64,000 nucleotides of DNA from Hyphomicrobiales bacterium (GTDB taxonomy: Bacteria > Pseudomonadota > Alphaproteobacteria > Rhizobiales > Rhizobiaceae). Below the pieces are notes generated by a model that was not told the origin of the DNA, did not search any database, and saw only the letters and a list, made by a program, of their open reading frames with translations. How positions within the stretch are numbered: position 1 is the first letter of the stretch; each line of letters starts with the position of its first letter. The translations under genes were made by a program, and so were the position numbers. This document shows, one piece after another, positions 1-64,000 of this stretch. The stretch is from the NCBI GenBank assembly GCA_900469445.1, contig UBXM01000006.1, positions 1 through 64,000 of the forward strand. The letters run 5' to 3'.

Positions 1-7
1 GCACGTC

Positions 8-33
8 CCCTCTCCCCGCAAGCGGGGAGAGGG
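8..33. repeat. Palindromic dispersed element
   Basis: Perfect inverted repeat with 12-base arms (CCCTCTCCCCGC and its complement at 22-33) around a two-base AA loop, followed by GTTAGGGTGAGGGG. This sequence style is a common dispersed palindrome in alphaproteobacterial genomes. It lies 34 bases beyond the stop of rhaS (minus strand), so it can also act as a 3' hairpin for that message. Confidence 0.7.
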
Positions 34-67
34 TTAGGGTGAGGGGCAGAAGCGAGAGTTAGGCAGA

Positions 68-1063
68 TCAGAAGATCTTCGAGAACTCGTCGATATTCTT
101 CGCGTCATAGATGAACGGATCGGCCATGGCGGCCTCGCCATTGTCGCCGATCTTGATCTTGCCCATACGGCCGGCCTCGATTTCCGAACCCGGCTTGCCG
201 TCGGTATCGCCCTTTACGAGATGATAGGAGATCTGGGTGGCGCTGTAGCCGAGATCGATCGGGTTCCAGATGGCGAATTCCTTGGTCGCACCGGACTTGA
301 TGGCGCCCGCCATTTCAGACGGAAGACCAAGACCCGTCACATAGACCTGGCCGATCTTGCCGGCATCCTTCACCGCCTGCGACGCCGCCAGCACGCCGAC
401 CGTGGTCGGCGCAACGATAACCTTGACGTTCGGCTGCGAGGTCAAAAGACCCTGGGCTTCACGATAGGATTTGTCGGCAAGGTCATCACCATAAACCGTG
501 GTGGCGAGGTTCAGGCCGGCAAAATCCTTCAGCTGCTTCTTCATCTCGCCGATCCAGATATTCTGGTTGGTCGAGGTGGTGGTGGCAGAGAGAATGGCAA
601 AGTCGCCCTTGCCGCCTTCGAGGTGGTTGGCAGCCAGCTGCAGGCACATCTTGCCGATCAGCTCGCTGGAAGATGGGTTGAGCTGCAGGATACGGCCTTC
701 CGGTGCAACACCACTATCCCAGGAGATCACCTTGATGCCGCGCTGGGCCGCCTTCTTCAGCGCCGGCACGACCGCATCCGGATCGTTGGCGGAAATGGCG
801 ATTGCATCGACGCCTTGAGCGATCAGCGAGTTGATGACTTCGATCTGGCCTTCCGCCGTCGTCGTGGTCGGGCCGGTATAGATGATCTCGACACCGCCGA
901 GTTCCTTGGCGGCTTCCTGTGCGCCCTTGTTGGCGGCTTCGAAGAAGCCGTTGCCGAGCGATTTCACCACAAGCGCGATCTTCATGTCGGCCGCACTTGC
1001 CGCCGACGACATCATGACGACGGCCAGAGCCACGCCGAGTGCCAGTTTTTTCGAAAGTTTCAT
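68..1063 (-). CDS. rhaS: Rhamnose ABC transporter periplasmic binding protein RhaS
   Basis: A 331-residue periplasmic sugar-binding protein (Peripla_BP_4 type) that delivers L-rhamnose to a CUT2-class ABC importer. Residues 1-25 form a clear signal peptide (MKLSKK followed by a hydrophobic run ending AASAA); the mature part carries the typical ribose/rhamnose-binder features, such as KSLGNGFFEAANKG near the start and AISANDPDAVVPAL. The start at 1063 was preferred over an upstream in-frame start because GGGAGGAG sits just before it and the signal peptide begins there. It is downstream of rhaR in the same direction; in Rhizobium leguminosarum the order rhaR-rhaS-rhaT-P-Q-U-K is known, so the permease and kinase genes probably lie to the left, outside the window. 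Identity rests on family resemblance plus the rhaR/rhaD/rhaI neighbours. Confidence 0.9.
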   Translation of the reverse strand: MKLSKKLALGVALAVVMMSSAASAADMKIALVVKSLGNGFFEAANKGAQEAAKELGGVEIIYTGPTTTTAEGQIEVINSLIAQGVDAIAISANDPDAVVPALKKAAQRGIKVISWDSGVAPEGRILQLNPSSSELIGKMCLQLAANHLEGGKGDFAILSATTTSTNQNIWIGEMKKQLKDFAGLNLATTVYGDDLADKSYREAQGLLTSQPNVKVIVAPTTVGVLAASQAVKDAGKIGQVYVTGLGLPSEMAGAIKSGATKEFAIWNPIDLGYSATQISYHLVKGDTDGKPGSEIEAGRMGKIKIGDNGEAAMADPFIYDAKNIDEFSKIF

Positions 1064-1130
1064 GTCAATTCTCCTCCCAAAGATTGAACCCAAAAGTCTG
1101 AACCTATGTGCATTTCCTCCCGCCGGTGCT

Positions 1131-1949
1131 TCAAGCGACCGACGGGGTATCTTCCTCGCCTGCCTGCGTGGCGTTCCCCGCCCCCGCAATGATCAGTCGA
1201 ACTCCGGCGTCCTCCACCATTTTCATGGCCTCTTCCGAAATCCCGTCATCGGTAATGATCGTCGTCACGCGCTCCAGCGGACACAGGATCATGCTCGACC
1301 GCCGCTGGAATTTCGATGAATCGACCATAACCACCAGTTCCTCCGCCTGGCTCATCAGCTTCTGCTCGCTCTGGATCACCAGCGCATCCGGTTCCATGAT
1401 GCCCAGCGGACCGATGCCTTGAGCGCCGATAAAGATGCGGCGGGCATAGAAATTGCGGATCGCATCATTGTCGAAAGGCGACAGGATCAGGCTCTGCTCG
1501 CGATAGATCGTACCGCCCGGCACCGTCACATTGTTCTTCGAATGCTTGACCAGATGCTCGGCGATTGCGAAGGAATTGGTCATCACCTGCATGCGGCGCG
1601 CGGCCATGTAATGCACCATCTGAAAGGTGGTCGTACCACCATTGATGATGATCGAGTCACCCTCGTCACACAGATCGACGGCCTGTCGCGCAATTGAGCG
1701 TTTTTTATCGATATTGACGGATTCAGACACACGAAACGAGCGCGCCGCCAATTGCCCGATCTGCGGCGGATGCATCGCTTCTGCCCCGCCACGCACCCGG
1801 CGCAGCTTGCCCTGCACATGCAGAGACGCGATATCACGGCGGATCGTTGCCTCGGACGCATCCGTCAGGTCGGCAATATCCTGCACCGTGATCACAGGCT
1901 TTTCCTGGATCGCGCTCAAGATGATGCGATGTCGTTCGCGTTCGTGCAT
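1131..1949 (-). CDS. rhaR: DeoR-family regulator of rhamnose catabolism RhaR
   Basis: A 272-residue DeoR/GlpR transcription factor. The N-terminal winged helix-turn-helix spans about residues 5-58, including VQDIADLTDASEATIRRDI and the LRRVRGGA wing; the rest is the DeoR sensor domain, a sugar-phosphate isomerase-like fold with the motifs IINGGTTTFQM and GAQGI. The start has GGAGGAGACC immediately upstream. The gene is divergent from rhaD and precedes rhaS, the arrangement known for the R. leguminosarum rhamnose locus, where this regulator represses the transport and catabolic operons. The 198-bp divergent gap holds a 17-bp palindrome that may be its operator. Inducer not shown by sequence; a rhamnose-derived phosphate is likely from family knowledge. 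Confidence 0.88.
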   Translation of the reverse strand: MHERERHRIILSAIQEKPVITVQDIADLTDASEATIRRDIASLHVQGKLRRVRGGAEAMHPPQIGQLAARSFRVSESVNIDKKRSIARQAVDLCDEGDSIIINGGTTTFQMVHYMAARRMQVMTNSFAIAEHLVKHSKNNVTVPGGTIYREQSLILSPFDNDAIRNFYARRIFIGAQGIGPLGIMEPDALVIQSEQKLMSQAEELVVMVDSSKFQRRSSMILCPLERVTTIITDDGISEEAMKMVEDAGVRLIIAGAGNATQAGEEDTPSVA

Positions 1950-2147
1950 GGTCTCCTCCTGCGCTCAACTATTATCAGTTTCTAAAAGTTGTCAATCACA
2001 AACGATCACTAGGCTTTATGTTGCGACGCAACATGATCGAAGTTGATCAATTACGATTGACAAGCGACTAAACATCGCGCGATATCCTGTCGCACAAACG
2101 GCGCAGGAGGACCAGCGCCGTCACAAGATACCGTCAGGGAGGACGAC
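1950..2147. promoter_or_regulatory. rhaR/rhaD divergent control region
   Basis: The gap contains a perfect 17-bp palindrome ATGTTGCGACGCAACAT at 2018-2034 (8-1-8), a candidate RhaR operator. A forward promoter candidate has -35 TTGACA at 2057-2062 and a weak -10 GATATC at 2081-2086 (18-bp spacer). On the opposite strand TTGACA reads from about 1995 to 1990. A strong Shine-Dalgarno GGGAGGA precedes the rhaD start at 2148. The assignment of the palindrome to RhaR is inference. Confidence 0.5.
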
Positions 2148-4244
2148 ATGTCGGGCCAAATCCGCCTTCTCGATAACCGCTGGGATGATGCCTATGCTGC
2201 CAAGCTCGATGAGCCGGGCAAGCTGCTTTATCGCTCCAATCTTCTGGGCAGCGACAAGCGCATCACCAATTATGGCGGCGGCAATACCTCCGCCAAGGTC
2301 ATGGAAACCGATCCGCTGACCGGGGAGAAGGTCAAGGTCATGTGGGTCAAGGGGTCCGGCGGTGATGTCGGCACCATCAAGCTCGATGGTTTCTCCACGC
2401 TCTATATGGACAAGCTGGAAGCGCTGAAGGGCATCTATAAGGGTGTTGAGGATGAAGACCGCATGGTCGGTTTCTTGCCCCATTGCACCTTCAACCTCAA
2501 TCCGCGCGCCGCTTCCATCGATACGCCGCTGCACGGTTTCGTCCCCTTCACCCATGTCGATCACATGCATCCGGATGCGATCATCGCGATTGCCGCCTCG
2601 AAGAATTCCAAGGAACTGACACAAAAAATCTTCGGCAATGATATCGGCTGGCTGCCCTGGCGCCGCCCCGGTTTCCAGCTCGGCCTCGATCTCGAAGCCT
2701 TCGTCAAGGCGAACCCGACCGCGAAGGGCGTCGTGCTGGAAAGCCACGGCCTGTTCACCTGGGCCGAGGATGCCAAGGATTGCTATCTGCTGACGCTCGA
2801 GATCATCAACAAGGCGATCGAGTGGTTTGCCAAGGAAACAGAAGGCAAGACGATCTTCGGCGGTGCCGTCGCAAAAAGCCTCGGTGCAGAAGAACGCCGT
2901 GCCATCGCCGCCAGGTTGATGCCGGAAATCCGCGGCCGTATCGGCAAGGCGGAGCGCAAGCTCGGCCATTTCGACGATCAGGATGCCGTGCTCGAATTCG
3001 TCAATTCGAAGAATTTAGGCTCGCTCGGTGCGCTCGGCACCTCCTGCCCTGACCACTTCCTGCGCACGAAGATCCGTCCGCTGATCGTCGACTTCGATCC
3101 GGCGAAGCCCGATGCAGACGCCGTGATCGCCGGTCTGGACAAGGCGCTGGAAGATTACCGCGCCGATTACACTCGTTATTACGAGAGCTGCAAACACGAC
3201 AACTCGCCCAAGATGCGCGACCCCAACCCGGTCATCTTCCTGGTTCCGGGTGTCGGCATGCTCTCTTTTGCCAAGGACAAGGCGACCGCCCGCATCGCCG
3301 GCGAGTTTTATGTCAACGCAATCAATGTCATGCGCGGCGCTTCCACCGTTTCGGAATATCAGGGCCTGCCGGAACAGGAAGCCTTCGATATCGAATATTG
3401 GTTGCTGGAAGAAGCAAAGCTGCAGCGCATGCCGAAGCCGAAAAGCCTTGCCGGCCAGGTCGCTTTCGTCACCGGCGGCGCCGGCGGCATTGGTCGGGCG
3501 ACGGCAACCCGCCTGATCGGCGAGGGAGCCTGCGTGGTTCTGGCGGATATCGATCAAAATGCGCTGACTGAGGCGGAAGCGGACTTCGCCAAGCGTTTTG
3601 GCGCTGACGCGGTGCGCGGTGTAAAGCTGGACGTGACCGATGAAAATGCGGTCGCGAACGCTTTCATCGAAGCTTCCGTAGAATTCGGCGGCGTCGATAT
3701 TCTCGTCTCCAATGCCGGTATCGCCTCTTCGGCGCCGGTGGAAGACACCACGCTTGCCATGTGGAACAAGAATATCGACATTCTTGCCACCGGTTATTTC
3801 CTGGTTTCCCGCGAAGCCTTCCGCCTGTTCCGCCGCCAGAAGATCGGCGGCAATGTCGTCTTCGTCGCTTCCAAGAACGGGCTTGCCTCGTCGCCCAACG
3901 CGTCGGCCTATTGCACCGCCAAGGCTGCCGAAATCCATCTCGCCCGTTGCCTGGCGCTTGAAGGCGCGGATGCCGGCATCCGCGTCAACACCGTCAACCC
4001 GGATGCAGTTCTTCGCGGCTCGAAAATCTGGAGCGGCGAGTGGCGCGAACAGCGGGCCACCTCTTCCAAGATCGACGTGACCGAGCTGGAGGAACATTAC
4101 CGCAAGCGTTCCATGCTCAAGCTCAACGTCTTCCCGGAAGACATTGCCGAGGCGATCTACTTCCTCGCCTCGGACCTCTCGGCCAAATCGACCGGCAATA
4201 TCATCAATGTCGATGCCGGCAACGCCCAGAGCTTTACGCGCTAA
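2148..4244 (+). CDS. rhaD: Bifunctional rhamnulose-1-phosphate aldolase / short-chain dehydrogenase RhaD
   Basis: A 698-residue two-domain enzyme of sugar catabolism. Residues about 10-400 are a class II aldolase/adducin domain that would cleave rhamnulose 1-phosphate to DHAP and lactaldehyde; candidate metal histidines are in FTHVDHMHPD (around residue 135) and ESHGLFTW (around 198). Residues about 430-698 are a short-chain dehydrogenase with the Rossmann motif VTGGAGGIGRA, the SNAGIA motif, a catalytic Ser region VVFVASKNG and the YxxxK-type AYCTAKAA, likely oxidising lactaldehyde. The fusion is the usual rhizobial RhaD architecture and full length. It is the first gene right of the divergent rha control region; rhaI follows after an antisense small gene. 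Confidence 0.9.
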   Translation: MSGQIRLLDNRWDDAYAAKLDEPGKLLYRSNLLGSDKRITNYGGGNTSAKVMETDPLTGEKVKVMWVKGSGGDVGTIKLDGFSTLYMDKLEALKGIYKGVEDEDRMVGFLPHCTFNLNPRAASIDTPLHGFVPFTHVDHMHPDAIIAIAASKNSKELTQKIFGNDIGWLPWRRPGFQLGLDLEAFVKANPTAKGVVLESHGLFTWAEDAKDCYLLTLEIINKAIEWFAKETEGKTIFGGAVAKSLGAEERRAIAARLMPEIRGRIGKAERKLGHFDDQDAVLEFVNSKNLGSLGALGTSCPDHFLRTKIRPLIVDFDPAKPDADAVIAGLDKALEDYRADYTRYYESCKHDNSPKMRDPNPVIFLVPGVGMLSFAKDKATARIAGEFYVNAINVMRGASTVSEYQGLPEQEAFDIEYWLLEEAKLQRMPKPKSLAGQVAFVTGGAGGIGRATATRLIGEGACVVLADIDQNALTEAEADFAKRFGADAVRGVKLDVTDENAVANAFIEASVEFGGVDILVSNAGIASSAPVEDTTLAMWNKNIDILATGYFLVSREAFRLFRRQKIGGNVVFVASKNGLASSPNASAYCTAKAAEIHLARCLALEGADAGIRVNTVNPDAVLRGSKIWSGEWREQRATSSKIDVTELEEHYRKRSMLKLNVFPEDIAEAIYFLASDLSAKSTGNIINVDAGNAQSFTR

Positions 4245-4253
4245 GAACATCTG

Positions 4254-4286
4254 CCTGCCACCGTGGAATTCCATCCCGGTGGCAGG
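4254..4286. terminator. Hairpin between convergent genes
   Basis: Perfect 10-bp inverted repeat, CCTGCCACCG at 4254-4263 and CGGTGGCAGG at 4277-4286, 13-base loop, lying between the rhaD stop and the end of the minus-strand Pmp3-like gene. There is no T-run on either side, so it may be a weak bidirectional terminator or an mRNA-stabilising hairpin. Confidence 0.45.
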
Positions 4287-4292
4287 TTCAGG

Positions 4293-4451
4293 CTACTTGC
4301 GCAGGATCACCCAGATTGCGTGAATGATACCGGGAATGTAGCCGCAAAGCGTCAGCAGAATATTCAGCCAGAAATGCAGGCCGAGACCGACCTGCAGAAA
4401 AACGCCCACAGGCGGCAGGATGATGGCGAGAAGGATGCGAATAACGTCCAT
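4293..4451 (-). CDS. YqaE/Pmp3-family small membrane protein
   Basis: A 52-residue protein read on the minus strand: MDVIRILLAIILPPVGVFLQ at the N-terminus, then GLHFWLNILLTLCGYIPGIIHA and a short basic end. It has two hydrophobic segments (about residues 4-21 and 27-48) and the family hallmarks LPPVGVFLQ and GYIPGIIHA of the proteolipid/stress-induced Pmp3 (UPF0057) family. Such proteins are tiny inner-membrane proteins linked in other organisms to salt and membrane-potential stress. GAGG precedes the ATG by seven bases. It sits antisense between rhaD and rhaI, which run the other way. There is no obvious functional link with rhamnose use. Confidence 0.88.
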   Translation of the reverse strand: MDVIRILLAIILPPVGVFLQVGLGLHFWLNILLTLCGYIPGIIHAIWVILRK

Positions 4452-4525
4452 GAAAACCTCAACTTTCTAAAACAGCACGATACAACGCAGACGGCGCGAA
4501 TTCGTTCGACTGCCAAGGAGGAAAA

Positions 4526-5818
4526 ATGACCGAGACGATGATTTCGCCAGACATGATCGGCGAACACAACAAACGCAATGAAGCAGCGCTCGGTTCGGAC
4601 TATGCCGCGCTTGGCGAAAACCTGTCGCGCCGCGGCGTCGATATCGAAGCGATCACGAAAAAGGTGTCGGAATTTTTCGTCGCCGTTCCGTCCTGGGGTG
4701 TCGGTACCGGCGGGACACGTTTTGCCCGTTTCCCGGGGCAGGGGGAACCACGCGGAATTTTCGACAAGCTGGAAGATTGCTCCGTCATCAATGAGTTGAC
4801 CCGCGCAACGCCGACGGTTTCGCTGCATATTCCGTGGGACAAGACAGACCCCAAGGACCTGAAGGCAAAGGGGAATTCGCTCGGCCTCGGCTTCGACGCG
4901 ATGAACTCCAACACTTTTTCCGATGCGCCCGGCCAGGCACATTCCTATAAATACGGTTCGCTCAGCCATACCGACGCCGCCACCCGTGCGCAGGCTGTCG
5001 AGCACAATATCGAATGTATCGAAATCGGTAACGCCATCGGCTCCAAGGCTTTGACCGTCTGGATCGGTGACGGTTCCAACTTCCCGGGTCAGGCCAACTT
5101 TACCCGCCAGTTCGAACGTTACCTTTCCTCGATGGCGGATATCTACAAGGCCTTGCCGGATGACTGGCGGCTGTTCTCCGAACACAAGATGTACGAACCC
5201 GCCTTCTATTCCACCGTCGTGCAGGACTGGGGCAGCAACCTGCTGATTGCCCAGACACTCGGTGAAAAGGCCTTCTGCCTCGTCGATCTCGGCCACCATG
5301 CGCCCAATACCAATATCGAAATGATCGTCGCCCGCCTGATCCAGTTCGGAAAGCTCGGCGGTTTCCATTTCAACGATTCCAAATATGGTGATGACGACCT
5401 CGATGCCGGTTCGATCGAACCCTACCGTCTCTTCCTCGTCTTTAACGAGCTGGTCGATGCCGAAGCTCGTGGCGTCAAGGGTTTCCACCCGGCCCATATG
5501 ATCGACCAGTCGCATAACGTCACCGACCCGATCGAAAGCCTGATTGCGAGCGCCAACGAGATCCGCCGCGCCTATGCCCAGGCTTTGATCGTCGATCGCA
5601 ACGCGCTGGACGGTTATCAGCAGGGCAACGACGCCCTGATGGCAACCGATACTCTGAAGCGTGCCTACCGAACCGATGTGGAACCGATCCTCGCCGAAGC
5701 CCGTCGCCGGGCCGGTGGTGCGATTGATCCGATCGCTGCCTATCGCGAAAGCGGTTACCGCAAGAAGGTCGCCGCTGAACGCCCGGCTGTTGTCGGTGGC
5801 AGCGGTGGGATTGTCTGA
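4526..5818 (+). CDS. rhaI: L-rhamnose isomerase RhaI
   Basis: A 430-residue sugar isomerase of the xylose-isomerase-like TIM-barrel class, matching the L-rhamnose isomerase subtype found in rhizobia and Pseudomonas stutzeri. It converts L-rhamnose to L-rhamnulose in the cytoplasm. Visible hallmarks are the HIPWDKTDP strand around residue 100, the metal-site stretch LFSEHKMYEPAFYST around 225, LVDLGHHAPNTNIE around 255, and FHFNDSKYGDDDLDAGSIEP around 290, where Glu, Asp and His ligands are expected. A strong AAGGAGGAAAA ribosome-binding site precedes the ATG. It is separated from rhaD by a 281-bp stretch carrying an antisense gene, so it may need its own promoter. A terminator follows. Confidence 0.92.
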   Translation: MTETMISPDMIGEHNKRNEAALGSDYAALGENLSRRGVDIEAITKKVSEFFVAVPSWGVGTGGTRFARFPGQGEPRGIFDKLEDCSVINELTRATPTVSLHIPWDKTDPKDLKAKGNSLGLGFDAMNSNTFSDAPGQAHSYKYGSLSHTDAATRAQAVEHNIECIEIGNAIGSKALTVWIGDGSNFPGQANFTRQFERYLSSMADIYKALPDDWRLFSEHKMYEPAFYSTVVQDWGSNLLIAQTLGEKAFCLVDLGHHAPNTNIEMIVARLIQFGKLGGFHFNDSKYGDDDLDAGSIEPYRLFLVFNELVDAEARGVKGFHPAHMIDQSHNVTDPIESLIASANEIRRAYAQALIVDRNALDGYQQGNDALMATDTLKRAYRTDVEPILAEARRRAGGAIDPIAAYRESGYRKKVAAERPAVVGGSGGIV

Positions 5819-5836
5819 TAATTCGAAACTTTGTTG

Positions 5837-5870
5837 AGGCCGTTCTTACGAAAGTGGGAGCGGCCTTTTT
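5837..5870 (+). terminator. Rho-independent terminator after rhaI
   Basis: Stem AGGCCG at 5837-5842 pairs with CGGCCT at 5861-5866 and is followed by a T-run (5866-5870), 19 bases after the rhaI stop. The loop is long (18 bases) but can pair internally. Confidence 0.65.
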
Positions 5871-6072
5871 CTTGATCACAGTTTTCCCGGCGATACCGTT
5901 CCAAGCAGTACGTTCACATCCGGCCATTCCAATAAAACGAAGCAGTTTGTAGGAGTACTGCCACTGTTCAGCCTGATCAGCGGTCAAAAAATCTCTCTCA
6001 CTTCCGCTTATCTATCGGAAATGTTTAAATAAAACTGTCATTTTGACTGCCGTCAACGACGAGTTTGCGCGG
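5871..6072. other. Gap between rhaI terminator and repC 3' end
   Basis: About 200 bases without a convincing gene. A short inverted repeat (TTCCG/CGGAA near 6003-6020), followed on the minus strand by a T-run, could end the repABC message. No repABC-type centromere palindrome (GTT-N4-GC-N4-AAC style) was found here by eye. Confidence 0.35.
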
Positions 6073-7290
6073 TTATCCCGTTCGTTTAAGTCCCTCACCG
6101 GCATTGGCCCGCATCAGAGCCATGAGCATAGGCCCGAGCGAGAACTCGGCACGCTCAGCTCTTGCGGTGAGGTCTCGCAGATAACCACCGGCGGAGTTGA
6201 TATGTCCTGCACGTTCGAGAATGCAGGCCAAGGCCACGGCAGCATTTTCCTGCCCCAGTGTCTCGCAGGCCTGCTGATAGGCTGACGGGCTGACGCCGAG
6301 CATCGAGCGAACCAGCACGGCCGTCCCGATGAAATCGCGCCAATTGCCGATCTGACCGCCGCTGGCATAATCCAGCATTTGCGGGCAGGCTCGCAGCACC
6401 ATGCTCAACGGGAAGGTTTTGGGCGTCTCGTGCTGCTTGAGCTTGGTTGGCTCGGATTTCGCTTCAAGCTCCTTCTCAGAGCCAGGTTCAAGTTCATAGA
6501 TGGATTCGGAATCTGAATTCTGTATGTGGCATCCATTTTGGATGTCATTGGTGTCTGTATTCTCCGTTTTTATCTGTGTTTCCAAACGATTGACGATCTC
6601 CTGACGCAAGACCTCCAGATCGCCGAGCACGGTTTCGACCACCGTCCGGTTTGGAGAGCGGGGCAGACGCGAGATCAGGGATGCATAGACGTCCTCCATC
6701 ATCTGCCAGTCGCCTTCGATACCTTCCTCGAGAGCGGCGGTCAGAAGTTTGCGGATGTCACGGCGGCAAAGGGTCAATGCTTCCTTGGCGCGCTTGAAGC
6801 GGGTCTTTTCGGCAGAGACCTGTTGTGCGAGTGCGGCAAGTTCACCGGCGCGCAGCAGCAGCGGTTCGAGATTGAAACCGAACGCTTCCTCGATTTGGCC
6901 ACCATGTCCGCGATGGGCATAACGTTTGCCGTTCGGGCTGTCGCGACGATGGATGAGACCGGCTTCGACAAGGGCTGCCAGATGACGGCGCAGGGTGGTG
7001 CCGGTTATGCCATGGGCGCGAACCGAAAGCTGCGCATTCGACGGGAAGACGACAAGCTTGTCGCCATGCCCAAGTTCGTTGCTCGGATAGAAGGTCAGCA
7101 GGGCATCGAGAACGGCAAGCGCACGGTCATGCAGACCGAGCAACTGACGTGCTTCGGAAATGTCGCGAAACACTTTCCATTTCTCGACGGGGCGCCTCAT
7201 CCGGTCGTCGGACGATTGAAGCTGGCCTTTTACCAAGGCAAGCGTCATCGGCCGCCGCCCGAAAGGCGTCGTCACAAGTCCAGTTCGCAT
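6073..7290 (-). CDS. repC: Replication initiator RepC
   Basis: A 405-residue replication initiator of repABC plasmids. It opens with the family signature SVTTPFGRRPMTLA-type sequence (here LVTTPFGRRPMTLALV at residues 5-20). The N-terminal domain carries a winged helix (SNAQLSVRAHGITGTTLRRHLAALVEAGLIHRRDS, about residues 83-118), and the C-terminal domain (about 295-405) contains the QIGNWRDFIGTAVLVRSMLGVS segment typical of RepC. RepC is the essential initiator, and in studied repABC replicons the origin lies inside repC. It is last in the repA-repB-repC operon, and its expression is expected to be limited by the antisense RNA encoded just upstream. Length is normal for the family; no break is seen. 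Confidence 0.95.
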   Translation of the reverse strand: MRTGLVTTPFGRRPMTLALVKGQLQSSDDRMRRPVEKWKVFRDISEARQLLGLHDRALAVLDALLTFYPSNELGHGDKLVVFPSNAQLSVRAHGITGTTLRRHLAALVEAGLIHRRDSPNGKRYAHRGHGGQIEEAFGFNLEPLLLRAGELAALAQQVSAEKTRFKRAKEALTLCRRDIRKLLTAALEEGIEGDWQMMEDVYASLISRLPRSPNRTVVETVLGDLEVLRQEIVNRLETQIKTENTDTNDIQNGCHIQNSDSESIYELEPGSEKELEAKSEPTKLKQHETPKTFPLSMVLRACPQMLDYASGGQIGNWRDFIGTAVLVRSMLGVSPSAYQQACETLGQENAAVALACILERAGHINSAGGYLRDLTARAERAEFSLGPMLMALMRANAGEGLKRTG

Positions 7291-7351
7291 CTTTCACTTC
7301 ACCTTTCTTCAGGCAAAAGAAAGCCGCTCACCAAAACGGTGCCAAAAACTC

Positions 7352-7380
7352 TTGACTGTGATTCGTGGAAATGCGATTCT
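7352..7380 (+). promoter_or_regulatory. Promoter of the repABC counter-transcribed RNA
   Basis: Forward-strand promoter opposite to the repABC direction: -35 TTGACT at 7352-7357, 17-bp spacer, -10 GATTCT at 7375-7380. Its position between repB and repC and its orientation match the known placement of the incompatibility antisense RNA promoter in repABC plasmids. Confidence 0.55.
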
Positions 7381-7385
7381 GCAGG

Positions 7386-7437
7386 TGCTTAATCAGAGAG
7401 AAGCTTCCACGACGGAAACGTTTTGGGGGCTTTTTTC
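7386..7437 (+). ncRNA. incA: Counter-transcribed antisense RNA (ctRNA/IncA) of repABC
   Basis: The repB-repC gap (7291-7450) encodes on the opposite strand a predicted RNA of about 50 nt. It starts about six bases after the -10 box and ends in an intrinsic terminator: AAGCTTCC (7401-7408) pairs with GGGGGCTT (7425-7432) with two G-U pairs, and a T-run follows (7431-7436). In repABC replicons such RNAs bind the repC leader and block repC expression, acting as copy-number control and incompatibility factor. The size, position, strand and terminator are as expected; the exact ends are estimated. Confidence 0.7.
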
Positions 7438-7450
7438 TTTTGGTCGGTTC

Positions 7451-8431
7451 CTATTCCTTCATGAGACGACGATATTCGGCGTAAAGGTCGTCGAGGCTGT
7501 CGGCGATGAATTCACCAAAACCAACAGCGTCCCTGGCCTTCAGCGCCAAAGTGTAATTCTTTCCATCATTGCGGATCTCGGCCGAAACGGCCCGCGCAAC
7601 GTTCTTGTCCTTCGGTACCCATTTCGACTTCTTCGGCGATTTCGCATAACCGACGATCTTCTTGCGGGTCAGCGCATCGAAAACGAAGGCAAAGCGGGCG
7701 TCGCCATTGAGGCCGGTAAGGTCGGTCGCAGCCAGAACCTCGCGCAACTTGGCGAGATTGGCAGGCTTTTCCAGAAGCAGTTTCAACTCGTACCAGCGGT
7801 CTCGGCCTGGCAGCTTGGCGCCGCCGATCGCTTCCAGAATGTCGCGAGGCATGTTGGCGACGGACATCATCTTGGACAATGTCGCCTTATCCACAGATAA
7901 GGCGGTCATCACAATCGTGCTGTCATTGTCGTAATGTAACTCTGAAAGCCGACGAGCAAAGGTTGCCTTTTCTATGAACGAAAGATTGGCGCGAGCGGAA
8001 TTTTCCTGCCCCTGGGCAATGACATGCTCACGGTCGGAGATCGGCTTGACCACCGCGCGGACATTGCGCTCGAGCAGGGTTGCAGCCTTCAGCCGGCGAT
8101 GGCCGAACACGACCATATAGCGGCCGTCATGATGCGGGTGAGGGCGAACAAGAATGGGGCTTGTTTGTCCATGTTCGCGGATCGCGGCAACGAGATCGTC
8201 GAATTCCTGCGGGTCTTCTTCAAGACGGTCGCGGATGAAGGATTCCTCGATAACGTCCGGGGAAAGCTCGACGACCGTTTCGCCTTCCAGCATCTTGTCG
8301 GCGCGCTCCGCCAGCTCGTCGATCGTCGAGATGATCGAGCGGGACGCGCCCTTGACCGTATAATCGAGTGCCACGCCGTTATCCGGCCGGTCCTCGTTCA
8401 TCAGATTGGCAAACGGGTTCTTGCGCGCCAT
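7451..8431 (-). CDS. repB: Plasmid partition protein RepB (ParB family)
   Basis: A 326-residue ParB-family centromere-binding protein. It begins ARKNPFANLM, the conserved RepB N-terminus. The ParB/Spo0J nuclease-like domain lies around residues 60-150, with the ILVRPHPHHDGRYMVVFGHRRLKA box, and a central helix-turn-helix follows near residues 185-205 (TALSVDKATLSKMMSVANMP). RepB binds parS sites and works with RepA in segregation, and also strengthens autorepression. The repA stop TGA overlaps the repB ATG by one base (TGATG), so translation is probably coupled; an in-frame GTG one codon earlier is an alternative start. Confidence 0.94.
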   Translation of the reverse strand: MARKNPFANLMNEDRPDNGVALDYTVKGASRSIISTIDELAERADKMLEGETVVELSPDVIEESFIRDRLEEDPQEFDDLVAAIREHGQTSPILVRPHPHHDGRYMVVFGHRRLKAATLLERNVRAVVKPISDREHVIAQGQENSARANLSFIEKATFARRLSELHYDNDSTIVMTALSVDKATLSKMMSVANMPRDILEAIGGAKLPGRDRWYELKLLLEKPANLAKLREVLAATDLTGLNGDARFAFVFDALTRKKIVGYAKSPKKSKWVPKDKNVARAVSAEIRNDGKNYTLALKARDAVGFGEFIADSLDDLYAEYRRLMKE

Positions 8432-9627
8432 CACATTCTCCCCCAGGCGCTGTGGATCAGCCCCTGTATCTCGAAATTGACGCTGTCCATGCAGTCGATG
8501 GCGCGGTCATAGGTTTCGCGGGTGAAATTGGCGCGCTCGACTTCGTAAAGCGTCTGCTTGGTAAGGCCGGCATCGGAGATTGCCGTCGACTTGACCATCG
8601 GGTTCTTGAGAATTTCCTCCGCCAGCATCGACTGCATGAAACCGAGCATCTGCGCCTGCGGCACGTCCGTCGGCTCGTATCGGGTGATCAGGTAGCGCAG
8701 CCAGTCCATCTCGACATTGGCGCCGGCGCGCTTGATCGTTTTGATAATGTTGCCGAGCATCAGCAGGAACTGGCTCATCGACATGAGATCAAGCATCTGC
8801 GGATGAACGGTGATCAGCACCGAGGTTGAAGCCGTCAAGGCCGTCAGCGTCAGGTAACCGAGCTGCGGAGGGCAGTCGACGATGACGACGTCGTAACGGT
8901 CCTCGACCTCTCGCAGCGCCTTACCTAGCCGGGTAAAGAAGCGCTTGCCCTCGTTGGAGGTCTGCATCGCCAGTGGGGTATCGTATTCGTATTCCTGCAG
9001 TTCCAGATTGGCCGGAATGATGTCCAGGTCCGGAAAATTGGTCTGCTGGATGATGTCGGCAAGCGGCTTCTTCTCGTCATCATAACGGATCGCGTCATAA
9101 AGCGAGGGGTTCCTGTCCAACTCCGGCTGAAAACCGTGCAGGGCAGACAGCGATGCCTGAGGGTCGAGGTCGATGGCAAGAACGCGGTGACCGGTCAGCG
9201 CCAGATGCTGGGCCAGATGGGCCGTCGTCGTCGTTTTGCCCGAGCCGCCCTTGAAGTTGACGACCGCTATGACCTGCAGCTTGTCACCTTCCTTGCGGTG
9301 GGGGACGTATTTCTTGGCGTCGGATTTGCCGGTCTTGTCGAGGAAAAACCGCAATTCCCGCATCTGTTCGCCGGTATAGAATCGCCGGCCGCCGGTGGAT
9401 GTCGTCGGCGTTGGTCCCTTGCCTTCAAGATGGAGGCGCTTCAAATTGTTCGGGCTGACGCCGAGATAATGCGCAACTTCGGCCATCGAGAACTTGCGCA
9501 ACGTCTTCCTCGCGTTCGGAGGAAACTTTTCCATCCGAAGCTGGTCGAGCCGACGCGAGATCTCTGCACCTTGAAGCAGGATCTTCTCGTCAAACTCAAA
9601 GGATGGCAATTTCGAATGCGCGTTCAT
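8431..9627 (-). CDS. repA: Plasmid partition ATPase RepA (ParA family)
   Basis: A 398-residue ParA-type Walker ATPase of the repABC cassette. Residues about 40-100 form a MerR-like DNA-binding part (FSMAEVAHYLGVSPNNLKRLHLEGKGP, GGRRFYTGEQM) that lets RepA repress its own promoter. The deviant Walker A is VNFKGGSGKTTTTAHLAQ at about residue 125, followed by LAIDLDPQASLSALHG and VIVDCPPQLGYLTL. It segregates the replicon with RepB. The start at ATG 9627 was chosen because family members start a similar distance before the DNA-binding part; a TTG seven codons upstream is possible, and neither has a strong Shine-Dalgarno. A promoter and inverted repeat lie 35-75 bases upstream. Confidence 0.94.
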   Translation of the reverse strand: MNAHSKLPSFEFDEKILLQGAEISRRLDQLRMEKFPPNARKTLRKFSMAEVAHYLGVSPNNLKRLHLEGKGPTPTTSTGGRRFYTGEQMRELRFFLDKTGKSDAKKYVPHRKEGDKLQVIAVVNFKGGSGKTTTTAHLAQHLALTGHRVLAIDLDPQASLSALHGFQPELDRNPSLYDAIRYDDEKKPLADIIQQTNFPDLDIIPANLELQEYEYDTPLAMQTSNEGKRFFTRLGKALREVEDRYDVVIVDCPPQLGYLTLTALTASTSVLITVHPQMLDLMSMSQFLLMLGNIIKTIKRAGANVEMDWLRYLITRYEPTDVPQAQMLGFMQSMLAEEILKNPMVKSTAISDAGLTKQTLYEVERANFTRETYDRAIDCMDSVNFEIQGLIHSAWGRM

Positions 9628-9661
9628 ATGGAACCGTTCTGGCGACAAAACTCAAGTTTCT

Positions 9662-9703
9662 GGGAAACTGCCGCTAGTATCTGCGTTTCCCGAAAAGTGA
9701 CAA
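9662..9703 (-). promoter_or_regulatory. repABC promoter with overlapping inverted-repeat operator
   Basis: Reading the minus strand: -35 TTGTCA (9703-9698), 16-bp spacer, -10 GATACT (9681-9676). A perfect inverted repeat GGGAAAC/GTTTCCC (9662-9668 and 9685-9691, 16-base spacing) places one arm in the spacer and the other just past the -10. A second short repeat AAACT-CA-AGTTT (9648-9659) follows toward the start codon. This fits the known autorepression of repABC operons by RepA/RepB binding at the promoter. Confidence 0.6.
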
Positions 9704-9989
9704 GGAATTTCTGGTGAAGCGTTCCTTAATCCAAGAAAATCAGACTCCATGAAAATAAGTTCATCCTATTGAAGATAAAGGATTTTCCTGATTTTTGAAG
9801 GGTTTCCGGCGTGTCAGGCGCCTTGCATGCGCAAGGCATCTCCGGTGCCGAAAACATCCGAATCTGCCCTGCGAAAGCGAGAATCGGTCTCAAAGGAATC
9901 GCAGTGAGTCGCAGCGCTTGGCGGTGGACCGGTGGTCAAATGCCGCAGGCGAAAACTGCAGAATCTTTTCCTGCCCGCGTTTTGGGTGG

Positions 9990-10026
9990 TTGCAAAGACT
10001 CAATCCTTCTTTTAGAATCATTCTAA
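9990..10026 (+). promoter_or_regulatory. Promoter with embedded Irr-type iron box
   Basis: A perfect 15-bp palindrome TTAGAATCATTCTAA (10012-10026) matches the rhizobial Irr box (TTTAGAA-N3-TTCTAAA class). It overlaps the -10 TAGAAT (10013-10018) of a promoter whose -35 is TTGCAA (9990-9995, 17-bp spacer). Irr bound here would cover the -10 box, so repression under iron limitation is expected. The target gene begins at 10083. Confidence 0.7.
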
Positions 10027-10082
10027 GATTTATGAGTTTGGGTCTCAGGTTTTGAGCCCAACATTTGAAGAAGGAGAGCCAC

Positions 10083-10283
10083 ATGTCCAAAGATAATTCC
10101 TGCAAGGCCTGCTCGTTTTATGAAGATCACGTCGTAAACGCCGGTGCGGCACCGGTTGACGCTGGCCTCTGTCGTTTCAACCCGCCGGTCACGCAGCCGG
10201 CGGCCGATGCCCGCGGCTTCTGGCCGGTGGTTTCCGCCAACGACTGGTGCGGCCAGTTCGACGGCGACGCCAAGGCTGCTTGA
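10083..10283 (+). CDS. Small four-cysteine protein under an Irr box
   Basis: A 66-residue cytoplasmic protein with no signal peptide and four cysteines: CKAC at residues 7-10, LCRFNPP at 30, and DWCGQF at 56. The CxxC...C...WC spacing with aromatic residues nearby recalls small Fe-S or metal-binding proteins such as high-potential iron-sulfur proteins, but I cannot assign a family with certainty. AAGGAGAG stands five bases before the ATG at 10083; a TTG at 10065 is in frame but less likely. The promoter carries a perfect Irr-type palindrome and an intrinsic terminator follows, so it is a monocistronic, iron-responsive gene. Being switched off when iron is short would suit an iron-containing product; this is inference. 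Confidence 0.8.
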   Translation: MSKDNSCKACSFYEDHVVNAGAAPVDAGLCRFNPPVTQPAADARGFWPVVSANDWCGQFDGDAKAA

Positions 10284-10307
10284 TAGCGCCAGGTGATCGA
10301 CAATCAG

Positions 10308-10334
10308 AAAGGGCGGCTTCGGGGCCGCCCTTTT
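10308..10334 (+). terminator. Rho-independent terminator
   Basis: GGGCGGC (10311-10317) pairs perfectly with GCCGCCC (10324-10330) around a TTCGGG loop, extended by AAA/TTTT, with a T-rich tail. It lies 27 bases after the four-cysteine protein gene. Confidence 0.85.
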
Positions 10335-10551
10335 CTTTTGTCGAAGTCTTCGAAGTGGGAAGGCGCGGCGCTCCGCTCCGCCGAACTTCAGGGGTGATCT
10401 TTCGACGGCCGGAGACAAGGCCCTAGACCAGCCCGCCCGCCTCCGAATTTTTCAGACCGTGGGTGGGGGCATGCCGGAGCCTTCACGCGCAATCGGGGAT
10501 AGGCCAACGATCCTCGTTGGCTTTCGACAAGGGCTCGGCTAGAACATCTGC

Positions 10552-10722
10552 ATGAACGACAATGTCCTCAAGTTTCAGCGGCCGAAACAGCCGAAGCCAC
10601 CGCGCCAGACGCCGCCCTGGCTGAAGCGTGTTCTCACCATTCTGGCCGTGATCGCCTTTTTCGGTGCCGTATATGCCTATTTCAGCCTGGCTGGAGCTCC
10701 TCCGCAGGGCCTTCCTGGCTGA
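10552..10722 (+). CDS. Small single-span membrane protein
   Basis: A 56-residue reading frame: MNDNVLKFQRPKQPKPPRQT, then PPWLKR, a hydrophobic segment at about residues 27-48 (VLTILAVIAFFGAVYAYFSLA) and a short Gly/Pro tail. The proline/basic N-terminus followed by one transmembrane helix resembles conserved small hypothetical proteins seen in Rhizobiales. It probably sits in the inner membrane with the N-terminus inside. No good Shine-Dalgarno is visible, and there is no clear link to the neighbours. I do not know a function. Confidence 0.55.
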   Translation: MNDNVLKFQRPKQPKPPRQTPPWLKRVLTILAVIAFFGAVYAYFSLAGAPPQGLPG

Positions 10723-10864
10723 TCAGGCCTTTGCAACATCCGGTGAATTACGCTCTTTACCGGTTCATTTGCATCGACAATGGCCTCCCCGACGATATCT
10801 GATTAGACATTCAGATCGGAAGCGATGATCCGAAACGGACACGCTTCGATATCCGGGAGGAAAC

Positions 10865-11791
10865 ATGACTTTCAATACAGGGGCCAAGGGCGTCTATGCG
10901 ATTGCCGCCACGCCGTTTCATGACGACGGATCGATCGATTTCAACTCGGTCGACCGGCTGACGGATTTCTATCAGGAGAGCGGCTGCACCGGCATCACCA
11001 TTCTCGGCATCATGGGCGAGGCGCCGAAGCTGGAGCCGGAGGAAAGCCGGGCGATCATCAAGCGGGTGGTCGAGCGGGCCGAGATCCCGGTGATCGTCGG
11101 TGTTTCGGCACCGGGTTTTGCGGCGATGCGGTCGCTCGCCCGCAGCTCGATGGATATGGGGGCTTCAGGCGTGATGATCGCGCCGACGCCGGCGCTCAGG
11201 ACCGACGATCAGATCATCAACTATTTCGCCGGTGCGGTGGAGGCGGTCGGCGACGATGTGCCTTGGGTGCTGCAGGATTATCCGCTGACGCTCAACGTCG
11301 TCATCTCTGCCGGTGTCATTGCCAGGGTGATTGCCAATCATCCATCCTGCCTGATGCTGAAGCATGAGGACTGGCCGGGCCTGGAGAAGATTTCGAAGCT
11401 GCGCGCGATGCAGAAATCCGGCGAGCTGCGCGACTTCTCCATCCTCTGCGGCAATGGCGGCATGTTCCTCGATTTCGAACCGGAACGCGGCGCAGACGGC
11501 GCGATGACCGGTTACGGTTTCCCCGACATGCTGACGGAGCTGGTGTCGTTGTTTGCTGCGGGCAAGCGCGACGAGGCGCATGACCTGTTCGACGCACATC
11601 TGCCGCTGATCCGCTACGAGCAGCAGCTCGGCATCGGCCTTGCGGTGCGCAAGCATGTGCTGAAGCGGCGCGGGGTTATTGCTTCGGACCCTCAGCGCAA
11701 GCCGGCGCAGATGCTGACGGCGACGGCGAAGGCCGAGGTGGATTACCTGCTGGCGCGGGTGGCGCGGCACGACAGGCGGGCGGCGCTGTAA
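10865..11791 (+). CDS. Dihydrodipicolinate synthase (DapA/NanA) family lyase
   Basis: A 308-residue class I aldolase of the DapA/N-acetylneuraminate lyase superfamily. The TIM barrel is complete: N-terminal AIAATPFHDDGSIDF, the substrate-carboxylate loop ILGIMGEAPKL around residue 48, the active-site tyrosine in LQDYPLT (about 140) and the Schiff-base lysine in CLMLKHED (about 168). The loop GEAPKL differs from the GTTGE-type loop of true DapA, so the substrate is probably another 2-oxo acid or its aldol product. GGGAGGAAAC precedes the ATG. It faces, convergently, a RidA/ABC-transporter/M81 operon, suggesting a role in amino-acid or sugar-acid breakdown. The specific reaction is not determined. 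Confidence 0.8.
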   Translation: MTFNTGAKGVYAIAATPFHDDGSIDFNSVDRLTDFYQESGCTGITILGIMGEAPKLEPEESRAIIKRVVERAEIPVIVGVSAPGFAAMRSLARSSMDMGASGVMIAPTPALRTDDQIINYFAGAVEAVGDDVPWVLQDYPLTLNVVISAGVIARVIANHPSCLMLKHEDWPGLEKISKLRAMQKSGELRDFSILCGNGGMFLDFEPERGADGAMTGYGFPDMLTELVSLFAAGKRDEAHDLFDAHLPLIRYEQQLGIGLAVRKHVLKRRGVIASDPQRKPAQMLTATAKAEVDYLLARVARHDRRAAL

Positions 11792-11822
11792 GCGCTCGCG
11801 TAGGGCAACCTCCCTCTCGGTC

Positions 11823-11957
11823 GTCATCCTCGGGCTTGACCCGAGGATCCAGGCACGAACAAGTAACGCTCAGACCAAGGCCGATTGTTTCCTTCTAAGA
11901 AGGAACATGAGGAGAAGGTGCCTGCGTATGGATCCTCGGGTCAAGCCCGAGGATGAC
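11823..11957. repeat. Long-range inverted pair of a palindromic repeat
   Basis: Two perfect 28-bp inverted copies (11823-11850 and 11930-11957), each itself built around CCTCGGGCTTGACCCGAGG. A short outer pair AGGCAC/GTGCCT (11852-11857, 11918-11923) continues the stem, leaving about 60 unpaired bases. It sits between the convergent DapA-like and RidA genes. This sequence style is a frequent intergenic repeat in Rhizobiaceae; it may terminate both messages. Confidence 0.8.
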
Positions 11958-12034
11958 GGTGGTTGGGGTGGCTTCTTTGCCGAAAAAGGACCGGCAGGCT
12001 TCCTAAACAGAAGCTCTCCCGCCGGTTCTTCCCA

Positions 12035-12430
12035 TCAATCCAGCGGCTTGTAGGCGATGACGTCCATCTCGACCTTGACGTCGACCATCATCGGGGATTC
12101 GACGGTGGAGCGGGCCGGCGGGTGGTCGATGAAGTGTTTCTGGAAAACGGCGTTGAAGCTCGAGAAGTCGCGGGCGTCGTCGAGCCAGACATTGACCTTG
12201 ACCACGTGTTCCAGCGTGCAATCGGCCAAAGCCAGAACCGACTTGATGTTCTCGATCACCTGTTCGGTCTGGGCGACGATATTGCCGACGATGACTTCGC
12301 CGTCGACAGTCGGCACCTGGCCCGAAACATAAACGAAATCACCGGCGCGGACGGCCTTGGCGAAGGGGCGGCGCTGGCCGCCGGCCTGGGCGTCGGCGAC
12401 ATCGTAACGGATGAGTTTCTTGCTGCTCAT
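12035..12430 (-). CDS. RidA-family reactive-intermediate deaminase
   Basis: A 131-residue RidA/YjgF/YER057c-family protein. These trimers hydrolyse 2-aminoacrylate and related enamine/imine intermediates released by PLP enzymes, protecting other PLP enzymes. The family signature near the C-terminus is present, with the conserved arginine in PARSTVES (about residue 106) followed by VDVKVEMDVIAYKP, and the YVSGQVP motif is near residue 34. It is the last gene of a minus-strand set reading M81 peptidase, binding protein, two permeases, ATPase, RidA. The neighbouring DSD-like PLP enzyme (19.8-20.9 kb) is the kind of enzyme that would make its substrate. Full length; confidence in the family is high, in the substrate moderate. 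Confidence 0.9.
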   Translation of the reverse strand: MSSKKLIRYDVADAQAGGQRRPFAKAVRAGDFVYVSGQVPTVDGEVIVGNIVAQTEQVIENIKSVLALADCTLEHVVKVNVWLDDARDFSSFNAVFQKHFIDHPPARSTVESPMMVDVKVEMDVIAYKPLD

Positions 12431-12481
12431 GGGATCGTCTTTCTATTCCAGGTGGGTAGGGGCAGGGTGTTTATATGTTTC

Positions 12482-12525
12482 GCAATGCCGGAGGCAAAAC
12501 CGCTTCACGCTTTTGCTGGCATTGC
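12482..12525. repeat. Rhizobial-type hairpin element
   Basis: Outer arms GCAATGCC (12482-12489) and GGCATTGC (12518-12525), inner arms GCAAAA and TTTTGC, giving a two-part stem with loop CCGCTTCACGC. The pattern resembles the abundant rhizobial intergenic palindrome with a GAATTGC-type end; a sister copy lies at 16164-16204. It separates the ATPase and RidA genes. Confidence 0.6.
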
Positions 12526-12526
12526 T

Positions 12527-14329
<1,803 letters not shown>

Positions 14330-14331
14330 GA

Positions 14332-15195
14332 TCAGCTTTCCTTGGCGAGACGCGGATCGACGAGATCGCGCAGGCCGTCGCCCAGCAATTGCAGGGAGAG
14401 AACCGAGAAGACGATGGCGAGGCCCGGAAACACCATCAGCCACGGTGCGTTGTTCATGTATTCGCGGCCGGATGCCAGCATCGTGCCCCAGGTCGGCATG
14501 TCGGTGGAAACGCCGACGCCGAGGAAGGAGAGGCTTGCTTCGGCCAGCATCGCCGAGGCGAAAACGAAGGTTGCCTGCACGAGGATGGGGGAGGCGAGGT
14601 TGAGCAGCACGTGGCGGGCAAGGATCTGCCAGGTAGGCAGGCCCATGGCGACGGCCGCTTCGATATAGGGCAGCTCTCGCAGGACCAGCGTCGAGCCGCG
14701 GACGATACGGGCGAGACGCGGCGCATAGGTGATGCCGAGCGCCAGGATGACGGTTGTCAGCGACGGGCCGAGAGCGGCGACCAGCGCGATGGCGAGCAGG
14801 ATGTCCGGAAAGGACATCATCGCATCGAGCAGGCGCGAAATCGGCGCATCGAGGCTGCGGAAGAAGCCCGCGGCAACGCCGAGGATGACACCGAGCACGG
14901 TGGAGATGACCACGACGCCGAGGCTGACCAGCAGCGAGATGCGGCCGGCAAAGATGGCGCGGGAGAAGATATCGCGGCCGAATTCGTCGGTGCCGAAGAA
15001 GTTCGTCATCGACGGCGGCTTCAGCTTGTTGATGATCGACAGCTTGTTCGGCGCATAGGGCGCGACCCAAGGGGCAAGCAGCGCGGCCAGAATGACGATT
15101 GCGAGGATGATCGCACCGAAAAGCATGGCGCGATTGCCGAAAAGGCGGCGCAGGCCCGATGCGAAGGGCATGGAAACGGAAGCCATCGTGGTCAT
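14332..15195 (-). CDS. Peptide/opine-type ABC transporter A, permease (DppC-like)
   Basis: A 287-residue inner-membrane permease of the OppC/DppC class (BPD_transp_1). It has an N-terminal transmembrane helix with LLAPWVAPYAPN, the FGTDEFGRDIFSR motif typical of DppC proteins around residue 70, several membrane segments and an EAA-like loop (YIEAAVAMGLPTWQILARHVLLNL). Its start overlaps the DppB stop by four bases (ATGA), so translation is coupled, and the ATPase gene follows directly. Substrate cannot be read from the permease; the surrounding M81 peptidase suggests peptides or peptide-like molecules. Confidence 0.9.
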   Translation of the reverse strand: MTTMASVSMPFASGLRRLFGNRAMLFGAIILAIVILAALLAPWVAPYAPNKLSIINKLKPPSMTNFFGTDEFGRDIFSRAIFAGRISLLVSLGVVVISTVLGVILGVAAGFFRSLDAPISRLLDAMMSFPDILLAIALVAALGPSLTTVILALGITYAPRLARIVRGSTLVLRELPYIEAAVAMGLPTWQILARHVLLNLASPILVQATFVFASAMLAEASLSFLGVGVSTDMPTWGTMLASGREYMNNAPWLMVFPGLAIVFSVLSLQLLGDGLRDLVDPRLAKES

Positions 15196-16142
15196 AGGCG
15201 CACCCGCGGATCAACGAGAATATAAAGCATGTCGACGATGAAGTTGATGAGGACATAAATGGCGGCAACGACGAGAAGCGCGCCCTGAATGACCGGATAA
15301 TCGCGACGGAGAACGGCCGAGACGACGAGATTGCCGACGCCGGGCAGGCCGAAAACGGTTTCGGTAACGACGGCACCGGCAACCAGCATGGCGATGGAGA
15401 GGCCGATGACGGTGATGATCGGGATCATCGCGTTCTTTAAGGCATGTTTGAGGATGACGCGGCCTTCACCGGCGCCCTTGGCGCGGGCGGTGCGGACGTA
15501 ATCATCGCCTAAAACATCGAGCATGGCGGCACGGGTGAAGCGGGTGATCAGCGCCGAATTGACGACGCCGAGAGCCACTGCCGGCAGAACGAGATGGTGC
15601 AGGCGCTCGAGGAACGGGGTTTCGGGCCCGCCGTAACCTGAAGCCGGGAACCAGCCCTGACCGACGGCAAAGACCTGGATCAGGATCAGGCCGAGCCAGA
15701 AGCTCGGCACGCTGGCGGCGACCATGGTGAGCGTCACGACGATCTGGTCGAAGATCGTGCCGCGCTTGACGGCCGACAGGATGCCGACCGGAAGCGCGAT
15801 CGCAACCGCGATCAGGATCGAGAAGAGGGTGAGGAAAAAGGTCGGTTCGGCACGTGCGGCAAGCGCTGTCGTGACCGGCTGGTTGAGGAAGATCGACTGG
15901 CCGAGATCGCCCTGCAATATGCCAAGCACGAACTGGCCATATTGCATGAGAAGCGGTGCATCGAGCCCCATCTTGGTGCGCAATTGCGCGATATCTTCCG
16001 GGGTCGCATCCGACCCCAGCATGACGGCGGCAGGATCGCCGGGCGTGACGCGGACGATGATGAAGACCACCGTCACGACGAGGGCGAGCACGATTGCCAT
16101 GCCCCCCAGCCGTTTCAGCAGCGCCTGTACGATCCTTGCCAT
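15192..16142 (-). CDS. Peptide/opine-type ABC transporter A, permease (DppB-like)
   Basis: A 316-residue permease of the OppB/DppB class. It has a first transmembrane segment, the periplasmic PGDPAAVMLGSDATPEDIAQLRT region (residues about 33-55) characteristic of DppB, the GDLGQSIFLNQPV motif, and the cytoplasmic EAA loop with DDYVRTARAKGAGEGRVILKHALKNA. Length is normal for the family. It follows the binding-protein gene across a 69-base gap with a strong hairpin, and overlaps the DppC gene by four bases. Confidence 0.9.
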   Translation of the reverse strand: MARIVQALLKRLGGMAIVLALVVTVVFIIVRVTPGDPAAVMLGSDATPEDIAQLRTKMGLDAPLLMQYGQFVLGILQGDLGQSIFLNQPVTTALAARAEPTFFLTLFSILIAVAIALPVGILSAVKRGTIFDQIVVTLTMVAASVPSFWLGLILIQVFAVGQGWFPASGYGGPETPFLERLHHLVLPAVALGVVNSALITRFTRAAMLDVLGDDYVRTARAKGAGEGRVILKHALKNAMIPIITVIGLSIAMLVAGAVVTETVFGLPGVGNLVVSAVLRRDYPVIQGALLVVAAIYVLINFIVDMLYILVDPRVRL

Positions 16143-16163
16143 AGTCTAGTCCTTGGTTTCTGC

Positions 16164-16204
16164 GCAATTCCAGCAAAAACGGTGCCCGCTTCTGCTGGAA
16201 TTGC
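16164..16204. repeat. Hairpin between binding protein and permease genes
   Basis: Perfect 11-bp arms GCAATTCCAGC (16164-16174) and GCTGGAATTGC (16194-16204) with a 19-base loop. This is a common rhizobial palindrome type and lies just past the stop of the binding-protein gene, where it may protect that part of the message. Confidence 0.65.
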
Positions 16205-16211
16205 TTTCAGC

Positions 16212-17729
16212 TTACTTCTTCGGGGTCACGTTCCAGAAATGCGGCCAGTAGGTCGGCTCGTAACCGGAAACGCCGTTGGCGAGACCGGAAACGGCATTGA
16301 AGTTGCCGACCTTAAAGAGCGGTGCATCATCATAGATGACCGTCTGGATGCCGTCCCATGCCGCTTTCTTGGCGTCGTCGGTGGTGGCGTCCATATAGGT
16401 CGCGACGGCCTTGGCCTTCTGATCGGAGACGTACCAGCCCGGATAGGTGTCGGTGATCGTGTTGATCGTCGTCGGGTCACCCGGGAAGTTGGAATGGGTG
16501 ATGAAGATGTCCCATGCCTTCGAATCCGCGCGGCGGGTGGTCAGCGTTGCCCAGTCGACCACCTGCAGGTCGACCTTGAAGCCGGCGGCTTCGAGATAGG
16601 CCTTGGCGACTTCGCCGATCTTGTAGTGGAACTCGTACTGGCGGCTGGTCAGGAGGCGGATCGGCGTGCCGTCGTAACCGCCGGCTTCCAGGAGCTTGGC
16701 AGCTTCTTCCGGATTGCCGTCGCCGTAACGGGCGACACCTTCTTCGGTATGCCAGAAGGAACCTTCCGGGAAGATCGAGGCATCGACGCTGAAGAAGCGC
16801 GTGTCGGAGAAGGCGGCCATCATCATGTCGTTCGGGTTGAGCGCAACCTGAACCGCCTGACGCAGTTCCTTCTTGGCCAGCAGGCCTTCCTTCATGTTCA
16901 TGTTCATCGACGCCCAGCCGGCATCGCGGAAGATGACGGGCTTGGCATTGCTGCTGCCCTCGACGCGCTCGAAGGCGCTGACCGGAAGCGAATCCGCATA
17001 ATCGAACTGGCCGGAAATCAGGCCTTCGACGCGGGTATTGGCATCGGGAACCGGAACGAAACGGATTTCCTTGGCGATCGCCTCGCGCTTGCCGGCATAG
17101 TTGCTCGGCTCGCCTTCGGGCGATTTGTAGCCGTCGAAACGGACGAGCTGGGTGTACTGGTCAGGCTTGCGCTCTTTGAGAGCATAAGGGCCGGTGCCGA
17201 CGAATTCGGTCAGCGTGTCGGCGATCTTTTCCGACGGCAGGATGACGGAGGCCTGCGACAGCGTGGCGAGCAGCGGCGCGTAACGCGACTTCAGCTTGAA
17301 GACGACGGAGTGGTCGCCCTCTTCCGTCAGGCTTTCGACGATACCGGCAACCTGCTTGCCCTTGGAATTGACCGCCATCCAGCGCTTCAGCGAGGCAGTG
17401 ACGTCCTTGGAATCGAAGGTGCTGCCGTCATGGAAGGTAACGCCTTCGCGCAGCGGGATCGTGTAGGTGAGGCCGTCTTCGGAAATCTTCGGCATGCCGG
17501 CGGCCAGCAGCGGTACGGACTTCCATTCGGCATCATAGGTGTAGAGGGTCTCGAAAATGTGCTGGTCGATGGTCAGCACGATATCGGTTGCCGTCTGCAT
17601 GACGTCGAGCGTCGGCGGCTCGCCAATGGTCGCAACGGTCAATACGCCGTCATTGGCCTGGGCCAGAGCCAAGGTGCTGGTGCCGGCCAAGGCCGCCAGC
17701 GTCATCAGAACAAGTGCACTCTTTTTCAT
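16212..17729 (-). CDS. Family-5 solute-binding protein, transporter A
   Basis: A 505-residue periplasmic binding protein of the SBP_bac_5 (DppA/OppA) family. A signal peptide covers residues 1-23 (MKKSALVLMTLAALAG...ALAQA). The mature protein has the usual motifs: IGEPPTLDVM at the start, YDAEWKSVPLLA, YTIPLREGVTFHDGSTFDSKDVTASL near residue 90, and the PEEAAKLLEAGGYDG-like helix near 345. It captures the ligand for permeases A; the family binds di- and oligopeptides, opines, nickel or glutathione, and the sequence alone does not decide which. It lies 66 bases after the M81 peptidase gene in the same direction, probably one operon, and is followed by a hairpin. Confidence 0.9.
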   Translation of the reverse strand: MKKSALVLMTLAALAGTSTLALAQANDGVLTVATIGEPPTLDVMQTATDIVLTIDQHIFETLYTYDAEWKSVPLLAAGMPKISEDGLTYTIPLREGVTFHDGSTFDSKDVTASLKRWMAVNSKGKQVAGIVESLTEEGDHSVVFKLKSRYAPLLATLSQASVILPSEKIADTLTEFVGTGPYALKERKPDQYTQLVRFDGYKSPEGEPSNYAGKREAIAKEIRFVPVPDANTRVEGLISGQFDYADSLPVSAFERVEGSSNAKPVIFRDAGWASMNMNMKEGLLAKKELRQAVQVALNPNDMMMAAFSDTRFFSVDASIFPEGSFWHTEEGVARYGDGNPEEAAKLLEAGGYDGTPIRLLTSRQYEFHYKIGEVAKAYLEAAGFKVDLQVVDWATLTTRRADSKAWDIFITHSNFPGDPTTINTITDTYPGWYVSDQKAKAVATYMDATTDDAKKAAWDGIQTVIYDDAPLFKVGNFNAVSGLANGVSGYEPTYWPHFWNVTPKK

Positions 17730-17795
17730 AGCATTCCCCTTGTTGCGTTCGGTTCGGTCAAAGATTTCGGCCGGCTTTCCTGTCCGGCCGGAATG

Positions 17796-19277
17796 TCAGG
17801 CGTCCAGTCCCAGCGGATCGGCGACGCGCGGCCAGAGTTTCAGGCTCGCCTTGCGATAGGGCGTCGTTGCGGGATTGGTCGGATAGGAAGTCGGCGCGGC
17901 GATATAGACGATCTCGGAGGAGACCGGCTGGAAGCCCGCGTAGAAATGGTTGGTCGACTTGATCAGCATGAAGGATTTCGAGGCGAAATCGATGCCCTGA
18001 TTGGAGAAGATATCCGGCTCATAAGTCTGGGTGCGGCTGGTGATCAGCACGATGTCGATATTGGTACCGACTGGGCGGATGACCGCGGCGCTGCCAAGCG
18101 TGACGCGGGAATTGCGAAAGCTCTGCCAGCCGGCATCGAAGACCTTTTGCACGGTAACACGCAGATCGAGCGGATCGCCGCCTTCCGGGCTCGACTTGCC
18201 GCCGACGCGCAAGGACAACTCAGCACCTTCGCCTGCTGCATGGCAAAAGGTGACGGCAATCGGATCCCAGATCGTGGCGACGGCGAAATCGTCCATGCCG
18301 CGTTCCATCATCCGGCGCAGGATATAGGTCGCGTCGCCCGCCACGCCGCCGCCGGGATTGTCCCAGACATCGGCGATCGTCACCGGCTTTTCAGGATGCG
18401 CGGCGCGGATGGCGATAGCCTTGTCGAGGCCTTCCTCGGTATCGAACATCGGCATCGCGGTGGTCTTGCGCAGGCTATAGAGTTCGCGGCCGAGCTTTTC
18501 CGCCAGCGCATCGCCCTTTTGCTTCTCATTGTCGGTGACGACGACGATGCGGGTGCCCATGTCGGGCAGGTCGCCGGCCATGAAACCGTGAATGACGGAA
18601 GCGGACAGGATGCCGTCCTTGCCTTCCATCGCCTGCATGCGGTCGACGAAGGAGCGCATCGGTTCGCGGCTGGTCGGGAAGATGGTGATCATCCGGCAGT
18701 CGAAGGTGGAGATGACCGGCTTGATTTTTCCACGCAACGCCTGGAGCGCCAGTTCGACCACATGCTCGCCGCGCTGTTCGAAATCCGTATGGGGGAATTC
18801 GAGGAAGGCGGCCATGATATCGAGGTTGGCGACGCGCAGAGCGGTAAGATGGCTGTGCGGGTCGAATTCGGCGGCGATCAGCACGTCCGGGCCGACGATT
18901 TCGCGGACGCGGGAGAGGAGATCGCCTTCGGGATCGTCATAGCCTTGGGCTGCCATCGCACCATGCAGGCCAAGGACCACGCCATCGACCGGCAGGGCGG
19001 CTTTCAGTTCGGCCAGAATCTGATCACGCAGCGTCTCATAGGTCTGGCGCTGGATGAGGCCTGCGGGTTCAGCCCAGCAGGACGTGCCTTCGATGACGGT
19101 AAAACCTTCTTCCCTGCCGCGGCGGCGCAGGATCGGGACGACGGAGGAGCAGAGCGTCGGCGTATCGGGATGTTCGCCCGGCCCGGCATAAAACGCCGCC
19201 TTGAAGGCGTTCATATCCGTTGGCACGGGAGAAAAAGTGTTTGTCTCGGTCGCCAGCGAGGCGGTGAAGATGCGCAT
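17796..19277 (-). CDS. M81-family metallopeptidase (MlrC-like)
   Basis: A 493-residue protein of the MlrC family (DUF1485 plus MlrC C-terminal domain). MlrC in sphingomonads finishes degradation of linearised microcystin and tetrapeptides; most homologues in rhizobia have unknown peptide substrates. Visible features are the N-terminal RIFTASLATETNTFSP motif and the metal-site stretches VLGLHGAMAAQGYDDPEGDLL (around 115), AEFDPHSHLT (around 145) and TIADVWDNPGGGVAGDAT (around 315). Start 19277 is preferred to one seven codons upstream because the conserved motif begins there. It is the first gene of the transporter A operon; the promoter region 19461-19550 carries two operator-like repeats shared with the RpiR gene. 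Confidence 0.9.
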   Translation of the reverse strand: MRIFTASLATETNTFSPVPTDMNAFKAAFYAGPGEHPDTPTLCSSVVPILRRRGREEGFTVIEGTSCWAEPAGLIQRQTYETLRDQILAELKAALPVDGVVLGLHGAMAAQGYDDPEGDLLSRVREIVGPDVLIAAEFDPHSHLTALRVANLDIMAAFLEFPHTDFEQRGEHVVELALQALRGKIKPVISTFDCRMITIFPTSREPMRSFVDRMQAMEGKDGILSASVIHGFMAGDLPDMGTRIVVVTDNEKQKGDALAEKLGRELYSLRKTTAMPMFDTEEGLDKAIAIRAAHPEKPVTIADVWDNPGGGVAGDATYILRRMMERGMDDFAVATIWDPIAVTFCHAAGEGAELSLRVGGKSSPEGGDPLDLRVTVQKVFDAGWQSFRNSRVTLGSAAVIRPVGTNIDIVLITSRTQTYEPDIFSNQGIDFASKSFMLIKSTNHFYAGFQPVSSEIVYIAAPTSYPTNPATTPYRKASLKLWPRVADPLGLDA

Positions 19278-19460
19278 GTCTCTGTTATCCGAATACACTT
19301 CGACCTTGGAGCCGACGCTGCCGTGGCTCGAATGCCGTTGCCATGTTGTGCTGATTTAAAGTCCGCCGGAGCCGCTCTTGCGACTGTCGCTCAAGGACAG
19401 TCCAGGCGCTCTCGGATCATCCGATTACCCATTTCCTCAGTTCGCCCGCTCACCGTTTCG

Positions 19461-19550
19461 GTGTAATTTATTTTCTTCATAATGCGGCAAATCGGCATGA
19501 AGTCAATGGAATTTCAGATTTCATACTATTTTGTGTAATTTATTTTCTTG
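19461..19550 (-). promoter_or_regulatory. Promoter of the M81/transporter A operon flanked by two operator-like repeats
   Basis: Minus-strand promoter: -35 TTGACT (19506-19501), 16-bp spacer, -10 CATTAT (19484-19479). Copies of GTGTAATTTATTTTCTT lie at 19461-19478, abutting the -10 downstream, and at 19533-19550, upstream of the -35, 72 bases apart. A closely related copy is upstream of the RpiR gene at 21028-21045. Confidence 0.6.
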
Positions 19551-19696
19551 TTTGTGAAATTTTGAGAAAATTTTCATGCTGGCTGGATTTGCCGGATTGC
19601 AGCGAAGCTCCAGTTGCAACTGCATTTCCGTTTTGAAAACAAGGACTTCCATTGCTGCAAGCAGCAGGCGGTCTCCATTAACGGAATATCCGACAT

Positions 19697-19723
19697 GAAA
19701 AAGGGCGCCCTCGACGGACGCCC
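19697..19723 (-). terminator. Rho-independent terminator of the DSD-like gene
   Basis: On the minus strand GGGCGTCC pairs with GGGCGCCC (19723-19716 and 19710-19703, one mismatch) around GTCGA and is followed by TTTTTC. It lies about 80 bases past the stop of the PLP-enzyme gene. The rest of the 19278-19805 gap shows no gene that I trust apart from the promoter and repeats listed. Confidence 0.7.
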
Positions 19724-19805
19724 GATTTTCATCATGCCGCGCAAGCCGTGATGGCGAGGCCACCTTTCGCCGGCTTGGCGCGATAAAAATTTTCAGCGCA
19801 AACGG

Positions 19806-20894
19806 CTACCAGACGGTTCCGCGTGCATCGACATTTTCAACCCGCGTGACCACGCCATCCTTATGGAAGACCATGCGGTCGAAAAGATTGGTGACGACGC
19901 AGGTATGGTTCGGCACAACCTTTACCTGGGCACCGATTTCCGGGAAGGGCGTCGTGCAGGCTGAAATATCGACGACGGCGTGTTCTTCCGAGAGCGAAAC
20001 GATGCGCGCGCCATCATAACCGGCGATCGAGCCGAAATCGGAAAAACCGAGAAGATCCGAGGTCAGCGCCTTCGAGCCGCTATCGAGCACGGCGCGATCC
20101 GGTGCGGGACGGGACACGACGGTCGCGAGGATATGCATGGCCAGATCATCGTTTGTGCAATGGCCGGCGCGGGCCATGCTGCGGTCGTTATAAACATAGG
20201 TGCCGGCGCGATGTTCGGTGGCCGACGGCACGAGATGGGCGGAAAACAGGTCCGGCGAGCCGCCGCTGGAGCGGACCGGGCATTCTATACCCTTTTGGCC
20301 AAGCAGTTCCATCGTGCGGACGATGAAAGCTTCGACCTGTTCTGCGCCGCCGATGGCCGGGTAGGTCATGATGCCGCCGAAACGCAGGCCGGGTGCGGCT
20401 GCGATCTTTTCCGCGAGCGCGACGGCCGCTTCCGGCGTCTGCACGCCGCAGCGTTTTGCGCCGGTATCGCATTCGATCAGCACGGTCAGCGGGCGGGAGG
20501 CATCGAAGGTGGAGGCAAGGCCAGCGACGGTGGTCTCGCTGTCGGCGACAACGGCGAGTTTCGCGACGCGGGCGTTGAGCGCCTTCAACCGGGCAAGCTT
20601 GGCTGCGCCGAGGATGTTGTAGGTGATGAGGATGTCATCGAAACCGGCATCGGCAAAAACTTCGGCCTCGGTGACCTTCTGGCAGTTGAGGCCGACGGCA
20701 CCGGCTTCCACCTGCTGGCGGGCGACGGCTGCGATCTTGTGGGTCTTGATATGCGGGCGGAACGCCTTGCCGTGACTATCGCAATAGGCCTGAACGCGGG
20801 CGATGTTGGCGGCAAGCCGCGTCTCGTCGATCACCGGCATCGGGGTTGCAACCTGATCAAGGGGCGTGCCGGGTTCGGGCCACGGATAGTTCAT
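19806..20894 (-). CDS. DSD1/D-threonine aldolase-like PLP enzyme
   Basis: A 362-residue fold-type III PLP enzyme with an alanine-racemase-like N-terminal barrel and a metal-dependent D-serine dehydratase-like C-terminal domain. The PLP lysine is in FRPHIKTHK (about residue 47); other hallmarks are GAVGLNCQKVTEAEVFADAG, DTGAKRCGV and the C-terminal zinc-site motif PNHTC (His and Cys about residue 330). Such enzymes are D-threonine aldolases or D-serine/D-3-hydroxyaspartate dehydratases. A dehydratase version would release 2-aminoacrylate, the substrate of the RidA encoded 7 kb away. Start 20894 was chosen for its GAGG site and conserved N-terminus. It is divergent from the RpiR regulator. Confidence 0.85.
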   Translation of the reverse strand: MNYPWPEPGTPLDQVATPMPVIDETRLAANIARVQAYCDSHGKAFRPHIKTHKIAAVARQQVEAGAVGLNCQKVTEAEVFADAGFDDILITYNILGAAKLARLKALNARVAKLAVVADSETTVAGLASTFDASRPLTVLIECDTGAKRCGVQTPEAAVALAEKIAAAPGLRFGGIMTYPAIGGAEQVEAFIVRTMELLGQKGIECPVRSSGGSPDLFSAHLVPSATEHRAGTYVYNDRSMARAGHCTNDDLAMHILATVVSRPAPDRAVLDSGSKALTSDLLGFSDFGSIAGYDGARIVSLSEEHAVVDISACTTPFPEIGAQVKVVPNHTCVVTNLFDRMVFHKDGVVTRVENVDARGTVW

Positions 20895-21010
20895 GGATAA
20901 GACCTCGTTTACGGGAAAGGCGCCCTGGAAATGGCCTGAGCGCGCGGGGGTGGATTTGCTTTTATTTTCGCAGAAACCGCAAGTTTCATTGAAGCTGGCC
21001 CGTACTATGC

Positions 21011-21045
21011 TATCAAATTGCGTCTCAGTGAAATTCATTTTCATC
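21011..21045 (+). promoter_or_regulatory. rpiR-type regulator promoter with operator-like motif
   Basis: The motif GTGAAATTCATTTTCATC (21028-21045) matches the two copies near 19.5 kb (GTG[AT]AATT[CT]ATTTTC[AT]T) and is roughly palindromic (TGAAA...TTTCA). It lies just downstream of a possible -10 TATCAA (21011-21016), whose -35 TTGAAG would be 16 bp upstream, and 46 bases before the regulator start. Confidence 0.5.
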
Positions 21046-21090
21046 AGCGGATGCATTTTTCTGTCATCCGCCAATCCGGGGAAAGACCGA

Positions 21091-21954
21091 ATGGATCTGT
21101 TTCATGCCCTTTCCGATCAGGACGGCAGGCTTTCCGGTCTTGAGGCGAAGCTGGCGCAGTTTGCGCTGGAAAATGTCGATTTCGTCGTCAACGCATCGAT
21201 CATCGAGGTGGCGGAAAAAGCCGGTGTTTCGCCGCCGACCGTGACGCGTTTCTGCAGGCGGCTGGGCTGCCAGGGCTATTCCGATTTCAAGGTGCAGCTT
21301 GCAAGGCTCGCCTATGTCGGCCTGCGCTACATGACGCCGGAAGCGCCGACTGCAACGGCGGAGGAAGTCGCCCAGGATATCGTCTCGAAAGCGCAGAATG
21401 CGCTTTTCGAAGTGCATCGCCAGCTCGATCTGCGCGCCATCGAAAAGGCGGCGCAGATGCTCAGGGCCGCCGATTTCATTCAGGCCTTCGGCGCCAGCGG
21501 CAATTCGGCGATGATCGTCAACGAGCTGCATAACCGGCTGTTTCGCCTGAGCTGCCGGGTCAATGCCTCCAATGACCATGCGATGAACCTGATGATTTCA
21601 GCAGCGGCCCAGCCCGGCACTGTCGTCTTCGGTTCGTCATTCACCGGCCGTGACATGGGGCTTGTCCATTGCCTGGAACTGCTGCGGGAACGCTCGATCC
21701 CGACGATCGTGATGACCCAGAGCGGTTCGCCGGTGGCGCAGGCGGCGGATCTGGTGATCGCGATCGAGATGCCGGAGGGCAAGAATATCTTCCGGCCGAC
21801 CTCGACGCGCTACGCCTATCTGGCGGCGATCGATATCCTTGCCAATATGGTCGCTTATGCAGACCGAACGAGAGCGCTGAAATCGCTGCGCGCGATCAAG
21901 GAAGAACTGGTGCGCAACCGTGACGGGGACGATCGCCAGCTTCTCGGCGACTGA
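21091..21954 (+). CDS. RpiR/MurR-family transcriptional regulator
   Basis: A 287-residue regulator with an N-terminal HTH_6 domain (about residues 1-77; ASIIEVAEKAGVSPPTVTRFCRRLGCQGYSDFK) and a C-terminal SIS sugar-isomerase-type sensor domain (about 125-265; FGASGNSAMIVNELHNRL and FGSSFTGRDMGLVHCLELLRERSIPTIVMTQ). RpiR proteins usually sense sugar phosphates or amino-sugar compounds. The start at 21091 has GGGGAAAG upstream and begins at the conserved MDLFHAL-type N-terminus; the longer upstream frame is not used. It is divergent from the DSD-like gene, and its own upstream region shares an 18-bp motif with the promoter of the M81/transporter A operon, so it probably controls both. Confidence 0.9.
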   Translation: MDLFHALSDQDGRLSGLEAKLAQFALENVDFVVNASIIEVAEKAGVSPPTVTRFCRRLGCQGYSDFKVQLARLAYVGLRYMTPEAPTATAEEVAQDIVSKAQNALFEVHRQLDLRAIEKAAQMLRAADFIQAFGASGNSAMIVNELHNRLFRLSCRVNASNDHAMNLMISAAAQPGTVVFGSSFTGRDMGLVHCLELLRERSIPTIVMTQSGSPVAQAADLVIAIEMPEGKNIFRPTSTRYAYLAAIDILANMVAYADRTRALKSLRAIKEELVRNRDGDDRQLLGD

Positions 21955-22261
21955 TTGAAACCGAAATTCAGGCGATCGCGGATTATTGAATTTGCGACAT
22001 GAAGATGCCGTTTTTAGGCAAGAAGTCTTGTCGCAATCAGACGACACAGGCGTCGAATTTTGAACACTGGAAACAGGATGCGGCGGCGGCCGGTTTCCAG
22101 CAGACTTGGGTTTATCACCGTGTAAGAAGCCAGGCATGAATGCGCTGACGACCACATGTCGATCAGGTCGAGAAATATCCCGCGGACTGCGCGCCGCCAC
22201 AGCCAGGCGACATGCCAAATCGGCATCGGCCATTCTCCCAAAATCCTAAAACGAGATCTTC
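21955..22261. other. Gap between the RpiR and MFS genes
   Basis: About 307 bases with no gene I can support. The only structure seen is an 8-bp inverted repeat CTGGAAAC (22067-22074) / GTTTCCAG (22093-22100), 18-base loop, which could end the RpiR message or be an operator. Confidence 0.4.
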
Positions 22262-23557
22262 ATGTCTAGGCAACTCCTGGCGACGGTTTTGGCGCCGCTT
22301 CTCGGCCTGTTCATCCTGAGCGTCGGCAACAGTTTTCTGTCTTCCATCACCACCCTGCGTCTCGATGCGGCCGGCGCTTCGCCGGCGATGATCGGTATCG
22401 TTTCGTCCGCCTATTTCGTCGGCCTGACGCTTGGCGCGATGTTCCATGACCGGCTGATCGTACGGATCGGGCATATTCGCGCCTATGCCAGTTTCGCCTC
22501 GCTGGGTGTCGTCAGCATCCTGATGCAGGTGCTGTCGACCGACTGGACCCTATGGATCCTCGTCCGGTTGATCTATGGCTGGACCACCGTCGGCGTTTTT
22601 CTCGTTATCGAGAGCTGGTTGCTGCTGGCAGCGGACCAGAGTGTGCGCGGTCGCTTTCTGGCGCTCTACATGATTGCATTCTACGGGGCGGGCGCGCTTG
22701 GTCAGGCGCTGCTGGGCACGGTCAGCGGTCTCGGAGACACAGCACCTTTCATTGCAGCGGCAATGCTGGCGTCATTGTCGGTTCTTCCGATCGTCATCCT
22801 GCCGCGGGAAATGCCGATGATGGATCGGGTGGAGGCGCTCAAACCTTTGCAATTGTTCAACATGTCGCCGAGTGGCGTGCTGGGCTGTTTCGGCTCGGGT
22901 ATCGCGATCGCGGCCGTCTATACGCTGTTTCCGCTCTACCTGCAGAATATCGGGCTGCCGGTGGATGAGGTCGGCATGATGATGGCCTATGTCATTTTAG
23001 GCGCGATGGTGCTGCAATATCCGGTCGGGCGATGGTCGGACAAGCAGGACCGCCGCGTGGTGCTGATCACGCTCGCCTTGGCCTGCCTTCTGCTTTGCGG
23101 CGTCATACTGGCGCTGCCGCAGAATACGACCACGCTGATGATCACGCTCTTCCTGCTGGGTGGCGGGATCTTCGCGATCTATCCGGTTTCCGTCAGCTTT
23201 GCCGCTGACCGGGCCTCGGCGGATTCGCTGGTGCCGATGATCCAGGGCATGCTTCTGGTCAATTCGATCGGCTCGGCAATAAGCCCGATCACGATCTCGG
23301 CTGCGATGAGCGAGTTCGGCGCGTCGGGCCTGTTCTGGTCGCTTGCGGTGCTGAACGTGCTGATGGTGGTGTTCTTCATGTGGCGGCGCGGTGCGCGGCC
23401 GGAAGCCACGCAGGTTGCGCCATTTGCGCCGGCAACCGCGATGTCGCCCATCGGCGCCGAGATCCGTGTGACCGACGAGATGATCCAGGGCGTGCTGGAT
23501 CACGACAATGCGGAAGAGGAAGCTTCGGTGAAAAAGGCCTCTTCGCCGGTGCCGTGA
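22262..23557 (+). CDS. MFS transporter, YcaD-like
   Basis: A 431-residue major facilitator superfamily permease with about 12 hydrophobic segments. It resembles the YcaD-type subgroup: it starts LLATVLAPLLGLFILSVGNSF, has the GLTLGAMFHDRLIVRIGHIRAY loop between helices 2 and 3, ESWLLLAADQSVRGRFLALYM around residue 118, and the second-half loop PVGRWSDKQDRRVVLI around 255. The C-terminal 40 residues are hydrophilic and cytoplasmic. It probably exports or imports a small molecule across the inner membrane; the substrate is unknown. It stands alone on the plus strand, and the convergent MATE gene starts ten bases after its stop, with no obvious terminator between them. Confidence 0.88.
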   Translation: MSRQLLATVLAPLLGLFILSVGNSFLSSITTLRLDAAGASPAMIGIVSSAYFVGLTLGAMFHDRLIVRIGHIRAYASFASLGVVSILMQVLSTDWTLWILVRLIYGWTTVGVFLVIESWLLLAADQSVRGRFLALYMIAFYGAGALGQALLGTVSGLGDTAPFIAAAMLASLSVLPIVILPREMPMMDRVEALKPLQLFNMSPSGVLGCFGSGIAIAAVYTLFPLYLQNIGLPVDEVGMMMAYVILGAMVLQYPVGRWSDKQDRRVVLITLALACLLLCGVILALPQNTTTLMITLFLLGGGIFAIYPVSVSFAADRASADSLVPMIQGMLLVNSIGSAISPITISAAMSEFGASGLFWSLAVLNVLMVVFFMWRRGARPEATQVAPFAPATAMSPIGAEIRVTDEMIQGVLDHDNAEEEASVKKASSPVP

Positions 23558-23567
23558 CGGGTGCGTT

Positions 23568-24896
23568 TCAGCCGAGTGTTCTTGCCGTCAGCTTCGGCAA
23601 CATCAGCCGGAAGGCAATGCTGCGGGCGCTCTGGAACAGAAGAAGCGCGATCCACAGGCCGTGATTGCCGAAGAGCGGCTGCAGCACGGCCCAGGCGGCA
23701 AAATAGGTGGCGAGCGAGAGCAGCATGAGATTGCGCATCTCGCGCGACCATGTTGCGCCGATATAGACGCCGTCCATCTGGAAGGCGATGGCGCCGACCA
23801 AAGGCATGATCGCGGCATAGGGCAGGAAGCCCTGAGCCAGAAGATCGACCGTGGCATTGGGGGAGGCCAGATCAATGACCCACCAGCCGCCGGCGAGGAA
23901 TGACAGTGCGACAAGCGCGCCGAAGACCAGCGCCCAGAACGTCGTGAGCTTTATCATTCGCTCGAAGGCGATGCGGTTTCTGGCGCCAACGGCGCGGCCG
24001 GCAAGCTGTTCGGCGGCAGTGGCGATACCATCGAGGAAGGCGACGCCGAAGAAATAGAAACGAAGCAGGATCGTATTGGCGGCGAGGATATCGATGCCGA
24101 GTTCGCCGCTCTGGCGGGTGAAGAAGGAAAGCCCGATCAGCAGCGCAAACGAGCGGATCATCATGTCGCCATTGACCGAGAAAAGCCGGCGCAGGCTTTT
24201 CAGGTCCGGCCAGTTCCAGCTCGCCTTGTCGGTGCGACAGAGGATGATGATTGCACCGGCAATCGCGGTGACGATTTCCGAGACGAGGCTGGCAATCGCA
24301 AGGCCTGCAACGCCGCCATCGAGACCAAGCACCCACCAGATGCTCAAGCCCAGATTGAGGCCATTGAGCAATCCCTGCAGAAGCATGGCGGTGAGCGCAT
24401 CACCGCGGCCGATGATCCAGCCGAAGGCGACGAAATTGAACAGCACGAAAGGTGCCGACCACACACGCCAGGATAAATAGACTTTTGCGGCATCCGCCAC
24501 CGCGCCATCGGCACCGAGCACGGTGAGGCCGAGATTGCCGATGGGCACGTGCAGGAGCAGGATGACTAGGCCTGCGACCATGGAAATGGTCAGGCCCCCG
24601 AGCAGCATGCGCTGTTCGAAGCGGCGGTCACCTGCGCCAAAAGCCTGGGCGGTAAATCCGGTCGTCGCTCCGCGCAAAAAATTGAAGGTGACGAACAGCA
24701 CGTCGAAGATGACGGCGGCAAGCGCCACGCCGCCGATCAGCGCCTCCTGCCCCAATTGCCCGATCACGCCCGTTGCCACGAGGCTGACGAGCGGGGTCGA
24801 AAAATGGGCGATCATCATCGGGATCGCGATGCGCAGCACTTCGCGATGGGTGACCTCGAAGGAGGGGGCGGTGTCTGCGGTCGTCGCGCTTGTCAC
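23568..24896 (-). CDS. MATE-family efflux transporter (DinF-like)
   Basis: A 442-residue MatE-type antiporter with about 12 membrane segments in two homologous halves, DinF subgroup. Motifs include HREVLRIAIPMMIAHFSTPLVSLVATGVIGQLG at the N-terminus, FLRGATTGFTAQAFGAGD around residue 75 and FLDGIATAAEQLAGRAVGARNR around 290. Such proteins export cationic drugs or metabolites using Na+ or H+ gradients. It directly follows the AhpD-like gene on the same strand (stop and start adjacent) and so may be the last gene of the monooxygenase/CMD cluster, exporting a product or protecting from a toxic intermediate; this role is inference. Confidence 0.9.
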   Translation of the reverse strand: MTSATTADTAPSFEVTHREVLRIAIPMMIAHFSTPLVSLVATGVIGQLGQEALIGGVALAAVIFDVLFVTFNFLRGATTGFTAQAFGAGDRRFEQRMLLGGLTISMVAGLVILLLHVPIGNLGLTVLGADGAVADAAKVYLSWRVWSAPFVLFNFVAFGWIIGRGDALTAMLLQGLLNGLNLGLSIWWVLGLDGGVAGLAIASLVSEIVTAIAGAIIILCRTDKASWNWPDLKSLRRLFSVNGDMMIRSFALLIGLSFFTRQSGELGIDILAANTILLRFYFFGVAFLDGIATAAEQLAGRAVGARNRIAFERMIKLTTFWALVFGALVALSFLAGGWWVIDLASPNATVDLLAQGFLPYAAIMPLVGAIAFQMDGVYIGATWSREMRNLMLLSLATYFAAWAVLQPLFGNHGLWIALLLFQSARSIAFRLMLPKLTARTLG

Positions 24897-25475
24897 TTAG
24901 TCTTTCCGGTGCGGTTCTCCGAGCGTGTGCATCAGCCGGTTGGCCCAGCCGAAGATCGCCACGGAATGGATGAGATCGAGGATTTCAAGATCACTCAGGC
25001 CGGTCTCGCGCAAGTGATAGAACTGATAGACCCCGACATTATCCGGATGGGCGGTCAGATCGACGCCGAAATTGAACAATGCCTGATCGTATTCGCCAAG
25101 ATCGGCTTCGAGACCGTTCTGGTAGATCTCATCGACCACTTCCGGCCGCTTTTCCAGCTGGATGAAGCGGTTGGCGTGAACCTGGGCGCAATAGATGCAG
25201 TGGTTGACGAAGGAGGCGGCAAGCGCGCCGAGTTCGCGGCCGCCACGCGACAGGCCGCCATCGCTATACATGATGTCGTTGAAGAGCGGCGAGCGCTCGG
25301 CGAGCATCTCGGTCTCCTGCGCCAGAACCAGCACATAGGCGGAAACTTTTGTATTGGACGGCGTGACCTTCAGCGCGTCGAGCTGTTCGGGCGTGGCCTG
25401 CTGGAGGTCGACCGGCTGGACATAGGGATGCCATTCGAGTGCATCGAGGGTGAATTCGTGGACCGCGTCAGACAT
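24897..25475 (-). CDS. Alkylhydroperoxidase-domain (AhpD/CMD) protein
   Basis: A 192-residue CMD-family protein with an intact AhpD-type redox motif: CIYC followed by AQVH (about residues 102-109). From memory it matches the group named after Agrobacterium vitis Avi_7169 (alkylhydroperoxidase domain protein); the N-terminal pattern DALEWHPYVQPVD and PSNTKVSAYVLVLAQ is typical. These proteins are presumed thiol peroxidases or carboxymuconolactone-decarboxylase-like enzymes; the true reaction is unknown. It follows the partner CMD gene with one base between stop and start. The pair sits downstream of a flavin monooxygenase and a polyamine-type transporter, which suggests handling of peroxide or an oxidised intermediate. 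Confidence 0.85.
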   Translation of the reverse strand: MSDAVHEFTLDALEWHPYVQPVDLQQATPEQLDALKVTPSNTKVSAYVLVLAQETEMLAERSPLFNDIMYSDGGLSRGGRELGALAASFVNHCIYCAQVHANRFIQLEKRPEVVDEIYQNGLEADLGEYDQALFNFGVDLTAHPDNVGVYQFYHLRETGLSDLEILDLIHSVAIFGWANRLMHTLGEPHRKD

Positions 25476-25476
25476 G

Positions 25477-25983
25477 TCAGTTGTCCCTCAGCATCTTCAG
25501 GCCGGCGACGACCAGAACCTGGTAATTGACGAAAGCGATGATGCCGGCGAGCGTGACGATATCGCGATCGTCGAGGCCGGCGGCATAGAGCTTTTCGATA
25601 TTCTCGCGGGTGGCAGCCTTGGGGTTTTTCGTCACCAGATCGACATGGCGCAGGATGACGGCGAGGCGGCTTGCCTCGTCCTCCGGCTTCCATGTGGGGT
25701 CGGCGATGGAAAGCACATCGCCGCTCGCACCTTCCATCGTGGCGAGGTCGCGGTAATGGGTGAGAAGCTCCTGCGAGGTCCAGAGAGCGGCCATGCGGGC
25801 GGCGAGGGTGGCGCGTTCCGCGTAGGAAAAGTTGCGCGGATCGGCCGGGTGCAGTGCCGCGACATAACTGGTCTGGGTGAGGTGTTTTAGCTTGGCGCGC
25901 TGCTCGCGCAGGGCAAGTAGCGGCGAGGATGGGGTAAGGCCCAGAACCTTGTCGATCACATCGACAGTCGTTTCGGTCGTCAT
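25477..25983 (-). CDS. CMD-domain protein without redox cysteines
   Basis: A 168-residue CMD-domain protein resembling the family named after A. vitis Avi_7170. It has no cysteine at all, so unlike its downstream neighbour it cannot use the AhpD CxxC chemistry. Recognisable stretches are LTQTSYVAALHPADPRNFSYAERATLAARMAAL and the C-terminal AGLDDRDIVTLAGIIAFVNYQ. It probably forms a complex or sequential pair with the adjacent AhpD-like protein, with which it is translationally close. It lies 14 bases after the DsbA-like isomerase gene. Function unknown. Confidence 0.83.
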   Translation of the reverse strand: MTTETTVDVIDKVLGLTPSSPLLALREQRAKLKHLTQTSYVAALHPADPRNFSYAERATLAARMAALWTSQELLTHYRDLATMEGASGDVLSIADPTWKPEDEASRLAVILRHVDLVTKNPKAATRENIEKLYAAGLDDRDIVTLAGIIAFVNYQVLVVAGLKMLRDN

Positions 25984-25996
25984 ATGATTTTATTCC

Positions 25997-26587
25997 TCAA
26001 TCTTGCGACAGGGCTTCGTCGAGAAAGTCCAGCCGGTCCTGACCCCAATAGAGCACGTCCTTGTAGATCCAGGTCGGAGTGCCGAAGACGCCGCGTCTGC
26101 CGGCCTCTTCATGGCTGTCGAGCCAGGCCTGCATGATCTCCGGCTGGTCTTCCATCGCCTGCAGTTTTGCGCCGTCGAGGCCGAGACGGTTGGCGACGTC
26201 GATACGGACTTCGGGCAATGTCACGTCCAGTTCCTCGCTCCAGAGGGCGTGAAGAAGGGCGTGGCTGAGATCGAGCGCCGGAAGGCCTAGCCTGTCGGCT
26301 GCGATCACCATGCGGGCGGAAAACTCATTGTTAGTCGGGTAATGTTTGGGTTTGAGCACTAGCGGCATGTTGAGGCGCTTGCGCCAGCGATCGAGTTCGA
26401 CCGCGTGATAATCCTGCCGCGGCTGCGGGCGCGAGCGCAAAGGCACGCCGCCATTTTCCGTGACGATGCGGGTCGGGCGAACGACGACGTCGAGATCGTG
26501 CTTTTCGATCAGCGCCTTGAACTGCGGCCAGCCGAGATAGGCCCAGGGCGAACTGAGAGCGTGGTAATAATAGACTGTCTTGCGCAT
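25997..26587 (-). CDS. DsbA-family 2-hydroxychromene-2-carboxylate isomerase-like protein
   Basis: A 196-residue thioredoxin-fold protein of the kappa-class GST/HCCA isomerase group. The N-terminal YYYHALSSPWAYLG has serine where thioredoxins have the catalytic cysteine, as in HCCA isomerase; GVFGTPTWIY near residue 170 carries the cis-proline loop. These enzymes act on aromatic breakdown products or glutathione conjugates, with glutathione as cofactor. The start at 26587 was chosen for GAGG upstream and because the conserved domain begins there; the long upstream frame overlaps the monooxygenase and is a shadow. It begins eight bases after the monooxygenase stop, so the two are likely co-translated. 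Confidence 0.85.
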   Translation of the reverse strand: MRKTVYYYHALSSPWAYLGWPQFKALIEKHDLDVVVRPTRIVTENGGVPLRSRPQPRQDYHAVELDRWRKRLNMPLVLKPKHYPTNNEFSARMVIAADRLGLPALDLSHALLHALWSEELDVTLPEVRIDVANRLGLDGAKLQAMEDQPEIMQAWLDSHEEAGRRGVFGTPTWIYKDVLYWGQDRLDFLDEALSQD

Positions 26588-26595
26588 GAAAATCC

Positions 26596-28077
26596 TCAAG
26601 CTGTCTTCTGTTCGGGGAGATCGGCGTCGGCATCGACCCATTCGGAACCGTCGAGTTCCGGTTTTTCGTAAGCCAGCAGGGCTTCCCAGTGGTAGTCGAT
26701 ATCCTCGATGAACAGGCCGGCGGAAACACCGCGGGCAAGCCATTGCGCGCCCTCGCTGATCGCCGGGATATCGCCGCTGACCTTGCCGAGGCTCATCGTC
26801 GCGCCGTAGTTGAAGCAGTGGATGTTTTTGAGCCAAGGCGCCTTACCCGGCGTCTTTTCGGTGAAGGAAAAATCGTCTTCCAGCCAGGGGAAACGGCCAA
26901 GGCTCGGGTTCGCTTCGTCGGCCGGCGGCGTGATCCGGTCTTCCCAGCAGGCGATCTGATCCTTGTAGGGCTCAAGCTCGCTGCGAGCCAAAGGATCGAC
27001 GGTAAAGCCGGTGCCGAGGATGACGAAATCGGTGCGGAAGATGCGGCCGTTGGTGGTGGTGATGACCACTTCGTCGCCCTCTTCCTTCATCGAGGCAATG
27101 CCGCAATCGAAATGGAAGAACGCATTGGCGTGGCGGCTGACGCGCAGCGTCGAGCCATGCGGGGCCGGGGTCTGCTGCCTGGTCGAATAATCCATCAGGC
27201 GCCAGCGCCATTTCGGATCGATCTTCGGAAAACCGGCGGTGACGCCGTAGGAGCCGATGCCCATCAGCTTGTTGATGGTCGGCATCTTCTTGCGGCGGGC
27301 GAGCAGGCGAACCTCTCCGGCACCGGCTTCCAGCGCTTCCGCTGCATTGTCGACGGCGGAGGCCCCGACGCCGATGACGACGACGCGCTTGCCCTTGAGG
27401 GTGGTGAAGTCGACCTCGTCGGCGGAATGTGCCCAGCTCTTGCCGCGCTGCATGCCCTCGACGAAACCGGGAATTTCGGCAGCACCCAGACCATCGCGGC
27501 CGGTCGCCATGACCAGCTTGCGGGTCAGGATCGGTTCTTCCGCGCCACCGGCGATTTCAAGCTCCAGCAGCCCGTCTTCACGCGGGACGATGCGGGTGAC
27601 ATGAATGCCGTTTTCGACCGGGATGGAGAGCACGTCACGGTACCAGTCGAGATAGTCCATCCACATCGGGCGCGGGATACGGTAAAGCTCCTCCCACTTG
27701 GCAATGCCGAAAAGTGCGGTGTACCAGGCGCGGAAGGTGAGCGAGGCCATGCCGGCGGCCGGGCCGAGCAGGGTCTTCGGCGAGCGCAGGGTTTCCATGC
27801 GGGCGAAGGTTTTCCACGGGCCTTCGCGACCTTTTGGTGCCTTGTCGATGATCCTGACATTGCGGATGCCGACGCGGGACAGCGCGAACCAGCCGACCAG
27901 ACCGCACATGCCACCGCCGATGATCACCACGTCGCTGACCGGTTTGCCATCGACCTTTGCGGGGGCAGGCGACCAGTTGGCGGGCGGATAGTTCAGATAT
28001 TCGAGGTCCTGCGCAACGCGGGCGTTGAGGTCTGAAAGCTTGGGATCGTTGAAACTGCGGATCGGTTCGGGACTCAT
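26596..28077 (-). CDS. Flavin-containing monooxygenase-like FAD/NAD(P)-dependent oxidoreductase
   Basis: About 493 residues. FAD-binding motif VVIIGGGMCGLVG lies near residue 52, a second dinucleotide motif VVVIGVGASAVDNAAEAL (NADPH) near 235, and FVILGTGFTVDP near 350. Overall it resembles FMO/Baeyer-Villiger-type monooxygenases that oxygenate amines, sulfides or ketones. The start at 28077 has AGGACC at good spacing; an upstream ATG at 28110 is in frame and possible. Upstream on the same strand is a polyamine-type ABC transporter; downstream are a DsbA-like isomerase and two CMD proteins. The natural inference is oxidative breakdown of an imported amine-containing compound. The N-terminal 40 residues before the FAD motif are longer than in simple FMOs. 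Confidence 0.85.
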   Translation of the reverse strand: MSPEPIRSFNDPKLSDLNARVAQDLEYLNYPPANWSPAPAKVDGKPVSDVVIIGGGMCGLVGWFALSRVGIRNVRIIDKAPKGREGPWKTFARMETLRSPKTLLGPAAGMASLTFRAWYTALFGIAKWEELYRIPRPMWMDYLDWYRDVLSIPVENGIHVTRIVPREDGLLELEIAGGAEEPILTRKLVMATGRDGLGAAEIPGFVEGMQRGKSWAHSADEVDFTTLKGKRVVVIGVGASAVDNAAEALEAGAGEVRLLARRKKMPTINKLMGIGSYGVTAGFPKIDPKWRWRLMDYSTRQQTPAPHGSTLRVSRHANAFFHFDCGIASMKEEGDEVVITTTNGRIFRTDFVILGTGFTVDPLARSELEPYKDQIACWEDRITPPADEANPSLGRFPWLEDDFSFTEKTPGKAPWLKNIHCFNYGATMSLGKVSGDIPAISEGAQWLARGVSAGLFIEDIDYHWEALLAYEKPELDGSEWVDADADLPEQKTA

Positions 28078-28114
28078 GGGTTCAGGTCCTGTTCGGTTCA
28101 AATCTTCCATGGTT

Positions 28115-28135
28115 CCGGCCGCATGACACGGCCGG
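28115..28135. terminator. Hairpin between ATPase and monooxygenase genes
   Basis: CCGGCCG (28115-28121) pairs perfectly with CGGCCGG (28129-28135). No T-run follows on the minus strand, so this is probably an intercistronic processing or stabilising hairpin rather than a full stop. Confidence 0.4.
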
Positions 28136-28165
28136 GCAAGGTGCCGGGGATACCGGCTGTAATGG

Positions 28166-29236
28166 TCAGTCGGCCAGCACCACGGCGTCGCTTTCGCGCC
28201 AGGTCAGCCACACGTCGTCGCCCGTGACGCGGGACAGCGCCACCGGATCGAGCTGGGCAACCAGCGACTGGCCGTTGGCGAGGCTGACCGTCAGGGACGT
28301 ATGGTCGCCCTTGAATATGCGCTGGGTGATCTGGCCGGAGACGGCAATCGTATTTGCCGGCTTCTCCGAGATGACGGTAATCGCTTCCGGGCGCAGCGCC
28401 GCGGCAACCGTGCTGCCGACGGCCGGGCCATGGCCGTTGAGGTTGGCATGGACTACGCTGCCGTTCCATTCGATCGCGGCGAGCCCGCCATCGACTGCTT
28501 TCAGCTTGCCCTCGATGAAATTCGTCTCGCCGATGAAATTGGCGACGAAGCGGCTGCGTGGCTTGGCGTAAAGCGTATGGGGATCGCCCATCTGCTCGAT
28601 GCGGCCGGCATTCATGACGACGACGACATCCGACATGGTGAGCGCTTCTTCCTGGTCATGAGTGACGAAGATGAAGGTCTTGCCGGTGGTCTTCTGGATC
28701 GATTTCAGCTCGATCTGCATCTGTTGGCGCAGTTTTGCATCGAGCGCGGAAAGCGGCTCGTCGAGCAGAAGCACGTTCGGGTTCGGCGCGAGCGCCCGCA
28801 TCAGCGCGACACGCTGGCGCTGGCCGCCGGAAAGCTGGCCCGGCATGCGCTCGGCAAAATCGGTGAGCTTGACCAGCGACAGAAGCTCCATCGTGCGTTT
28901 GTGGATCGCATCCGACGCCATGCCCTTCAGCTCAAGGCCGAAGGCGACATTGCGGCGGACGTTGAGATGCGGGAAGAGCGCATAGTCCTGGAAAACGATG
29001 TTGACGTTGCGCTTGTTGGGCGGAAGCTGGCTGATCTCCTGGCCGTCAAGGAAGATTTCACCGGATGTCGGCATTTCGAAGCCGCCGAGCATGCGCAGCG
29101 TCGTCGACTTGCCGCAGCCGGACGGGCCGAGCAAGGTGACGAACTGGCCGGGTTCGATGGCGAGGTCCAGATTGTCGACCGCGAGCGAGGAGCCGTAATA
29201 TTTGTTGACGTTACGAAAATGAACAACGGGCTGCAT
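28166..29236 (-). CDS. Spermidine/putrescine-type ABC transporter ATPase (PotA-like)
   Basis: A 356-residue ABC ATPase with a C-terminal TOBE domain (about residues 280-350), the PotA/FbpC class. Walker A is GPSGCGKST (about 38), the Q-loop is VFQDYALFPHLNV, the signature is LSGGQRQR (about 137), Walker B is VLLLDEPLSALD and the switch histidine is in VTHDQEEAL. It energises the two permeases encoded immediately upstream (two-base gap). Substrate class by family: polyamines, or related small organic cations and acids. Confidence 0.92.
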   Translation of the reverse strand: MQPVVHFRNVNKYYGSSLAVDNLDLAIEPGQFVTLLGPSGCGKSTTLRMLGGFEMPTSGEIFLDGQEISQLPPNKRNVNIVFQDYALFPHLNVRRNVAFGLELKGMASDAIHKRTMELLSLVKLTDFAERMPGQLSGGQRQRVALMRALAPNPNVLLLDEPLSALDAKLRQQMQIELKSIQKTTGKTFIFVTHDQEEALTMSDVVVVMNAGRIEQMGDPHTLYAKPRSRFVANFIGETNFIEGKLKAVDGGLAAIEWNGSVVHANLNGHGPAVGSTVAAALRPEAITVISEKPANTIAVSGQITQRIFKGDHTSLTVSLANGQSLVAQLDPVALSRVTGDDVWLTWRESDAVVLAD

Positions 29237-29238
29237 GG

Positions 29239-30033
29239 CTATCGGGTCCTCGAACGGCGGGTGAGATGTTCGGCGTAGAGCCCGATGGCTGCGGTCACGA
29301 TCAGCACGAGGGTCGCCATGGCGTTGATTTCGGGTGACATGCCGCCCTGCACCTTGGCAAAGATCAGCATGGGAAGGGTGGTCTGGTAACCGCCCAGGAA
29401 GAAGGTGCGGACGAAATCGTCGATACTGGTCAGCACGCAGAAGACCATGCCGCCTGCAAGCGCCGGAGCGAGATAAGGCAGCGTCACGCGCATGAAGGCG
29501 ACGAAACTGTCGGCACCGAGATCACGCGCCGCATCGACGAGATTGTTCGGCATCGACCGCAGCCGCGTCAGCACCATGATGACGACGAAGGGCACGGCAT
29601 GCACGGTATGGCCGAGAATGATCGCGCCGGTGCCGGTCGGGATATCCAGAACGCGGATGAAGATACGCATCGAGATGGCGTTGATCAGGCCCGGCACGAC
29701 GGCCGGAAGACAGGCGAGCGCGAAGATGACGGAGCGGGCAATCATGCCTTCGGTGGAGATCAGAAGCGCGATCCACACGCCGACGATCGTCGCAAATAGC
29801 GTCGTCATCAGGGCGATGAAGATCGAATAGAGGCAGGCCTCAAGGAATTGCCGGTCCTGAAGAACCTGCGCATACCATTTGAGCGTCCACTTATCGATCG
29901 GGAAGGCGACGAAATTGGCGTCCTTGAAGGAGATCGCCATCATCAGTGCCAAAGGCAGAAGCAGGTAGATCACGAAGAGCCAGTAGGAGGCCTGCAGCGC
30001 GGTCTTGGGAATATCTGAGAAATAGGAGCGCAT
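29239..30033 (-). CDS. Polyamine-type ABC transporter permease (PotC-like)
   Basis: A 264-residue inner-membrane permease with six predicted membrane segments. The N-terminal segment YWLFVIYLLLPLALMMAISF and the EAA loop NNLVDAARDLGADSFVAFMRVTLPYLAPAL (about 165-195) are of PotC type. It forms a heterodimer with the PotB-like protein encoded 11 bases upstream. Family placement is firm; substrate is inferred only from the class and the neighbouring monooxygenase. Confidence 0.9.
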   Translation of the reverse strand: MRSYFSDIPKTALQASYWLFVIYLLLPLALMMAISFKDANFVAFPIDKWTLKWYAQVLQDRQFLEACLYSIFIALMTTLFATIVGVWIALLISTEGMIARSVIFALACLPAVVPGLINAISMRIFIRVLDIPTGTGAIILGHTVHAVPFVVIMVLTRLRSMPNNLVDAARDLGADSFVAFMRVTLPYLAPALAGGMVFCVLTSIDDFVRTFFLGGYQTTLPMLIFAKVQGGMSPEINAMATLVLIVTAAIGLYAEHLTRRSRTR

Positions 30034-30044
30034 GGGTCAGATCC

Positions 30045-31028
30045 TCACATCAGCTTGACGGAACGGCCGCCGACGACACGCATGAACAGACCGACGGTCG
30101 ACAGCGAGACGGCAAGCATCAGCATGGAGAAGGCGGCGCCTTCCGGCCATTTGTCGCTCGACCCGTGGAACAGGCTGGCGATGATTTCCGGAAAGATCGT
30201 CGAGTTCGGCCCGCCGAGCAGAAGCGGGGCGGCGAAAACACCGATCGAGGTGAGATAAACGAGGCTGCAGCCGGAGATGATGCCGTCCTTCGACAGGGGC
30301 AGGATAACACGGCGGAAACGCTGCCATGGTCCCGCGCCGAGATCGGCTGCGGCATCGACCAGCGAGGTCGGGATCTTCTCAATCGCCGAATAAAGCGGCA
30401 GCAGCATGAACAGCGAGATCAGATAGATGACGCCGAAGCTCAGCGAGAAATAATTGTAGAGCAGGATGATCGGCCGGTCGATCAGGCCGATCTCGCGCAG
30501 GAAGACGTTGACCGCGCCGCGATTGGCCAGGAACATGATGACCGAAAAGGTGCGGATCAGCTCGCCGGCCCAAAACGGCGTCAGAAGCAGAAGCAAGGCA
30601 CGTGTCCGGTTTTCTGGCTTCACCACCTTGGCGACGTAATAGGCGACCGGATAAACGACGATCAGTGTCGTGGCGGTGACGCAGACGGCAAAGATGATGC
30701 TGCGCAGGAAGGGCATGAAATAGAGCGGCTCGCGGAAAAAGAGCCGGTAATTGTCGAGCGTGTAGACCGCGCCTTCCGCAGAGGGCGGATAATTGTCCAT
30801 CACGCTGATACGCGCCATCTGGTAGATCGGACCGATATGCAGGCCGATGATCCAGATGAGCGGGATCGCCAGAAGAAGCCCGAGGCGCGCCATACGGCTA
30901 TTGGCGACAAGGCCGATCGTTGCGGCGTAAAGCGGCGAATTCACCAGCTTGCCGATCCATCCGGCATAGGACGGGCCGGCTCTCTGAGACGCTTTCGCGG
31001 TCTCGGTCATGCTACTGTCGACCATCAT
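30045..31028 (-). CDS. Polyamine-type ABC transporter permease (PotB-like)
   Basis: A 327-residue permease of the PotB class with about six to eight hydrophobic segments. The EAA loop SLVDAAADLGAGPWQRFRRVILPLSKDGI sits around residues 225-255. The first 50 residues form an unusually long hydrophilic leader before helix 1 (LGLLLAIPLIWIIGLHIGPIYQM). Tandem ATGs open the frame at 31028 and 31025 with GGGAA upstream; a later ATG at codon 7 is possible. It follows the binding-protein gene across a 91-base gap containing a strong hairpin. Confidence 0.9.
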   Translation of the reverse strand: MMVDSSMTETAKASQRAGPSYAGWIGKLVNSPLYAATIGLVANSRMARLGLLLAIPLIWIIGLHIGPIYQMARISVMDNYPPSAEGAVYTLDNYRLFFREPLYFMPFLRSIIFAVCVTATTLIVVYPVAYYVAKVVKPENRTRALLLLLTPFWAGELIRTFSVIMFLANRGAVNVFLREIGLIDRPIILLYNYFSLSFGVIYLISLFMLLPLYSAIEKIPTSLVDAAADLGAGPWQRFRRVILPLSKDGIISGCSLVYLTSIGVFAAPLLLGGPNSTIFPEIIASLFHGSSDKWPEGAAFSMLMLAVSLSTVGLFMRVVGGRSVKLM

Positions 31029-31071
31029 TTCGTTCCCATTCGTCTTTTTGCTTTTGACTGCAGTTCCGGGC

Positions 31072-31097
31072 GGCCGGTCCCTGTTGCGGGACCGGCC
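31072..31097. terminator. Intercistronic hairpin after binding-protein gene
   Basis: Perfect 10-bp stem GGCCGGTCCC (31072-31081) / GGGACCGGCC (31088-31097), loop TGTTGC, 22 bases past the stop of the binding protein. On the minus strand no T-run follows directly, so attenuation or mRNA protection is more likely than full termination. Confidence 0.6.
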
Positions 31098-31119
31098 TTC
31101 GGTATTACGGATGGGCGGA

Positions 31120-32220
31120 TCAGCCTGCCTTCACTTCGGCAGTTGCCTTGTCGATCATGTCGTTCTTCATCTTGCGGTTCTTCGAGCTGAAGAACTGGAT
31201 GCGCTGCATCTGCTCGTCCGGAAGCGTCATGGCGGCGCGTTCCTTTTCGTCCAGCACCGTGTCGACACCGGCAAAGGCCGAGGCAAAACCGGACTGGCGG
31301 GTCATCGCCGCGCCGATTTCCGGCGACGCCATGATCGCGTTGAGGAACGTGTAGGCGGCTTCCGCATTCGGCGCGTTGTTGACGACGTTGAACGAATAGA
31401 GGAAGCCGTAGGTGCCTTCCTTCGGGATGGACAGCTCGATCGGGTGGCCGTCCATGATCAGCTTGGCGGCCGGGCCGGACCAGGCCTGCGCCACATAGAT
31501 GTCCTCGTTGACGAACATCTGCTGCACTTCGGAGCCGGCATCGTAATATTTGCGGACCTGGCCCTTTTGCGCAATCAGGTAGTCGCGGGCCTTGTTGGTG
31601 GCTTCCTGGGCAATCGCATCCTTGCCTTCATAGGTGACGTAGTCGCCGTCGCTACCCTGATAGCGCATGACGATCGAGAGGAAGTCGGAGACGATGTAGG
31701 AAGTCAGCTCCTTGTATTCCTCGTCGAACATGATTTCCCAGCTGTCGGACGCCTTGGTGTAATCCGTGTTGCGCACGAGGCCTTCAAAACCGGCGAGAAG
31801 CGGCACGCCATAGGTCTTGCCGTCGATGGTCAGCTGCGGCGCGCCGGCATAGGCCGGCGCAAGCTTGTTCCAGTTGCCGATCCGGCCCGTGTCGAGCGGC
31901 GAAAGCAAGTTGGAGGTGATGAACTGCGACAGGCGGTGGCCGGTAACGGTGACGATATCGGTGGACGGCGCATTGCCTTCGGCGGCCAGCAGATTGTACT
32001 GCTTGCCCTGGTCGTCGGTGAGGCGGATGCGGACTTCGATGCCGGTGTCCTTCTGGAACTGGTCGATGAAGGACTGAGGCACGAACTTGTCGTAGGTGGT
32101 GATGTTGACCACCTTGCTCTGCGCCATGGCGGGGCGGACGATCGAGGGGGCGGCCAGGATGCCGGTCCCAGCGGCCAGCATCTTGAGCGTCGAACGGCGT
32201 GTCTGTGTGAAGTCTCGCAT
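31120..32220 (-). CDS. Polyamine-type extracellular solute-binding protein (PotD-like)
   Basis: A 366-residue periplasmic binding protein of the spermidine/putrescine class (SBP_bac_8 type). The N-terminus TQTRRSTLKMLAAGTGILAAPS carries a twin-arginine stretch before the hydrophobic core, so export by the Tat route is likely; cleavage is expected after AMAQ. Mature motifs include VNITTYDKFVPQSFIDQFQKDTGIEVR. It is the first gene of the minus-strand cluster binding protein, PotB, PotC, PotA, monooxygenase, DsbA-like, two CMD proteins. A good promoter was not singled out in the 60 bases before it. Confidence 0.88.
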   Translation of the reverse strand: MRDFTQTRRSTLKMLAAGTGILAAPSIVRPAMAQSKVVNITTYDKFVPQSFIDQFQKDTGIEVRIRLTDDQGKQYNLLAAEGNAPSTDIVTVTGHRLSQFITSNLLSPLDTGRIGNWNKLAPAYAGAPQLTIDGKTYGVPLLAGFEGLVRNTDYTKASDSWEIMFDEEYKELTSYIVSDFLSIVMRYQGSDGDYVTYEGKDAIAQEATNKARDYLIAQKGQVRKYYDAGSEVQQMFVNEDIYVAQAWSGPAAKLIMDGHPIELSIPKEGTYGFLYSFNVVNNAPNAEAAYTFLNAIMASPEIGAAMTRQSGFASAFAGVDTVLDEKERAAMTLPDEQMQRIQFFSSKNRKMKNDMIDKATAEVKAG

Positions 32221-32280
32221 GTCAGTCTCCTTATTGTCCTGTCCGGGTTCCCCTAGGCATTGCAGACTTCACACCCCCAG

Positions 32281-33021
32281 CTAGTGTATCGGCGCTGCCA
32301 GCCCTGTCTCCGCCTTGGCCGTTCTGGCCGCCGCAAGTGATATGTCGACCGCCGCATCCGCATGCAGCAGGGTCGAATCGAATGTCGGAATGTCGAAATC
32401 CTCGGCGCTCACCAAAAGCCCGATTTCCGTGCAGCCGAGAATGACGCTGTCGGCGCCCGCCGCCTTGCCCTTCTCGACGATATCCAGATAACGCTGATGC
32501 GAGGCGCTCTTGACGACGCCGCAGCAGAGTTCGGAAAAGATGATGTCGTGCACGTCCTGCCGGTCTTCCGCATCGGGAACCAGAACCGTCAGGCCGAACT
32601 TGTCTTCCACCCGGCGACGGTAGAAATCCTGTTCCATCGTGTAGCGGGTGGCGAGCAGCAACGGACGCCTGCATCCGGCAGCCGTGACGGCCTCTCCGGT
32701 CACGTCGGCAATATGAAGCAGAGGCACGTCCACCGAGCTTTGCACGTCGTCCGCCAGACGGTGCATCGTGTTGGTGCAGATCAGGATCATGTCTGCGCCC
32801 GCCTGTTCCAGATCTCTCGCCACCTTGCTCAATTCGCCTGCCGCCTGTTCCCAGGCCCCCAGTTTTTGAAGGGTTACGATATCCTGAAAATTGACAGAGC
32901 GCATTACCACATCTGCGGAATTCAGCCCTCCAAGTCGCTCGCGAACCTGCTCGTTGACGCGGCGGTAATAAACCGCCGTGCTTTCCCAGCTCATGCCGCC
33001 GATCAGACCAATCCTTTTCAT
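32281..33021 (-). CDS. Aspartate/glutamate racemase family protein
   Basis: A 246-residue Asp/Glu racemase-superfamily enzyme with both catalytic cysteines: ILICTNTMH (about residue 80) and VILGCTEIGLL (about 190). The N-terminus KRIGLIGGMSWESTAVYYR is the standard start, so ATG 33021 was chosen over the ATG four codons upstream; GGTGGAAAG precedes it. Such cofactor-independent enzymes interconvert L- and D-aspartate or glutamate, or act on hydantoins. It is divergent from an Lrp regulator and an octopine-dehydrogenase-family enzyme. The stop of this gene and the start of the binding-protein gene are 60 bases apart, so read-through into the polyamine-type cluster is possible. Confidence 0.9.
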   Translation of the reverse strand: MKRIGLIGGMSWESTAVYYRRVNEQVRERLGGLNSADVVMRSVNFQDIVTLQKLGAWEQAAGELSKVARDLEQAGADMILICTNTMHRLADDVQSSVDVPLLHIADVTGEAVTAAGCRRPLLLATRYTMEQDFYRRRVEDKFGLTVLVPDAEDRQDVHDIIFSELCCGVVKSASHQRYLDIVEKGKAAGADSVILGCTEIGLLVSAEDFDIPTFDSTLLHADAAVDISLAAARTAKAETGLAAPIH

Positions 33022-33122
33022 CTTTCCACCCATACGGTTGTTGTGTTTGGAAAGAGGGTAGACAAACGGGCATGAAGACGGATTGCTTTTTTTGACGATG
33101 ATCAGATTATTGTTGCAATATG

Positions 33123-33182
33123 ATCCTATCAGATCGCCTATTCGATAGGATGATTTGACAGAATTTCTCGATGGTTTAAATT
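33123..33182 (+). promoter_or_regulatory. Lrp gene promoter with inverted repeat
   Basis: Perfect -35 TTGACA (33155-33160), 16-bp spacer, -10 TAAATT (33177-33182). Just upstream lies an 8-bp inverted repeat ATCCTATC (33123-33130) / GATAGGAT (33144-33151), with an overlapping CCTAT-TCG-ATAGG palindrome, a likely Lrp-family operator. The remaining 33022-33356 gap holds a roughly 170-base leader with no trusted gene. Confidence 0.55.
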
Positions 33183-33356
33183 TTGATCATCGCTGCACGG
33201 ATTTTGGGCGGATATGCGTCCGCCAGGAGGGTGGGGTGAGCGCAAATTATCGCTACCGCCGGTCCGGCGCGAACAACCATTCTTTATTGCTGCCGCGTTC
33301 GAGAGAAAAATGTCCCACGCCGAAGTGTCAAAGCGCAATTTTATCCCGGAGCCGTC

Positions 33357-33818
33357 ATGTTTGACCAAATAGACCGGAAGATCATCGAGATCCTTCAGCA
33401 GAATGCCGAAAAGTCGGTGGTCGAGATCGCCGAGGAAGTGGGTCTGTCGCATACGCCGTGCTGGCGCCGGATCAAGCGGATGGAGGATATCGGCCTGATC
33501 CGCTCGAAGGTGGCGCTGATCGACAGGCGCATGGCAAATGTGCCGATGACGATCTTCATCTCCGTCAAGGTGCCGCGCCACACGACCAACTGGCTCGATG
33601 ATTTCCGCAAGGAGATCAAGGAGATCCCCGAGATACTTGAGGCCTATCGGCTGACCGGTGACGCCGATTATCTGCTGCGTGTCGTGGTGCCGGATATCGA
33701 TGTCTACGACCAGGTCTACAAGAACCTGATCAGCCGGCTGGAATTCTCTGACCTGAGCTCTTCCATCGCCATGGAGGAAATGAAGTTTACAACGGCGCTT
33801 CCGACCAAATACATGTAA
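33357..33818 (+). CDS. Lrp/AsnC-family transcriptional regulator
   Basis: A 153-residue Lrp/AsnC regulator: N-terminal helix-turn-helix (about 3-60; DRKIIEILQQNAEKSVVEIAEEVGLSHTPCWRRIKRMED) and C-terminal RAM/AsnC ligand domain (about 70-150) with ILEAYRLTGDADYLLRVVVPD. Full length for the family, with an unusually close fit to local amino-acid-responsive regulators. It precedes the octopine-dehydrogenase-family gene by 46 bases in the same direction and diverges from the Asp/Glu racemase gene, so it probably controls both in response to an amino acid or opine. GAG-type ribosome-binding site CCGGAGCC lies upstream. Confidence 0.92.
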   Translation: MFDQIDRKIIEILQQNAEKSVVEIAEEVGLSHTPCWRRIKRMEDIGLIRSKVALIDRRMANVPMTIFISVKVPRHTTNWLDDFRKEIKEIPEILEAYRLTGDADYLLRVVVPDIDVYDQVYKNLISRLEFSDLSSSIAMEEMKFTTALPTKYM

Positions 33819-33864
33819 CGCCACCCCTGCGTTTAAAAATCGTCTCAATCATCAAGGAGAAACC

Positions 33865-34938
33865 ATGCGCGTCAGTATCCTCGGAGCCGGATCGATCGCA
33901 TTTGGAATGGCCGCCTATCTCGCGAAGGAAGGCCATGATCCCATGCTCTGGTCGCCATCGGGAAGAAGCACCAAGGCGCTGGCTGATGGTGCCGAGCTGA
34001 CCGCGAATGGAGCCTTCGAATTCTCCGGCCGGGTGCGGATCGCCAGGGATTGTGAGGAAGCGGTGACCTCGGCCGAGGTGATCGTCGTCGCGCTTCCGGG
34101 TTATGGTCACAAGGCCGCTTTCGATGCAGCCTTGCCGCATCTGAAGCCGGGCCAGCCGGTGATCATCTCCTCGCATTGCTCGTTTGGCGCGCTCTACCTG
34201 TCGAAAGGTCTGGCCGCGCGTGGCGTGAAACTGCCGATCAGCGTCTGGGGCACCACGCTTCTCACCGGCCGCCTGCAGCCGGACATGACGACGGTCAAGG
34301 TCAACACGGTTCGGCAGAAGGTGGATATCGCAACCCTGCCGAAATCCGAGATCGATGCCGGCCATGCGCTCTGCACGGAGCTTTTCGGCGATCGTTTCGT
34401 CAAGCGTGACGGGGTGATGGCGATTTCGCTGAGCAACCTCAATCCGCAGAACCATCTCGGCATTGCACTCCTCAACCTGACGCGCATGGAAAAGGGCGAG
34501 ACCTGGGGACAGGGCGACAACATCACCCCGACCGTCGGCCGTGTCATCGAAACGCTCGACGAGGAACGCCTTGCGATTGCCGCCACGCTCGGCCTTTCGG
34601 TGCGCACCGTGCGCGAACATTTTTCGCTGTCCTTCCATGTGCCGATGGGAACCGTATCGGAGATGAACCAGCAGATGCATGCGGAAGGCCGCGGCGGTTT
34701 CGGCCCGACGACGGTCGACAGCCGTTATATCTATGAGGACGTTCCCTTCGGCCTCGTGCCGACCTCGCTGCTCGGCCGTCTCGCCGGCAAGCCGACGATG
34801 TTGCATGATGCGGGCATTGCCATGATGTCGGCGGCAACCGGCCATGATCTGCCGGGACAGAACGATCTTCTCCCGGCGCTCGGCATCGATGCCCTGACGA
34901 TCGATCAGGTCGCAAAACTGTGCGACGAGGGATATTGA
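33865..34938 (+). CDS. Octopine/nopaline dehydrogenase-family oxidoreductase
   Basis: A 357-residue NAD(P)-dependent enzyme of the opine dehydrogenase class. The Rossmann fold starts ILGAGSIAFGMAAYL at residue 4; the C-terminal domain has the family stretches SLSNLNPQNHLGIALLNLTRM (about 188) and DSRYIYEDVPFGLVPTSLLG (about 289), in which His and Asp residues form the active site. Such enzymes reductively condense an amino acid with a 2-oxo acid, or run in reverse to open opines. AAGGAGAAACC precedes the ATG. Co-transcription with the Lrp regulator and proximity to opine-class ABC transporters suggest a catabolic direction, but synthesis cannot be excluded. Confidence 0.88.
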   Translation: MRVSILGAGSIAFGMAAYLAKEGHDPMLWSPSGRSTKALADGAELTANGAFEFSGRVRIARDCEEAVTSAEVIVVALPGYGHKAAFDAALPHLKPGQPVIISSHCSFGALYLSKGLAARGVKLPISVWGTTLLTGRLQPDMTTVKVNTVRQKVDIATLPKSEIDAGHALCTELFGDRFVKRDGVMAISLSNLNPQNHLGIALLNLTRMEKGETWGQGDNITPTVGRVIETLDEERLAIAATLGLSVRTVREHFSLSFHVPMGTVSEMNQQMHAEGRGGFGPTTVDSRYIYEDVPFGLVPTSLLGRLAGKPTMLHDAGIAMMSAATGHDLPGQNDLLPALGIDALTIDQVAKLCDEGY

Positions 34939-34952
34939 GTAATCGCGGATCA

Positions 34953-34976
34953 GCCGGACCGACAGATCGGTCCGGC
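34953..34976. terminator. Hairpin between convergent genes
   Basis: Perfect 9-bp stem GCCGGACCG (34953-34961) / CGGTCCGGC (34968-34976), loop ACAGAT, between the opine-dehydrogenase-like gene and the convergent GntR gene. The T-tail is weak on both strands. Confidence 0.55.
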
Positions 34977-34983
34977 CTTCATG

Positions 34984-35748
34984 TCACTGGACTTCGTTGA
35001 CATATCTGTGGTTTGCGGTGGTGGCCCGGTGTGAAGAAATCAGCACTGGTACCGCCATCTGATCATAGGCAACTTCGTCGATGGTCAGCACCGCCGCAGG
35101 CAGTTTCAGGTTCAGCCAGCGGGCGTCGTCCTCATTGGCAAGGTCGGCGCCGATCTGCTCGCGCACTGCCGAGATGCGGATGCCGTGATGCTCCAGCAAG
35201 TGCAGGTAGAAAAGCGAAGGAATATCTTCTTTTCGCTCCGGAAAATTCGGCACTCTTTCGCCCGGCAGTGTCAGGGTTTCATGCATGATCGGCTTGTCAT
35301 CGATGCTTCTATAGCGGTGGAAGCGGATGATCGGTGCGTCTTTGTCGATCTGCAGCTTTTCGGCTTCCCTGGCGGACGCCGTCGCGTGATCGAGTGAGGT
35401 CACCGTGGTCACCGACCTGCTGAGCGATCCGTCGAGCCCATGCAGGCGGAAATATTGGAAGAACAGGCGCAGGCTGTGCTGCGGTTTGCGGCCGGTGACG
35501 ACCGTACCCGTCTTGCGGCGACGGCTGAGAATCCCGTCATTGGTGAGATCCATGAGGGCACGGCGAATTGTGCCGACGGCCACGCCGTAGGTTTGGGACA
35601 ATGCCACTTCGCTAGGCAGAACGGAGCCGGGTTCCAGCTTGCCTAACATGATCGCTTCCGTGATCTGCCGTTTTACCACTTCATAGAGCGGCAAAGACAG
35701 CTCTCCGAGCTTCTGTGCTTCTGATGAAATATTGGGCAGTTCTGGCAA
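34984..35748 (-). CDS. GntR-family regulator with UTRA domain (HutC type)
   Basis: A 254-residue GntR/HutC regulator. The winged helix spans about residues 18-88 (LYEVVKRQITEAIMLGKLEPGSVLPSEVALSQTYGVAVGTIRRALMDLTNDGILSRRRKTGTVV) and the UTRA ligand domain about residues 100-245. It is divergent from the M20/transporter B operon, and a perfect ACTATATAGT palindrome lies in the shared 111-bp region next to that operon's promoter. It therefore probably represses transporter B and its hydrolases and responds to an imported compound. Confidence 0.9.
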   Translation of the reverse strand: MPELPNISSEAQKLGELSLPLYEVVKRQITEAIMLGKLEPGSVLPSEVALSQTYGVAVGTIRRALMDLTNDGILSRRRKTGTVVTGRKPQHSLRLFFQYFRLHGLDGSLSRSVTTVTSLDHATASAREAEKLQIDKDAPIIRFHRYRSIDDKPIMHETLTLPGERVPNFPERKEDIPSLFYLHLLEHHGIRISAVREQIGADLANEDDARWLNLKLPAAVLTIDEVAYDQMAVPVLISSHRATTANHRYVNEVQ

Positions 35749-35769
35749 TTATTTGCCTCTTCTTTAGAG

Positions 35770-35808
35770 TTGACTCATGAGCTCGATCTACGCAGATTAC
35801 TATATAGT
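35770..35808 (+). promoter_or_regulatory. Transporter B operon promoter and GntR-type palindrome
   Basis: -35 TTGACT (35770-35775), 17-bp spacer, weak -10 CAGATT (35793-35798), followed at once by the perfect palindrome ACTATATAGT (35799-35808). Its position at the start of transcription suits repression by the divergent HutC-type regulator. Confidence 0.5.
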
Positions 35809-35859
35809 TTATATTAAAGCGCAAGCTGAGGAGGCGAGCGCTGGGGTGAGGATCCTCCG

Positions 35860-37185
35860 ATGAACGAGCAGAAATCCGTCTCGCAGCACGACACCCTGAT
35901 GTCTGCCATGACAGCGATTGACCGTGATGTCGAGATCGCCGTTCAGGATTTGGCACGGATGATTGCGGTCGATACCTCGTTTCCACCGGGCGAAGGTTAT
36001 GGTCCGTTTGCCGATCTGATGGCCGAACTGCTTGCGCCTCTCGGTTTTAATTTCGACCGCGTCACCGTTCCCCGCGAACTCTGGTTCGTGCCCGGCGGCC
36101 CGGCATCGGGCGAGCGGACGAACCTTGTGGCGACCCGCGAGAGCGGAAGACCCGTCTGCGGGCTTTATTACCACGTCGATACAGTTCCGGTGGCGCCGGG
36201 ATGGTCACGCGATCCGCTGTCGCTGACGATCGAGGGCGACAATCTCTACGGTCTCGGTGCTGCCGACATGAAGGGCACGATCGCCGCCACGCTTCTGGCA
36301 TTGCGCGCGGCGAAGGAAAATGGCGTTGCACTCGCCTATGATCCGATGCTGCTGCTTTGCACCGATGAGGAAGGCGGGCTTTATCCCGGCATTCGTTATC
36401 TCGCCGAACAGGGCAAGTTGAAGGGCCATATCCTCAATTTCAACGGATCGGCCGCGCCGCGTGTCTGGGCCGGCTGTTTCGGCATTTTCAATCTGCAGGT
36501 GACGATTACCGGCCATGCCGTGCATGCCGGCGAAGGGAACCGAACCGGTGCCGGCATCAACGCCATCGAAGGCGCGCTGCCGGTGCTGAATGCGCTCGTT
36601 GCGCTGAAGCCGGAAATCGCCAAACGTTCATCGAAGCTTGCGCCGCCGCCGCATGCGACCGGACCGCTTCGGCCCTCGCTGACCGTGGCCGCAGTCAATG
36701 GCGGTACTGCGGGCGGACAGGTGCCGGCTGAAATCAAGATCCTCGTTTCGCGCCGTTACGCGCCGGAGGAACGTTACGACGAAGCGCGCGCCGAAATCGA
36801 GACCGCGATCCGCGACTGCCTCGCCGGTGCCGATCTCAAGCTCGCCATCGATCTCGTCGGCCACCTGATCCCGACCGATGATCCGGACGGGCCGCATTGG
36901 CCGCGCTGGCAGCAGGCGCTTTCGCTCGGCTTCGGCTACGAGCCGGAGGATTTTCACAAATGGGGTGCGGCGAGCTGCTCCGACTTCGGTTACGTACAGA
37001 AGGCAGGCTTCGGCCCGGAAGTGCTGCTCGGCGGTCTCGGCCGACCGGAAAGCTGCATCCACAGCCCGGAAGAACATACGACGCGCAAGGATATCGTCGC
37101 GCTCGCCAAAAGCATTCTCGCCTATCTCGCGGCGGATTTCGCCGCCGACTCGATCCCAGAAACACGAAATTCCAGAAAACCGTAA
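35860..37185 (+). CDS. M20-family metallohydrolase (ArgE/DapE/ACY1-like)
   Basis: A 441-residue M20 hydrolase that cleaves amide bonds of acylated amino acids or small peptides in the cytoplasm. Visible active-site elements: YYHVDTVPV (His and Asp, about residue 106), GLGAADMKGT (bridging Asp, about 131), CTDEEGG (catalytic and metal Glu, about 165) and the dimerisation-domain GHAVHAG (about 215). The usual third ligand region (EPT in relatives) reads NFNGSAAPRVW here, so one metal ligand may be altered. GGTGAGGATCC precedes the ATG. It heads the operon with transporter B, a second M20 and an M24 hydrolase. Confidence 0.87.
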   Translation: MNEQKSVSQHDTLMSAMTAIDRDVEIAVQDLARMIAVDTSFPPGEGYGPFADLMAELLAPLGFNFDRVTVPRELWFVPGGPASGERTNLVATRESGRPVCGLYYHVDTVPVAPGWSRDPLSLTIEGDNLYGLGAADMKGTIAATLLALRAAKENGVALAYDPMLLLCTDEEGGLYPGIRYLAEQGKLKGHILNFNGSAAPRVWAGCFGIFNLQVTITGHAVHAGEGNRTGAGINAIEGALPVLNALVALKPEIAKRSSKLAPPPHATGPLRPSLTVAAVNGGTAGGQVPAEIKILVSRRYAPEERYDEARAEIETAIRDCLAGADLKLAIDLVGHLIPTDDPDGPHWPRWQQALSLGFGYEPEDFHKWGAASCSDFGYVQKAGFGPEVLLGGLGRPESCIHSPEEHTTRKDIVALAKSILAYLAADFAADSIPETRNSRKP

Positions 37186-37207
37186 CTCATAAAAAGGGAA
37201 CTGAAAC

Positions 37208-38758
37208 ATGCTGGAAATGAAACGCCGCTTCTTCCTCGCCGGCACCGCCGCCATCCTTGCCGCCCCCTCGATGAGTTTTGCCCAGGCGGCGACACCTGTC
37301 CGCGGTGGTACGCTGAAGATCTCCGTCGACCAGGCGGCAAGCGTCATTCATCCGCTTCTGACGCGCGTCAACCCGGAATACATGGTGACCGAGCTGCTCT
37401 ACAGCAATCTGACGCGCCTCAAGGTCGACATGTCGATCGAGCCGGATCTCGCCGAAAGCTGGAGCGCCAATGACGTGCTCACCGAATGGACCTTCAAGCT
37501 GCGCACCGGTGTCACCTTCCATGACGGTTCGCCCTTTACGGCAAACGATGTCGTCGCCACGTTCAAGGCAATCCTCGATCCGGCAACGGCCTCGCCCGGC
37601 CGCAACAATGTCGGCCCGATCTCTGATATCGTCGCTGTCGACGATGCGACCGTTCTGTTCAAGCTTTCCGGCGCCTATGCCGACTTGCCGGTCTCGGTTG
37701 CCTATACCAACGCACGCATTATTCCGGCCGCGATTGCTACCGGCGACCTGAAGAGCCTGTCGACCAAGGCTGTCGGCACCGGTCCGTTCAAGCTCGTCTC
37801 CTACGAGCCGGACCGCCTGATCGTGGTTGAGCGCAACGAGAAATATTACGATCCGGCGCGTCCTTACCTCGACCGCGTCGAAGTGCAGGTCTTCCCGGAT
37901 ATCTCTGCCGAAGGTTCGGCGCTGATTTCTGGCAATATCGACATCATCTCGACGATCCAGCCGACCGAATTCCTGCGCATCGACGGCACCGATGGTATCG
38001 AGACGCTGCGCACGCCGTCCGGTCAGTTCTGCAACATCAACTTCGGCTGCGACACGGCGCCGTTCAATGATCCGCGCGTTCGCCGTGCGATTGCATTGAC
38101 GGTCGATCGCGAGGCCATGGTCGGCTTCGTTACAGAAGGTTTCGGCACGATCGGCAACGACACGCCGCTCAACCCGTCCTATCGGTTCTTCAGCCAGGTC
38201 AAGCAGCGTGAAGCCAATATCGAGGAAGCCAAGAAGCTTCTCACTGAGGCCGGATTCCCGAACGGGCTGGAAGCAACCCTGATCGCATCCGACCGTCCGG
38301 CCGTGCGCACTCAGCTTGCCGTTGCATTGCGCGAAATGGCCAAGGAAGCGGGCATCACCATCAATGTCCAGACCATGCCGCATGCGACCTACCTGGAACA
38401 GGTGTGGAAAAAGGGCGCGTTTTATGTCGGCTTCTACAACATGCAGCCGACCCCGGACGGTATCTTCAAGCTGCTCTACACATCGGATGCAGCCTGGAAC
38501 GAGACGCGTTGGAACAACAAGGATTTCGATGCGCTCGTGGCTGAAGCCCGTGGCACGACCGACGAGGCAAAGCGCACCGAGCTCTACACCAGGGCACAGG
38601 AAATCATGAACGAGGAAGTCCCCTCGATCATCCCGTCCTTCTTCGACGTTCTCGCCGCCAAGCGCAGCTGGGTCGAAGGTTTCGAAGCGCATCCGCGCGC
38701 CTCGGTCTTCCGCCTCGACTACGCTTCGCTGAACGACAAGGCGCCGAAGCGCGGCTGA
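37208..38758 (+). CDS. Family-5 solute-binding protein, transporter B
   Basis: A 516-residue periplasmic binding protein of the SBP_bac_5 family. The N-terminus EMKRRFFLAGTAAILAAPSM has a twin-arginine motif followed by a hydrophobic stretch and AQA cleavage site, pointing to Tat export. Mature landmarks: GGTLKISVDQAASVIHPLLTR, LAESWSANDVLTEWTFKLRTGVTFHDG (about 85) and NINFGCDTAPFNDPRVRRAIAL (about 275). It captures the ligand for permeases B. AGGGAA lies nine bases before the ATG. It follows the first M20 gene by 22 bases and is followed by a strong hairpin before the permease gene. Confidence 0.9.
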   Translation: MLEMKRRFFLAGTAAILAAPSMSFAQAATPVRGGTLKISVDQAASVIHPLLTRVNPEYMVTELLYSNLTRLKVDMSIEPDLAESWSANDVLTEWTFKLRTGVTFHDGSPFTANDVVATFKAILDPATASPGRNNVGPISDIVAVDDATVLFKLSGAYADLPVSVAYTNARIIPAAIATGDLKSLSTKAVGTGPFKLVSYEPDRLIVVERNEKYYDPARPYLDRVEVQVFPDISAEGSALISGNIDIISTIQPTEFLRIDGTDGIETLRTPSGQFCNINFGCDTAPFNDPRVRRAIALTVDREAMVGFVTEGFGTIGNDTPLNPSYRFFSQVKQREANIEEAKKLLTEAGFPNGLEATLIASDRPAVRTQLAVALREMAKEAGITINVQTMPHATYLEQVWKKGAFYVGFYNMQPTPDGIFKLLYTSDAAWNETRWNNKDFDALVAEARGTTDEAKRTELYTRAQEIMNEEVPSIIPSFFDVLAAKRSWVEGFEAHPRASVFRLDYASLNDKAPKRG

Positions 38759-38774
38759 TCCCGTCGTCAATATC

Positions 38775-38800
38775 GCCGGACGCTGAAACGAGCGTCCGGC
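38775..38800. terminator. Intercistronic hairpin after binding-protein gene B
   Basis: Perfect 10-bp stem GCCGGACGCT (38775-38784) / AGCGTCCGGC (38791-38800), loop GAAACG, 16 bases past the stop. Followed by CCTCTTG, not a T-run, so partial attenuation or mRNA protection is likely. Confidence 0.6.
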
Positions 38801-38823
38801 CCTCTTGAGCAAGGAACACGCCC

Positions 38824-39771
38824 CTGTCTCCGAACTATATAGCCAAGCGGCTGGTGATGATCGTCTACACGCTTTTCGTCGTGTCGCTCATCGTCTTCGC
38901 CATCACCCAGATCCTGCCCGCCGACGCCGCCGTCATGATGCTGGGCGAAAACGCCACCCCGGAAGCGCTCGATGCACTGCGCCAGACCATGGGCCTCGAT
39001 GCGCCGATATGGCAGCAATATTTCAGCTGGCTCTGGCATGTCGTGCAGGGCGACCTCGGCACGTCGCTGCGCACCGGCCAGCCGGTCGGCCCGGCGATGT
39101 TCGAAGCGCTTGGGCGCTCGCTGCTTCTGGCGCTGTTTTCCATCGGACTGATGCTGGTGCTTGCCATTCCGCTCGGCATCATCGCTGCGATCCGCCGCGG
39201 CAAGATCGCCGACATGGTGGTCAGCCTCGTGTCCTATGCAGGTGTGGCACTGCCGGAATTCGTCACCGCCACCATTGCGGTCCTCGTCTTTGCCGACTGG
39301 ATGAAGTGGCTGCCGCCGACCGGCTACGTGCCGCTCACCGAAGACTTCTTCGGCGGTATCGCGCATCTGGTTCTGCCCGTCTGCGTCATCTCGATCATCC
39401 TGATCGCCCACGTTTCCCGCATGGTGCGTTCCGAACTCGTCGATGTGCTGCATACGGACTATATCCGCGCCGCAAGGCTGAAGGGCATGTCCCGCGGGCA
39501 TGTGCTGCGTCGCCATGCGCTGCGCAATGCGCTTCTGCCGACCATCACCATCGTCGCGCTCGATGTCGGTTATCTGCTTGGCGGCGTCATCGTCGTGGAA
39601 GAAATCTTCGCCATTCCCGGCATCGGCCGTCAGCTGATCGTCGCCATTCAGGCGCGTGACCTGCCCGCCATCCAGGCCGGCGTGCTGATCATGGCCGCCA
39701 CCTATTCGATCGTCAATTTCATCGCCGACATCCTCTATGCCTGGCTCGACAAGAGGATCCAGTATGACTGA
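38824..39771 (+). CDS. Peptide/opine-type ABC transporter B, permease (DppB-like), apparent CTG start
   Basis: A DppB-class permease. The reading frame contains LSPNYIAKRLVMMIVYTLFV, the normal DppB N-terminus, only if translation starts at CTG 38824, which has AAGGA eight bases upstream; this gives 315 residues, the same as its paralogues. The first standard starts, GTG 38854 and ATG 38857, would cut into the conserved amphipathic N-terminus. Other hallmarks are ILPADAAVMMLGENATPEAL (about 32-52), GDLGTSLRTGQPV (about 78) and the EAA loop TDYIRAARLKGMSRGHVLRRHALRNALLP (about 210-240). It overlaps the DppC gene by eight bases. Confidence 0.88.
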   Translation: MSPNYIAKRLVMIVYTLFVVSLIVFAITQILPADAAVMMLGENATPEALDALRQTMGLDAPIWQQYFSWLWHVVQGDLGTSLRTGQPVGPAMFEALGRSLLLALFSIGLMLVLAIPLGIIAAIRRGKIADMVVSLVSYAGVALPEFVTATIAVLVFADWMKWLPPTGYVPLTEDFFGGIAHLVLPVCVISIILIAHVSRMVRSELVDVLHTDYIRAARLKGMSRGHVLRRHALRNALLPTITIVALDVGYLLGGVIVVEEIFAIPGIGRQLIVAIQARDLPAIQAGVLIMAATYSIVNFIADILYAWLDKRIQYD

Positions 39772-40588
39772 GTTCTTGAAACGTCTTTTGAAGACGCCGC
39801 AGGGCGCCATCGGCACCTTCCTCGTGGTGCTGGTCCTGGCTATCGTCGTATTCGGCCCGATGCTTGCGCCCTACGATCCGGAAAAACTGTCACCGCTTGC
39901 GCGCTATAAAGGTCCAAGCCTGATGTATTGGCTCGGCACTGACCAGTATGGCCGCGATATCTTCAGCCGTCTGCTGATCGGCGCGCGCGCCACCGTCGTG
40001 ATGGCGGTTCTGGCAACCATTGCCGGCACGTTGATCGGCGCCCTGATCGGCACCGCCTCCGCCTTTCTCGGTGGTCGCGCCGACGAGCTGATCATGCGCA
40101 CGATCGATGCCGTCATGTCTATCCCGAGCCTGTTGTTTGCGCTTCTCGTGGTCAATCTTCTCGGCTCCAGCACGGTCAATGCACTGGTTGCCGTCGCCAT
40201 CGCCTTTGCCCCCGGCATGGCGCGCATTACCCGAAGCGTGGCGCTTTCCGTGCGCAAGCAGGACTATGTAAATGCGGCAATCGCCCGTGGCGAAAGCTCC
40301 GCCTACATCATCCGCCGCGAAATGCTGCCGAACGTGATTGCGCCGATCATCGTCGAAATGACGATCCGCGTGTCCTTCGCCGTCATGCTGTTTGCGACGC
40401 TCTCCTTCCTCGGTCTCGGCGCACAGCCGCCGGCTGCCGAATGGGGCCTGATGGTCTCGGAAGCCCGCCGTTACATGCATATGTCGGCCGGCATCCTGAT
40501 CTGGCCGAGCGTGGCGATCGCCATCGTCGCCGTCGGCTTCAACCTTCTGGGCGACGGTCTCCGCGATGCCCTCAATCCGCGGACCTGA
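39764..40588 (+). CDS. Peptide/opine-type ABC transporter B, permease (DppC-like)
   Basis: A 274-residue DppC-class permease with the motif LGTDQYGRDIFSRLLIGAR near residue 58, about six membrane segments and the EAA loop KQDYVNAAIARGESSAYIIRREMLPNVIAP (about 165-195). It starts inside the last codons of the DppB gene (8-base overlap), so the two are coupled. The ATG at 39764 was chosen because the conserved N-terminus (MTEFLKRLLKTPQGAIGTF) begins there; the upstream in-frame start lies within the DppB gene. Confidence 0.9.
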   Translation: MTEFLKRLLKTPQGAIGTFLVVLVLAIVVFGPMLAPYDPEKLSPLARYKGPSLMYWLGTDQYGRDIFSRLLIGARATVVMAVLATIAGTLIGALIGTASAFLGGRADELIMRTIDAVMSIPSLLFALLVVNLLGSSTVNALVAVAIAFAPGMARITRSVALSVRKQDYVNAAIARGESSAYIIRREMLPNVIAPIIVEMTIRVSFAVMLFATLSFLGLGAQPPAAEWGLMVSEARRYMHMSAGILIWPSVAIAIVAVGFNLLGDGLRDALNPRT

Positions 40589-40598
40589 GGTGACACCC

Positions 40599-42245
40599 AT
40601 GAGCAATACGGAAATGACAAACACGGAAAACAACCCGGTCCTTTCGATCGAGAACTACTCGCTGGACTATGAGACCGCCAACGGCCCGTTTCACGCGCTG
40701 AAGACCATCGATCTTTCCATCAATCGCGGCGAGATCCTCGGCCTTGTCGGCGAAAGCGGATCGGGCAAGACCTCGCTTGCCTGGTCGATCATGCGCTACC
40801 TGCCGAAAAACGCCCGCGAGCCGGGCGGACGTATCCTGCTCGGCGGCGACAATCTGCTCGACAAGTCCGAACGGCAGATGGAGGCCATTCGCGGACGGCG
40901 TATCAGCATGGTGTTTCAGGATCCGAGCACGTCGCTCAATCCGACGCTGTCGCTCGGCACCCAGTTGGCCGAAGTCCTGATGCGCCATCGCGGTCTCTCC
41001 CGTCAGCAGGCGTGGAAGGAAGGCGAAGAACGGCTTGCCCATGTGGGCCTGAAGACGCCGGCGCAGATGATGCACCGCATGCCGCATGAGGCATCGGGCG
41101 GGGAGAAGCAACGCGTCGTCATCGCATCGGCCTTTGCCTGCAATCCGGAATGCATCATCTTCGACGAGCCGACCACGGCGCTCGACGTGATCACCTCGCG
41201 GCAGATCCTCGACCTGTTCGTCGAGCTGCAGGCCGAGACCGGTGTCGCCTCGCTCTACATCTCGCATGACCTTGCGCTGGTGGCCCGTACGGCAGGTCGC
41301 GTCGCCGTCATCAAGCGTGGCGATATCGTCGAGCAGGGGACGGTGCGTGAGATCTTCACCAATCCTCAACAGGACTATACACGCGAGCTGATCAACGCGG
41401 TTCCCGATCCCGCCCACCGGCTGGTGAAGGATGATGTGGCGGTTACCGACAAGCCGCTGGTGAAGGTCGAGAATGTCAGCGTGCATTTCGGCCGCAAATC
41501 GTTTCTCGCGGCGCTCACCGGCAAGAAGACCGAACGCGTCACCGGCAACAACGCGATCAGCCTCAGCGTCAATCCCGGCGAAATCCTTGGCATCGTCGGG
41601 GAGAGCGGTTCCGGAAAATCGACACTTGCCAAGGCGATGACCGGCCTCAACCGGTTCGAGGGAAAAATCTGGTTCGACGGACGTGAGATCAGAAATCTCG
41701 GCGATATGGACAATGCCTATCGCAAGGATGTGCAGATCATCTTCCAGCATCCGGATGCGTCGCTCAATCCGCGCCAGAAGATTTTTGAAATCCTCTCGCG
41801 GCCGCTGAAACTGTTCGGTGACGGTAGCGATCTCGAAAAACAGGTCGGCGACATGCTGGAGCAGGTGCGCCTGCCGCGCACCCATGCCAATCGTTATCCC
41901 CACCAGCTGTCCGGCGGCGAAAAGCAGCGTGTGGCGATTGCGCGGGCCTTCGCCTCGAAACCGAAACTGGTCATCTGCGACGAGATCACCTCGGCGCTCG
42001 ACGTGTCGGTTCAGGCCTCCGTGGTGGAGCTTCTGCTCGACCTGCAGAAGGCGAGCGGCACGGCCTATCTGTTCATCACCCACGATCTCAACCTGATCCG
42101 CCAGATCGCCCACCGGATCGCCGTCATGTATCGCGGCGACCTGATCGAGGTGGTGAAGGCGGAAGAGATCGATAGTCCCGACCGGGCGGATTACACGCGC
42201 CGACTGATCGAAGCGGTGCCACGTGCCGCGGCTCAATTTCAATGA
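40599..42245 (+). CDS. Peptide/opine-type ABC transporter B, fused ATPases
   Basis: A 548-residue protein with two ABC ATPase domains in tandem. Domain 1: Walker A GESGSGKTS (about 49), signature, unusually, EASGGEKQR, Walker [13 protein letters not shown]. Domain 2 (from about 285): Walker [10 protein letters not shown], signature LSGGEKQR, Walker B LVICDEITSALD. It is some 50 residues shorter than the other three fused ATPases of the window and lacks their long inter-domain linker and C-terminal tail. GAGGTGA precedes the ATG at 40599; an upstream start inside dppC is unlikely. The C-terminus overlaps the possible early start of the next M20 gene. Confidence 0.9.
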   Translation: MSNTEMTNTENNPVLSIENYSLDYETANGPFHALKTIDLSINRGEILGLVGESGSGKTSLAWSIMRYLPKNAREPGGRILLGGDNLLDKSERQMEAIRGRRISMVFQDPSTSLNPTLSLGTQLAEVLMRHRGLSRQQAWKEGEERLAHVGLKTPAQMMHRMPHEASGGEKQRVVIASAFACNPECIIFDEPTTALDVITSRQILDLFVELQAETGVASLYISHDLALVARTAGRVAVIKRGDIVEQGTVREIFTNPQQDYTRELINAVPDPAHRLVKDDVAVTDKPLVKVENVSVHFGRKSFLAALTGKKTERVTGNNAISLSVNPGEILGIVGESGSGKSTLAKAMTGLNRFEGKIWFDGREIRNLGDMDNAYRKDVQIIFQHPDASLNPRQKIFEILSRPLKLFGDGSDLEKQVGDMLEQVRLPRTHANRYPHQLSGGEKQRVAIARAFASKPKLVICDEITSALDVSVQASVVELLLDLQKASGTAYLFITHDLNLIRQIAHRIAVMYRGDLIEVVKAEEIDSPDRADYTRRLIEAVPRAAAQFQ

Positions 42246-42280
42246 CCGATACCTGTGATAATGCAGCAAGGAGCATGACA

Positions 42281-43501
42281 ATGGACCCGAAGTCCCTGTT
42301 GGACCGGATCGACGAAAAGGCCTGCCTCGATTTCCTGTCGAAAATGGTCCAGCACAAGAGCCATTCGGAAACCGAGGGCGAGAAGGATCTCGCCCGCTGG
42401 ATGGCCAAGGAGCTGGAAAAGATCGGTGTAGAAGCTGAGCTGCAGGCCTTCGATGACGGCAACCGCTTCAACACGATCGGCCGCCTGAAGGGCGAAGGCG
42501 GTGGCAAGAGCCTGCTGTTTAACGGCCATCTCGACACCAACCCGGTCACCGAAGGCTGGACGGTCGATCCCTATGCCGGTCTCGTCGACGACGAATTCAT
42601 CTACGGCATCGGTGTTTCCAACATGAAGGCGGGTGACGCCGCCTATTTCTGCGCGGTGAAGACGCTGCTCGATGCCGGCGTCAAGCTGAAGGGCGATGTG
42701 GTCCTGACCTTCGTTGTCGGCGAGTTGCAGGGTGGCGTTGGTACTTTGGCAGCGATCCGCAGCGGCGTGAAGGCCGACTATTTCATCAATAGCGAGCCGA
42801 GCGATCTCGTTGCCGTCACCATGCATGCGGCAGCACTCAGCTATGTCATCGAACTGACCGGCGACACGCGGCACCTGTCGAAGCGCGAACAGTCCGTCGA
42901 TGCGATTGCGGCCGCCTGCGACATCATTCCGCGCATCAATGCGATGACCTTCAGCGGTGCAAGGAGCGACGTGCATCGCTCGATCAATCGCGGCCATGTC
43001 GGTGTCGTGCATGGCGCGCTGGGCCGGGACCTCGAGGAGTGGCGCCCGCCGCAGGTGGCCGATTTTGTTCGCCTCAAGGGCTCGTGCCGTTATGCGCCGG
43101 GTCAGACACAGGAAGGCGTGCTTGCCGATCTCGACCGTGAACTGCGCGCGCTGGAAGGCCGTTTCCCCGGCCTGAAAGCCAAGCTTGTTCCGGAAATGAT
43201 CGAAGGCCGTCCGCTGATGCCGCCTTTCGAGGTCTCGCCGGATAGCCGTATCGTCAAGTCGATCAATGCCGCTTATGAAGCCGTTCGCGGCGAAAAGCAG
43301 CCGACCGGTGCGATCACCCCGACGCGCTTCTATGGTACCGATGCCGGCCATCTCTATCATGAGCTCGGCATGGAAGGCATCGTCTGCGGTCCGGGCGGCC
43401 GTTACAACACCATGCCCGACGAGCGTGTCGATATCGTCGATTTCCTCGACATGATCCGCGTCTACATGCTGACCATTCTCGACATCTGCGAGGTGGCATA
43501 A
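42281..43501 (+). CDS. M20-family hydrolase with altered metal site
   Basis: A 406-residue M20 hydrolase homologue. The first ligand motif FNGHLDTNPVT is intact, but the bridging-Asp motif reads GIGVSNMKAGDAAY (Asn in place of Asp, about residue 115) and the Glu-Glu pair reads VVGELQGG (second Glu replaced by Leu, about 148). So the two-metal centre seems modified, and activity may be altered or use one metal. ATG 42281 was chosen because AAGGAG stands seven bases before it; an earlier ATG at 42242 overlaps the ATPase stop (ATGA). It is followed after one base by the M24 gene. Confidence 0.82.
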   Translation: MDPKSLLDRIDEKACLDFLSKMVQHKSHSETEGEKDLARWMAKELEKIGVEAELQAFDDGNRFNTIGRLKGEGGGKSLLFNGHLDTNPVTEGWTVDPYAGLVDDEFIYGIGVSNMKAGDAAYFCAVKTLLDAGVKLKGDVVLTFVVGELQGGVGTLAAIRSGVKADYFINSEPSDLVAVTMHAAALSYVIELTGDTRHLSKREQSVDAIAAACDIIPRINAMTFSGARSDVHRSINRGHVGVVHGALGRDLEEWRPPQVADFVRLKGSCRYAPGQTQEGVLADLDRELRALEGRFPGLKAKLVPEMIEGRPLMPPFEVSPDSRIVKSINAAYEAVRGEKQPTGAITPTRFYGTDAGHLYHELGMEGIVCGPGGRYNTMPDERVDIVDFLDMIRVYMLTILDICEVA

Positions 43502-43502
43502 G

Positions 43503-44627
43503 ATGTTCTCCCGGGCGGAATATGATCGTCGCATCACTCTCGCCCGGGACGCCATGGCGTCTGCGGGTGCCGATCTCCTGCTCGCCGACAGCGGCGAGCT
43601 TCTGGCCTGGCTGACGGGTTATACCGTCTCCGAGACCATGTATCGCTCGGCCTTTTTGCCGCGCGATGGGGAGGCTTGGTTCTGCCTGCGGGCGCTGGAC
43701 GAGGCTCCCTGCCGGGAAAAGAGTTGGATCACCGACATTGTCGGTTTCATCGATACCGAGGAAGCGCAGGCGGCTGTCGCTGCCAGCATTCGCGACCATG
43801 GTTTCGGCAGGGCGCGGATAGGTCTTGATACCAATTCCTACAGCCTGAGTGCGGCGACCTTCCTGCGGCTGCAGGCGCTTCTGCCCGGCGTGACTTTCGT
43901 GCCGATGCCGGGCCTGAGCGACAGGCTGCGCTGGGTGAAGTCGCAAGAAGAGATCACCGTTCTTGCCCAGGCATCCGCGATTGCCGACAAGGCGATGGCG
44001 GAAATCGCAAGACAGGCGAAGCCCGGCATGACGACGCGCGATGCGGCCGCCATCGCATCGGGTGTGTTCTTGCGCGAGGGCGCCGATACCGGTGAGGTCG
44101 GACCGGTGGTCAAGGCTTCCGGCAGCCATGAATTCCTCCACGGCGTGTTCAAGACCGAAGCGATCGAAGAGGGCGACGTGCTGCATGTCGAACTCATTCC
44201 ACGCGTCGGAAACTATGGTGCGCGGATGATGCGGCCGATCGTGGTGGGCAAGCCCTCGGAGGTGCTTGCGGCGGCAGCCGAAAAGCTGATCGAATTGCAG
44301 GACCTGCAGATTGCCGCGATGAAACCCGGCGCGATTGCCAGCGATGTCGATGCGATCATGCGGCAGGGAGCGCTGAATGCCGGCCTGCGTCCGGTCTATG
44401 AGAATGTCACCGCCTATACGCTCGGGCTTTATACCCGCACGCCGCGCACGAGCGATTTTTCCGGGGTCTTCCTGCCGACATCGAACTGGGCGCTGGAGGA
44501 GGGGATGGTCTTCCATCTTTATGCAACGGCACATGGGCTGGGCTTCAGCGAAACGGTGGCTGTCGGCAAAAATGGCGGTATCCGCCTGACGAAAGCTCCG
44601 CGCACAATCATGCGTGCAACGGCCTGA
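43503..44627 (+). CDS. M24-family hydrolase, creatinase/ectoine-hydrolase-like
   Basis: A 374-residue pita-bread-fold protein: creatinase N-terminal domain (about 8-135) then the M24 domain (about 145-370). The metal ligands of aminopeptidase P-type members are not present: the first Asp region reads VLHVELIPRVGNYGARMMRP and the GHG-type His region reads NVTAYTLGLYTRTP. The ending EEGMVFHLYATAHGLGFSETVAVGKNG resembles the metal-free subgroup that includes ectoine hydrolase (DoeA) and creatinase. It may cut an amidine, ectoine-like or Xaa-Pro bond. It begins one base after the M20 gene and ends the operon at a strong terminator. Confidence 0.84.
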   Translation: MFSRAEYDRRITLARDAMASAGADLLLADSGELLAWLTGYTVSETMYRSAFLPRDGEAWFCLRALDEAPCREKSWITDIVGFIDTEEAQAAVAASIRDHGFGRARIGLDTNSYSLSAATFLRLQALLPGVTFVPMPGLSDRLRWVKSQEEITVLAQASAIADKAMAEIARQAKPGMTTRDAAAIASGVFLREGADTGEVGPVVKASGSHEFLHGVFKTEAIEEGDVLHVELIPRVGNYGARMMRPIVVGKPSEVLAAAAEKLIELQDLQIAAMKPGAIASDVDAIMRQGALNAGLRPVYENVTAYTLGLYTRTPRTSDFSGVFLPTSNWALEEGMVFHLYATAHGLGFSETVAVGKNGGIRLTKAPRTIMRATA

Positions 44628-44669
44628 AGAAATAAAGCCTCCGCATCGGTTCCAGTAATCCGCATTCGT

Positions 44670-44701
44670 CGCCGGTGTCTTGTTCGAGATGCCGGCGTTT
44701 T
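44670..44701 (+). terminator. Rho-independent terminator of the transporter B operon
   Basis: A 10-bp stem CGCCGGTGTC (44670-44679) / GATGCCGGCG (44688-44697) with two G-U pairs, loop TTGTTCGA, followed by TTTT. It lies 43 bases after the M24 gene stop. Confidence 0.8.
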
Positions 44702-44794
44702 GCTGTGCGGATGTAACAGCTGGCTGAAGAGTGGCCAGCCGAGTGGGCGTTTGCTTACATTTTGAGCAGGGATGTGTTGAGCCTAAAAAATGGC

Positions 44795-44844
44795 TTGACG
44801 GGCGCCCGCAAAATCCTCCAGGATGAACCAATGGATGATTGGTT
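44795..44844 (+). promoter_or_regulatory. Promoter and palindromic operator of the FadR-type regulator gene
   Basis: -35 TTGACG (44795-44800) with a weak -10 CAGGAT (44819-44824), followed by the perfect inverted repeat AACCAAT-GGATG-ATTGGTT (44826-44844). TGGT/ACCA half-sites are typical for FadR-subfamily GntR operators, so autoregulation is likely. The repeat spans the possible start codons. Confidence 0.5.
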
Positions 44845-45635
44845 CGAGCGAATGGTGCGGCTTGGCAACAAACCCTAACGACAATTCCAACTTCGCCTTG
44901 GCAAGGCTTCGTGAGTTCATTCGGAACGGCGAGGTCGTGAAAGACGGGCGTTTGCCGACGGAACGGGCCTTTGCGGAGACCCTGAATGTCGGTCGCCGAG
45001 CAGTCCGTCGCGCATTGGAGGTTCTGGAAGCGGAAGGGCTGGTCTGGCGGCGTCAGGGGGCCGGAACCTTTTTGGGCGAAAAGCCGGATGGCTGGTCGGC
45101 ACAGGTCGACGAACTGGTCGCCGGCACCGACTTCATGGAAATCATGGAAGTGCGCCTGCGCATCGAACCGCAACTCGCACAGCTTGCCGCCATGCGTGCC
45201 AAGCCCTCGGAAATCGAGCGCATGCGGGCACTAGCCGAAAAGACCGGCCAGAGTACCGACGCCGACAGCAAGGAATTGTGGGACGGTTCGCTCCACCGCC
45301 AGATTGCACAGAGCGCCGGCAACGGACTGTTCCTGTCGATTTTCGATGTGGTCAACCGCGTTCGCCAGGACGAGGCGTGGCAGTCCATCCGCGAACGCGC
45401 CCGGCGCAGCGGAACCAATGGGCGAACCTCTTACGAACAACACATGGCGATCGTCGATGCGATTGCCGCCCGGGATCCCGGCCGGGCGGGCGAAGCCATG
45501 CGCCAGCACCTTCTGATGCACCAGGAGCGGTTGATCCGCGCCACCTCACTTGAGTTTCTCGACGAAACCGCCGCGGCGGTATCGTCGCCCGATACGGAGG
45601 AAACCGATGGAGGCGATATCAGCGCCGCCTCGTAA
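44835..45635 (+). CDS. GntR-family regulator, FadR/FCD subgroup
   Basis: About 266 residues. N-terminal winged helix (about 20-85; FALARLREFIRNGEVVKDGRLPTERAFAETLNVGRRAVRRALEVLEAEGLVWRRQGAGTF) and C-terminal FCD helical domain (about 105-245) with the metal/ligand residues in EVRLRIEPQLAQLAA, DGSLHRQIAQSAGN and YEQHMAIVDAIAARDPG. The start is uncertain: ATG 44823 lies in the probable -10 box, ATG 44835 lies in the palindrome with AGGA upstream, and TTG 44862 is also in frame. It stands directly before the transporter C operon and probably controls it. The last 25 residues are acidic and of unknown use. Confidence 0.88.
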   Translation: MIGSSEWCGLATNPNDNSNFALARLREFIRNGEVVKDGRLPTERAFAETLNVGRRAVRRALEVLEAEGLVWRRQGAGTFLGEKPDGWSAQVDELVAGTDFMEIMEVRLRIEPQLAQLAAMRAKPSEIERMRALAEKTGQSTDADSKELWDGSLHRQIAQSAGNGLFLSIFDVVNRVRQDEAWQSIRERARRSGTNGRTSYEQHMAIVDAIAARDPGRAGEAMRQHLLMHQERLIRATSLEFLDETAAAVSSPDTEETDGGDISAAS

Positions 45636-45718
45636 TCCGCCGACTGAAGACCGCTTGGCCCGTCGGGCCGGCCAACAACAAAAATAACGTCAAAGATAGT
45701 CAGACCAGAGGATAGAAC

Positions 45719-47227
45719 ATGAAGAGAATTACCGCTTTGAGTGCGGCGCTGCTCGCCAGTGCCTTGATGGCCATGCCGGCCATGTCGTCTGAACTGCGCA
45801 TCGGTCTCAACGACGACGCGGACGTGCTGGATCCTGCCCAGTCGCGTACCTTTGTCGGCCGCATCGTCTATACCGCGATGTGCGACAAGCTTGTCGATAT
45901 CGACCAGGACATGAAGGTCGTGCCGCAGCTGGCCACCGAATGGGCCTGGTCCGAAGAGGGCAAGGTTTTGACGATGAAGATCCGCGACGGCGTCAAGTTC
46001 CATGACGGCGAAATGCTCGATGCGGCGGCAGTCGTCGCCACAATCGAGCGCAACATGACCCTGCCGGAATCGCGCCGCAAGAGCGAGCTTTCCTCGGTCG
46101 CCAAGGTCGAGGCAACCGGCCCGCTGGAAGTCAAGTTCACCCTGAAATCAGCCGACGTGACGCTGCTTGCCCAGCTTTCCGACCGTGCCGGCATGATCGT
46201 TGCGCCGAAGGCTGCCAAGGAACTCGGCGCCAATTTCGGCTCCAAGCCGGTTTGCGCCGGCCCGTTCAAGTTCGTCGAACGCATCCAGCAGGACCGTATC
46301 GTGCTGGAAAAATTCGCCGACTACTGGGACAAGGACAAGGTTCTGGTCGACAAGGTGACCTATCTGCCGATCCCGGACACGACGGTGAAGCTCGCCAACC
46401 TGCGTTCGGGCGATCTCGACATGGCCGAGCGCATTTCCGCTTCCGATGCGGAATCGGTGAAGAGTGATGCGAACCTCACCTATGCCGACGTTATCGGTCC
46501 GGGCTACATGGCGATGTATGTCAACATCGGCAACGGCCCGCGCGCGGACAACCCGCTCGGTAAGGACAAGCGCCTGCGCCAGGCATTTTCGCTGGCGATC
46601 GACCGCGAAGCGATCGGCCAGATCGTTTTCGAAGGCACGTCCAAGGCCGGCAACCAGCCGTTCCCGCCATCGAGCCCCTGGTTCGACAAGGATATTCCGG
46701 TTCCTGCGCGCGATGTCGAAAAGGCAAAGCAGCTGATGAAGGAAGCGGGTTATGAAAAGCTCGACATCGAGCTGCAGCATGCCAACAACACCACCCAGAC
46801 CCAGATGATGCAGGTCATCCAGTCCATGGTGGCGGAGGCCGGTTTCAACGTCACGCTGAAGGCGACCGAGTTCGCCACGCTTCTTTCCGAACAGACCGCC
46901 GGCAACTATCAGCTGTCGCGCTCCGATTGGTCCGGCCGTATCGATCCCGATGGCAATATCCACCAGTTCGTCACCTGCAAGGGCGGTATCAACGACGTGA
47001 AATATTGCAACCCGAAGGTCGACGAACTGCTCAACGCGGCTCGCGCCTCGACCGATGATGCCGTGCGCAAGGAAAAGTATGACGCGGCCATGGCGATCCT
47101 CGATGAGGACATGCCGATCATCTATCTCGGCCATCAGCCCTATGCCTATGCCCTTTCCAAGAAGGTCAAGGGCTGGGCACCGTCGCCGGACGGCATGATC
47201 CGCCTGCTCGGCGTCAGCAAGGACTGA
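45719..47227 (+). CDS. Family-5 solute-binding protein, transporter C
   Basis: A 502-residue SBP_bac_5 protein with a Sec signal peptide (MKRITALSAALLASALMAMPAMS). Mature motifs: LRIGLNDDADVLDPAQSRTFVGR, LATEWAWSEEGKVLTMKIRDGVKFHDG (about 65-95) and KDKRLRQAFSLAIDREAIGQIVFEGTSKAG (about 280). The opening pattern resembles glutathione/peptide binders. With a gamma-glutamyltransferase encoded inside the same operon, a gamma-glutamyl peptide or glutathione-type ligand is plausible, but not proven. It is followed by a strong hairpin. Confidence 0.9.
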   Translation: MKRITALSAALLASALMAMPAMSSELRIGLNDDADVLDPAQSRTFVGRIVYTAMCDKLVDIDQDMKVVPQLATEWAWSEEGKVLTMKIRDGVKFHDGEMLDAAAVVATIERNMTLPESRRKSELSSVAKVEATGPLEVKFTLKSADVTLLAQLSDRAGMIVAPKAAKELGANFGSKPVCAGPFKFVERIQQDRIVLEKFADYWDKDKVLVDKVTYLPIPDTTVKLANLRSGDLDMAERISASDAESVKSDANLTYADVIGPGYMAMYVNIGNGPRADNPLGKDKRLRQAFSLAIDREAIGQIVFEGTSKAGNQPFPPSSPWFDKDIPVPARDVEKAKQLMKEAGYEKLDIELQHANNTTQTQMMQVIQSMVAEAGFNVTLKATEFATLLSEQTAGNYQLSRSDWSGRIDPDGNIHQFVTCKGGINDVKYCNPKVDELLNAARASTDDAVRKEKYDAAMAILDEDMPIIYLGHQPYAYALSKKVKGWAPSPDGMIRLLGVSKD

Positions 47228-47247
47228 TCGCCGATTTCAGAAAGGCA

Positions 47248-47274
47248 GCCGCGCGGGGACAATCCCCGTGCGGC
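47248..47274. terminator. Intercistronic hairpin after binding-protein gene C
   Basis: A 12-bp stem GCCGCGCGGGGA (47248-47259) / TCCCCGTGCGGC (47263-47274) with one G-U pair and a three-base loop, 20 bases past the stop; no T-run follows. Confidence 0.6.
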
Positions 47275-47321
47275 GCCCAGACTGACCAATACCGAGACCT
47301 GGCCTGAACGAGGGCGATGCC

Positions 47322-48269
47322 ATGCCTGTTTACATCGGCAAGCGACTGCTGGTCGCGATCCCGACGCTGCTGATCATTTCGATCTTCGTCTTTTCACTGC
47401 AGAAGCTTTTGCCGGGCGACCCGGTTCTGGCCATGGCCGGTGAAGAGCGTGATCCGGCAACGATCGAATTCCTGCGCGAGAAATATCGTCTCAACGATCC
47501 GATGCCGATCCAGTACCTCAACTGGCTGGGTGGCGTCGTGACGGGCGATTTCGGCATTTCGCTCAGAACCAACCAGCCGGTGCTGGAACTGATCGGACAG
47601 AAACTGCCGGTCACCATCCAGCTTGCCGTCATGGCGATGTTCTTCGCGATGATCATCGGCATCCCGATCGGCATTCTGGCTGCGGTGAAGAAGAATACCT
47701 GGATCGACTACACCGCCAATATCGTGGCACTTTCCGGCCTCTCCATCCCGAATTTCTGGCTCGGCATCATGCTGATCCTGCTCGTCTCGGTGCAGCTGGG
47801 ATGGCTTCCTGCCTCCGGTTATGAATCGATCTTCGTCGATCCGGTCCGGTCTCTCCAGACGATGATCATGCCGGCTTTCGTGCTCGGGAATGCGCTTGCC
47901 GCGACGCTGATGCGCCATACACGCTCGGCCATGGTCGCGGTCTTGAGCTCCGACTATATCCGCACCGCCCGCGCCAAGGGGCTGTCGCCACGCGAGGTCA
48001 TCCTGTCGCACAGTTTCCGCAACGCGCTTCTGCCGGTCATCACGCTTCTGGCGCTGCTCTTCGGCGAGCTGCTTGCCGGTGCCGTATTGACCGAACAGAT
48101 CTTCACCATTCCGGGCTTCGGCAAGATGACCGTCGATGCCGTGTTCACCCGCGATTATGCCGTCGTCCAGGGCATTGTGCTCTGCACCGCCGTCGGCTTC
48201 ATCCTGATGAACCTTCTCGCCGACATTGCCTATGTCCTGCTCAATCCGCGCCTCAGGGCGACTATCTGA
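47322..48269 (+). CDS. Peptide/opine-type ABC transporter C, permease (DppB-like)
   Basis: A 315-residue DppB-class permease: N-terminus PVYIGKRLLVAIPTLLIISIFVFSL, LLPGDPVLAMAGEERDPATIEFLREK (about 30-55), GDFGISLRTNQPV and EAA loop SDYIRTARAKGLSPREVILSHSFRNALLP (about 208-238). It follows the binding-protein gene across a 94-base hairpin-bearing gap and precedes the DppC gene by ten bases. Confidence 0.9.
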   Translation: MPVYIGKRLLVAIPTLLIISIFVFSLQKLLPGDPVLAMAGEERDPATIEFLREKYRLNDPMPIQYLNWLGGVVTGDFGISLRTNQPVLELIGQKLPVTIQLAVMAMFFAMIIGIPIGILAAVKKNTWIDYTANIVALSGLSIPNFWLGIMLILLVSVQLGWLPASGYESIFVDPVRSLQTMIMPAFVLGNALAATLMRHTRSAMVAVLSSDYIRTARAKGLSPREVILSHSFRNALLPVITLLALLFGELLAGAVLTEQIFTIPGFGKMTVDAVFTRDYAVVQGIVLCTAVGFILMNLLADIAYVLLNPRLRATI

Positions 48270-48279
48270 GGACGACGAT

Positions 48280-49152
48280 ATGACCGCCATCAATTCGACC
48301 ATCCCCGTTCCGGCCAAGCGGCAGCAGAGCCGCGCCTGGAAGAAGATGAAGCGCAACAGGTCGGCGCTTGCAGGGCTGATCATCGTGCTGTTCTTCGCCA
48401 TTCTCGCCGTCACGGCCCCGATCCTGCCGATTGCCGATCCGATCGCCACAAGCTGGGGGGCGATCCGCAAGGCACCGTCCGCCGCCCACTGGCTCGGCAC
48501 CGACGACCTCGGCCGCGACATCCTCTCTCGCATGATCTACGGCGCGCAGGCCTCGCTGATGGCCGGTGTCGTCTCGGTCATGATCGCCGTGGTGATCGGG
48601 GTGCCCTTCGGCCTGATCGCCGGTTATTTCGGTGGCTGGGTCGACATGGTGATCTCGCGCGTCACCGAAGCCCTGCTCGCCATGCCCTTCCTGATCATGG
48701 CGATCGCGCTTGCCGCCTTTCTCGGTCCGAGCCTGACCAATGCGATGATCGCCATCGGTCTTTCGGCCATGCCGATCTTCGTGCGTCTCACCCGCGGGCA
48801 GGTGCTTGCGGTCAAGATGGAGGACTATGTCGAGGGTGCCCGTTCGATCGGTCTGAACCATTTCGACATCATGACCCGCTACATCCTGCCCAATGTCTTT
48901 GCCCCGATCATCGTCCAGGCGACCCTGACGGTGGCGACCGCGATCATTGCGGAAGCAAGCCTTTCCTTCCTGGGCCTCGGCCAGCAGGCGCCGGCGCCGA
49001 GCTGGGGTTCGATGCTCAACACCGCCAAGAACTTTCTGAGCCAGGCACCGTGGATGACCATGTGGCCCGGTATCGCGATCTTCCTTGTCGTCATCGGGTT
49101 CAATCTGCTTGGCGACGGCCTGCGCGACGCACTCGATCCTCGTGAAGCCTAA
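48280..49152 (+). CDS. Peptide/opine-type ABC transporter C, permease (DppC-like)
   Basis: A 290-residue DppC-class permease with a basic N-terminus (PAKRQQSRAWKKMKRNRSALAGLI), the motif LGTDDLGRDILSRMIYGAQ (about 68), and EAA loop MEDYVEGARSIGLNHFDIMTRYILPNVFAP (about 185-215). The start at 48280 has TGAGGA upstream and a normal N-terminus; upstream in-frame starts lie in the DppB gene. A gamma-glutamyltransferase gene, not the ATPase, follows after 39 bases, an unusual operon order. Confidence 0.9.
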   Translation: MTAINSTIPVPAKRQQSRAWKKMKRNRSALAGLIIVLFFAILAVTAPILPIADPIATSWGAIRKAPSAAHWLGTDDLGRDILSRMIYGAQASLMAGVVSVMIAVVIGVPFGLIAGYFGGWVDMVISRVTEALLAMPFLIMAIALAAFLGPSLTNAMIAIGLSAMPIFVRLTRGQVLAVKMEDYVEGARSIGLNHFDIMTRYILPNVFAPIIVQATLTVATAIIAEASLSFLGLGQQAPAPSWGSMLNTAKNFLSQAPWMTMWPGIAIFLVVIGFNLLGDGLRDALDPREA

Positions 49153-49191
49153 GACTGGGCGAAGCCTGAAATCTCATAGGGAATTCCAAGA

Positions 49192-50976
49192 ATGTCCGAT
49201 TTTACCACTCGCCCCGAAATCCTCGGCACCTTCGGCGTCGTCACCTCGACGCACTGGATCGCGTCCGCCGTCGGTATGGCCATCCTCGAAAAGGGCGGCA
49301 ATGCATTCGATGCGGCGGTCGCCACCGGCTTCGTTCTGCAGATCGTCGAGCCGCATCTCTGCGGTCCGGGTGGCGACATGCCGGCTGTCTTCTATTCCAA
49401 GAAGACCGACAAGGTGGAAGTCATCTGCGCGCAGGGGCCGGCACCGGCCGGCGCCACGATCGAGCACTACACATCCGAAGGCCTGAAACTGATCCCCGGC
49501 GACGGGTTGCTCGCCACCGTCATCCCCGGCGCCTTCGACGGCTGGATGCTGATGCTGCGCGACTACGGCACGATGAGCGTCCGCGAAGTGCTGGAGCCGG
49601 CGATCTATTACGCCGAATACGGTCACCCGACGCTGCCGCGCGTATCGAACACGATCAAAGGTCTCGCCGAATTCTTCAAAAAGGAATGGCCGACCTCCTA
49701 CGAGACCTGGCTGCCGGGTGGTTCGGCGCCGGAAGCACATGCCAATTTCAAGAACCCGGTCCTAGCCGAGACCTACAAGCGCATCATCGCCGAAGCGGAA
49801 GCCAAGACAGGCCGTGAAAATCAGGTCCAGGCGGCGCGTGACGCCTTCTATCGCGGCTTCGTTGCGGAAACGATCGATACCTACCTCAAGACCGCCGAAG
49901 TCATGGATGCGAGCGGTTCCAAGCACAGGGGTGTCCTGACCGCTGAAGACATGGCGAACTGGAGCGCCACCGTCGAAGCGCCGCAGACGCTGGATTATCA
50001 GGACTGGACGATCGCCAAGACGCCGGCCTGGGGGCAGGGGCCCGTACTTCTTCAGTCGCTCGCATTGCTGAAGGGTTTCGACCTTGCCGCCATGGACCCG
50101 TCCGGCCCGGATTTCGTCCACACGATCGTCGAGGCGATGAAGCTCGCCTATGCCGACCGCGAGGTCTATTACGGCGATCCGGAATTCGGCCAGATACCGA
50201 CCGAATATCTGCTGTCGGAAAGCTACAATGCTGAGCGCCGCAAGCTGATCGGATCGACGGCCTCGCTCGAACTGCGTCCGGGTACGGTGCCGGGCTACGA
50301 GCGCCAGGTCGACGCGACGATGGCGATGCTGGCAGAGATGAGCGGCACGGGCACGGTCTACGAGCCGACCATGTCGCATCTGACCGAAAAGCGCGGCGAT
50401 ACCGTGCATATCGACGTCATCGACCGCTGGGGCAATATGGTCTCGACCACCCCATCGGGTGGCTGGCTGCAGTCCTCGCCGATCGTGCCGGGTCTCGGCT
50501 TTGCGCTCAATTCTCGCGCCCAGATGTTCTGGCTGAAGGATGGCCTGCCGACTTCGCTTGCACCGGGCAAGCGCCCGCGCACGACGCTCACGCCGTCGCT
50601 GGCGCTGCATCGGGGCAAGCCCTCGATGGTGTTCGGCACGCCGGGCGGCGACCAGCAGGACCAGTGGCAGCTGCCTTTCTTCCTGCGTTACGCCCATCAC
50701 GGCAAGAACCTGCAGGCGGCGATCGACATGCCGCTCTTCCACACCTCGCATTTTCCGGGGTCCTTTTATCCGCGCACCAGTTCACCGGGCGAGATCATGG
50801 TGGAAAGCACGATCGGCGAAGCAACGCTCGAAGAGCTTCGTCGCCGCGGCCACAAGGTGAAGGTTGCCGATGCCTGGTCTGTCGGTCGCCTGACGGCTGC
50901 CCGTCGTGATTCCGATGGCCTGCTGCGTGCCGCTGCAACCCCGCGCCTGATGCAGGCCTATGCGATAGGACGATGA
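49192..50976 (+). CDS. Gamma-glutamyltransferase family protein
   Basis: A 594-residue Ntn-hydrolase of the gamma-glutamyltranspeptidase family, the enzyme class that removes or transfers gamma-glutamyl groups from glutathione and similar amides. The N-terminal [37 protein letters not shown] (about 30-65) is typical. The autoprocessing Thr is probably in [19 protein letters not shown] (about 400; TVHIDVID in place of the classical TTHFSVVD), and the downstream [15 protein letters not shown] is conserved. No signal peptide is seen, so it may act in the cytoplasm on imported substrate, unlike the periplasmic E. coli Ggt. It sits between the DppC and ATPase genes of transporter C. Confidence 0.88.
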
Positions 50977-50980
50977 GATC

Positions 50981-52789
50981 ATGACCAAGCCCGTCCTGTC
51001 TGTCAGGAACCTCTCGACCTCCTTTCTGGTCGACGGCGATTGGAAGAGCGTCGTGCGCAACATGTCCTTCGATGTCGCGCCGGGTGAAACCGTCGCCATC
51101 GTCGGCGAAAGTGGTTCCGGCAAGTCCGTGACCTCCTTGTCGCTGATGCGGCTGCTTGCGCCCGCCACCAGCCGCATCGAAGGCGAGGTCATGCTGAATG
51201 GCCGCAATCTTCTGGCGCTCTCCGAAAAGGAGATGCGGGCGGTGCGCGGCAACGAGGTCTCGATGATCTTCCAGGAGCCGATGACCTCGCTCAATCCGAT
51301 CTTCACCATAGGCCGGCAGATCTCCGAAGTGCTGATCCGCCACAAGAATATGTCGAAGACCGACGCGCGTGTGGAAACCATCCGGCTTCTCGAAAAGGTG
51401 CGCATCCCGAATGCCGCCGGTCGTTTCGACGAATATCCGCACCAGTTTTCCGGCGGCATGCGCCAGCGTGTGATGATCGCGATGGCGCTCGCCTCCCGGC
51501 CGAAGCTGCTGATTGCCGACGAACCGACGACCGCGCTCGACGTGACCATTCAGGGCCAGATCCTCGACCTAATCAAGGTTCTGCAGGAAGAGGAGGGCAT
51601 GTCCGTGCTCTTCATCACCCACGACATGGGCGTCGTTGCCGAGATTGCCGACCGCACCATCGTCATGTTCCGTGGCGACGAGGTGGAGACCGGCCCGACG
51701 GAAGAGATTTTTCACAACGGCAAGCATCCTTATACGCGCGCGCTTCTCTCGGCCGTGCCGAAGCTCGGCTCGATGCAGGGCCATGACTGGCCGACACGGT
51801 TTCCGGTTCTCGATGCCGAAACGGGCAAGCCTGCCGAACCTGTCGAGGTGGCCGATACAGTCGTGCTTTCCACGCGGCCGGTTCTGGAGGTGAAGAACCT
51901 CGTCACCCGTTTCGCGATCCGCTCCGGTCTGTGGTCGCGCCAGACGGGGGCCGTGCATGCCGTGGAGAATGTCTCCTTCGATCTCTTCCAGGGCGAGACG
52001 CTATCACTGGTCGGCGAATCCGGCTGCGGCAAGTCGACGACCGGCCGCTCGATCATGCGCCTTGTCGAGCCGACAGGAGGCGAGGTCGCGCTCGACGGCT
52101 ACGATGTCATGCGGCTCGACACGATGGGCCTGCGGCAGATGCGCAAGTCGGTGCAGATGATCTTCCAGGATCCGTTTTCCTCGCTCAATCCGCGCATGAC
52201 GGTGGGGACGGCGATTTCCGAACCCTTCATCAAGCACCGTCTGGGCACGGTAAAGGAAGCCAAGGAAAAGACGGCGGATCTGCTCGAAAAGGTGGGCCTT
52301 TCCGCTGACATGGCGAGCCGCTATCCGCACGAATTCTCCGGCGGCCAGCGCCAGCGTATCGCCATTGCCCGCGCGCTGGCGCTCGATCCGAAGGTGATCG
52401 TCGCCGACGAAAGCGTCTCGGCGCTCGACGTGTCGATCAAGGCGCAGGTCTGCAACCTGCTTCTTGACCTGCAGCAGAGCCTCAATCTCGCCTTCCTGTT
52501 CATCAGCCATGACATGGCGGTAGTCGAGCGGGTCAGCCATCGTGTGGCGGTGATGTATCTGGGTGAGATCGTCGAGATCGGGCCGCGTGCGGCCGTCTTC
52601 GACAATCCGCAGCATCCCTATACGAAAAAGCTGATGTCGGCAGTGCCGGTGCCCGATCCGTCGCGCCGCGGCATTCGCCGTGGGATTTCCAACGACGAGC
52701 TGAAAAGCCCGGTGCGGGCAATGGGTTATGAGCCGCCGAAGCGGCAATATAGGGAAGTGTCAGCGGGGCATGTGGTGCAGGTCGGCTAA
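50981..52789 (+). CDS. Peptide/opine-type ABC transporter C, fused ATPases (DppD-DppF)
   Basis: A 602-residue double ABC ATPase. Domain 1: Walker [10 protein letters not shown] (about 43), signature FSGGMRQR, Walker [13 protein letters not shown]; domain 2 (from about 300): Walker [10 protein letters not shown] (about 348), signature FSGGQRQR, Walker [13 protein letters not shown]. Both end in the peptide-transporter extension ([16 protein letters not shown] and [20 protein letters not shown]). Four bases separate its start from the gamma-glutamyltransferase stop. It ends transporter C operon; a hairpin separates it from the convergent M14 gene. Confidence 0.92.
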
Positions 52790-52821
52790 CCACCGACCTG
52801 ATAATGCTGCGGCAGCAGGAT

Positions 52822-52847
52822 CAGGAGGCCGGTCAGGCCTCCTGTTT
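52822..52847. terminator. Bidirectional terminator-like hairpin
   Basis: Perfect 9-bp stem CAGGAGGCC (52822-52830) / GGCCTCCTG (52836-52844), loop GGTCA, then TTTG on the plus strand. It sits in the 64-base gap between convergent genes. Confidence 0.65.
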
Positions 52848-52853
52848 GCTCCG

Positions 52854-54587
52854 TCAGACCGAAGCCTTCGATTGCAGCATCTGCCAGGATTCATAGGCCG
52901 AAATCACGGTTTCCATCTGCGCCGTGTGGCCGGCGATGAAATCGTCGCCATAAATCGTTTCGTCCGGATATTCGGTGATCAAAGTCAGCGGCACGGTGTG
53001 GCGGTCATCGATCGACGACAGGCAGGGGAAACCGTTGATGATGCGGAAGCCCGTTTCTCCGGCATGGGTTTCGTAAAGCGCGATCTGGCGGTTGTTGTAG
53101 TCGAGAATGCCCGGAATGGCGCCGAGATGGCGGGTGACGTGGTCGAGCATCGCCTCCGCCTGATCCGTCCAGCCGGCGTGGTGGCGCATGACGAGGAAAA
53201 AGCCTTTTGGAAGCGTCCACATCGCGAAATTCCGCGGCACGTAACCGGAAAGCGGGCGCGTCCATTCATGCGACGGGTAGCCATGCAGGTTCACATGCAG
53301 TTTTGCGCCGCTGAGATCCTGCGCCGCAAAACGGATCGCCTTTTCGTTCAGGTGCTCGCCGGCATTTTCGCGGGTGCGGTATTCGAGGTCGTCACCCAGC
53401 GCGGCGTAACGGGCGGCGTGGTGCATGTGGCGCGGATTGTCGATGCGCAGGCGCTGATGCAGCGCATAACCATCGGGATTTTCCAGTGGCGAAATGGTGA
53501 AATGTGCACCCTCGCGTTTCTTGAGCGCGCGGGCCGCACGGATGGCGCCAACGATGCCGGTCGTCTCATTGGGATGCTGACCGCCGCTGATCATCACGGC
53601 GGCGTCGCTGCCCTTGATGTAGCGCGCGGACAGAACGCGGCCGGATCGAGCATTGGCGGAAAACTCTTCGCCGCCGATGTCGGCCAGCAGCTTTGCCATC
53701 TGCGCGGCTGCCGGCGGCTCAGTGGCGGTGTCGATGGCCTGTTCCTTGCCGTCGAGAAAACCGGTCGTCAGCGGACGGGTTTCGACACGAATGCCGATTT
53801 CGCCAGCGCTCTTTACGATCTCGGGCACGATCTGGCCGGGTTTTAAGCCACGATCACCCAGCGGGCGGCCGGATTTTTTCTGGAAAAATTCGAGCAGCGA
53901 GAAATAAAAGTCTTCGTGCAGCGCTTCGCGCAGGCTCACCACCTCGTCACCCACCGGCAGTTCCATATCCTCGGCCGGATGCGAAACGCGGATGTTCAGC
54001 TCTTCGAAATAGGGTTCGGTTGCACCCCAGTCATGACCGGCAATCGCATTGATGGCACCATGGAACAGGCGCTCGTAATCGGTTTCCAGACGCTTGCCAG
54101 TCGCGTCGCCTTCGGCACGGTACCAGCCGGTCGGCGAGACATTGGTTTCGCCGACGACGTCTTGATGCACGCGGTTCGGCACAAGCACTTTCAGCGTTTC
54201 GTTCTGGCCGTTGCGGGTCAGCATTACGTCATAAAAGAACGCGCCGTCTTCGCGGGCAACAAACTCGATCTTCGCGTCGCCAACGAGCGATGCCAGCGGG
54301 TATGCTTCCAGGCGAAAACGGTTGGCCGGGGCATTGGCATGCACCGGATAACGCACCTCGATGGCGGTAACGCCGGCAAGGTCGATCTCTTCGATGAAGG
54401 TGAAGAGTAGCGGCTTGTAAGCGCTGCGGATGCGGGCGGTGATGCCCTTTTCCTTTAGCGACTGTTCGGCGGCACGGCGGCTCTTCGTGTCGTCGAAAGT
54501 CCAGGCTTCGAATGACAGGCCGGGCTTGGCTCCCATGACCAGAGTTTCAAGAGTACGCTCAATGGAAGTCTCGAAGATCGTGGTCAT
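52854..54587 (-). CDS. M14-family zinc carboxypeptidase-like protein
   Basis: A 577-residue protein whose C-terminal part (about 305-560) is an M14 zinc peptidase: the ligand motif GGQHPNETTG (His and Glu, about 351), an SPLENPDGYALHQRLR stretch, the third ligand region HVNLHGYPSHEW (about 425) and a late TEYPDETIYG (catalytic Glu region, about 540). The N-terminal 300 residues are an uncommon extension without a recognised domain. No signal peptide. The ATG at 54587 was chosen since AAGG lies at good distance; 54596 is possible. It is the last gene of the transporter D operon and may trim imported peptides. Confidence 0.85.
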   Translation of the reverse strand: MTTIFETSIERTLETLVMGAKPGLSFEAWTFDDTKSRRAAEQSLKEKGITARIRSAYKPLLFTFIEEIDLAGVTAIEVRYPVHANAPANRFRLEAYPLASLVGDAKIEFVAREDGAFFYDVMLTRNGQNETLKVLVPNRVHQDVVGETNVSPTGWYRAEGDATGKRLETDYERLFHGAINAIAGHDWGATEPYFEELNIRVSHPAEDMELPVGDEVVSLREALHEDFYFSLLEFFQKKSGRPLGDRGLKPGQIVPEIVKSAGEIGIRVETRPLTTGFLDGKEQAIDTATEPPAAAQMAKLLADIGGEEFSANARSGRVLSARYIKGSDAAVMISGGQHPNETTGIVGAIRAARALKKREGAHFTISPLENPDGYALHQRLRIDNPRHMHHAARYAALGDDLEYRTRENAGEHLNEKAIRFAAQDLSGAKLHVNLHGYPSHEWTRPLSGYVPRNFAMWTLPKGFFLVMRHHAGWTDQAEAMLDHVTRHLGAIPGILDYNNRQIALYETHAGETGFRIINGFPCLSSIDDRHTVPLTLITEYPDETIYGDDFIAGHTAQMETVISAYESWQMLQSKASV

Positions 54588-54618
54588 GGGTGTCATGCCT
54601 TGCTGTGTATCGAAAAGT

Positions 54619-55467
54619 TTATCTGGAGGTGCGGCCGGTCGGGTCGAGGCTGTCGCGCAGCCAGTCGCCGAGCAGGTTGAGGCCGAGCACGGTCAACAGG
54701 ATGGCAAGGCCGGGGAATACGCTGACCCACCATGCGGTCTGCAGATAAGTGCGGCCATCGGCCAGCATGCCGCCCCAGCTCGGGATGGTCGGGTCGACAC
54801 CGAGGCCGAGGAAGGTCAGGCTGCTTTCAAGCAGGATATTGTTGGCGACGTTGAGCGTCATCAGCACGATTACCGGGCCGATCAGGTTCGGCAACAGGTG
54901 CTGGAAGATGATGCGCCAGTCCCTCACGCCGATGGCGCGGGCCGAAAGGATGAACTCGCGCTCGCGCAGCGTCAGAACGGAGCCGCGCACGAGGCGGGCA
55001 TATTGCACCCATTGCGACACGATCAGCAGGATGATCGTGTTGGTCAGGCTGCCGCCGACGATGGCGATGAAGGTGATGGCCAGCAGGATGAAGGGCATGG
55101 CGAGCTGCAGGTCGGCAAAACGCATGACCAGCATGTCCCAGAAGCCACGGTAATAGCCGGCGATCAGGCCCATCAACACGCCGAAGATCACGGCGCCGAT
55201 AACGGAGGTGAAGCCGACCAGAAGCGAAATCTTGCCGCCGGCAACAACGCGTGCCAACACGTCGCGGCCGAGCGGGTCGGTGCCGAACGGGAAAGACGGG
55301 TTGGTGAACGGCTTTGCCAGACGCGCCATCAGGTTGATCTTTTCAGCGCCGCCGGGAAACAGCAGGTCCGAAAACAGGACGGCGAGGCAGATGATGACGG
55401 TCAGCGAAATGCCGAGGATGAATTCGAGGCTCGCGAAGCGCGACAGGCGGGAGGTTTTGGTTGCCAT
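54619..55467 (-). CDS. Peptide/opine-type ABC transporter D, permease (DppC-like)
   Basis: A 282-residue DppC-class permease: FGTDPLGRDVLARVVAGGK around residue 67, about six membrane segments, and EAA loop REFILSARAIGVRDWRIIFQHLLPNLIGP (about 170-200). It lies six bases after the DppB gene and 31 bases before the M14 gene, same direction. The glycine-rich GVDPTIPSWGGMLADGR near the C-terminus is conserved in the class. Confidence 0.9.
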   Translation of the reverse strand: MATKTSRLSRFASLEFILGISLTVIICLAVLFSDLLFPGGAEKINLMARLAKPFTNPSFPFGTDPLGRDVLARVVAGGKISLLVGFTSVIGAVIFGVLMGLIAGYYRGFWDMLVMRFADLQLAMPFILLAITFIAIVGGSLTNTIILLIVSQWVQYARLVRGSVLTLREREFILSARAIGVRDWRIIFQHLLPNLIGPVIVLMTLNVANNILLESSLTFLGLGVDPTIPSWGGMLADGRTYLQTAWWVSVFPGLAILLTVLGLNLLGDWLRDSLDPTGRTSR

Positions 55468-55473
55468 TGTCGT

Positions 55474-56397
55474 TTACTCCGTGCGGATGCGGGGATCGAC
55501 GAGGCCATAGGCGATGTCGACCAGAAGGTTGATGCCGACGATCATCAGCGAAAGAACAGTGATGACGGCCTGAAGCACGGGGAAATCGCGTGCGCCAACG
55601 GCGTCGAAGGCAAGCGTGCCCATGCCCGGCCAGTTGAAGACGCGCTCGATGACAACGATACCGCCGAGCAGGCCGCCGAACTGCAGGCCGAAATAGGTGA
55701 TCAGCGGAATGGCGCAGTTGCGCAGCGCGTGCTTGTAGAGAACCTTGTTTTCGGAAAGCCCCTTGGCGCGGGCGACCATGATGTACTGCGACTGCAGGGT
55801 TTCCAGCATCGAGGTGCGCACGAGGCGGACATTCGTGGCCGTCAGGATGATGCCCATTGTAACGGCCGGCATGACATAACTTGCCCAGCCCGACATGCCG
55901 CTTGGCGGCAGCCAGCCGAGCGTGATGGCAAACAGCAGGACAAGCATGGTCGCCAGCCAGAAATTCGGGAAGGACAGGCCGATCAGCGAGAAGATGCGGA
56001 TCGCCTGGTCGGCGGCCTTGCCGCGCGAGGTCGCGGCCTTGATGCCCAGCGGGATCGACAGCGCGATCGACACGAACATCGAAATGAAGGCCAGAAGCAG
56101 TGTTGCCGGCAAGGCATGGCCGATCAGCAGCGAGACAGACGTGCCGCCGGAAAAGCTGCGGCCGAAATCGAGCGTGACCAGACCTTTGAGGAAGTTGAAA
56201 TATTGCACGAAGAACGGCTGGTCGGTTCCGAGCGCTGCACGAATGCGCGCAAGGTCGTCCTCCGTCATGCTGCCGCCGCCCTGAAACATCGTCACGGCGG
56301 GATCACCGGTCAGGCGAATGGCGAACGAGACGACGAGTGTGATGGCGATAACGACGAAGATCGCCTGTAGCAGTCGCTTGATGAGGAAACCGGCCAA
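55474..56397 (-). CDS. Peptide/opine-type ABC transporter D, permease (DppB-like)
   Basis: A 307-residue DppB-class permease: N-terminus AGFLIKRLLQAIFVVIAITLVVSF, TGDPAVTMFQGGGSMTEDDLARIRAAL (about 30-57), LDFGRSFSGGTSV and EAA loop SQYIMVARAKGLSENKVLYKHALRNCAIP (about 203-233). It follows the binding-protein gene across an 81-base gap with a strong hairpin and precedes the DppC gene by six bases. Confidence 0.9.
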   Translation of the reverse strand: MAGFLIKRLLQAIFVVIAITLVVSFAIRLTGDPAVTMFQGGGSMTEDDLARIRAALGTDQPFFVQYFNFLKGLVTLDFGRSFSGGTSVSLLIGHALPATLLLAFISMFVSIALSIPLGIKAATSRGKAADQAIRIFSLIGLSFPNFWLATMLVLLFAITLGWLPPSGMSGWASYVMPAVTMGIILTATNVRLVRTSMLETLQSQYIMVARAKGLSENKVLYKHALRNCAIPLITYFGLQFGGLLGGIVVIERVFNWPGMGTLAFDAVGARDFPVLQAVITVLSLMIVGINLLVDIAYGLVDPRIRTE

Positions 56398-56424
56398 GTT
56401 CTAGTTCCTAAAAGAGAAGTCCGG

Positions 56425-56450
56425 CCTCGCCCGCGGGGATGCGGGCGAGG
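56425..56450. terminator. Intercistronic hairpin after binding-protein gene D
   Basis: Perfect 10-bp stem CCTCGCCCGC (56425-56434) / GCGGGCGAGG (56441-56450), six-base loop, between the binding-protein and DppB genes; no T-run on the minus strand. Confidence 0.6.
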
Positions 56451-56478
56451 TGATTTTTCGGATGAAGTCGGTCGAGGA

Positions 56479-58014
56479 TCAGTCGATGGTGACTTCGTTC
56501 AGCTTCATGCGGTTGTCCGGAGGAGCGATGAAGCCCTTGACCCGCTTGTTGATGCCGAAGATGGCGTTGGTGTTGTAGAGCGGCAGTTCCAGCGCGCGTT
56601 CAGACGCATAGGCGCCGACTTCCTTGAGGATCTTTTCGCGCTCGGCACGGTCGGTCAGCGGACGCTGGGATTCCAGCAGCTTGTCCAGCTTTTCGTCCTT
56701 GTCGTAGGGGTTCCACTTTTCACCCGAGTGGTACATCGAATACGCCGTGTTGTCGTAATCGAAAGTCCAGCCGCCCCACTTCTGCTGGAACATCGCGCCG
56801 GTCTTGCCCTGCGGGATGATGTCGTTCAACAGAACGTTGGTCTCATAGGGCTTGATCGTTGCGGTGATGCCGACCATCGACAGATAGCTGGAAATGACCT
56901 GTGCCACTTCGTTCATCGTCGCGTCATTGCCGCGGATATCGATCTGAAGTGCTGCACCTGCCTTCACGCCGGCCTCGGCCAGCAGCTTCTTGGCACCTTC
57001 CGGATCGTAGGGGATCGCCTTCAGGTCCGGATCGAAACCGAAGGAAAGTGCGCTCTGGAAGCTGGTGATCTCGGATGCCTGGCCGGCAAGGATCGACTGC
57101 ACAATCGTGGCGCGGTCAACGGCCATGATGATCGCCTTGCGCACCTTCGGATCGGCGGTGATGCCGTCGCGGGTGTTGAAGCGCAGCGCGTCGACGGTCG
57201 GGCCGGGAACGGACAGGATTTCGAGCTTGCTGTCACCCTGGATGACCGGGATCATGCCGATCGGAATGGTCGGCGGGATGACGAGATCGACGCGGCCGGC
57301 CTGCAGTTCGGCAACGGCGGTCGCCGGCTCAGCGATGAAGCGGAACTCCAGTTCCGACAGTTTTGGCGCACCACCCCAGTAATCGGCGTTGGCCTCCAGC
57401 TTGATGTTGACCTTCGGCTGGTAGGACACGAACTTGAACGCGCCGGTGCCGATCGGGTTGAGGTTGAAATTGTCCTCACCCTTTTCCTGGATGTATTTCG
57501 GCGGAACGATCATGCCGCCGTAACCGGCGAGCTTGGTCAGAAGAACCGGATCCGGCGCCTTCAGCTTCAGGTCGACCGTGTAATCGTCGATAACGTCGAC
57601 ACTTTCGATGGCGATATAGTTGGAACGCTGCGGGCCCTTGGCACCCTGTTCGCCGAGAAGGCGCTCGAAGGTGAATTTTACGGCTGCGGCGTTGAAGTCT
57701 TCGCCGTTGTGGAATTTGACGCCCTGGCGCAGCTTGAAGCGGATGCGCTTGCCTTCGTCCAGCTCTTCCCAGCTTTCGGCAAGGCCTGGCACGAGCTTCA
57801 GGTCGGGGCCGCGATAGGTCAGGCCGTCAAAGATGTTGGTGGCAACGGCTGCCCACTGAACGAGGAACGTGTCGATCGGATCCCAGCTGCCCGGGTCCTG
57901 CGGCGACGAGATGGTCATCTTGCCGGCGGCGAAGGCCGGGGCGGCGGAAAGGGCAGTGCCTGCGAGAGCGAAGGCTACGAAAGCCGACGCCAGTCCCCTT
58001 TTGAACGTTGTCAT
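56479..58014 (-). CDS. Family-5 solute-binding protein, transporter D
   Basis: A 511-residue SBP_bac_5 protein with a Sec signal peptide (MTTFKRGLASAFVAFALAG...FAAG). Mature motifs: SSPQDPGSWDPIDTFLVQWA, LAESWEELDEGKRIRFKLRQGVKFHNGEDFNA (about 80-110) and DPKVRKAIIMAVDRATIVQSILAGQA (about 285). It lies 58 bases after the ATPase gene in the same direction, so in this cluster the ATPase precedes the binding protein, unlike A-C. Given the oxoprolinase-type enzymes upstream, a peptide with pyroglutamyl or lactam groups is a plausible ligand, not proven. Confidence 0.9.
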   Translation of the reverse strand: MTTFKRGLASAFVAFALAGTALSAAPAFAAGKMTISSPQDPGSWDPIDTFLVQWAAVATNIFDGLTYRGPDLKLVPGLAESWEELDEGKRIRFKLRQGVKFHNGEDFNAAAVKFTFERLLGEQGAKGPQRSNYIAIESVDVIDDYTVDLKLKAPDPVLLTKLAGYGGMIVPPKYIQEKGEDNFNLNPIGTGAFKFVSYQPKVNIKLEANADYWGGAPKLSELEFRFIAEPATAVAELQAGRVDLVIPPTIPIGMIPVIQGDSKLEILSVPGPTVDALRFNTRDGITADPKVRKAIIMAVDRATIVQSILAGQASEITSFQSALSFGFDPDLKAIPYDPEGAKKLLAEAGVKAGAALQIDIRGNDATMNEVAQVISSYLSMVGITATIKPYETNVLLNDIIPQGKTGAMFQQKWGGWTFDYDNTAYSMYHSGEKWNPYDKDEKLDKLLESQRPLTDRAEREKILKEVGAYASERALELPLYNTNAIFGINKRVKGFIAPPDNRMKLNEVTID

Positions 58015-58072
58015 TTACCTGTTCCTCTTCAGATGCTTTGCGATTGTTTCGCGGTTTATGATCCGTGTTGCT

Positions 58073-59890
58073 TCAGGCGCTTTTGGCGATGAAATGGCCC
58101 GGATTGATTTCCTCATGGGAAAGGGTGGCCGGTTCGTCGCCGACGCGACGGACGGGATTGGGAATTTCGCCCTCGATCAGCGCCGTGTTGCGCGGTGCCG
58201 TCGGATCGGCAACCGGAACGGCGGAGAGAAGGCGGCGGGTATAATCATGGCTCGGGTTTTCGAACACCTGTTGGCGCGAGCCCATTTCCATGATCTGGCC
58301 GAGATAAAGCACCGCGACGCGGTGGCTCATTTTTTCGACCACCGCCATGTCATGGCTGATGAACAGATAGGCGAGGCCACGTTCGGCCTGCAGGTCCATG
58401 AACAGGTTGATGATCTGCGCCTGAATGGAGACGTCGAGTGCAGACAGCGCCTCATCGGCGATGATCAGTTTTGGGTCGGAAGCGAGTGCGCGGGCGATAC
58501 ACACGCGCTGGCGCTGGCCGCCGGAAAATTCGTGCGGGTAACGCGAGGCAACGGAAGACGGCAGACCGACGCGCTCCAGCAGTTCATCGACGCGACGTTT
58601 GACCGCCTTGCTGTCGTTGATCAGGCCGTGGGTGTGGATTGGTTCGGCGATAGAGAAGCCGACCGTCTTGCGCGGATCGAGCGAAGCAAAGGGGTCCTGG
58701 AAGATATACTGGACTTCCTGACGCATGCGAAAACGCTCGGCCGACGACATGGACGAATAGGTGCGGCCGTTGAAGGCGATCTCGCCGCCCATGGAGGACT
58801 GCAGCTGCTGGATGGTGCGGCCGATCGTGGACTTGCCGGAACCGGACTCGCCCACCAGCGCCAGCGTTTCACCCGGATGGATGTCGAAACTGACATTCTG
58901 CACGGCGCTGAGGCGATGTGTGGTCTTGCCGAACACGGTCTTTCTGATGTCGAAGCGGACCAGCAGGTCCTTCACCGACAGAAGCGGCTTTTCGTCGTAT
59001 TTCGCGGTGTCCTGCACACGCTCTTCGCCGACCACCGTCGGTTCGCCATCCTGAAGAACGGTCAGCGGCATGCGCTTCGGGAACTCTTCGCCGGCCATGC
59101 TGCCGAGTTTCGGCACGGCAGAGAGAAGCGTGCGGGTATAGGGATGCTGCGGGTTGGCAAAAATCTCGTTGACCGGGCCCTCCTCAACCTTCTTGCCCTT
59201 CCACATGACGACGACATGGTCGGCCATTTCGGCAACCACGCCCATGTCATGGGTGATGAACACCATGCCCATGCCGAGCGTCTTCTGCAGGTCGCGCATG
59301 ATGTTGAGGATCTGCGCCTGAATGGTGACGTCGAGTGCCGTGGTCGGCTCGTCGGCGATCAAAAGCTTCGGGCGGCAGGCAAGCGCCATGGCGATCATCA
59401 CGCGCTGACGCATGCCGCCGGAAAGCTGGTGCGGGAAGCGGTGCAGAAGCTGGCCGGAATCCGGCAGGCGCACCATGTCGAGCAGGCGCTGGGCTTCCGC
59501 CATGGCCGCGGACTTGCCGAGCTTTTCGTGCAGCATCAGCACTTCGCAGATCTGGTCGCCGATGGTGAAGACCGGATTGAGCGAGGTCATCGGCTCCTGG
59601 AAGATCATGGCGATCTCCTTGCCACGGATCGACCGCATCTCTTTCTGGGATGCCTTCAGCAGGTCCTTGTCGTTGAACAGGATGCGGCCGGTCGCGTATT
59701 TCGCGCCCATCATGTCGGCAAGCCGCATGGTCGACAGCGATGTGACGGATTTGCCAGAGCCGGATTCACCGACGACGGCAACCGTCTTGCCGGCCTCGAC
59801 CGTAAACGACAGATCATCGACGACGCGGCTGGAACCGAATTCGACGCTGAGATTTTCGACCGACAGAAGCGGTTTGTTGGTTGCGCTCAT
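58073..59890 (-). CDS. Peptide/opine-type ABC transporter D, fused ATPases (DppD-DppF)
   Basis: A 605-residue double ABC ATPase. Domain 1: Walker [10 protein letters not shown] (about 39), signature LSGGMRQR, Walker [13 protein letters not shown]; domain 2 (from about 305): Walker [10 protein letters not shown] (about 352), signature FSGGQRQR, Walker B LIIADEALSALD. The start overlaps the stop of the biotin carboxylase gene by four bases (ATGA), directly tying the transporter and the carboxylase/oxoprolinase genes into one operon. It is followed by the binding-protein gene. Confidence 0.92.
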   Translation of the reverse strand: MSATNKPLLSVENLSVEFGSSRVVDDLSFTVEAGKTVAVVGESGSGKSVTSLSTMRLADMMGAKYATGRILFNDKDLLKASQKEMRSIRGKEIAMIFQEPMTSLNPVFTIGDQICEVLMLHEKLGKSAAMAEAQRLLDMVRLPDSGQLLHRFPHQLSGGMRQRVMIAMALACRPKLLIADEPTTALDVTIQAQILNIMRDLQKTLGMGMVFITHDMGVVAEMADHVVVMWKGKKVEEGPVNEIFANPQHPYTRTLLSAVPKLGSMAGEEFPKRMPLTVLQDGEPTVVGEERVQDTAKYDEKPLLSVKDLLVRFDIRKTVFGKTTHRLSAVQNVSFDIHPGETLALVGESGSGKSTIGRTIQQLQSSMGGEIAFNGRTYSSMSSAERFRMRQEVQYIFQDPFASLDPRKTVGFSIAEPIHTHGLINDSKAVKRRVDELLERVGLPSSVASRYPHEFSGGQRQRVCIARALASDPKLIIADEALSALDVSIQAQIINLFMDLQAERGLAYLFISHDMAVVEKMSHRVAVLYLGQIMEMGSRQQVFENPSHDYTRRLLSAVPVADPTAPRNTALIEGEIPNPVRRVGDEPATLSHEEINPGHFIAKSA

Positions 59891-61653
59891 GTCCGTGTCT
59901 CCGGCTTGGTCTGTTCGGTCGTTGAGTTTTTGTCGCTGGCGATGCGGGCGATGATGGCGCCGGCGGTCTGGGAGGAACCGGCTTCGGCGAGGATGCTGAT
60001 GGTGCCGGAAACCGGTGCGGTAACCGCCGTTTCCATCTTCATCACGTCCATCATTGCCAGAACTTCACCTTTTTCGACAAGTGCGCCATCGGAAACATTC
60101 CAGTGAACGAGAAGGCCGGGCACGGGTGCGGTGACCGCTCCGGCATCGTTATCTTCGCTTTTCGTGTCACTGCTCGAGGCCGATGAAAGCGGGCCAAGCA
60201 GGCGCAAAAAGGCATCTGGGATGCCGATTTCCACACGCTTGCCGTCGATTTCGACATGGCCGCGCAGAAGACCGGCGCTCACTGCCGGGGCAGGGCGGCT
60301 GGCAGCCTCAAGCGTTTCGGCAAAATCGGTTTCGATCCAGCGCGTGTGAACGCGGAAATCCTTGGCGAAATCGTCATGTGCGATGACGGCGCGATGGAAG
60401 GGCAGCACGGACGGCACACCTTCGATGGCAAATTCATCCAGCGCGCGGCGGGCGCGGGCAATCGCCTGTTCGCGGGTGGCGCCCCAGACGATCAGCTTGG
60501 CTGACAAAGAGTCGAACATCGGCGGAATGGTCGAGCCGGTGACGACGCCCGAATCCAGGCGCACACCGGGGCCGGAAGGCGCAGCGAATTTGGAAATATC
60601 GCCGGCGGAGGGCAAAAAGCCACGGCCGGGGTCTTCCATGTTGATGCGGAACTCGATGGCATGCCCGCGCGGTTCCGGCATTTCCGTCATGCTGACGGCC
60701 AAACCTTCGGCGATGCGGAACTGTTCGATGACGAGATCGAGACCGGTCGTCTCCTCCGTCACCGGGTGTTCCACCTGCAGGCGGGTGTTGACCTCAAGGA
60801 AGGAAATCACACCATCGGCGCTGAGCAAAAATTCCACCGTGCCGGCACCGGTGTATCCGGCTTCCGCGCAGATATCGCGCGCGGCGGAGTGAATCTTTAC
60901 GCGCTGTTCATCGGAGAGGAAAGGCGCAGGTGCTTCCTCGACAAGTTTCTGGTTGCGACGCTGCAACGAGCAATCGCGGGTCCCCACCACCAGAACATTG
61001 CCGAGACGGTCCGCCAGCACCTGCGCCTCGATATGCCGCGGGCGGTCGAGAAACTGCTCGACATAACATTCGCCGCGACCAAAGGCGGCCACCGCTTCAC
61101 GCGTGGCCGATGAAAACAGTTCTTCGACTTCGCCGAACTCGCGCGCGATCTTCAAGCCGCGTCCGCCACCGCCATGCGCTGCCTTGATGGCGATCGGCAG
61201 GCCGAATTTTTTCGCGAAAGCCAGTGCTTCCGCAGGCGAGGAAATCGCACCATCGGAACCGGCAACCAGGGGCGCGCCAACCTTCTGGGCAATGGCGCGG
61301 GCCTTCAGCTTGTCGCCGAGTGCCTCGATGACATCAGGATCGGGACCGATCCAGATGAGGCCGGCATCGATGACGGCCTGCGCAAACTCGCTGCGTTCCG
61401 ACAGAAAACCGTAGCCCGGATGTACTGCATCGGCACCAGAGCGTTTGGCAATAGCGATCAGCTTGTCGATATCGAGATAGCTGTCCTTGGCTGTCACGCC
61501 GTTCAGCGCATAAGCCTCGTCGGCAAGCGTCACAAACAGCGCGTCGGCGTCAGCATCGGCGTAAACGGCGACCGAGGTCAGACCGTAATCCTTGCAGGCC
61601 CGGATGATCCGCACCGCGATCTCGCCGCGGTTTGCTATCAGAACCTTCTTCAT
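59887..61653 (-). CDS. Biotin carboxylase with fused biotin carboxyl carrier domain
   Basis: A 588-residue protein. Residues 1-445 are a full biotin carboxylase: KVLIANRGEIAVRIIRACK, PGYGFLSERSEFA, the ATP-grasp glycine loop AAHGGGGRGLKIAR (about 162), CSLQRRNQKLVEEAP and FLEVNTRLQVEHPVTE (about 285). Residues about 515-580 are a biotinyl domain with MDVMKMETAV, the central lysine being the biotin site. The middle part (450-510) is short, without the BT domain of acyl-CoA carboxylases. It lacks its own carboxyltransferase; the next upstream gene (PxpBC-like, homologous to the carboxyltransferase domains of urea carboxylase) is the likely partner. ATG 61653 was chosen because AGGAAA lies seven bases upstream. 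Confidence 0.9.
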   Translation of the reverse strand: MKKVLIANRGEIAVRIIRACKDYGLTSVAVYADADADALFVTLADEAYALNGVTAKDSYLDIDKLIAIAKRSGADAVHPGYGFLSERSEFAQAVIDAGLIWIGPDPDVIEALGDKLKARAIAQKVGAPLVAGSDGAISSPAEALAFAKKFGLPIAIKAAHGGGGRGLKIAREFGEVEELFSSATREAVAAFGRGECYVEQFLDRPRHIEAQVLADRLGNVLVVGTRDCSLQRRNQKLVEEAPAPFLSDEQRVKIHSAARDICAEAGYTGAGTVEFLLSADGVISFLEVNTRLQVEHPVTEETTGLDLVIEQFRIAEGLAVSMTEMPEPRGHAIEFRINMEDPGRGFLPSAGDISKFAAPSGPGVRLDSGVVTGSTIPPMFDSLSAKLIVWGATREQAIARARRALDEFAIEGVPSVLPFHRAVIAHDDFAKDFRVHTRWIETDFAETLEAASRPAPAVSAGLLRGHVEIDGKRVEIGIPDAFLRLLGPLSSASSSDTKSEDNDAGAVTAPVPGLLVHWNVSDGALVEKGEVLAMMDVMKMETAVTAPVSGTISILAEAGSSQTAGAIIARIASDKNSTTEQTKPETRT

Positions 61654-63290
61654 GGGCATTTTCCTGGAATGAAACGGGGCGCGAAACCGCTGATCGCATT
61701 GAAGCGGATCTTTGCGCCGACTGGTATCTGGCCGGCGAGATCGAGATGATGGCCGGCGACATTGGCGATGACCGGATAACCGCCGGTCAGCGGATGATCG
61801 GCGAGGAAGAGCACGGGCTGGCCGCTGGCCGGAACCTGCAGGGCACCGCGAACGGTCGCCTCGCTCGGCAGTTCGCCATGGTTGGAACGTTCAAGCGCGT
61901 CGCCGGACAGACGGATGCCGACACGGCTCGATTGTGGCGTGACAGACCATTCCTGGCTCAAAAAACTTTCGACGGCGGCATCGGTAAACCAGTCGGTGCG
62001 CGGGCCCATGACCACATCCAGCACCACCGTTTCGTCGGTGCGCGGCATGGCGAAAGCAGGTTCTTCCGATGAAACGAACGCGTTTGCCGGTGCGGGCAGA
62101 ATGGCGACGACATCGCCGGCAACAAGCGCTGCCGGACCGATCTGCGCCAGCGTGTCGGTTGCGGCGCTGCCGAGAACCGGCGCGACATCGAAGCCGCCGC
62201 GGAGAGCAAGATAAGAGCGCATACCGGCGACTGGTGCGCCAAGTGAAACCACATCGCCGTCATCAAGGGCGATTGCGCTGTGATGCGTGGCGGAAATTTT
62301 TGTGCCGTTGGCGCCGGTAATGCTGATCGGTGTTGTGGCACCCGTCAGGGCCGTGACGCCTTGTCCGCGCATGCGAAAGCTGAGGCCGCCGAGGGCTATC
62401 TCAAGTGCCGGAGTGTTGGCCGGATTGCCGACAAGACGGTTGGCGGCCTTGAAGCCTGCCCGGTCGGCGGCGCCGGAAACGCTGATGCCCTGGCTCGCCT
62501 GTCCGGCGCGGCCGAGATCCTGAAAAACGACCGGCAGGCCGATGGCGATGATCTCGATGGCCGAAGCAGCATCTTCGAGACTGACCACCTTTGGCGTTTC
62601 AGTGGCGGTGCTCGACGGCTTGATCTCGTATGCCGCATCTTTTGCCATGTCGCGGAATTTGATGCGGCTGCCCGGCTGCAGAAGCGATGCGGGCGTGCGG
62701 TCGATATCGAACATGGCGAGCGGCGTCGTGCCGATCAACTGCCAGCCGCCCGGGCTGGTTTTCGGATAGATGCCGCTGAATTCGCCGGCAAGACCGACAG
62801 CACCGGCCGGAACTTTCGTGCGTGGAGATTTGCGACGCGGCACGGTGAGGCGTGGATCGCCGCCCGAAAGATAGGCAAAACCGGGGGCAAAACCGGTGAA
62901 GGCGGCGACATAATCGCTTTCGCCATGCAGGCGGATGACGCCTTCGATGCTGATGCCGAGAATGCCGGCAACTTCGGCCAGATCCTCGCCGTCATAACGA
63001 ACCGGAATTTCGACTAGCGCACCGGAGGCTGCCTTGCGTTCGCCACCGGCCAGAGCCGTAACGGCTGCGACCAGTGCGTCGTTGGAGATCGTGTAAGGAT
63101 CGAAAGAGACGAGCAGCGTGCGTGCCGCCGGAATGATTTCGGCAATACCCTCGACCGGATTGTTTTCCAGCGCTTCGAACAAAGCCAGCGCCTCGCCGAG
63201 ATCGGCAAGTTCCACGAGAATGCAGTCACTGCGCACCGGGAGGATGCGCATTGAGGTGTCTCGGGAGGAGGTGAGGGCGATGGGCTGCAT
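61650..63290 (-). CDS. Fused PxpB-PxpC (KipI-KipA / AHS1-AHS2) 5-oxoprolinase-type subunit
   Basis: A 546-residue fusion. Residues about 14-225 are the AHS1/KipI/PxpB domain (GFAPGFAYLSGGDPRLTVPRR and SPGGWQLIGTTP); residues about 240-540 are the AHS2/KipA/PxpC domain (FQDLGRAGQASQGISVSGAADRAGFKAANRLVGN, and GPRTDWF late). In E. coli PxpB and PxpC are separate and with PxpA hydrolyse 5-oxoproline to glutamate with ATP; in urea carboxylase the same two domains form the carboxyltransferase. Its stop overlaps the biotin carboxylase start. It begins six bases after the PxpA stop, with no good Shine-Dalgarno, so it relies on coupling; an internal ATG at 63251 is possible. Confidence 0.9.
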   Translation of the reverse strand: MQPIALTSSRDTSMRILPVRSDCILVELADLGEALALFEALENNPVEGIAEIIPAARTLLVSFDPYTISNDALVAAVTALAGGERKAASGALVEIPVRYDGEDLAEVAGILGISIEGVIRLHGESDYVAAFTGFAPGFAYLSGGDPRLTVPRRKSPRTKVPAGAVGLAGEFSGIYPKTSPGGWQLIGTTPLAMFDIDRTPASLLQPGSRIKFRDMAKDAAYEIKPSSTATETPKVVSLEDAASAIEIIAIGLPVVFQDLGRAGQASQGISVSGAADRAGFKAANRLVGNPANTPALEIALGGLSFRMRGQGVTALTGATTPISITGANGTKISATHHSAIALDDGDVVSLGAPVAGMRSYLALRGGFDVAPVLGSAATDTLAQIGPAALVAGDVVAILPAPANAFVSSEEPAFAMPRTDETVVLDVVMGPRTDWFTDAAVESFLSQEWSVTPQSSRVGIRLSGDALERSNHGELPSEATVRGALQVPASGQPVLFLADHPLTGGYPVIANVAGHHLDLAGQIPVGAKIRFNAISGFAPRFIPGKCP

Positions 63291-63296
63291 GATGGT

Positions 63297-64000
63297 TCAG
63301 GCAGCCGCGGTAAAGGATCGGATGGTCAGGCCCGATTGTTCGAATTTTTCTCGCAGGCGCTTGGCCATGGCAACGGCGCCTTCGCTGTCGCCATGCACAC
63401 AGATCGATTGAGCGTCGACCTTTGTCAACGTGCCGTCGATCGCCTCGATCACGCCTTCCTTCACCATGCGCACCATGCGTTCGGCAATCAGGTCGGGATC
63501 GTGCAGAACGGAACCTTTTTCACGACGCGATACGAGATTGCCTTCCGGCGTATAGGCACGGTCGGCAAAGGCTTCTGCCACGACGGTGAGGCCTGCGGCA
63601 CGGGCCTGTTCGACAAGCTGCGAGCCGGCAAGCGCCATCAGCACCAGCGACGGATCGACGGCCAGAATGGCATCGATGACATCCTTAGCCTGGCGGGCGT
63701 CAATGGCGATCGTGTTGTAGAGCGCGCCATGCGGCTTGACGTAGGTGACGCGGGTGCCAGCGGCCTTGGCGAGACCCTGCAGGGCGCCGATCTGGTAGAT
63801 CACGTCGCCGATCAGTTCTTCGCGGGTCGGGTCCATGTTGCGGCGGCCGAAACCGGCAAGGTCGCGATAACCGACATGTGCGCCGATTGAGACGCCGCGC
63901 TCGGCTGCTGCCTTCACTGTCTTGAGAATGCCGGCCGGATCACCTGCATGAAAACCGCAGGCGACATTGGCGCTGCTGACGATATCGAGCATGGCGGAAT
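63297..64000 (-). CDS. pxpA: 5-oxoprolinase subunit A (LamB/YcsF family), 5' end outside the window
   Basis: The C-terminal 234 codons of a LamB/YcsF (PxpA) protein; the frame stays open to the window edge, and the usual first 20-25 residues (NADLGEG motif) lie beyond it, so the apparent ATG at 63992 is internal. Visible family motifs: [46 protein letters not shown] (about 95 residues on), [20 protein letters not shown] and [19 protein letters not shown]. PxpA hydrolyses the activated lactam in the PxpABC 5-oxoprolinase. It is the most upstream gene visible in the transporter D operon. Confidence 0.92.

Follow-up and report, generated by a model that had tools for sequence, protein, structure and literature searches.

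High-potential iron-sulfur proteins (HiPIPs, PF01355) are usually regarded as electron carriers of the periplasm, and their cousins as subunits that belong to a small number of anaerobic enzymes. The small subunits of glycyl radical enzymes considered here are BssC/TutF (PF08201), BssB/TutG (PF18512), HPIP_like (PF18524), MASS gamma and MASS beta, and the 4-HPAD small subunit. According to passages of two papers (PMC12358834, PMC12590467), the HiPIP-like subunits of these enzymes have a CX2CXnCXnC motif, carry a [4Fe-4S] cluster and vary in the spacing of the third and fourth cysteines. The passages of PMC12358834 give Cys32, 35, 51 and 86 as the cluster ligands of MASS beta and CX2CXnCXnC as the motif of MASS gamma. 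For the regulator, the closest described system is the Irr regulon. In R. sphaeroides, Irr binds the box at mbfA according to passages of PMC3413700. For Brucella, passages of PMC3413700 and PMC10374146 place an MbfA-like gene among the Irr targets, and a Brucella Irr study, in its passages on targets, names two hypothetical proteins among them. The Irr passages of PMC3413700, PMC10374146, PMC9409073 and PMC5082802 do not name the family of 66-aa proteins described below.

We analyzed 64,000 nt of contig UBXM01000006.1 (GCA_900469445.1; positions 1-64,000 of the forward strand), which we call the window. The feature under study occupies positions 9990-10283, and its elements, together with the terminator that follows, are as follows.

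9990-9995, plus strand: -35 hexamer TTGCAA, from a promoter scan; TTG is invariant in eight of eight aligned Rhizobiaceae loci
10013-10018, plus strand: -10 hexamer TAGAAT, within the Irr box and 17 nt from the -35 hexamer
10011-10026, strandless: predicted Irr box (ICE) TTTAGAATCATTCTAA, a perfect palindrome overlapping the -10 hexamer
10071-10076, plus strand: Shine-Dalgarno sequence AAGGAG, 6 nt ahead of the ATG
10083-10283, plus strand: gene for the 66-aa four-cysteine protein, stop codon included (ATG at 10083, stop at 10281-10283)
10307-10344, plus strand: intrinsic terminator, a 12-pair stem (10307-10334) and then the tail CTTTTGTCGA

The original prediction had described a promoter with a 17-bp spacer, a perfect palindrome over its -10 box, a Shine-Dalgarno sequence followed by a 66-residue CxxC...C...WC protein, and an intrinsic terminator. 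All of these were found: the promoter is TTGCAA/TAGAAT at 9990-10018, the palindrome covers 10011-10026, the ribosome-binding site and the protein gene follow it, and the terminator lies just beyond the stretch that had been assigned to the feature. The promoter matches the consensus at nine of 12 positions. Three promoter-like sites were found in 921 scanned bases (0.2 expected in shuffles), a count in which the palindrome also scores a mirror-image match on the minus strand. The terminator pattern by itself is within chance (one site; 1.6 in shuffles). The folding energy of 10284-10345 is -30.9 kcal/mol (z -4.2), and none of 200 shuffles was equally good. The cysteines of the protein are Cys7, Cys10, Cys30 and Cys56, and its motifs are DAGLCRxNPP, WPVV and DWCG.

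The window is a repABC replicon (plasmid). repABC is located at 6073-9648, with ctRNA_p42d (7397-7443) and the S-element (7291-7357), and the 66-aa gene is divergent from repA. On the 3' side of the terminator, at 10552-10722, there is a 56-aa ORF that probably has one membrane segment and that matched no Pfam or NCBIfam family above the curated cut-off.

The host genome comprises 6.29 Mb in 79 contigs. Within the 64 kb, TTAGAATCATTCTAA (10012-10026) with up to two mismatches occurs at one place (0.03 expected). The 6.29-Mb genome contains the perfect palindrome TTAGAANNNTTCTAA twice, as compared with about 0.06 places expected by our own estimate at 60% GC (five stretches measured 58-61% GC). 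TTAGAATNATTCTAA with up to one mismatch detects the same two places, and the reversed pattern detects none. The second perfect palindrome is immediately adjacent to the point at which an ORF for MbfA (NCBIfam equivalog, 572 bits; cut-off 450) is predicted to start. Thus, the gene of an iron exporter bears the same perfect box as the 66-aa gene. When one mismatch in TTAGAANNNTTCTAA was allowed, two further places appeared, at suf and nfu genes. One lies ahead of a cysteine desulfurase gene, about 130 nt from its likely start (another in-frame ATG is closer), and sufB- and sufC-like ORFs follow this gene; these suf names come from reading the translations. The other is 33 nt ahead of a gene for an Nfu-type scaffold (Nfu_N and NifU domains). 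It should be mentioned that the number of one-mismatch boxes is not above chance, because the reversed pattern gives five places and the true pattern two. What is telling is the location: all four places that resemble the box are at iron genes, at Fe-S genes or at the 66-aa gene itself. As in the Irr regulon (mbfA, suf, nfu and others), the same box is present at the 66-aa gene, and its form there is perfect, as at mbfA.

Three Fur-family genes are present in the genome. One encodes IrrA (NCBIfam equivalog, 227.7 bits; cut-off 150), and the remaining two resemble Fur/Mur and Zur, below those equivalog cut-offs. PerR-type boxes resemble the Irr box. The box might therefore be read by another Fur-family protein, for which the Fur/Mur-like and Zur-like genes would be candidates, or the gene might serve maintenance of the plasmid, given that repABC is next door and that three close relatives (L014, L016 and L018) have a repB-like ORF in the vicinity of the gene. 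However, the same perfect box is found in this genome at mbfA, which is bound by Irr elsewhere, no rep gene lies within 8 kb of the gene in Neorhizobium pNCHU2750b, and the neighbors in ten annotated regions are common to near relatives only. We consider both ideas very improbable, and a role as a partner of repABC was rejected. Control through an Irr box, as the original prediction had proposed, is well supported as a prediction by the presence of IrrA, by the shared perfect box at mbfA and by the retention of the box in many orthologues. We infer that Irr would bind the palindrome, and likewise the direction of the iron response.

The upstream regions of relatives were compared. In eight aligned Rhizobiaceae loci, which were picked from loci having a box, TTTAGAAT-N-ATTCTA is invariant in all eight; it is the only long invariant block, the other invariant runs being at most 3 nt. 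We then compared 150 nt of upstream sequence with the 12 fixed bases and scored the best match. At least nine bases matched in 71 of 79 loci and at least ten in 61 of 79, a set which includes the locus of the window, one non-orthologue (L012) and many sister species. After thinning to cut near-copies, the box reached at least nine in 28 of 44 loci and at least ten in 24 of 44. The distance from box to ATG is 38-72 nt in 27 of these 28 loci and 98 nt in one. The boxed loci of the thinned set belong to Rhizobiaceae, Mesorhizobium, Microvirga, Chelatococcus, Beijerinckiaceae, Salinarimonas, Methylobacterium and a few Rhodobacterales (Falsirhodobacter, Cereibacter, Rhodobacter xinxiangensis, Epibacterium and Paracoccus onchidii). 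The box of P. onchidii (9/12) is weak, since 11% of shuffles were equally good. No box of nine or more was found in the other 16 of the 44 loci. Rhodobacterales account for 11 of these loci, out of the 16 Rhodobacterales in the thinned set (three Thioclava, four Paracoccus, Salipiger, Rhodovulum, R. capsulatus and Pacificibacter), and the others are Afifella and four more. The reversed motif reached at least nine in 12 of 44 loci and at least ten in four of 44. These reversed scores are inflated in Rhizobium because, by our explanation, the box plus its flank (AATCATTCTAAGATT) itself scores high on the reversed motif. The box appears to be old and to have been kept in several lineages, without being universal.

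A different conserved upstream element was also observed. It resembles TCAACTATTTGnTTTTnTTGA, is often followed by a TTGAC -35 sequence and sits 45-136 nt ahead of the assigned start codon. This element was found in 17 of 24 loci listed, mostly from Rhodobacterales (L088, L491, L033, L489, L490, L090, L488, L492, L036, L041, L030, L031, L086, L146, L077, L025 and L032). With up to one mismatch, it occurs at nine places in seven genomes, four of which are at a gene of the 66-aa family. Leaders with repeated CCAGCCAGCC-like units are present at L088, L491, L489, L490, L086, L150 and L146. L495 and L499 have the TCAACTATTTGnTTTTnTTGA-like element and, directly after it, a CCAGCCAGCC-type leader without an obvious protein gene, and these leaders are perhaps small RNAs. 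An Rfam scan of seven loci gave no match.

The protein of the window matched no Pfam family (up to E 10) and no NCBIfam family. A search of 84,980 species genomes gave 73 loci that encode close relatives, and 33 of 72,556 plasmid records encode them as well. In a family sample, seven of 199 genomes matched, two of them (L012 and L013) distantly. The distribution of the gene is patchy, and each of six Methylobacterium assemblies has three loci. For the alignment of the close family, 27 of 65 distinct predicted proteins were used. The four cysteines are invariant in all 27, as are GLCR, NPP (the two separated by one variable residue), G, W-P, V, D-W and G.

The neighbors of the gene in the ten annotated regions vary beyond near relatives. 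dapA and peptide-transport genes are common to the window and Neorhizobium, two Paracoccus plasmids share phosphonate genes, two Methylobacterium plasmids share a 3'-5' exonuclease gene, and two Thioclava copies adjoin siderophore or haem uptake genes. The automatic clustering of neighbors mostly joined wrong-frame ORFs, and only the repB-like neighbor was used from it. Several unusual members were also observed. L164 encodes, at about 1489-1656 on the minus strand, a relative whose long N-terminal part resembles a signal peptide and which is possibly an exported version; the genome of this relative (G820) also holds a close copy. In L154, one ORF contains the four-cysteine domain twice in tandem, the second being degenerate. 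In L079 (Methylobacterium sp. NEAU K), an in-frame stop codon is located at the conserved Trp of DWCG, which reflects either decay of this copy or an error in sequencing.

More distant relatives are found in viral contigs, which were scanned twice with patterns for the C-terminal WPx[V/T]...DWCG motif (at least 120 loci each). All four cysteines were in the same open frame in 225 of the 240 viral loci listed, which had been fetched by the C-terminal motif alone. When 31 more loci were added, this was the case for 252 of the 271 listed (223 distinct fragments). A search of the phage collection with the window protein gave no match up to E 1. Two phage-homologue queries gave weak matches in named phages (seven and two records; E 1e-4 to 8e-2), and the four cysteines are present in two of the three named-phage loci that we inspected (L503 and L505). 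Their neighbors are ssb, polymerase-like, endonuclease, methyltransferase or thyX genes. The third locus (L504, near an integrase) was not confirmed on inspection.

A wide alignment was built from the window protein and 145 rows, which were hand-picked, mostly by length, from 238 thinned fragments (39 close and 199 far). These fragments were drawn from 383 candidates that match the four-cysteine pattern, and four longer than 85 aa were dropped. In the 146 rows, the spacing is C-x2-C-x(7-26)-C-x(17-35)-C; the invariance of Cys, Trp and Pro in this alignment is by construction, because the rows were chosen by the four-cysteine pattern. PHROG 15838, a phage family whose function is not known, is matched by 20 of the 146 wide-family members at E 0.001 or better (best 9e-7) and by 15 of the 27 close members at E 10 or better (best 0.0015), whereas the window protein itself reaches E 0.036 at best.

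The original prediction had noted that the cysteine and aromatic layout recalls HiPIPs, with a different spacing, and had pointed to an HMM search. The window protein and HiPIPs share the order CxxC-x-F/Y ... C ... WC-x-x-F/W/Y, with DWC in the window protein where HiPIPs have GWC. On its own, the window protein gives nothing significant: a phmmer search of the PDB gave one match, a HiPIP, at E 0.24, and the Pfam HiPIP model does not recognise the protein. The resemblance emerges, at modest single E values, when distant relatives are included. When the 146 members were compared with Pfam (E 1 or better), HIPIP was matched by 26 (best 2.3e-4), BssC_TutF by four (best 4e-4), BssB_TutG by two and HPIP_like by one, and 18 other families were matched by one member each. 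A profile search of the PDB with the 146 rows at E 10 or better gave ten matches, namely nine HiPIPs (E 0.045-2.6) and MasC (5.4). An hhalign comparison of the 146 rows with 17 HiPIPs (17 of 22 loci) gave Prob 87.9 and a score of 29.8. The maximum was 14.0 in 100 column shuffles and 19.6 in 100 shuffles with the cysteines fixed, and thus the likeness extends beyond the cysteines.

The leading matches to the predicted structure, although of low significance, are all proteins of the HiPIP fold. AlphaFold2 with the 146 diverse relatives gave a model with pLDDT 83 and pTM 0.65. In Foldseek, ranks 1-4 of seven matches were MasB, a HiPIP, the small chain of 2y8n (which we take to be 4-HPAD) and BssC, at E values of low significance (0.79-4.5), and the last three were unrelated. 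In the VIA structure comparison, 15 of 25 chains scored Z 2 or more, and the 13 listed are all HiPIPs or small subunits of glycyl radical enzymes, at low Z values (2.2-3.0). The close family alone gave Prob 12.9 against the HiPIPs in hhalign and an unusable structure model (pLDDT 47). Profile searches of the PDB with 27 and 29 rows matched only ribosomal L44 (E 0.79 and 0.28). Rubredoxin was ruled out: the protein has one CxxC only, and hhalign against 16 of 30 rubredoxin loci gave Prob 0.74 and a score of 10.2.

The spacing of the window protein is C-x2-C-x19-C-x25-C, as compared with x8-13 and x12-15 in the 17 HiPIPs. The difference that had been noted thus holds for classical HiPIPs; it does not hold for all HiPIP-like proteins, since a HiPIP-like subunit of a glycyl radical enzyme is also widely spaced according to a passage of PMC12358834. 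Because the four cysteines of MASS beta at 32, 35, 51 and 86 ligate a cluster, the wide spacing is no objection to a HiPIP fold. The window protein further differs from classical HiPIPs in that it has no signal peptide as judged by eye (it starts MSKDNSCKACSFYED), in its shorter N-terminal part and in the Irr box at its gene. Judging from profiles and the structure model, a HiPIP-like fold is likely.

With such a fold, a [4Fe-4S] cluster is the best supported candidate for the cofactor, and zinc is its main rival. The four cysteines might hold structural zinc; the protein would then be a small zinc protein, and its iron-linked control would have some other purpose. Small phage proteins with four cysteines are often zinc proteins, and single members match zinc-ribbon or zinc-finger models at E 0.012-0.2 among the 146 rows. 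Among the 27 close members, the best zinc-ribbon match (E 0.017, one member) is better than the best of the six HIPIP matches (E 0.049). However, the protein has only one CxxC knuckle, each zinc family is matched by one of the 146 members as compared with 26 for HIPIP plus matches to three further HiPIP-fold families, the first four Foldseek ranks are [4Fe-4S] proteins of the HiPIP fold, and the box is common to Fe-S assembly and iron export genes. On balance, we judge the zinc protein unlikely.

The small subunits of glycyl radical enzymes are, like the window protein, small and cytosolic, they are its nearest small cytosolic relatives by fold, and both Pfam and fold comparisons match them weakly. 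This raises the idea that the 66-aa protein is an accessory subunit like BssC/TutF or the HPAD small subunit, and the genome does encode two glycyl radical enzymes. However, both genes are on other contigs (C61 and C62; the 66-aa gene is on C51), and the enzymes match pyruvate formate-lyase and the PFL2/glycerol-dehydratase subfamily, which are not known to have such small subunits. Moreover, the family is rich in Methylobacterium, which is aerobic, and no gene for a glycyl radical enzyme is present in the ten annotated regions. Those subunits serve an enzyme, whereas the 66-aa gene is solitary. We regard the idea as extremely improbable and ruled it out because the enzymes are located elsewhere. 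In L508 (4393-6930) of this rhizobial genome, the gene of a glycyl radical enzyme of the PFL2/glycerol-dehydratase type adjoins genes that, by eye, resemble those of aldehyde metabolism or a microcompartment.

We propose that the 66-aa protein is probably a cytosolic [4Fe-4S] protein of the HiPIP fold whose synthesis Irr represses under iron limitation. With little iron (haem) available, Irr would occupy the palindrome over the -10 box, the promoter would be shut and the gene would be silent. When iron is plentiful, Irr would be released and the protein would be made along with MbfA and the suf and nfu products. Because the gene is solitary and often on plasmids, the protein must act on something that the host already has. 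Docking on a resident partner is favored because no export signal was seen by eye and the gene is solitary. Most likely, the protein would dock on a resident host protein as an electron carrier or as an accessory Fe-S module.

A protein made alongside MbfA might instead be a small Fe-S protein that acts as an iron or cluster sink or as a sensor, either as a buffer for excess iron or sulfide or by reaction with peroxide. The same kind of box at mbfA, suf and nfu is consistent with this, as are the solitary gene and the three loci in each of the six Methylobacterium assemblies. However, little iron is stored by a 7-kDa protein with a single cluster, and the many invariant residues that are not ligands (GLCR, NPP, W-P, D-W and G) suggest a docking surface. 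We give little credence to a sink or sensor as an alternative to the docking Fe-S protein. The task is the least certain part of our explanation. If the protein carries a cluster, electron transfer is our tentative first choice, an accessory module follows closely, some other task is unlikely, and a sink or sensor is decidedly so.

We found no publication on the 66-aa family in the open-access literature. The fold and the regulator have been described before; none of the papers found there describes the solitary branch with its Irr box or the viral relatives of that branch. Our broader proposal, to which we give about an even chance, is that small HiPIP-fold [4Fe-4S] proteins form a large family, as yet without a name, whose members are spread over predicted phages, plasmids and chromosomes. 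In this view, several lineages of Alphaproteobacteria have retained one branch of the family as a solitary, mobile gene under the control of Irr, so that an accessory Fe-S protein, perhaps derived from phages, is made only if the iron supply permits. The protein, at 7 kDa, would be easy to purify and test, and phage annotators would gain a testable cofactor for a small protein that lacks an assigned function. If the proposal is true, the Irr regulon would gain an uncharacterised gene whose box has been kept in several alphaproteobacterial lineages, and a stand-alone cytosolic HiPIP branch in hundreds of predicted viral contigs would widen the known roles of the fold.
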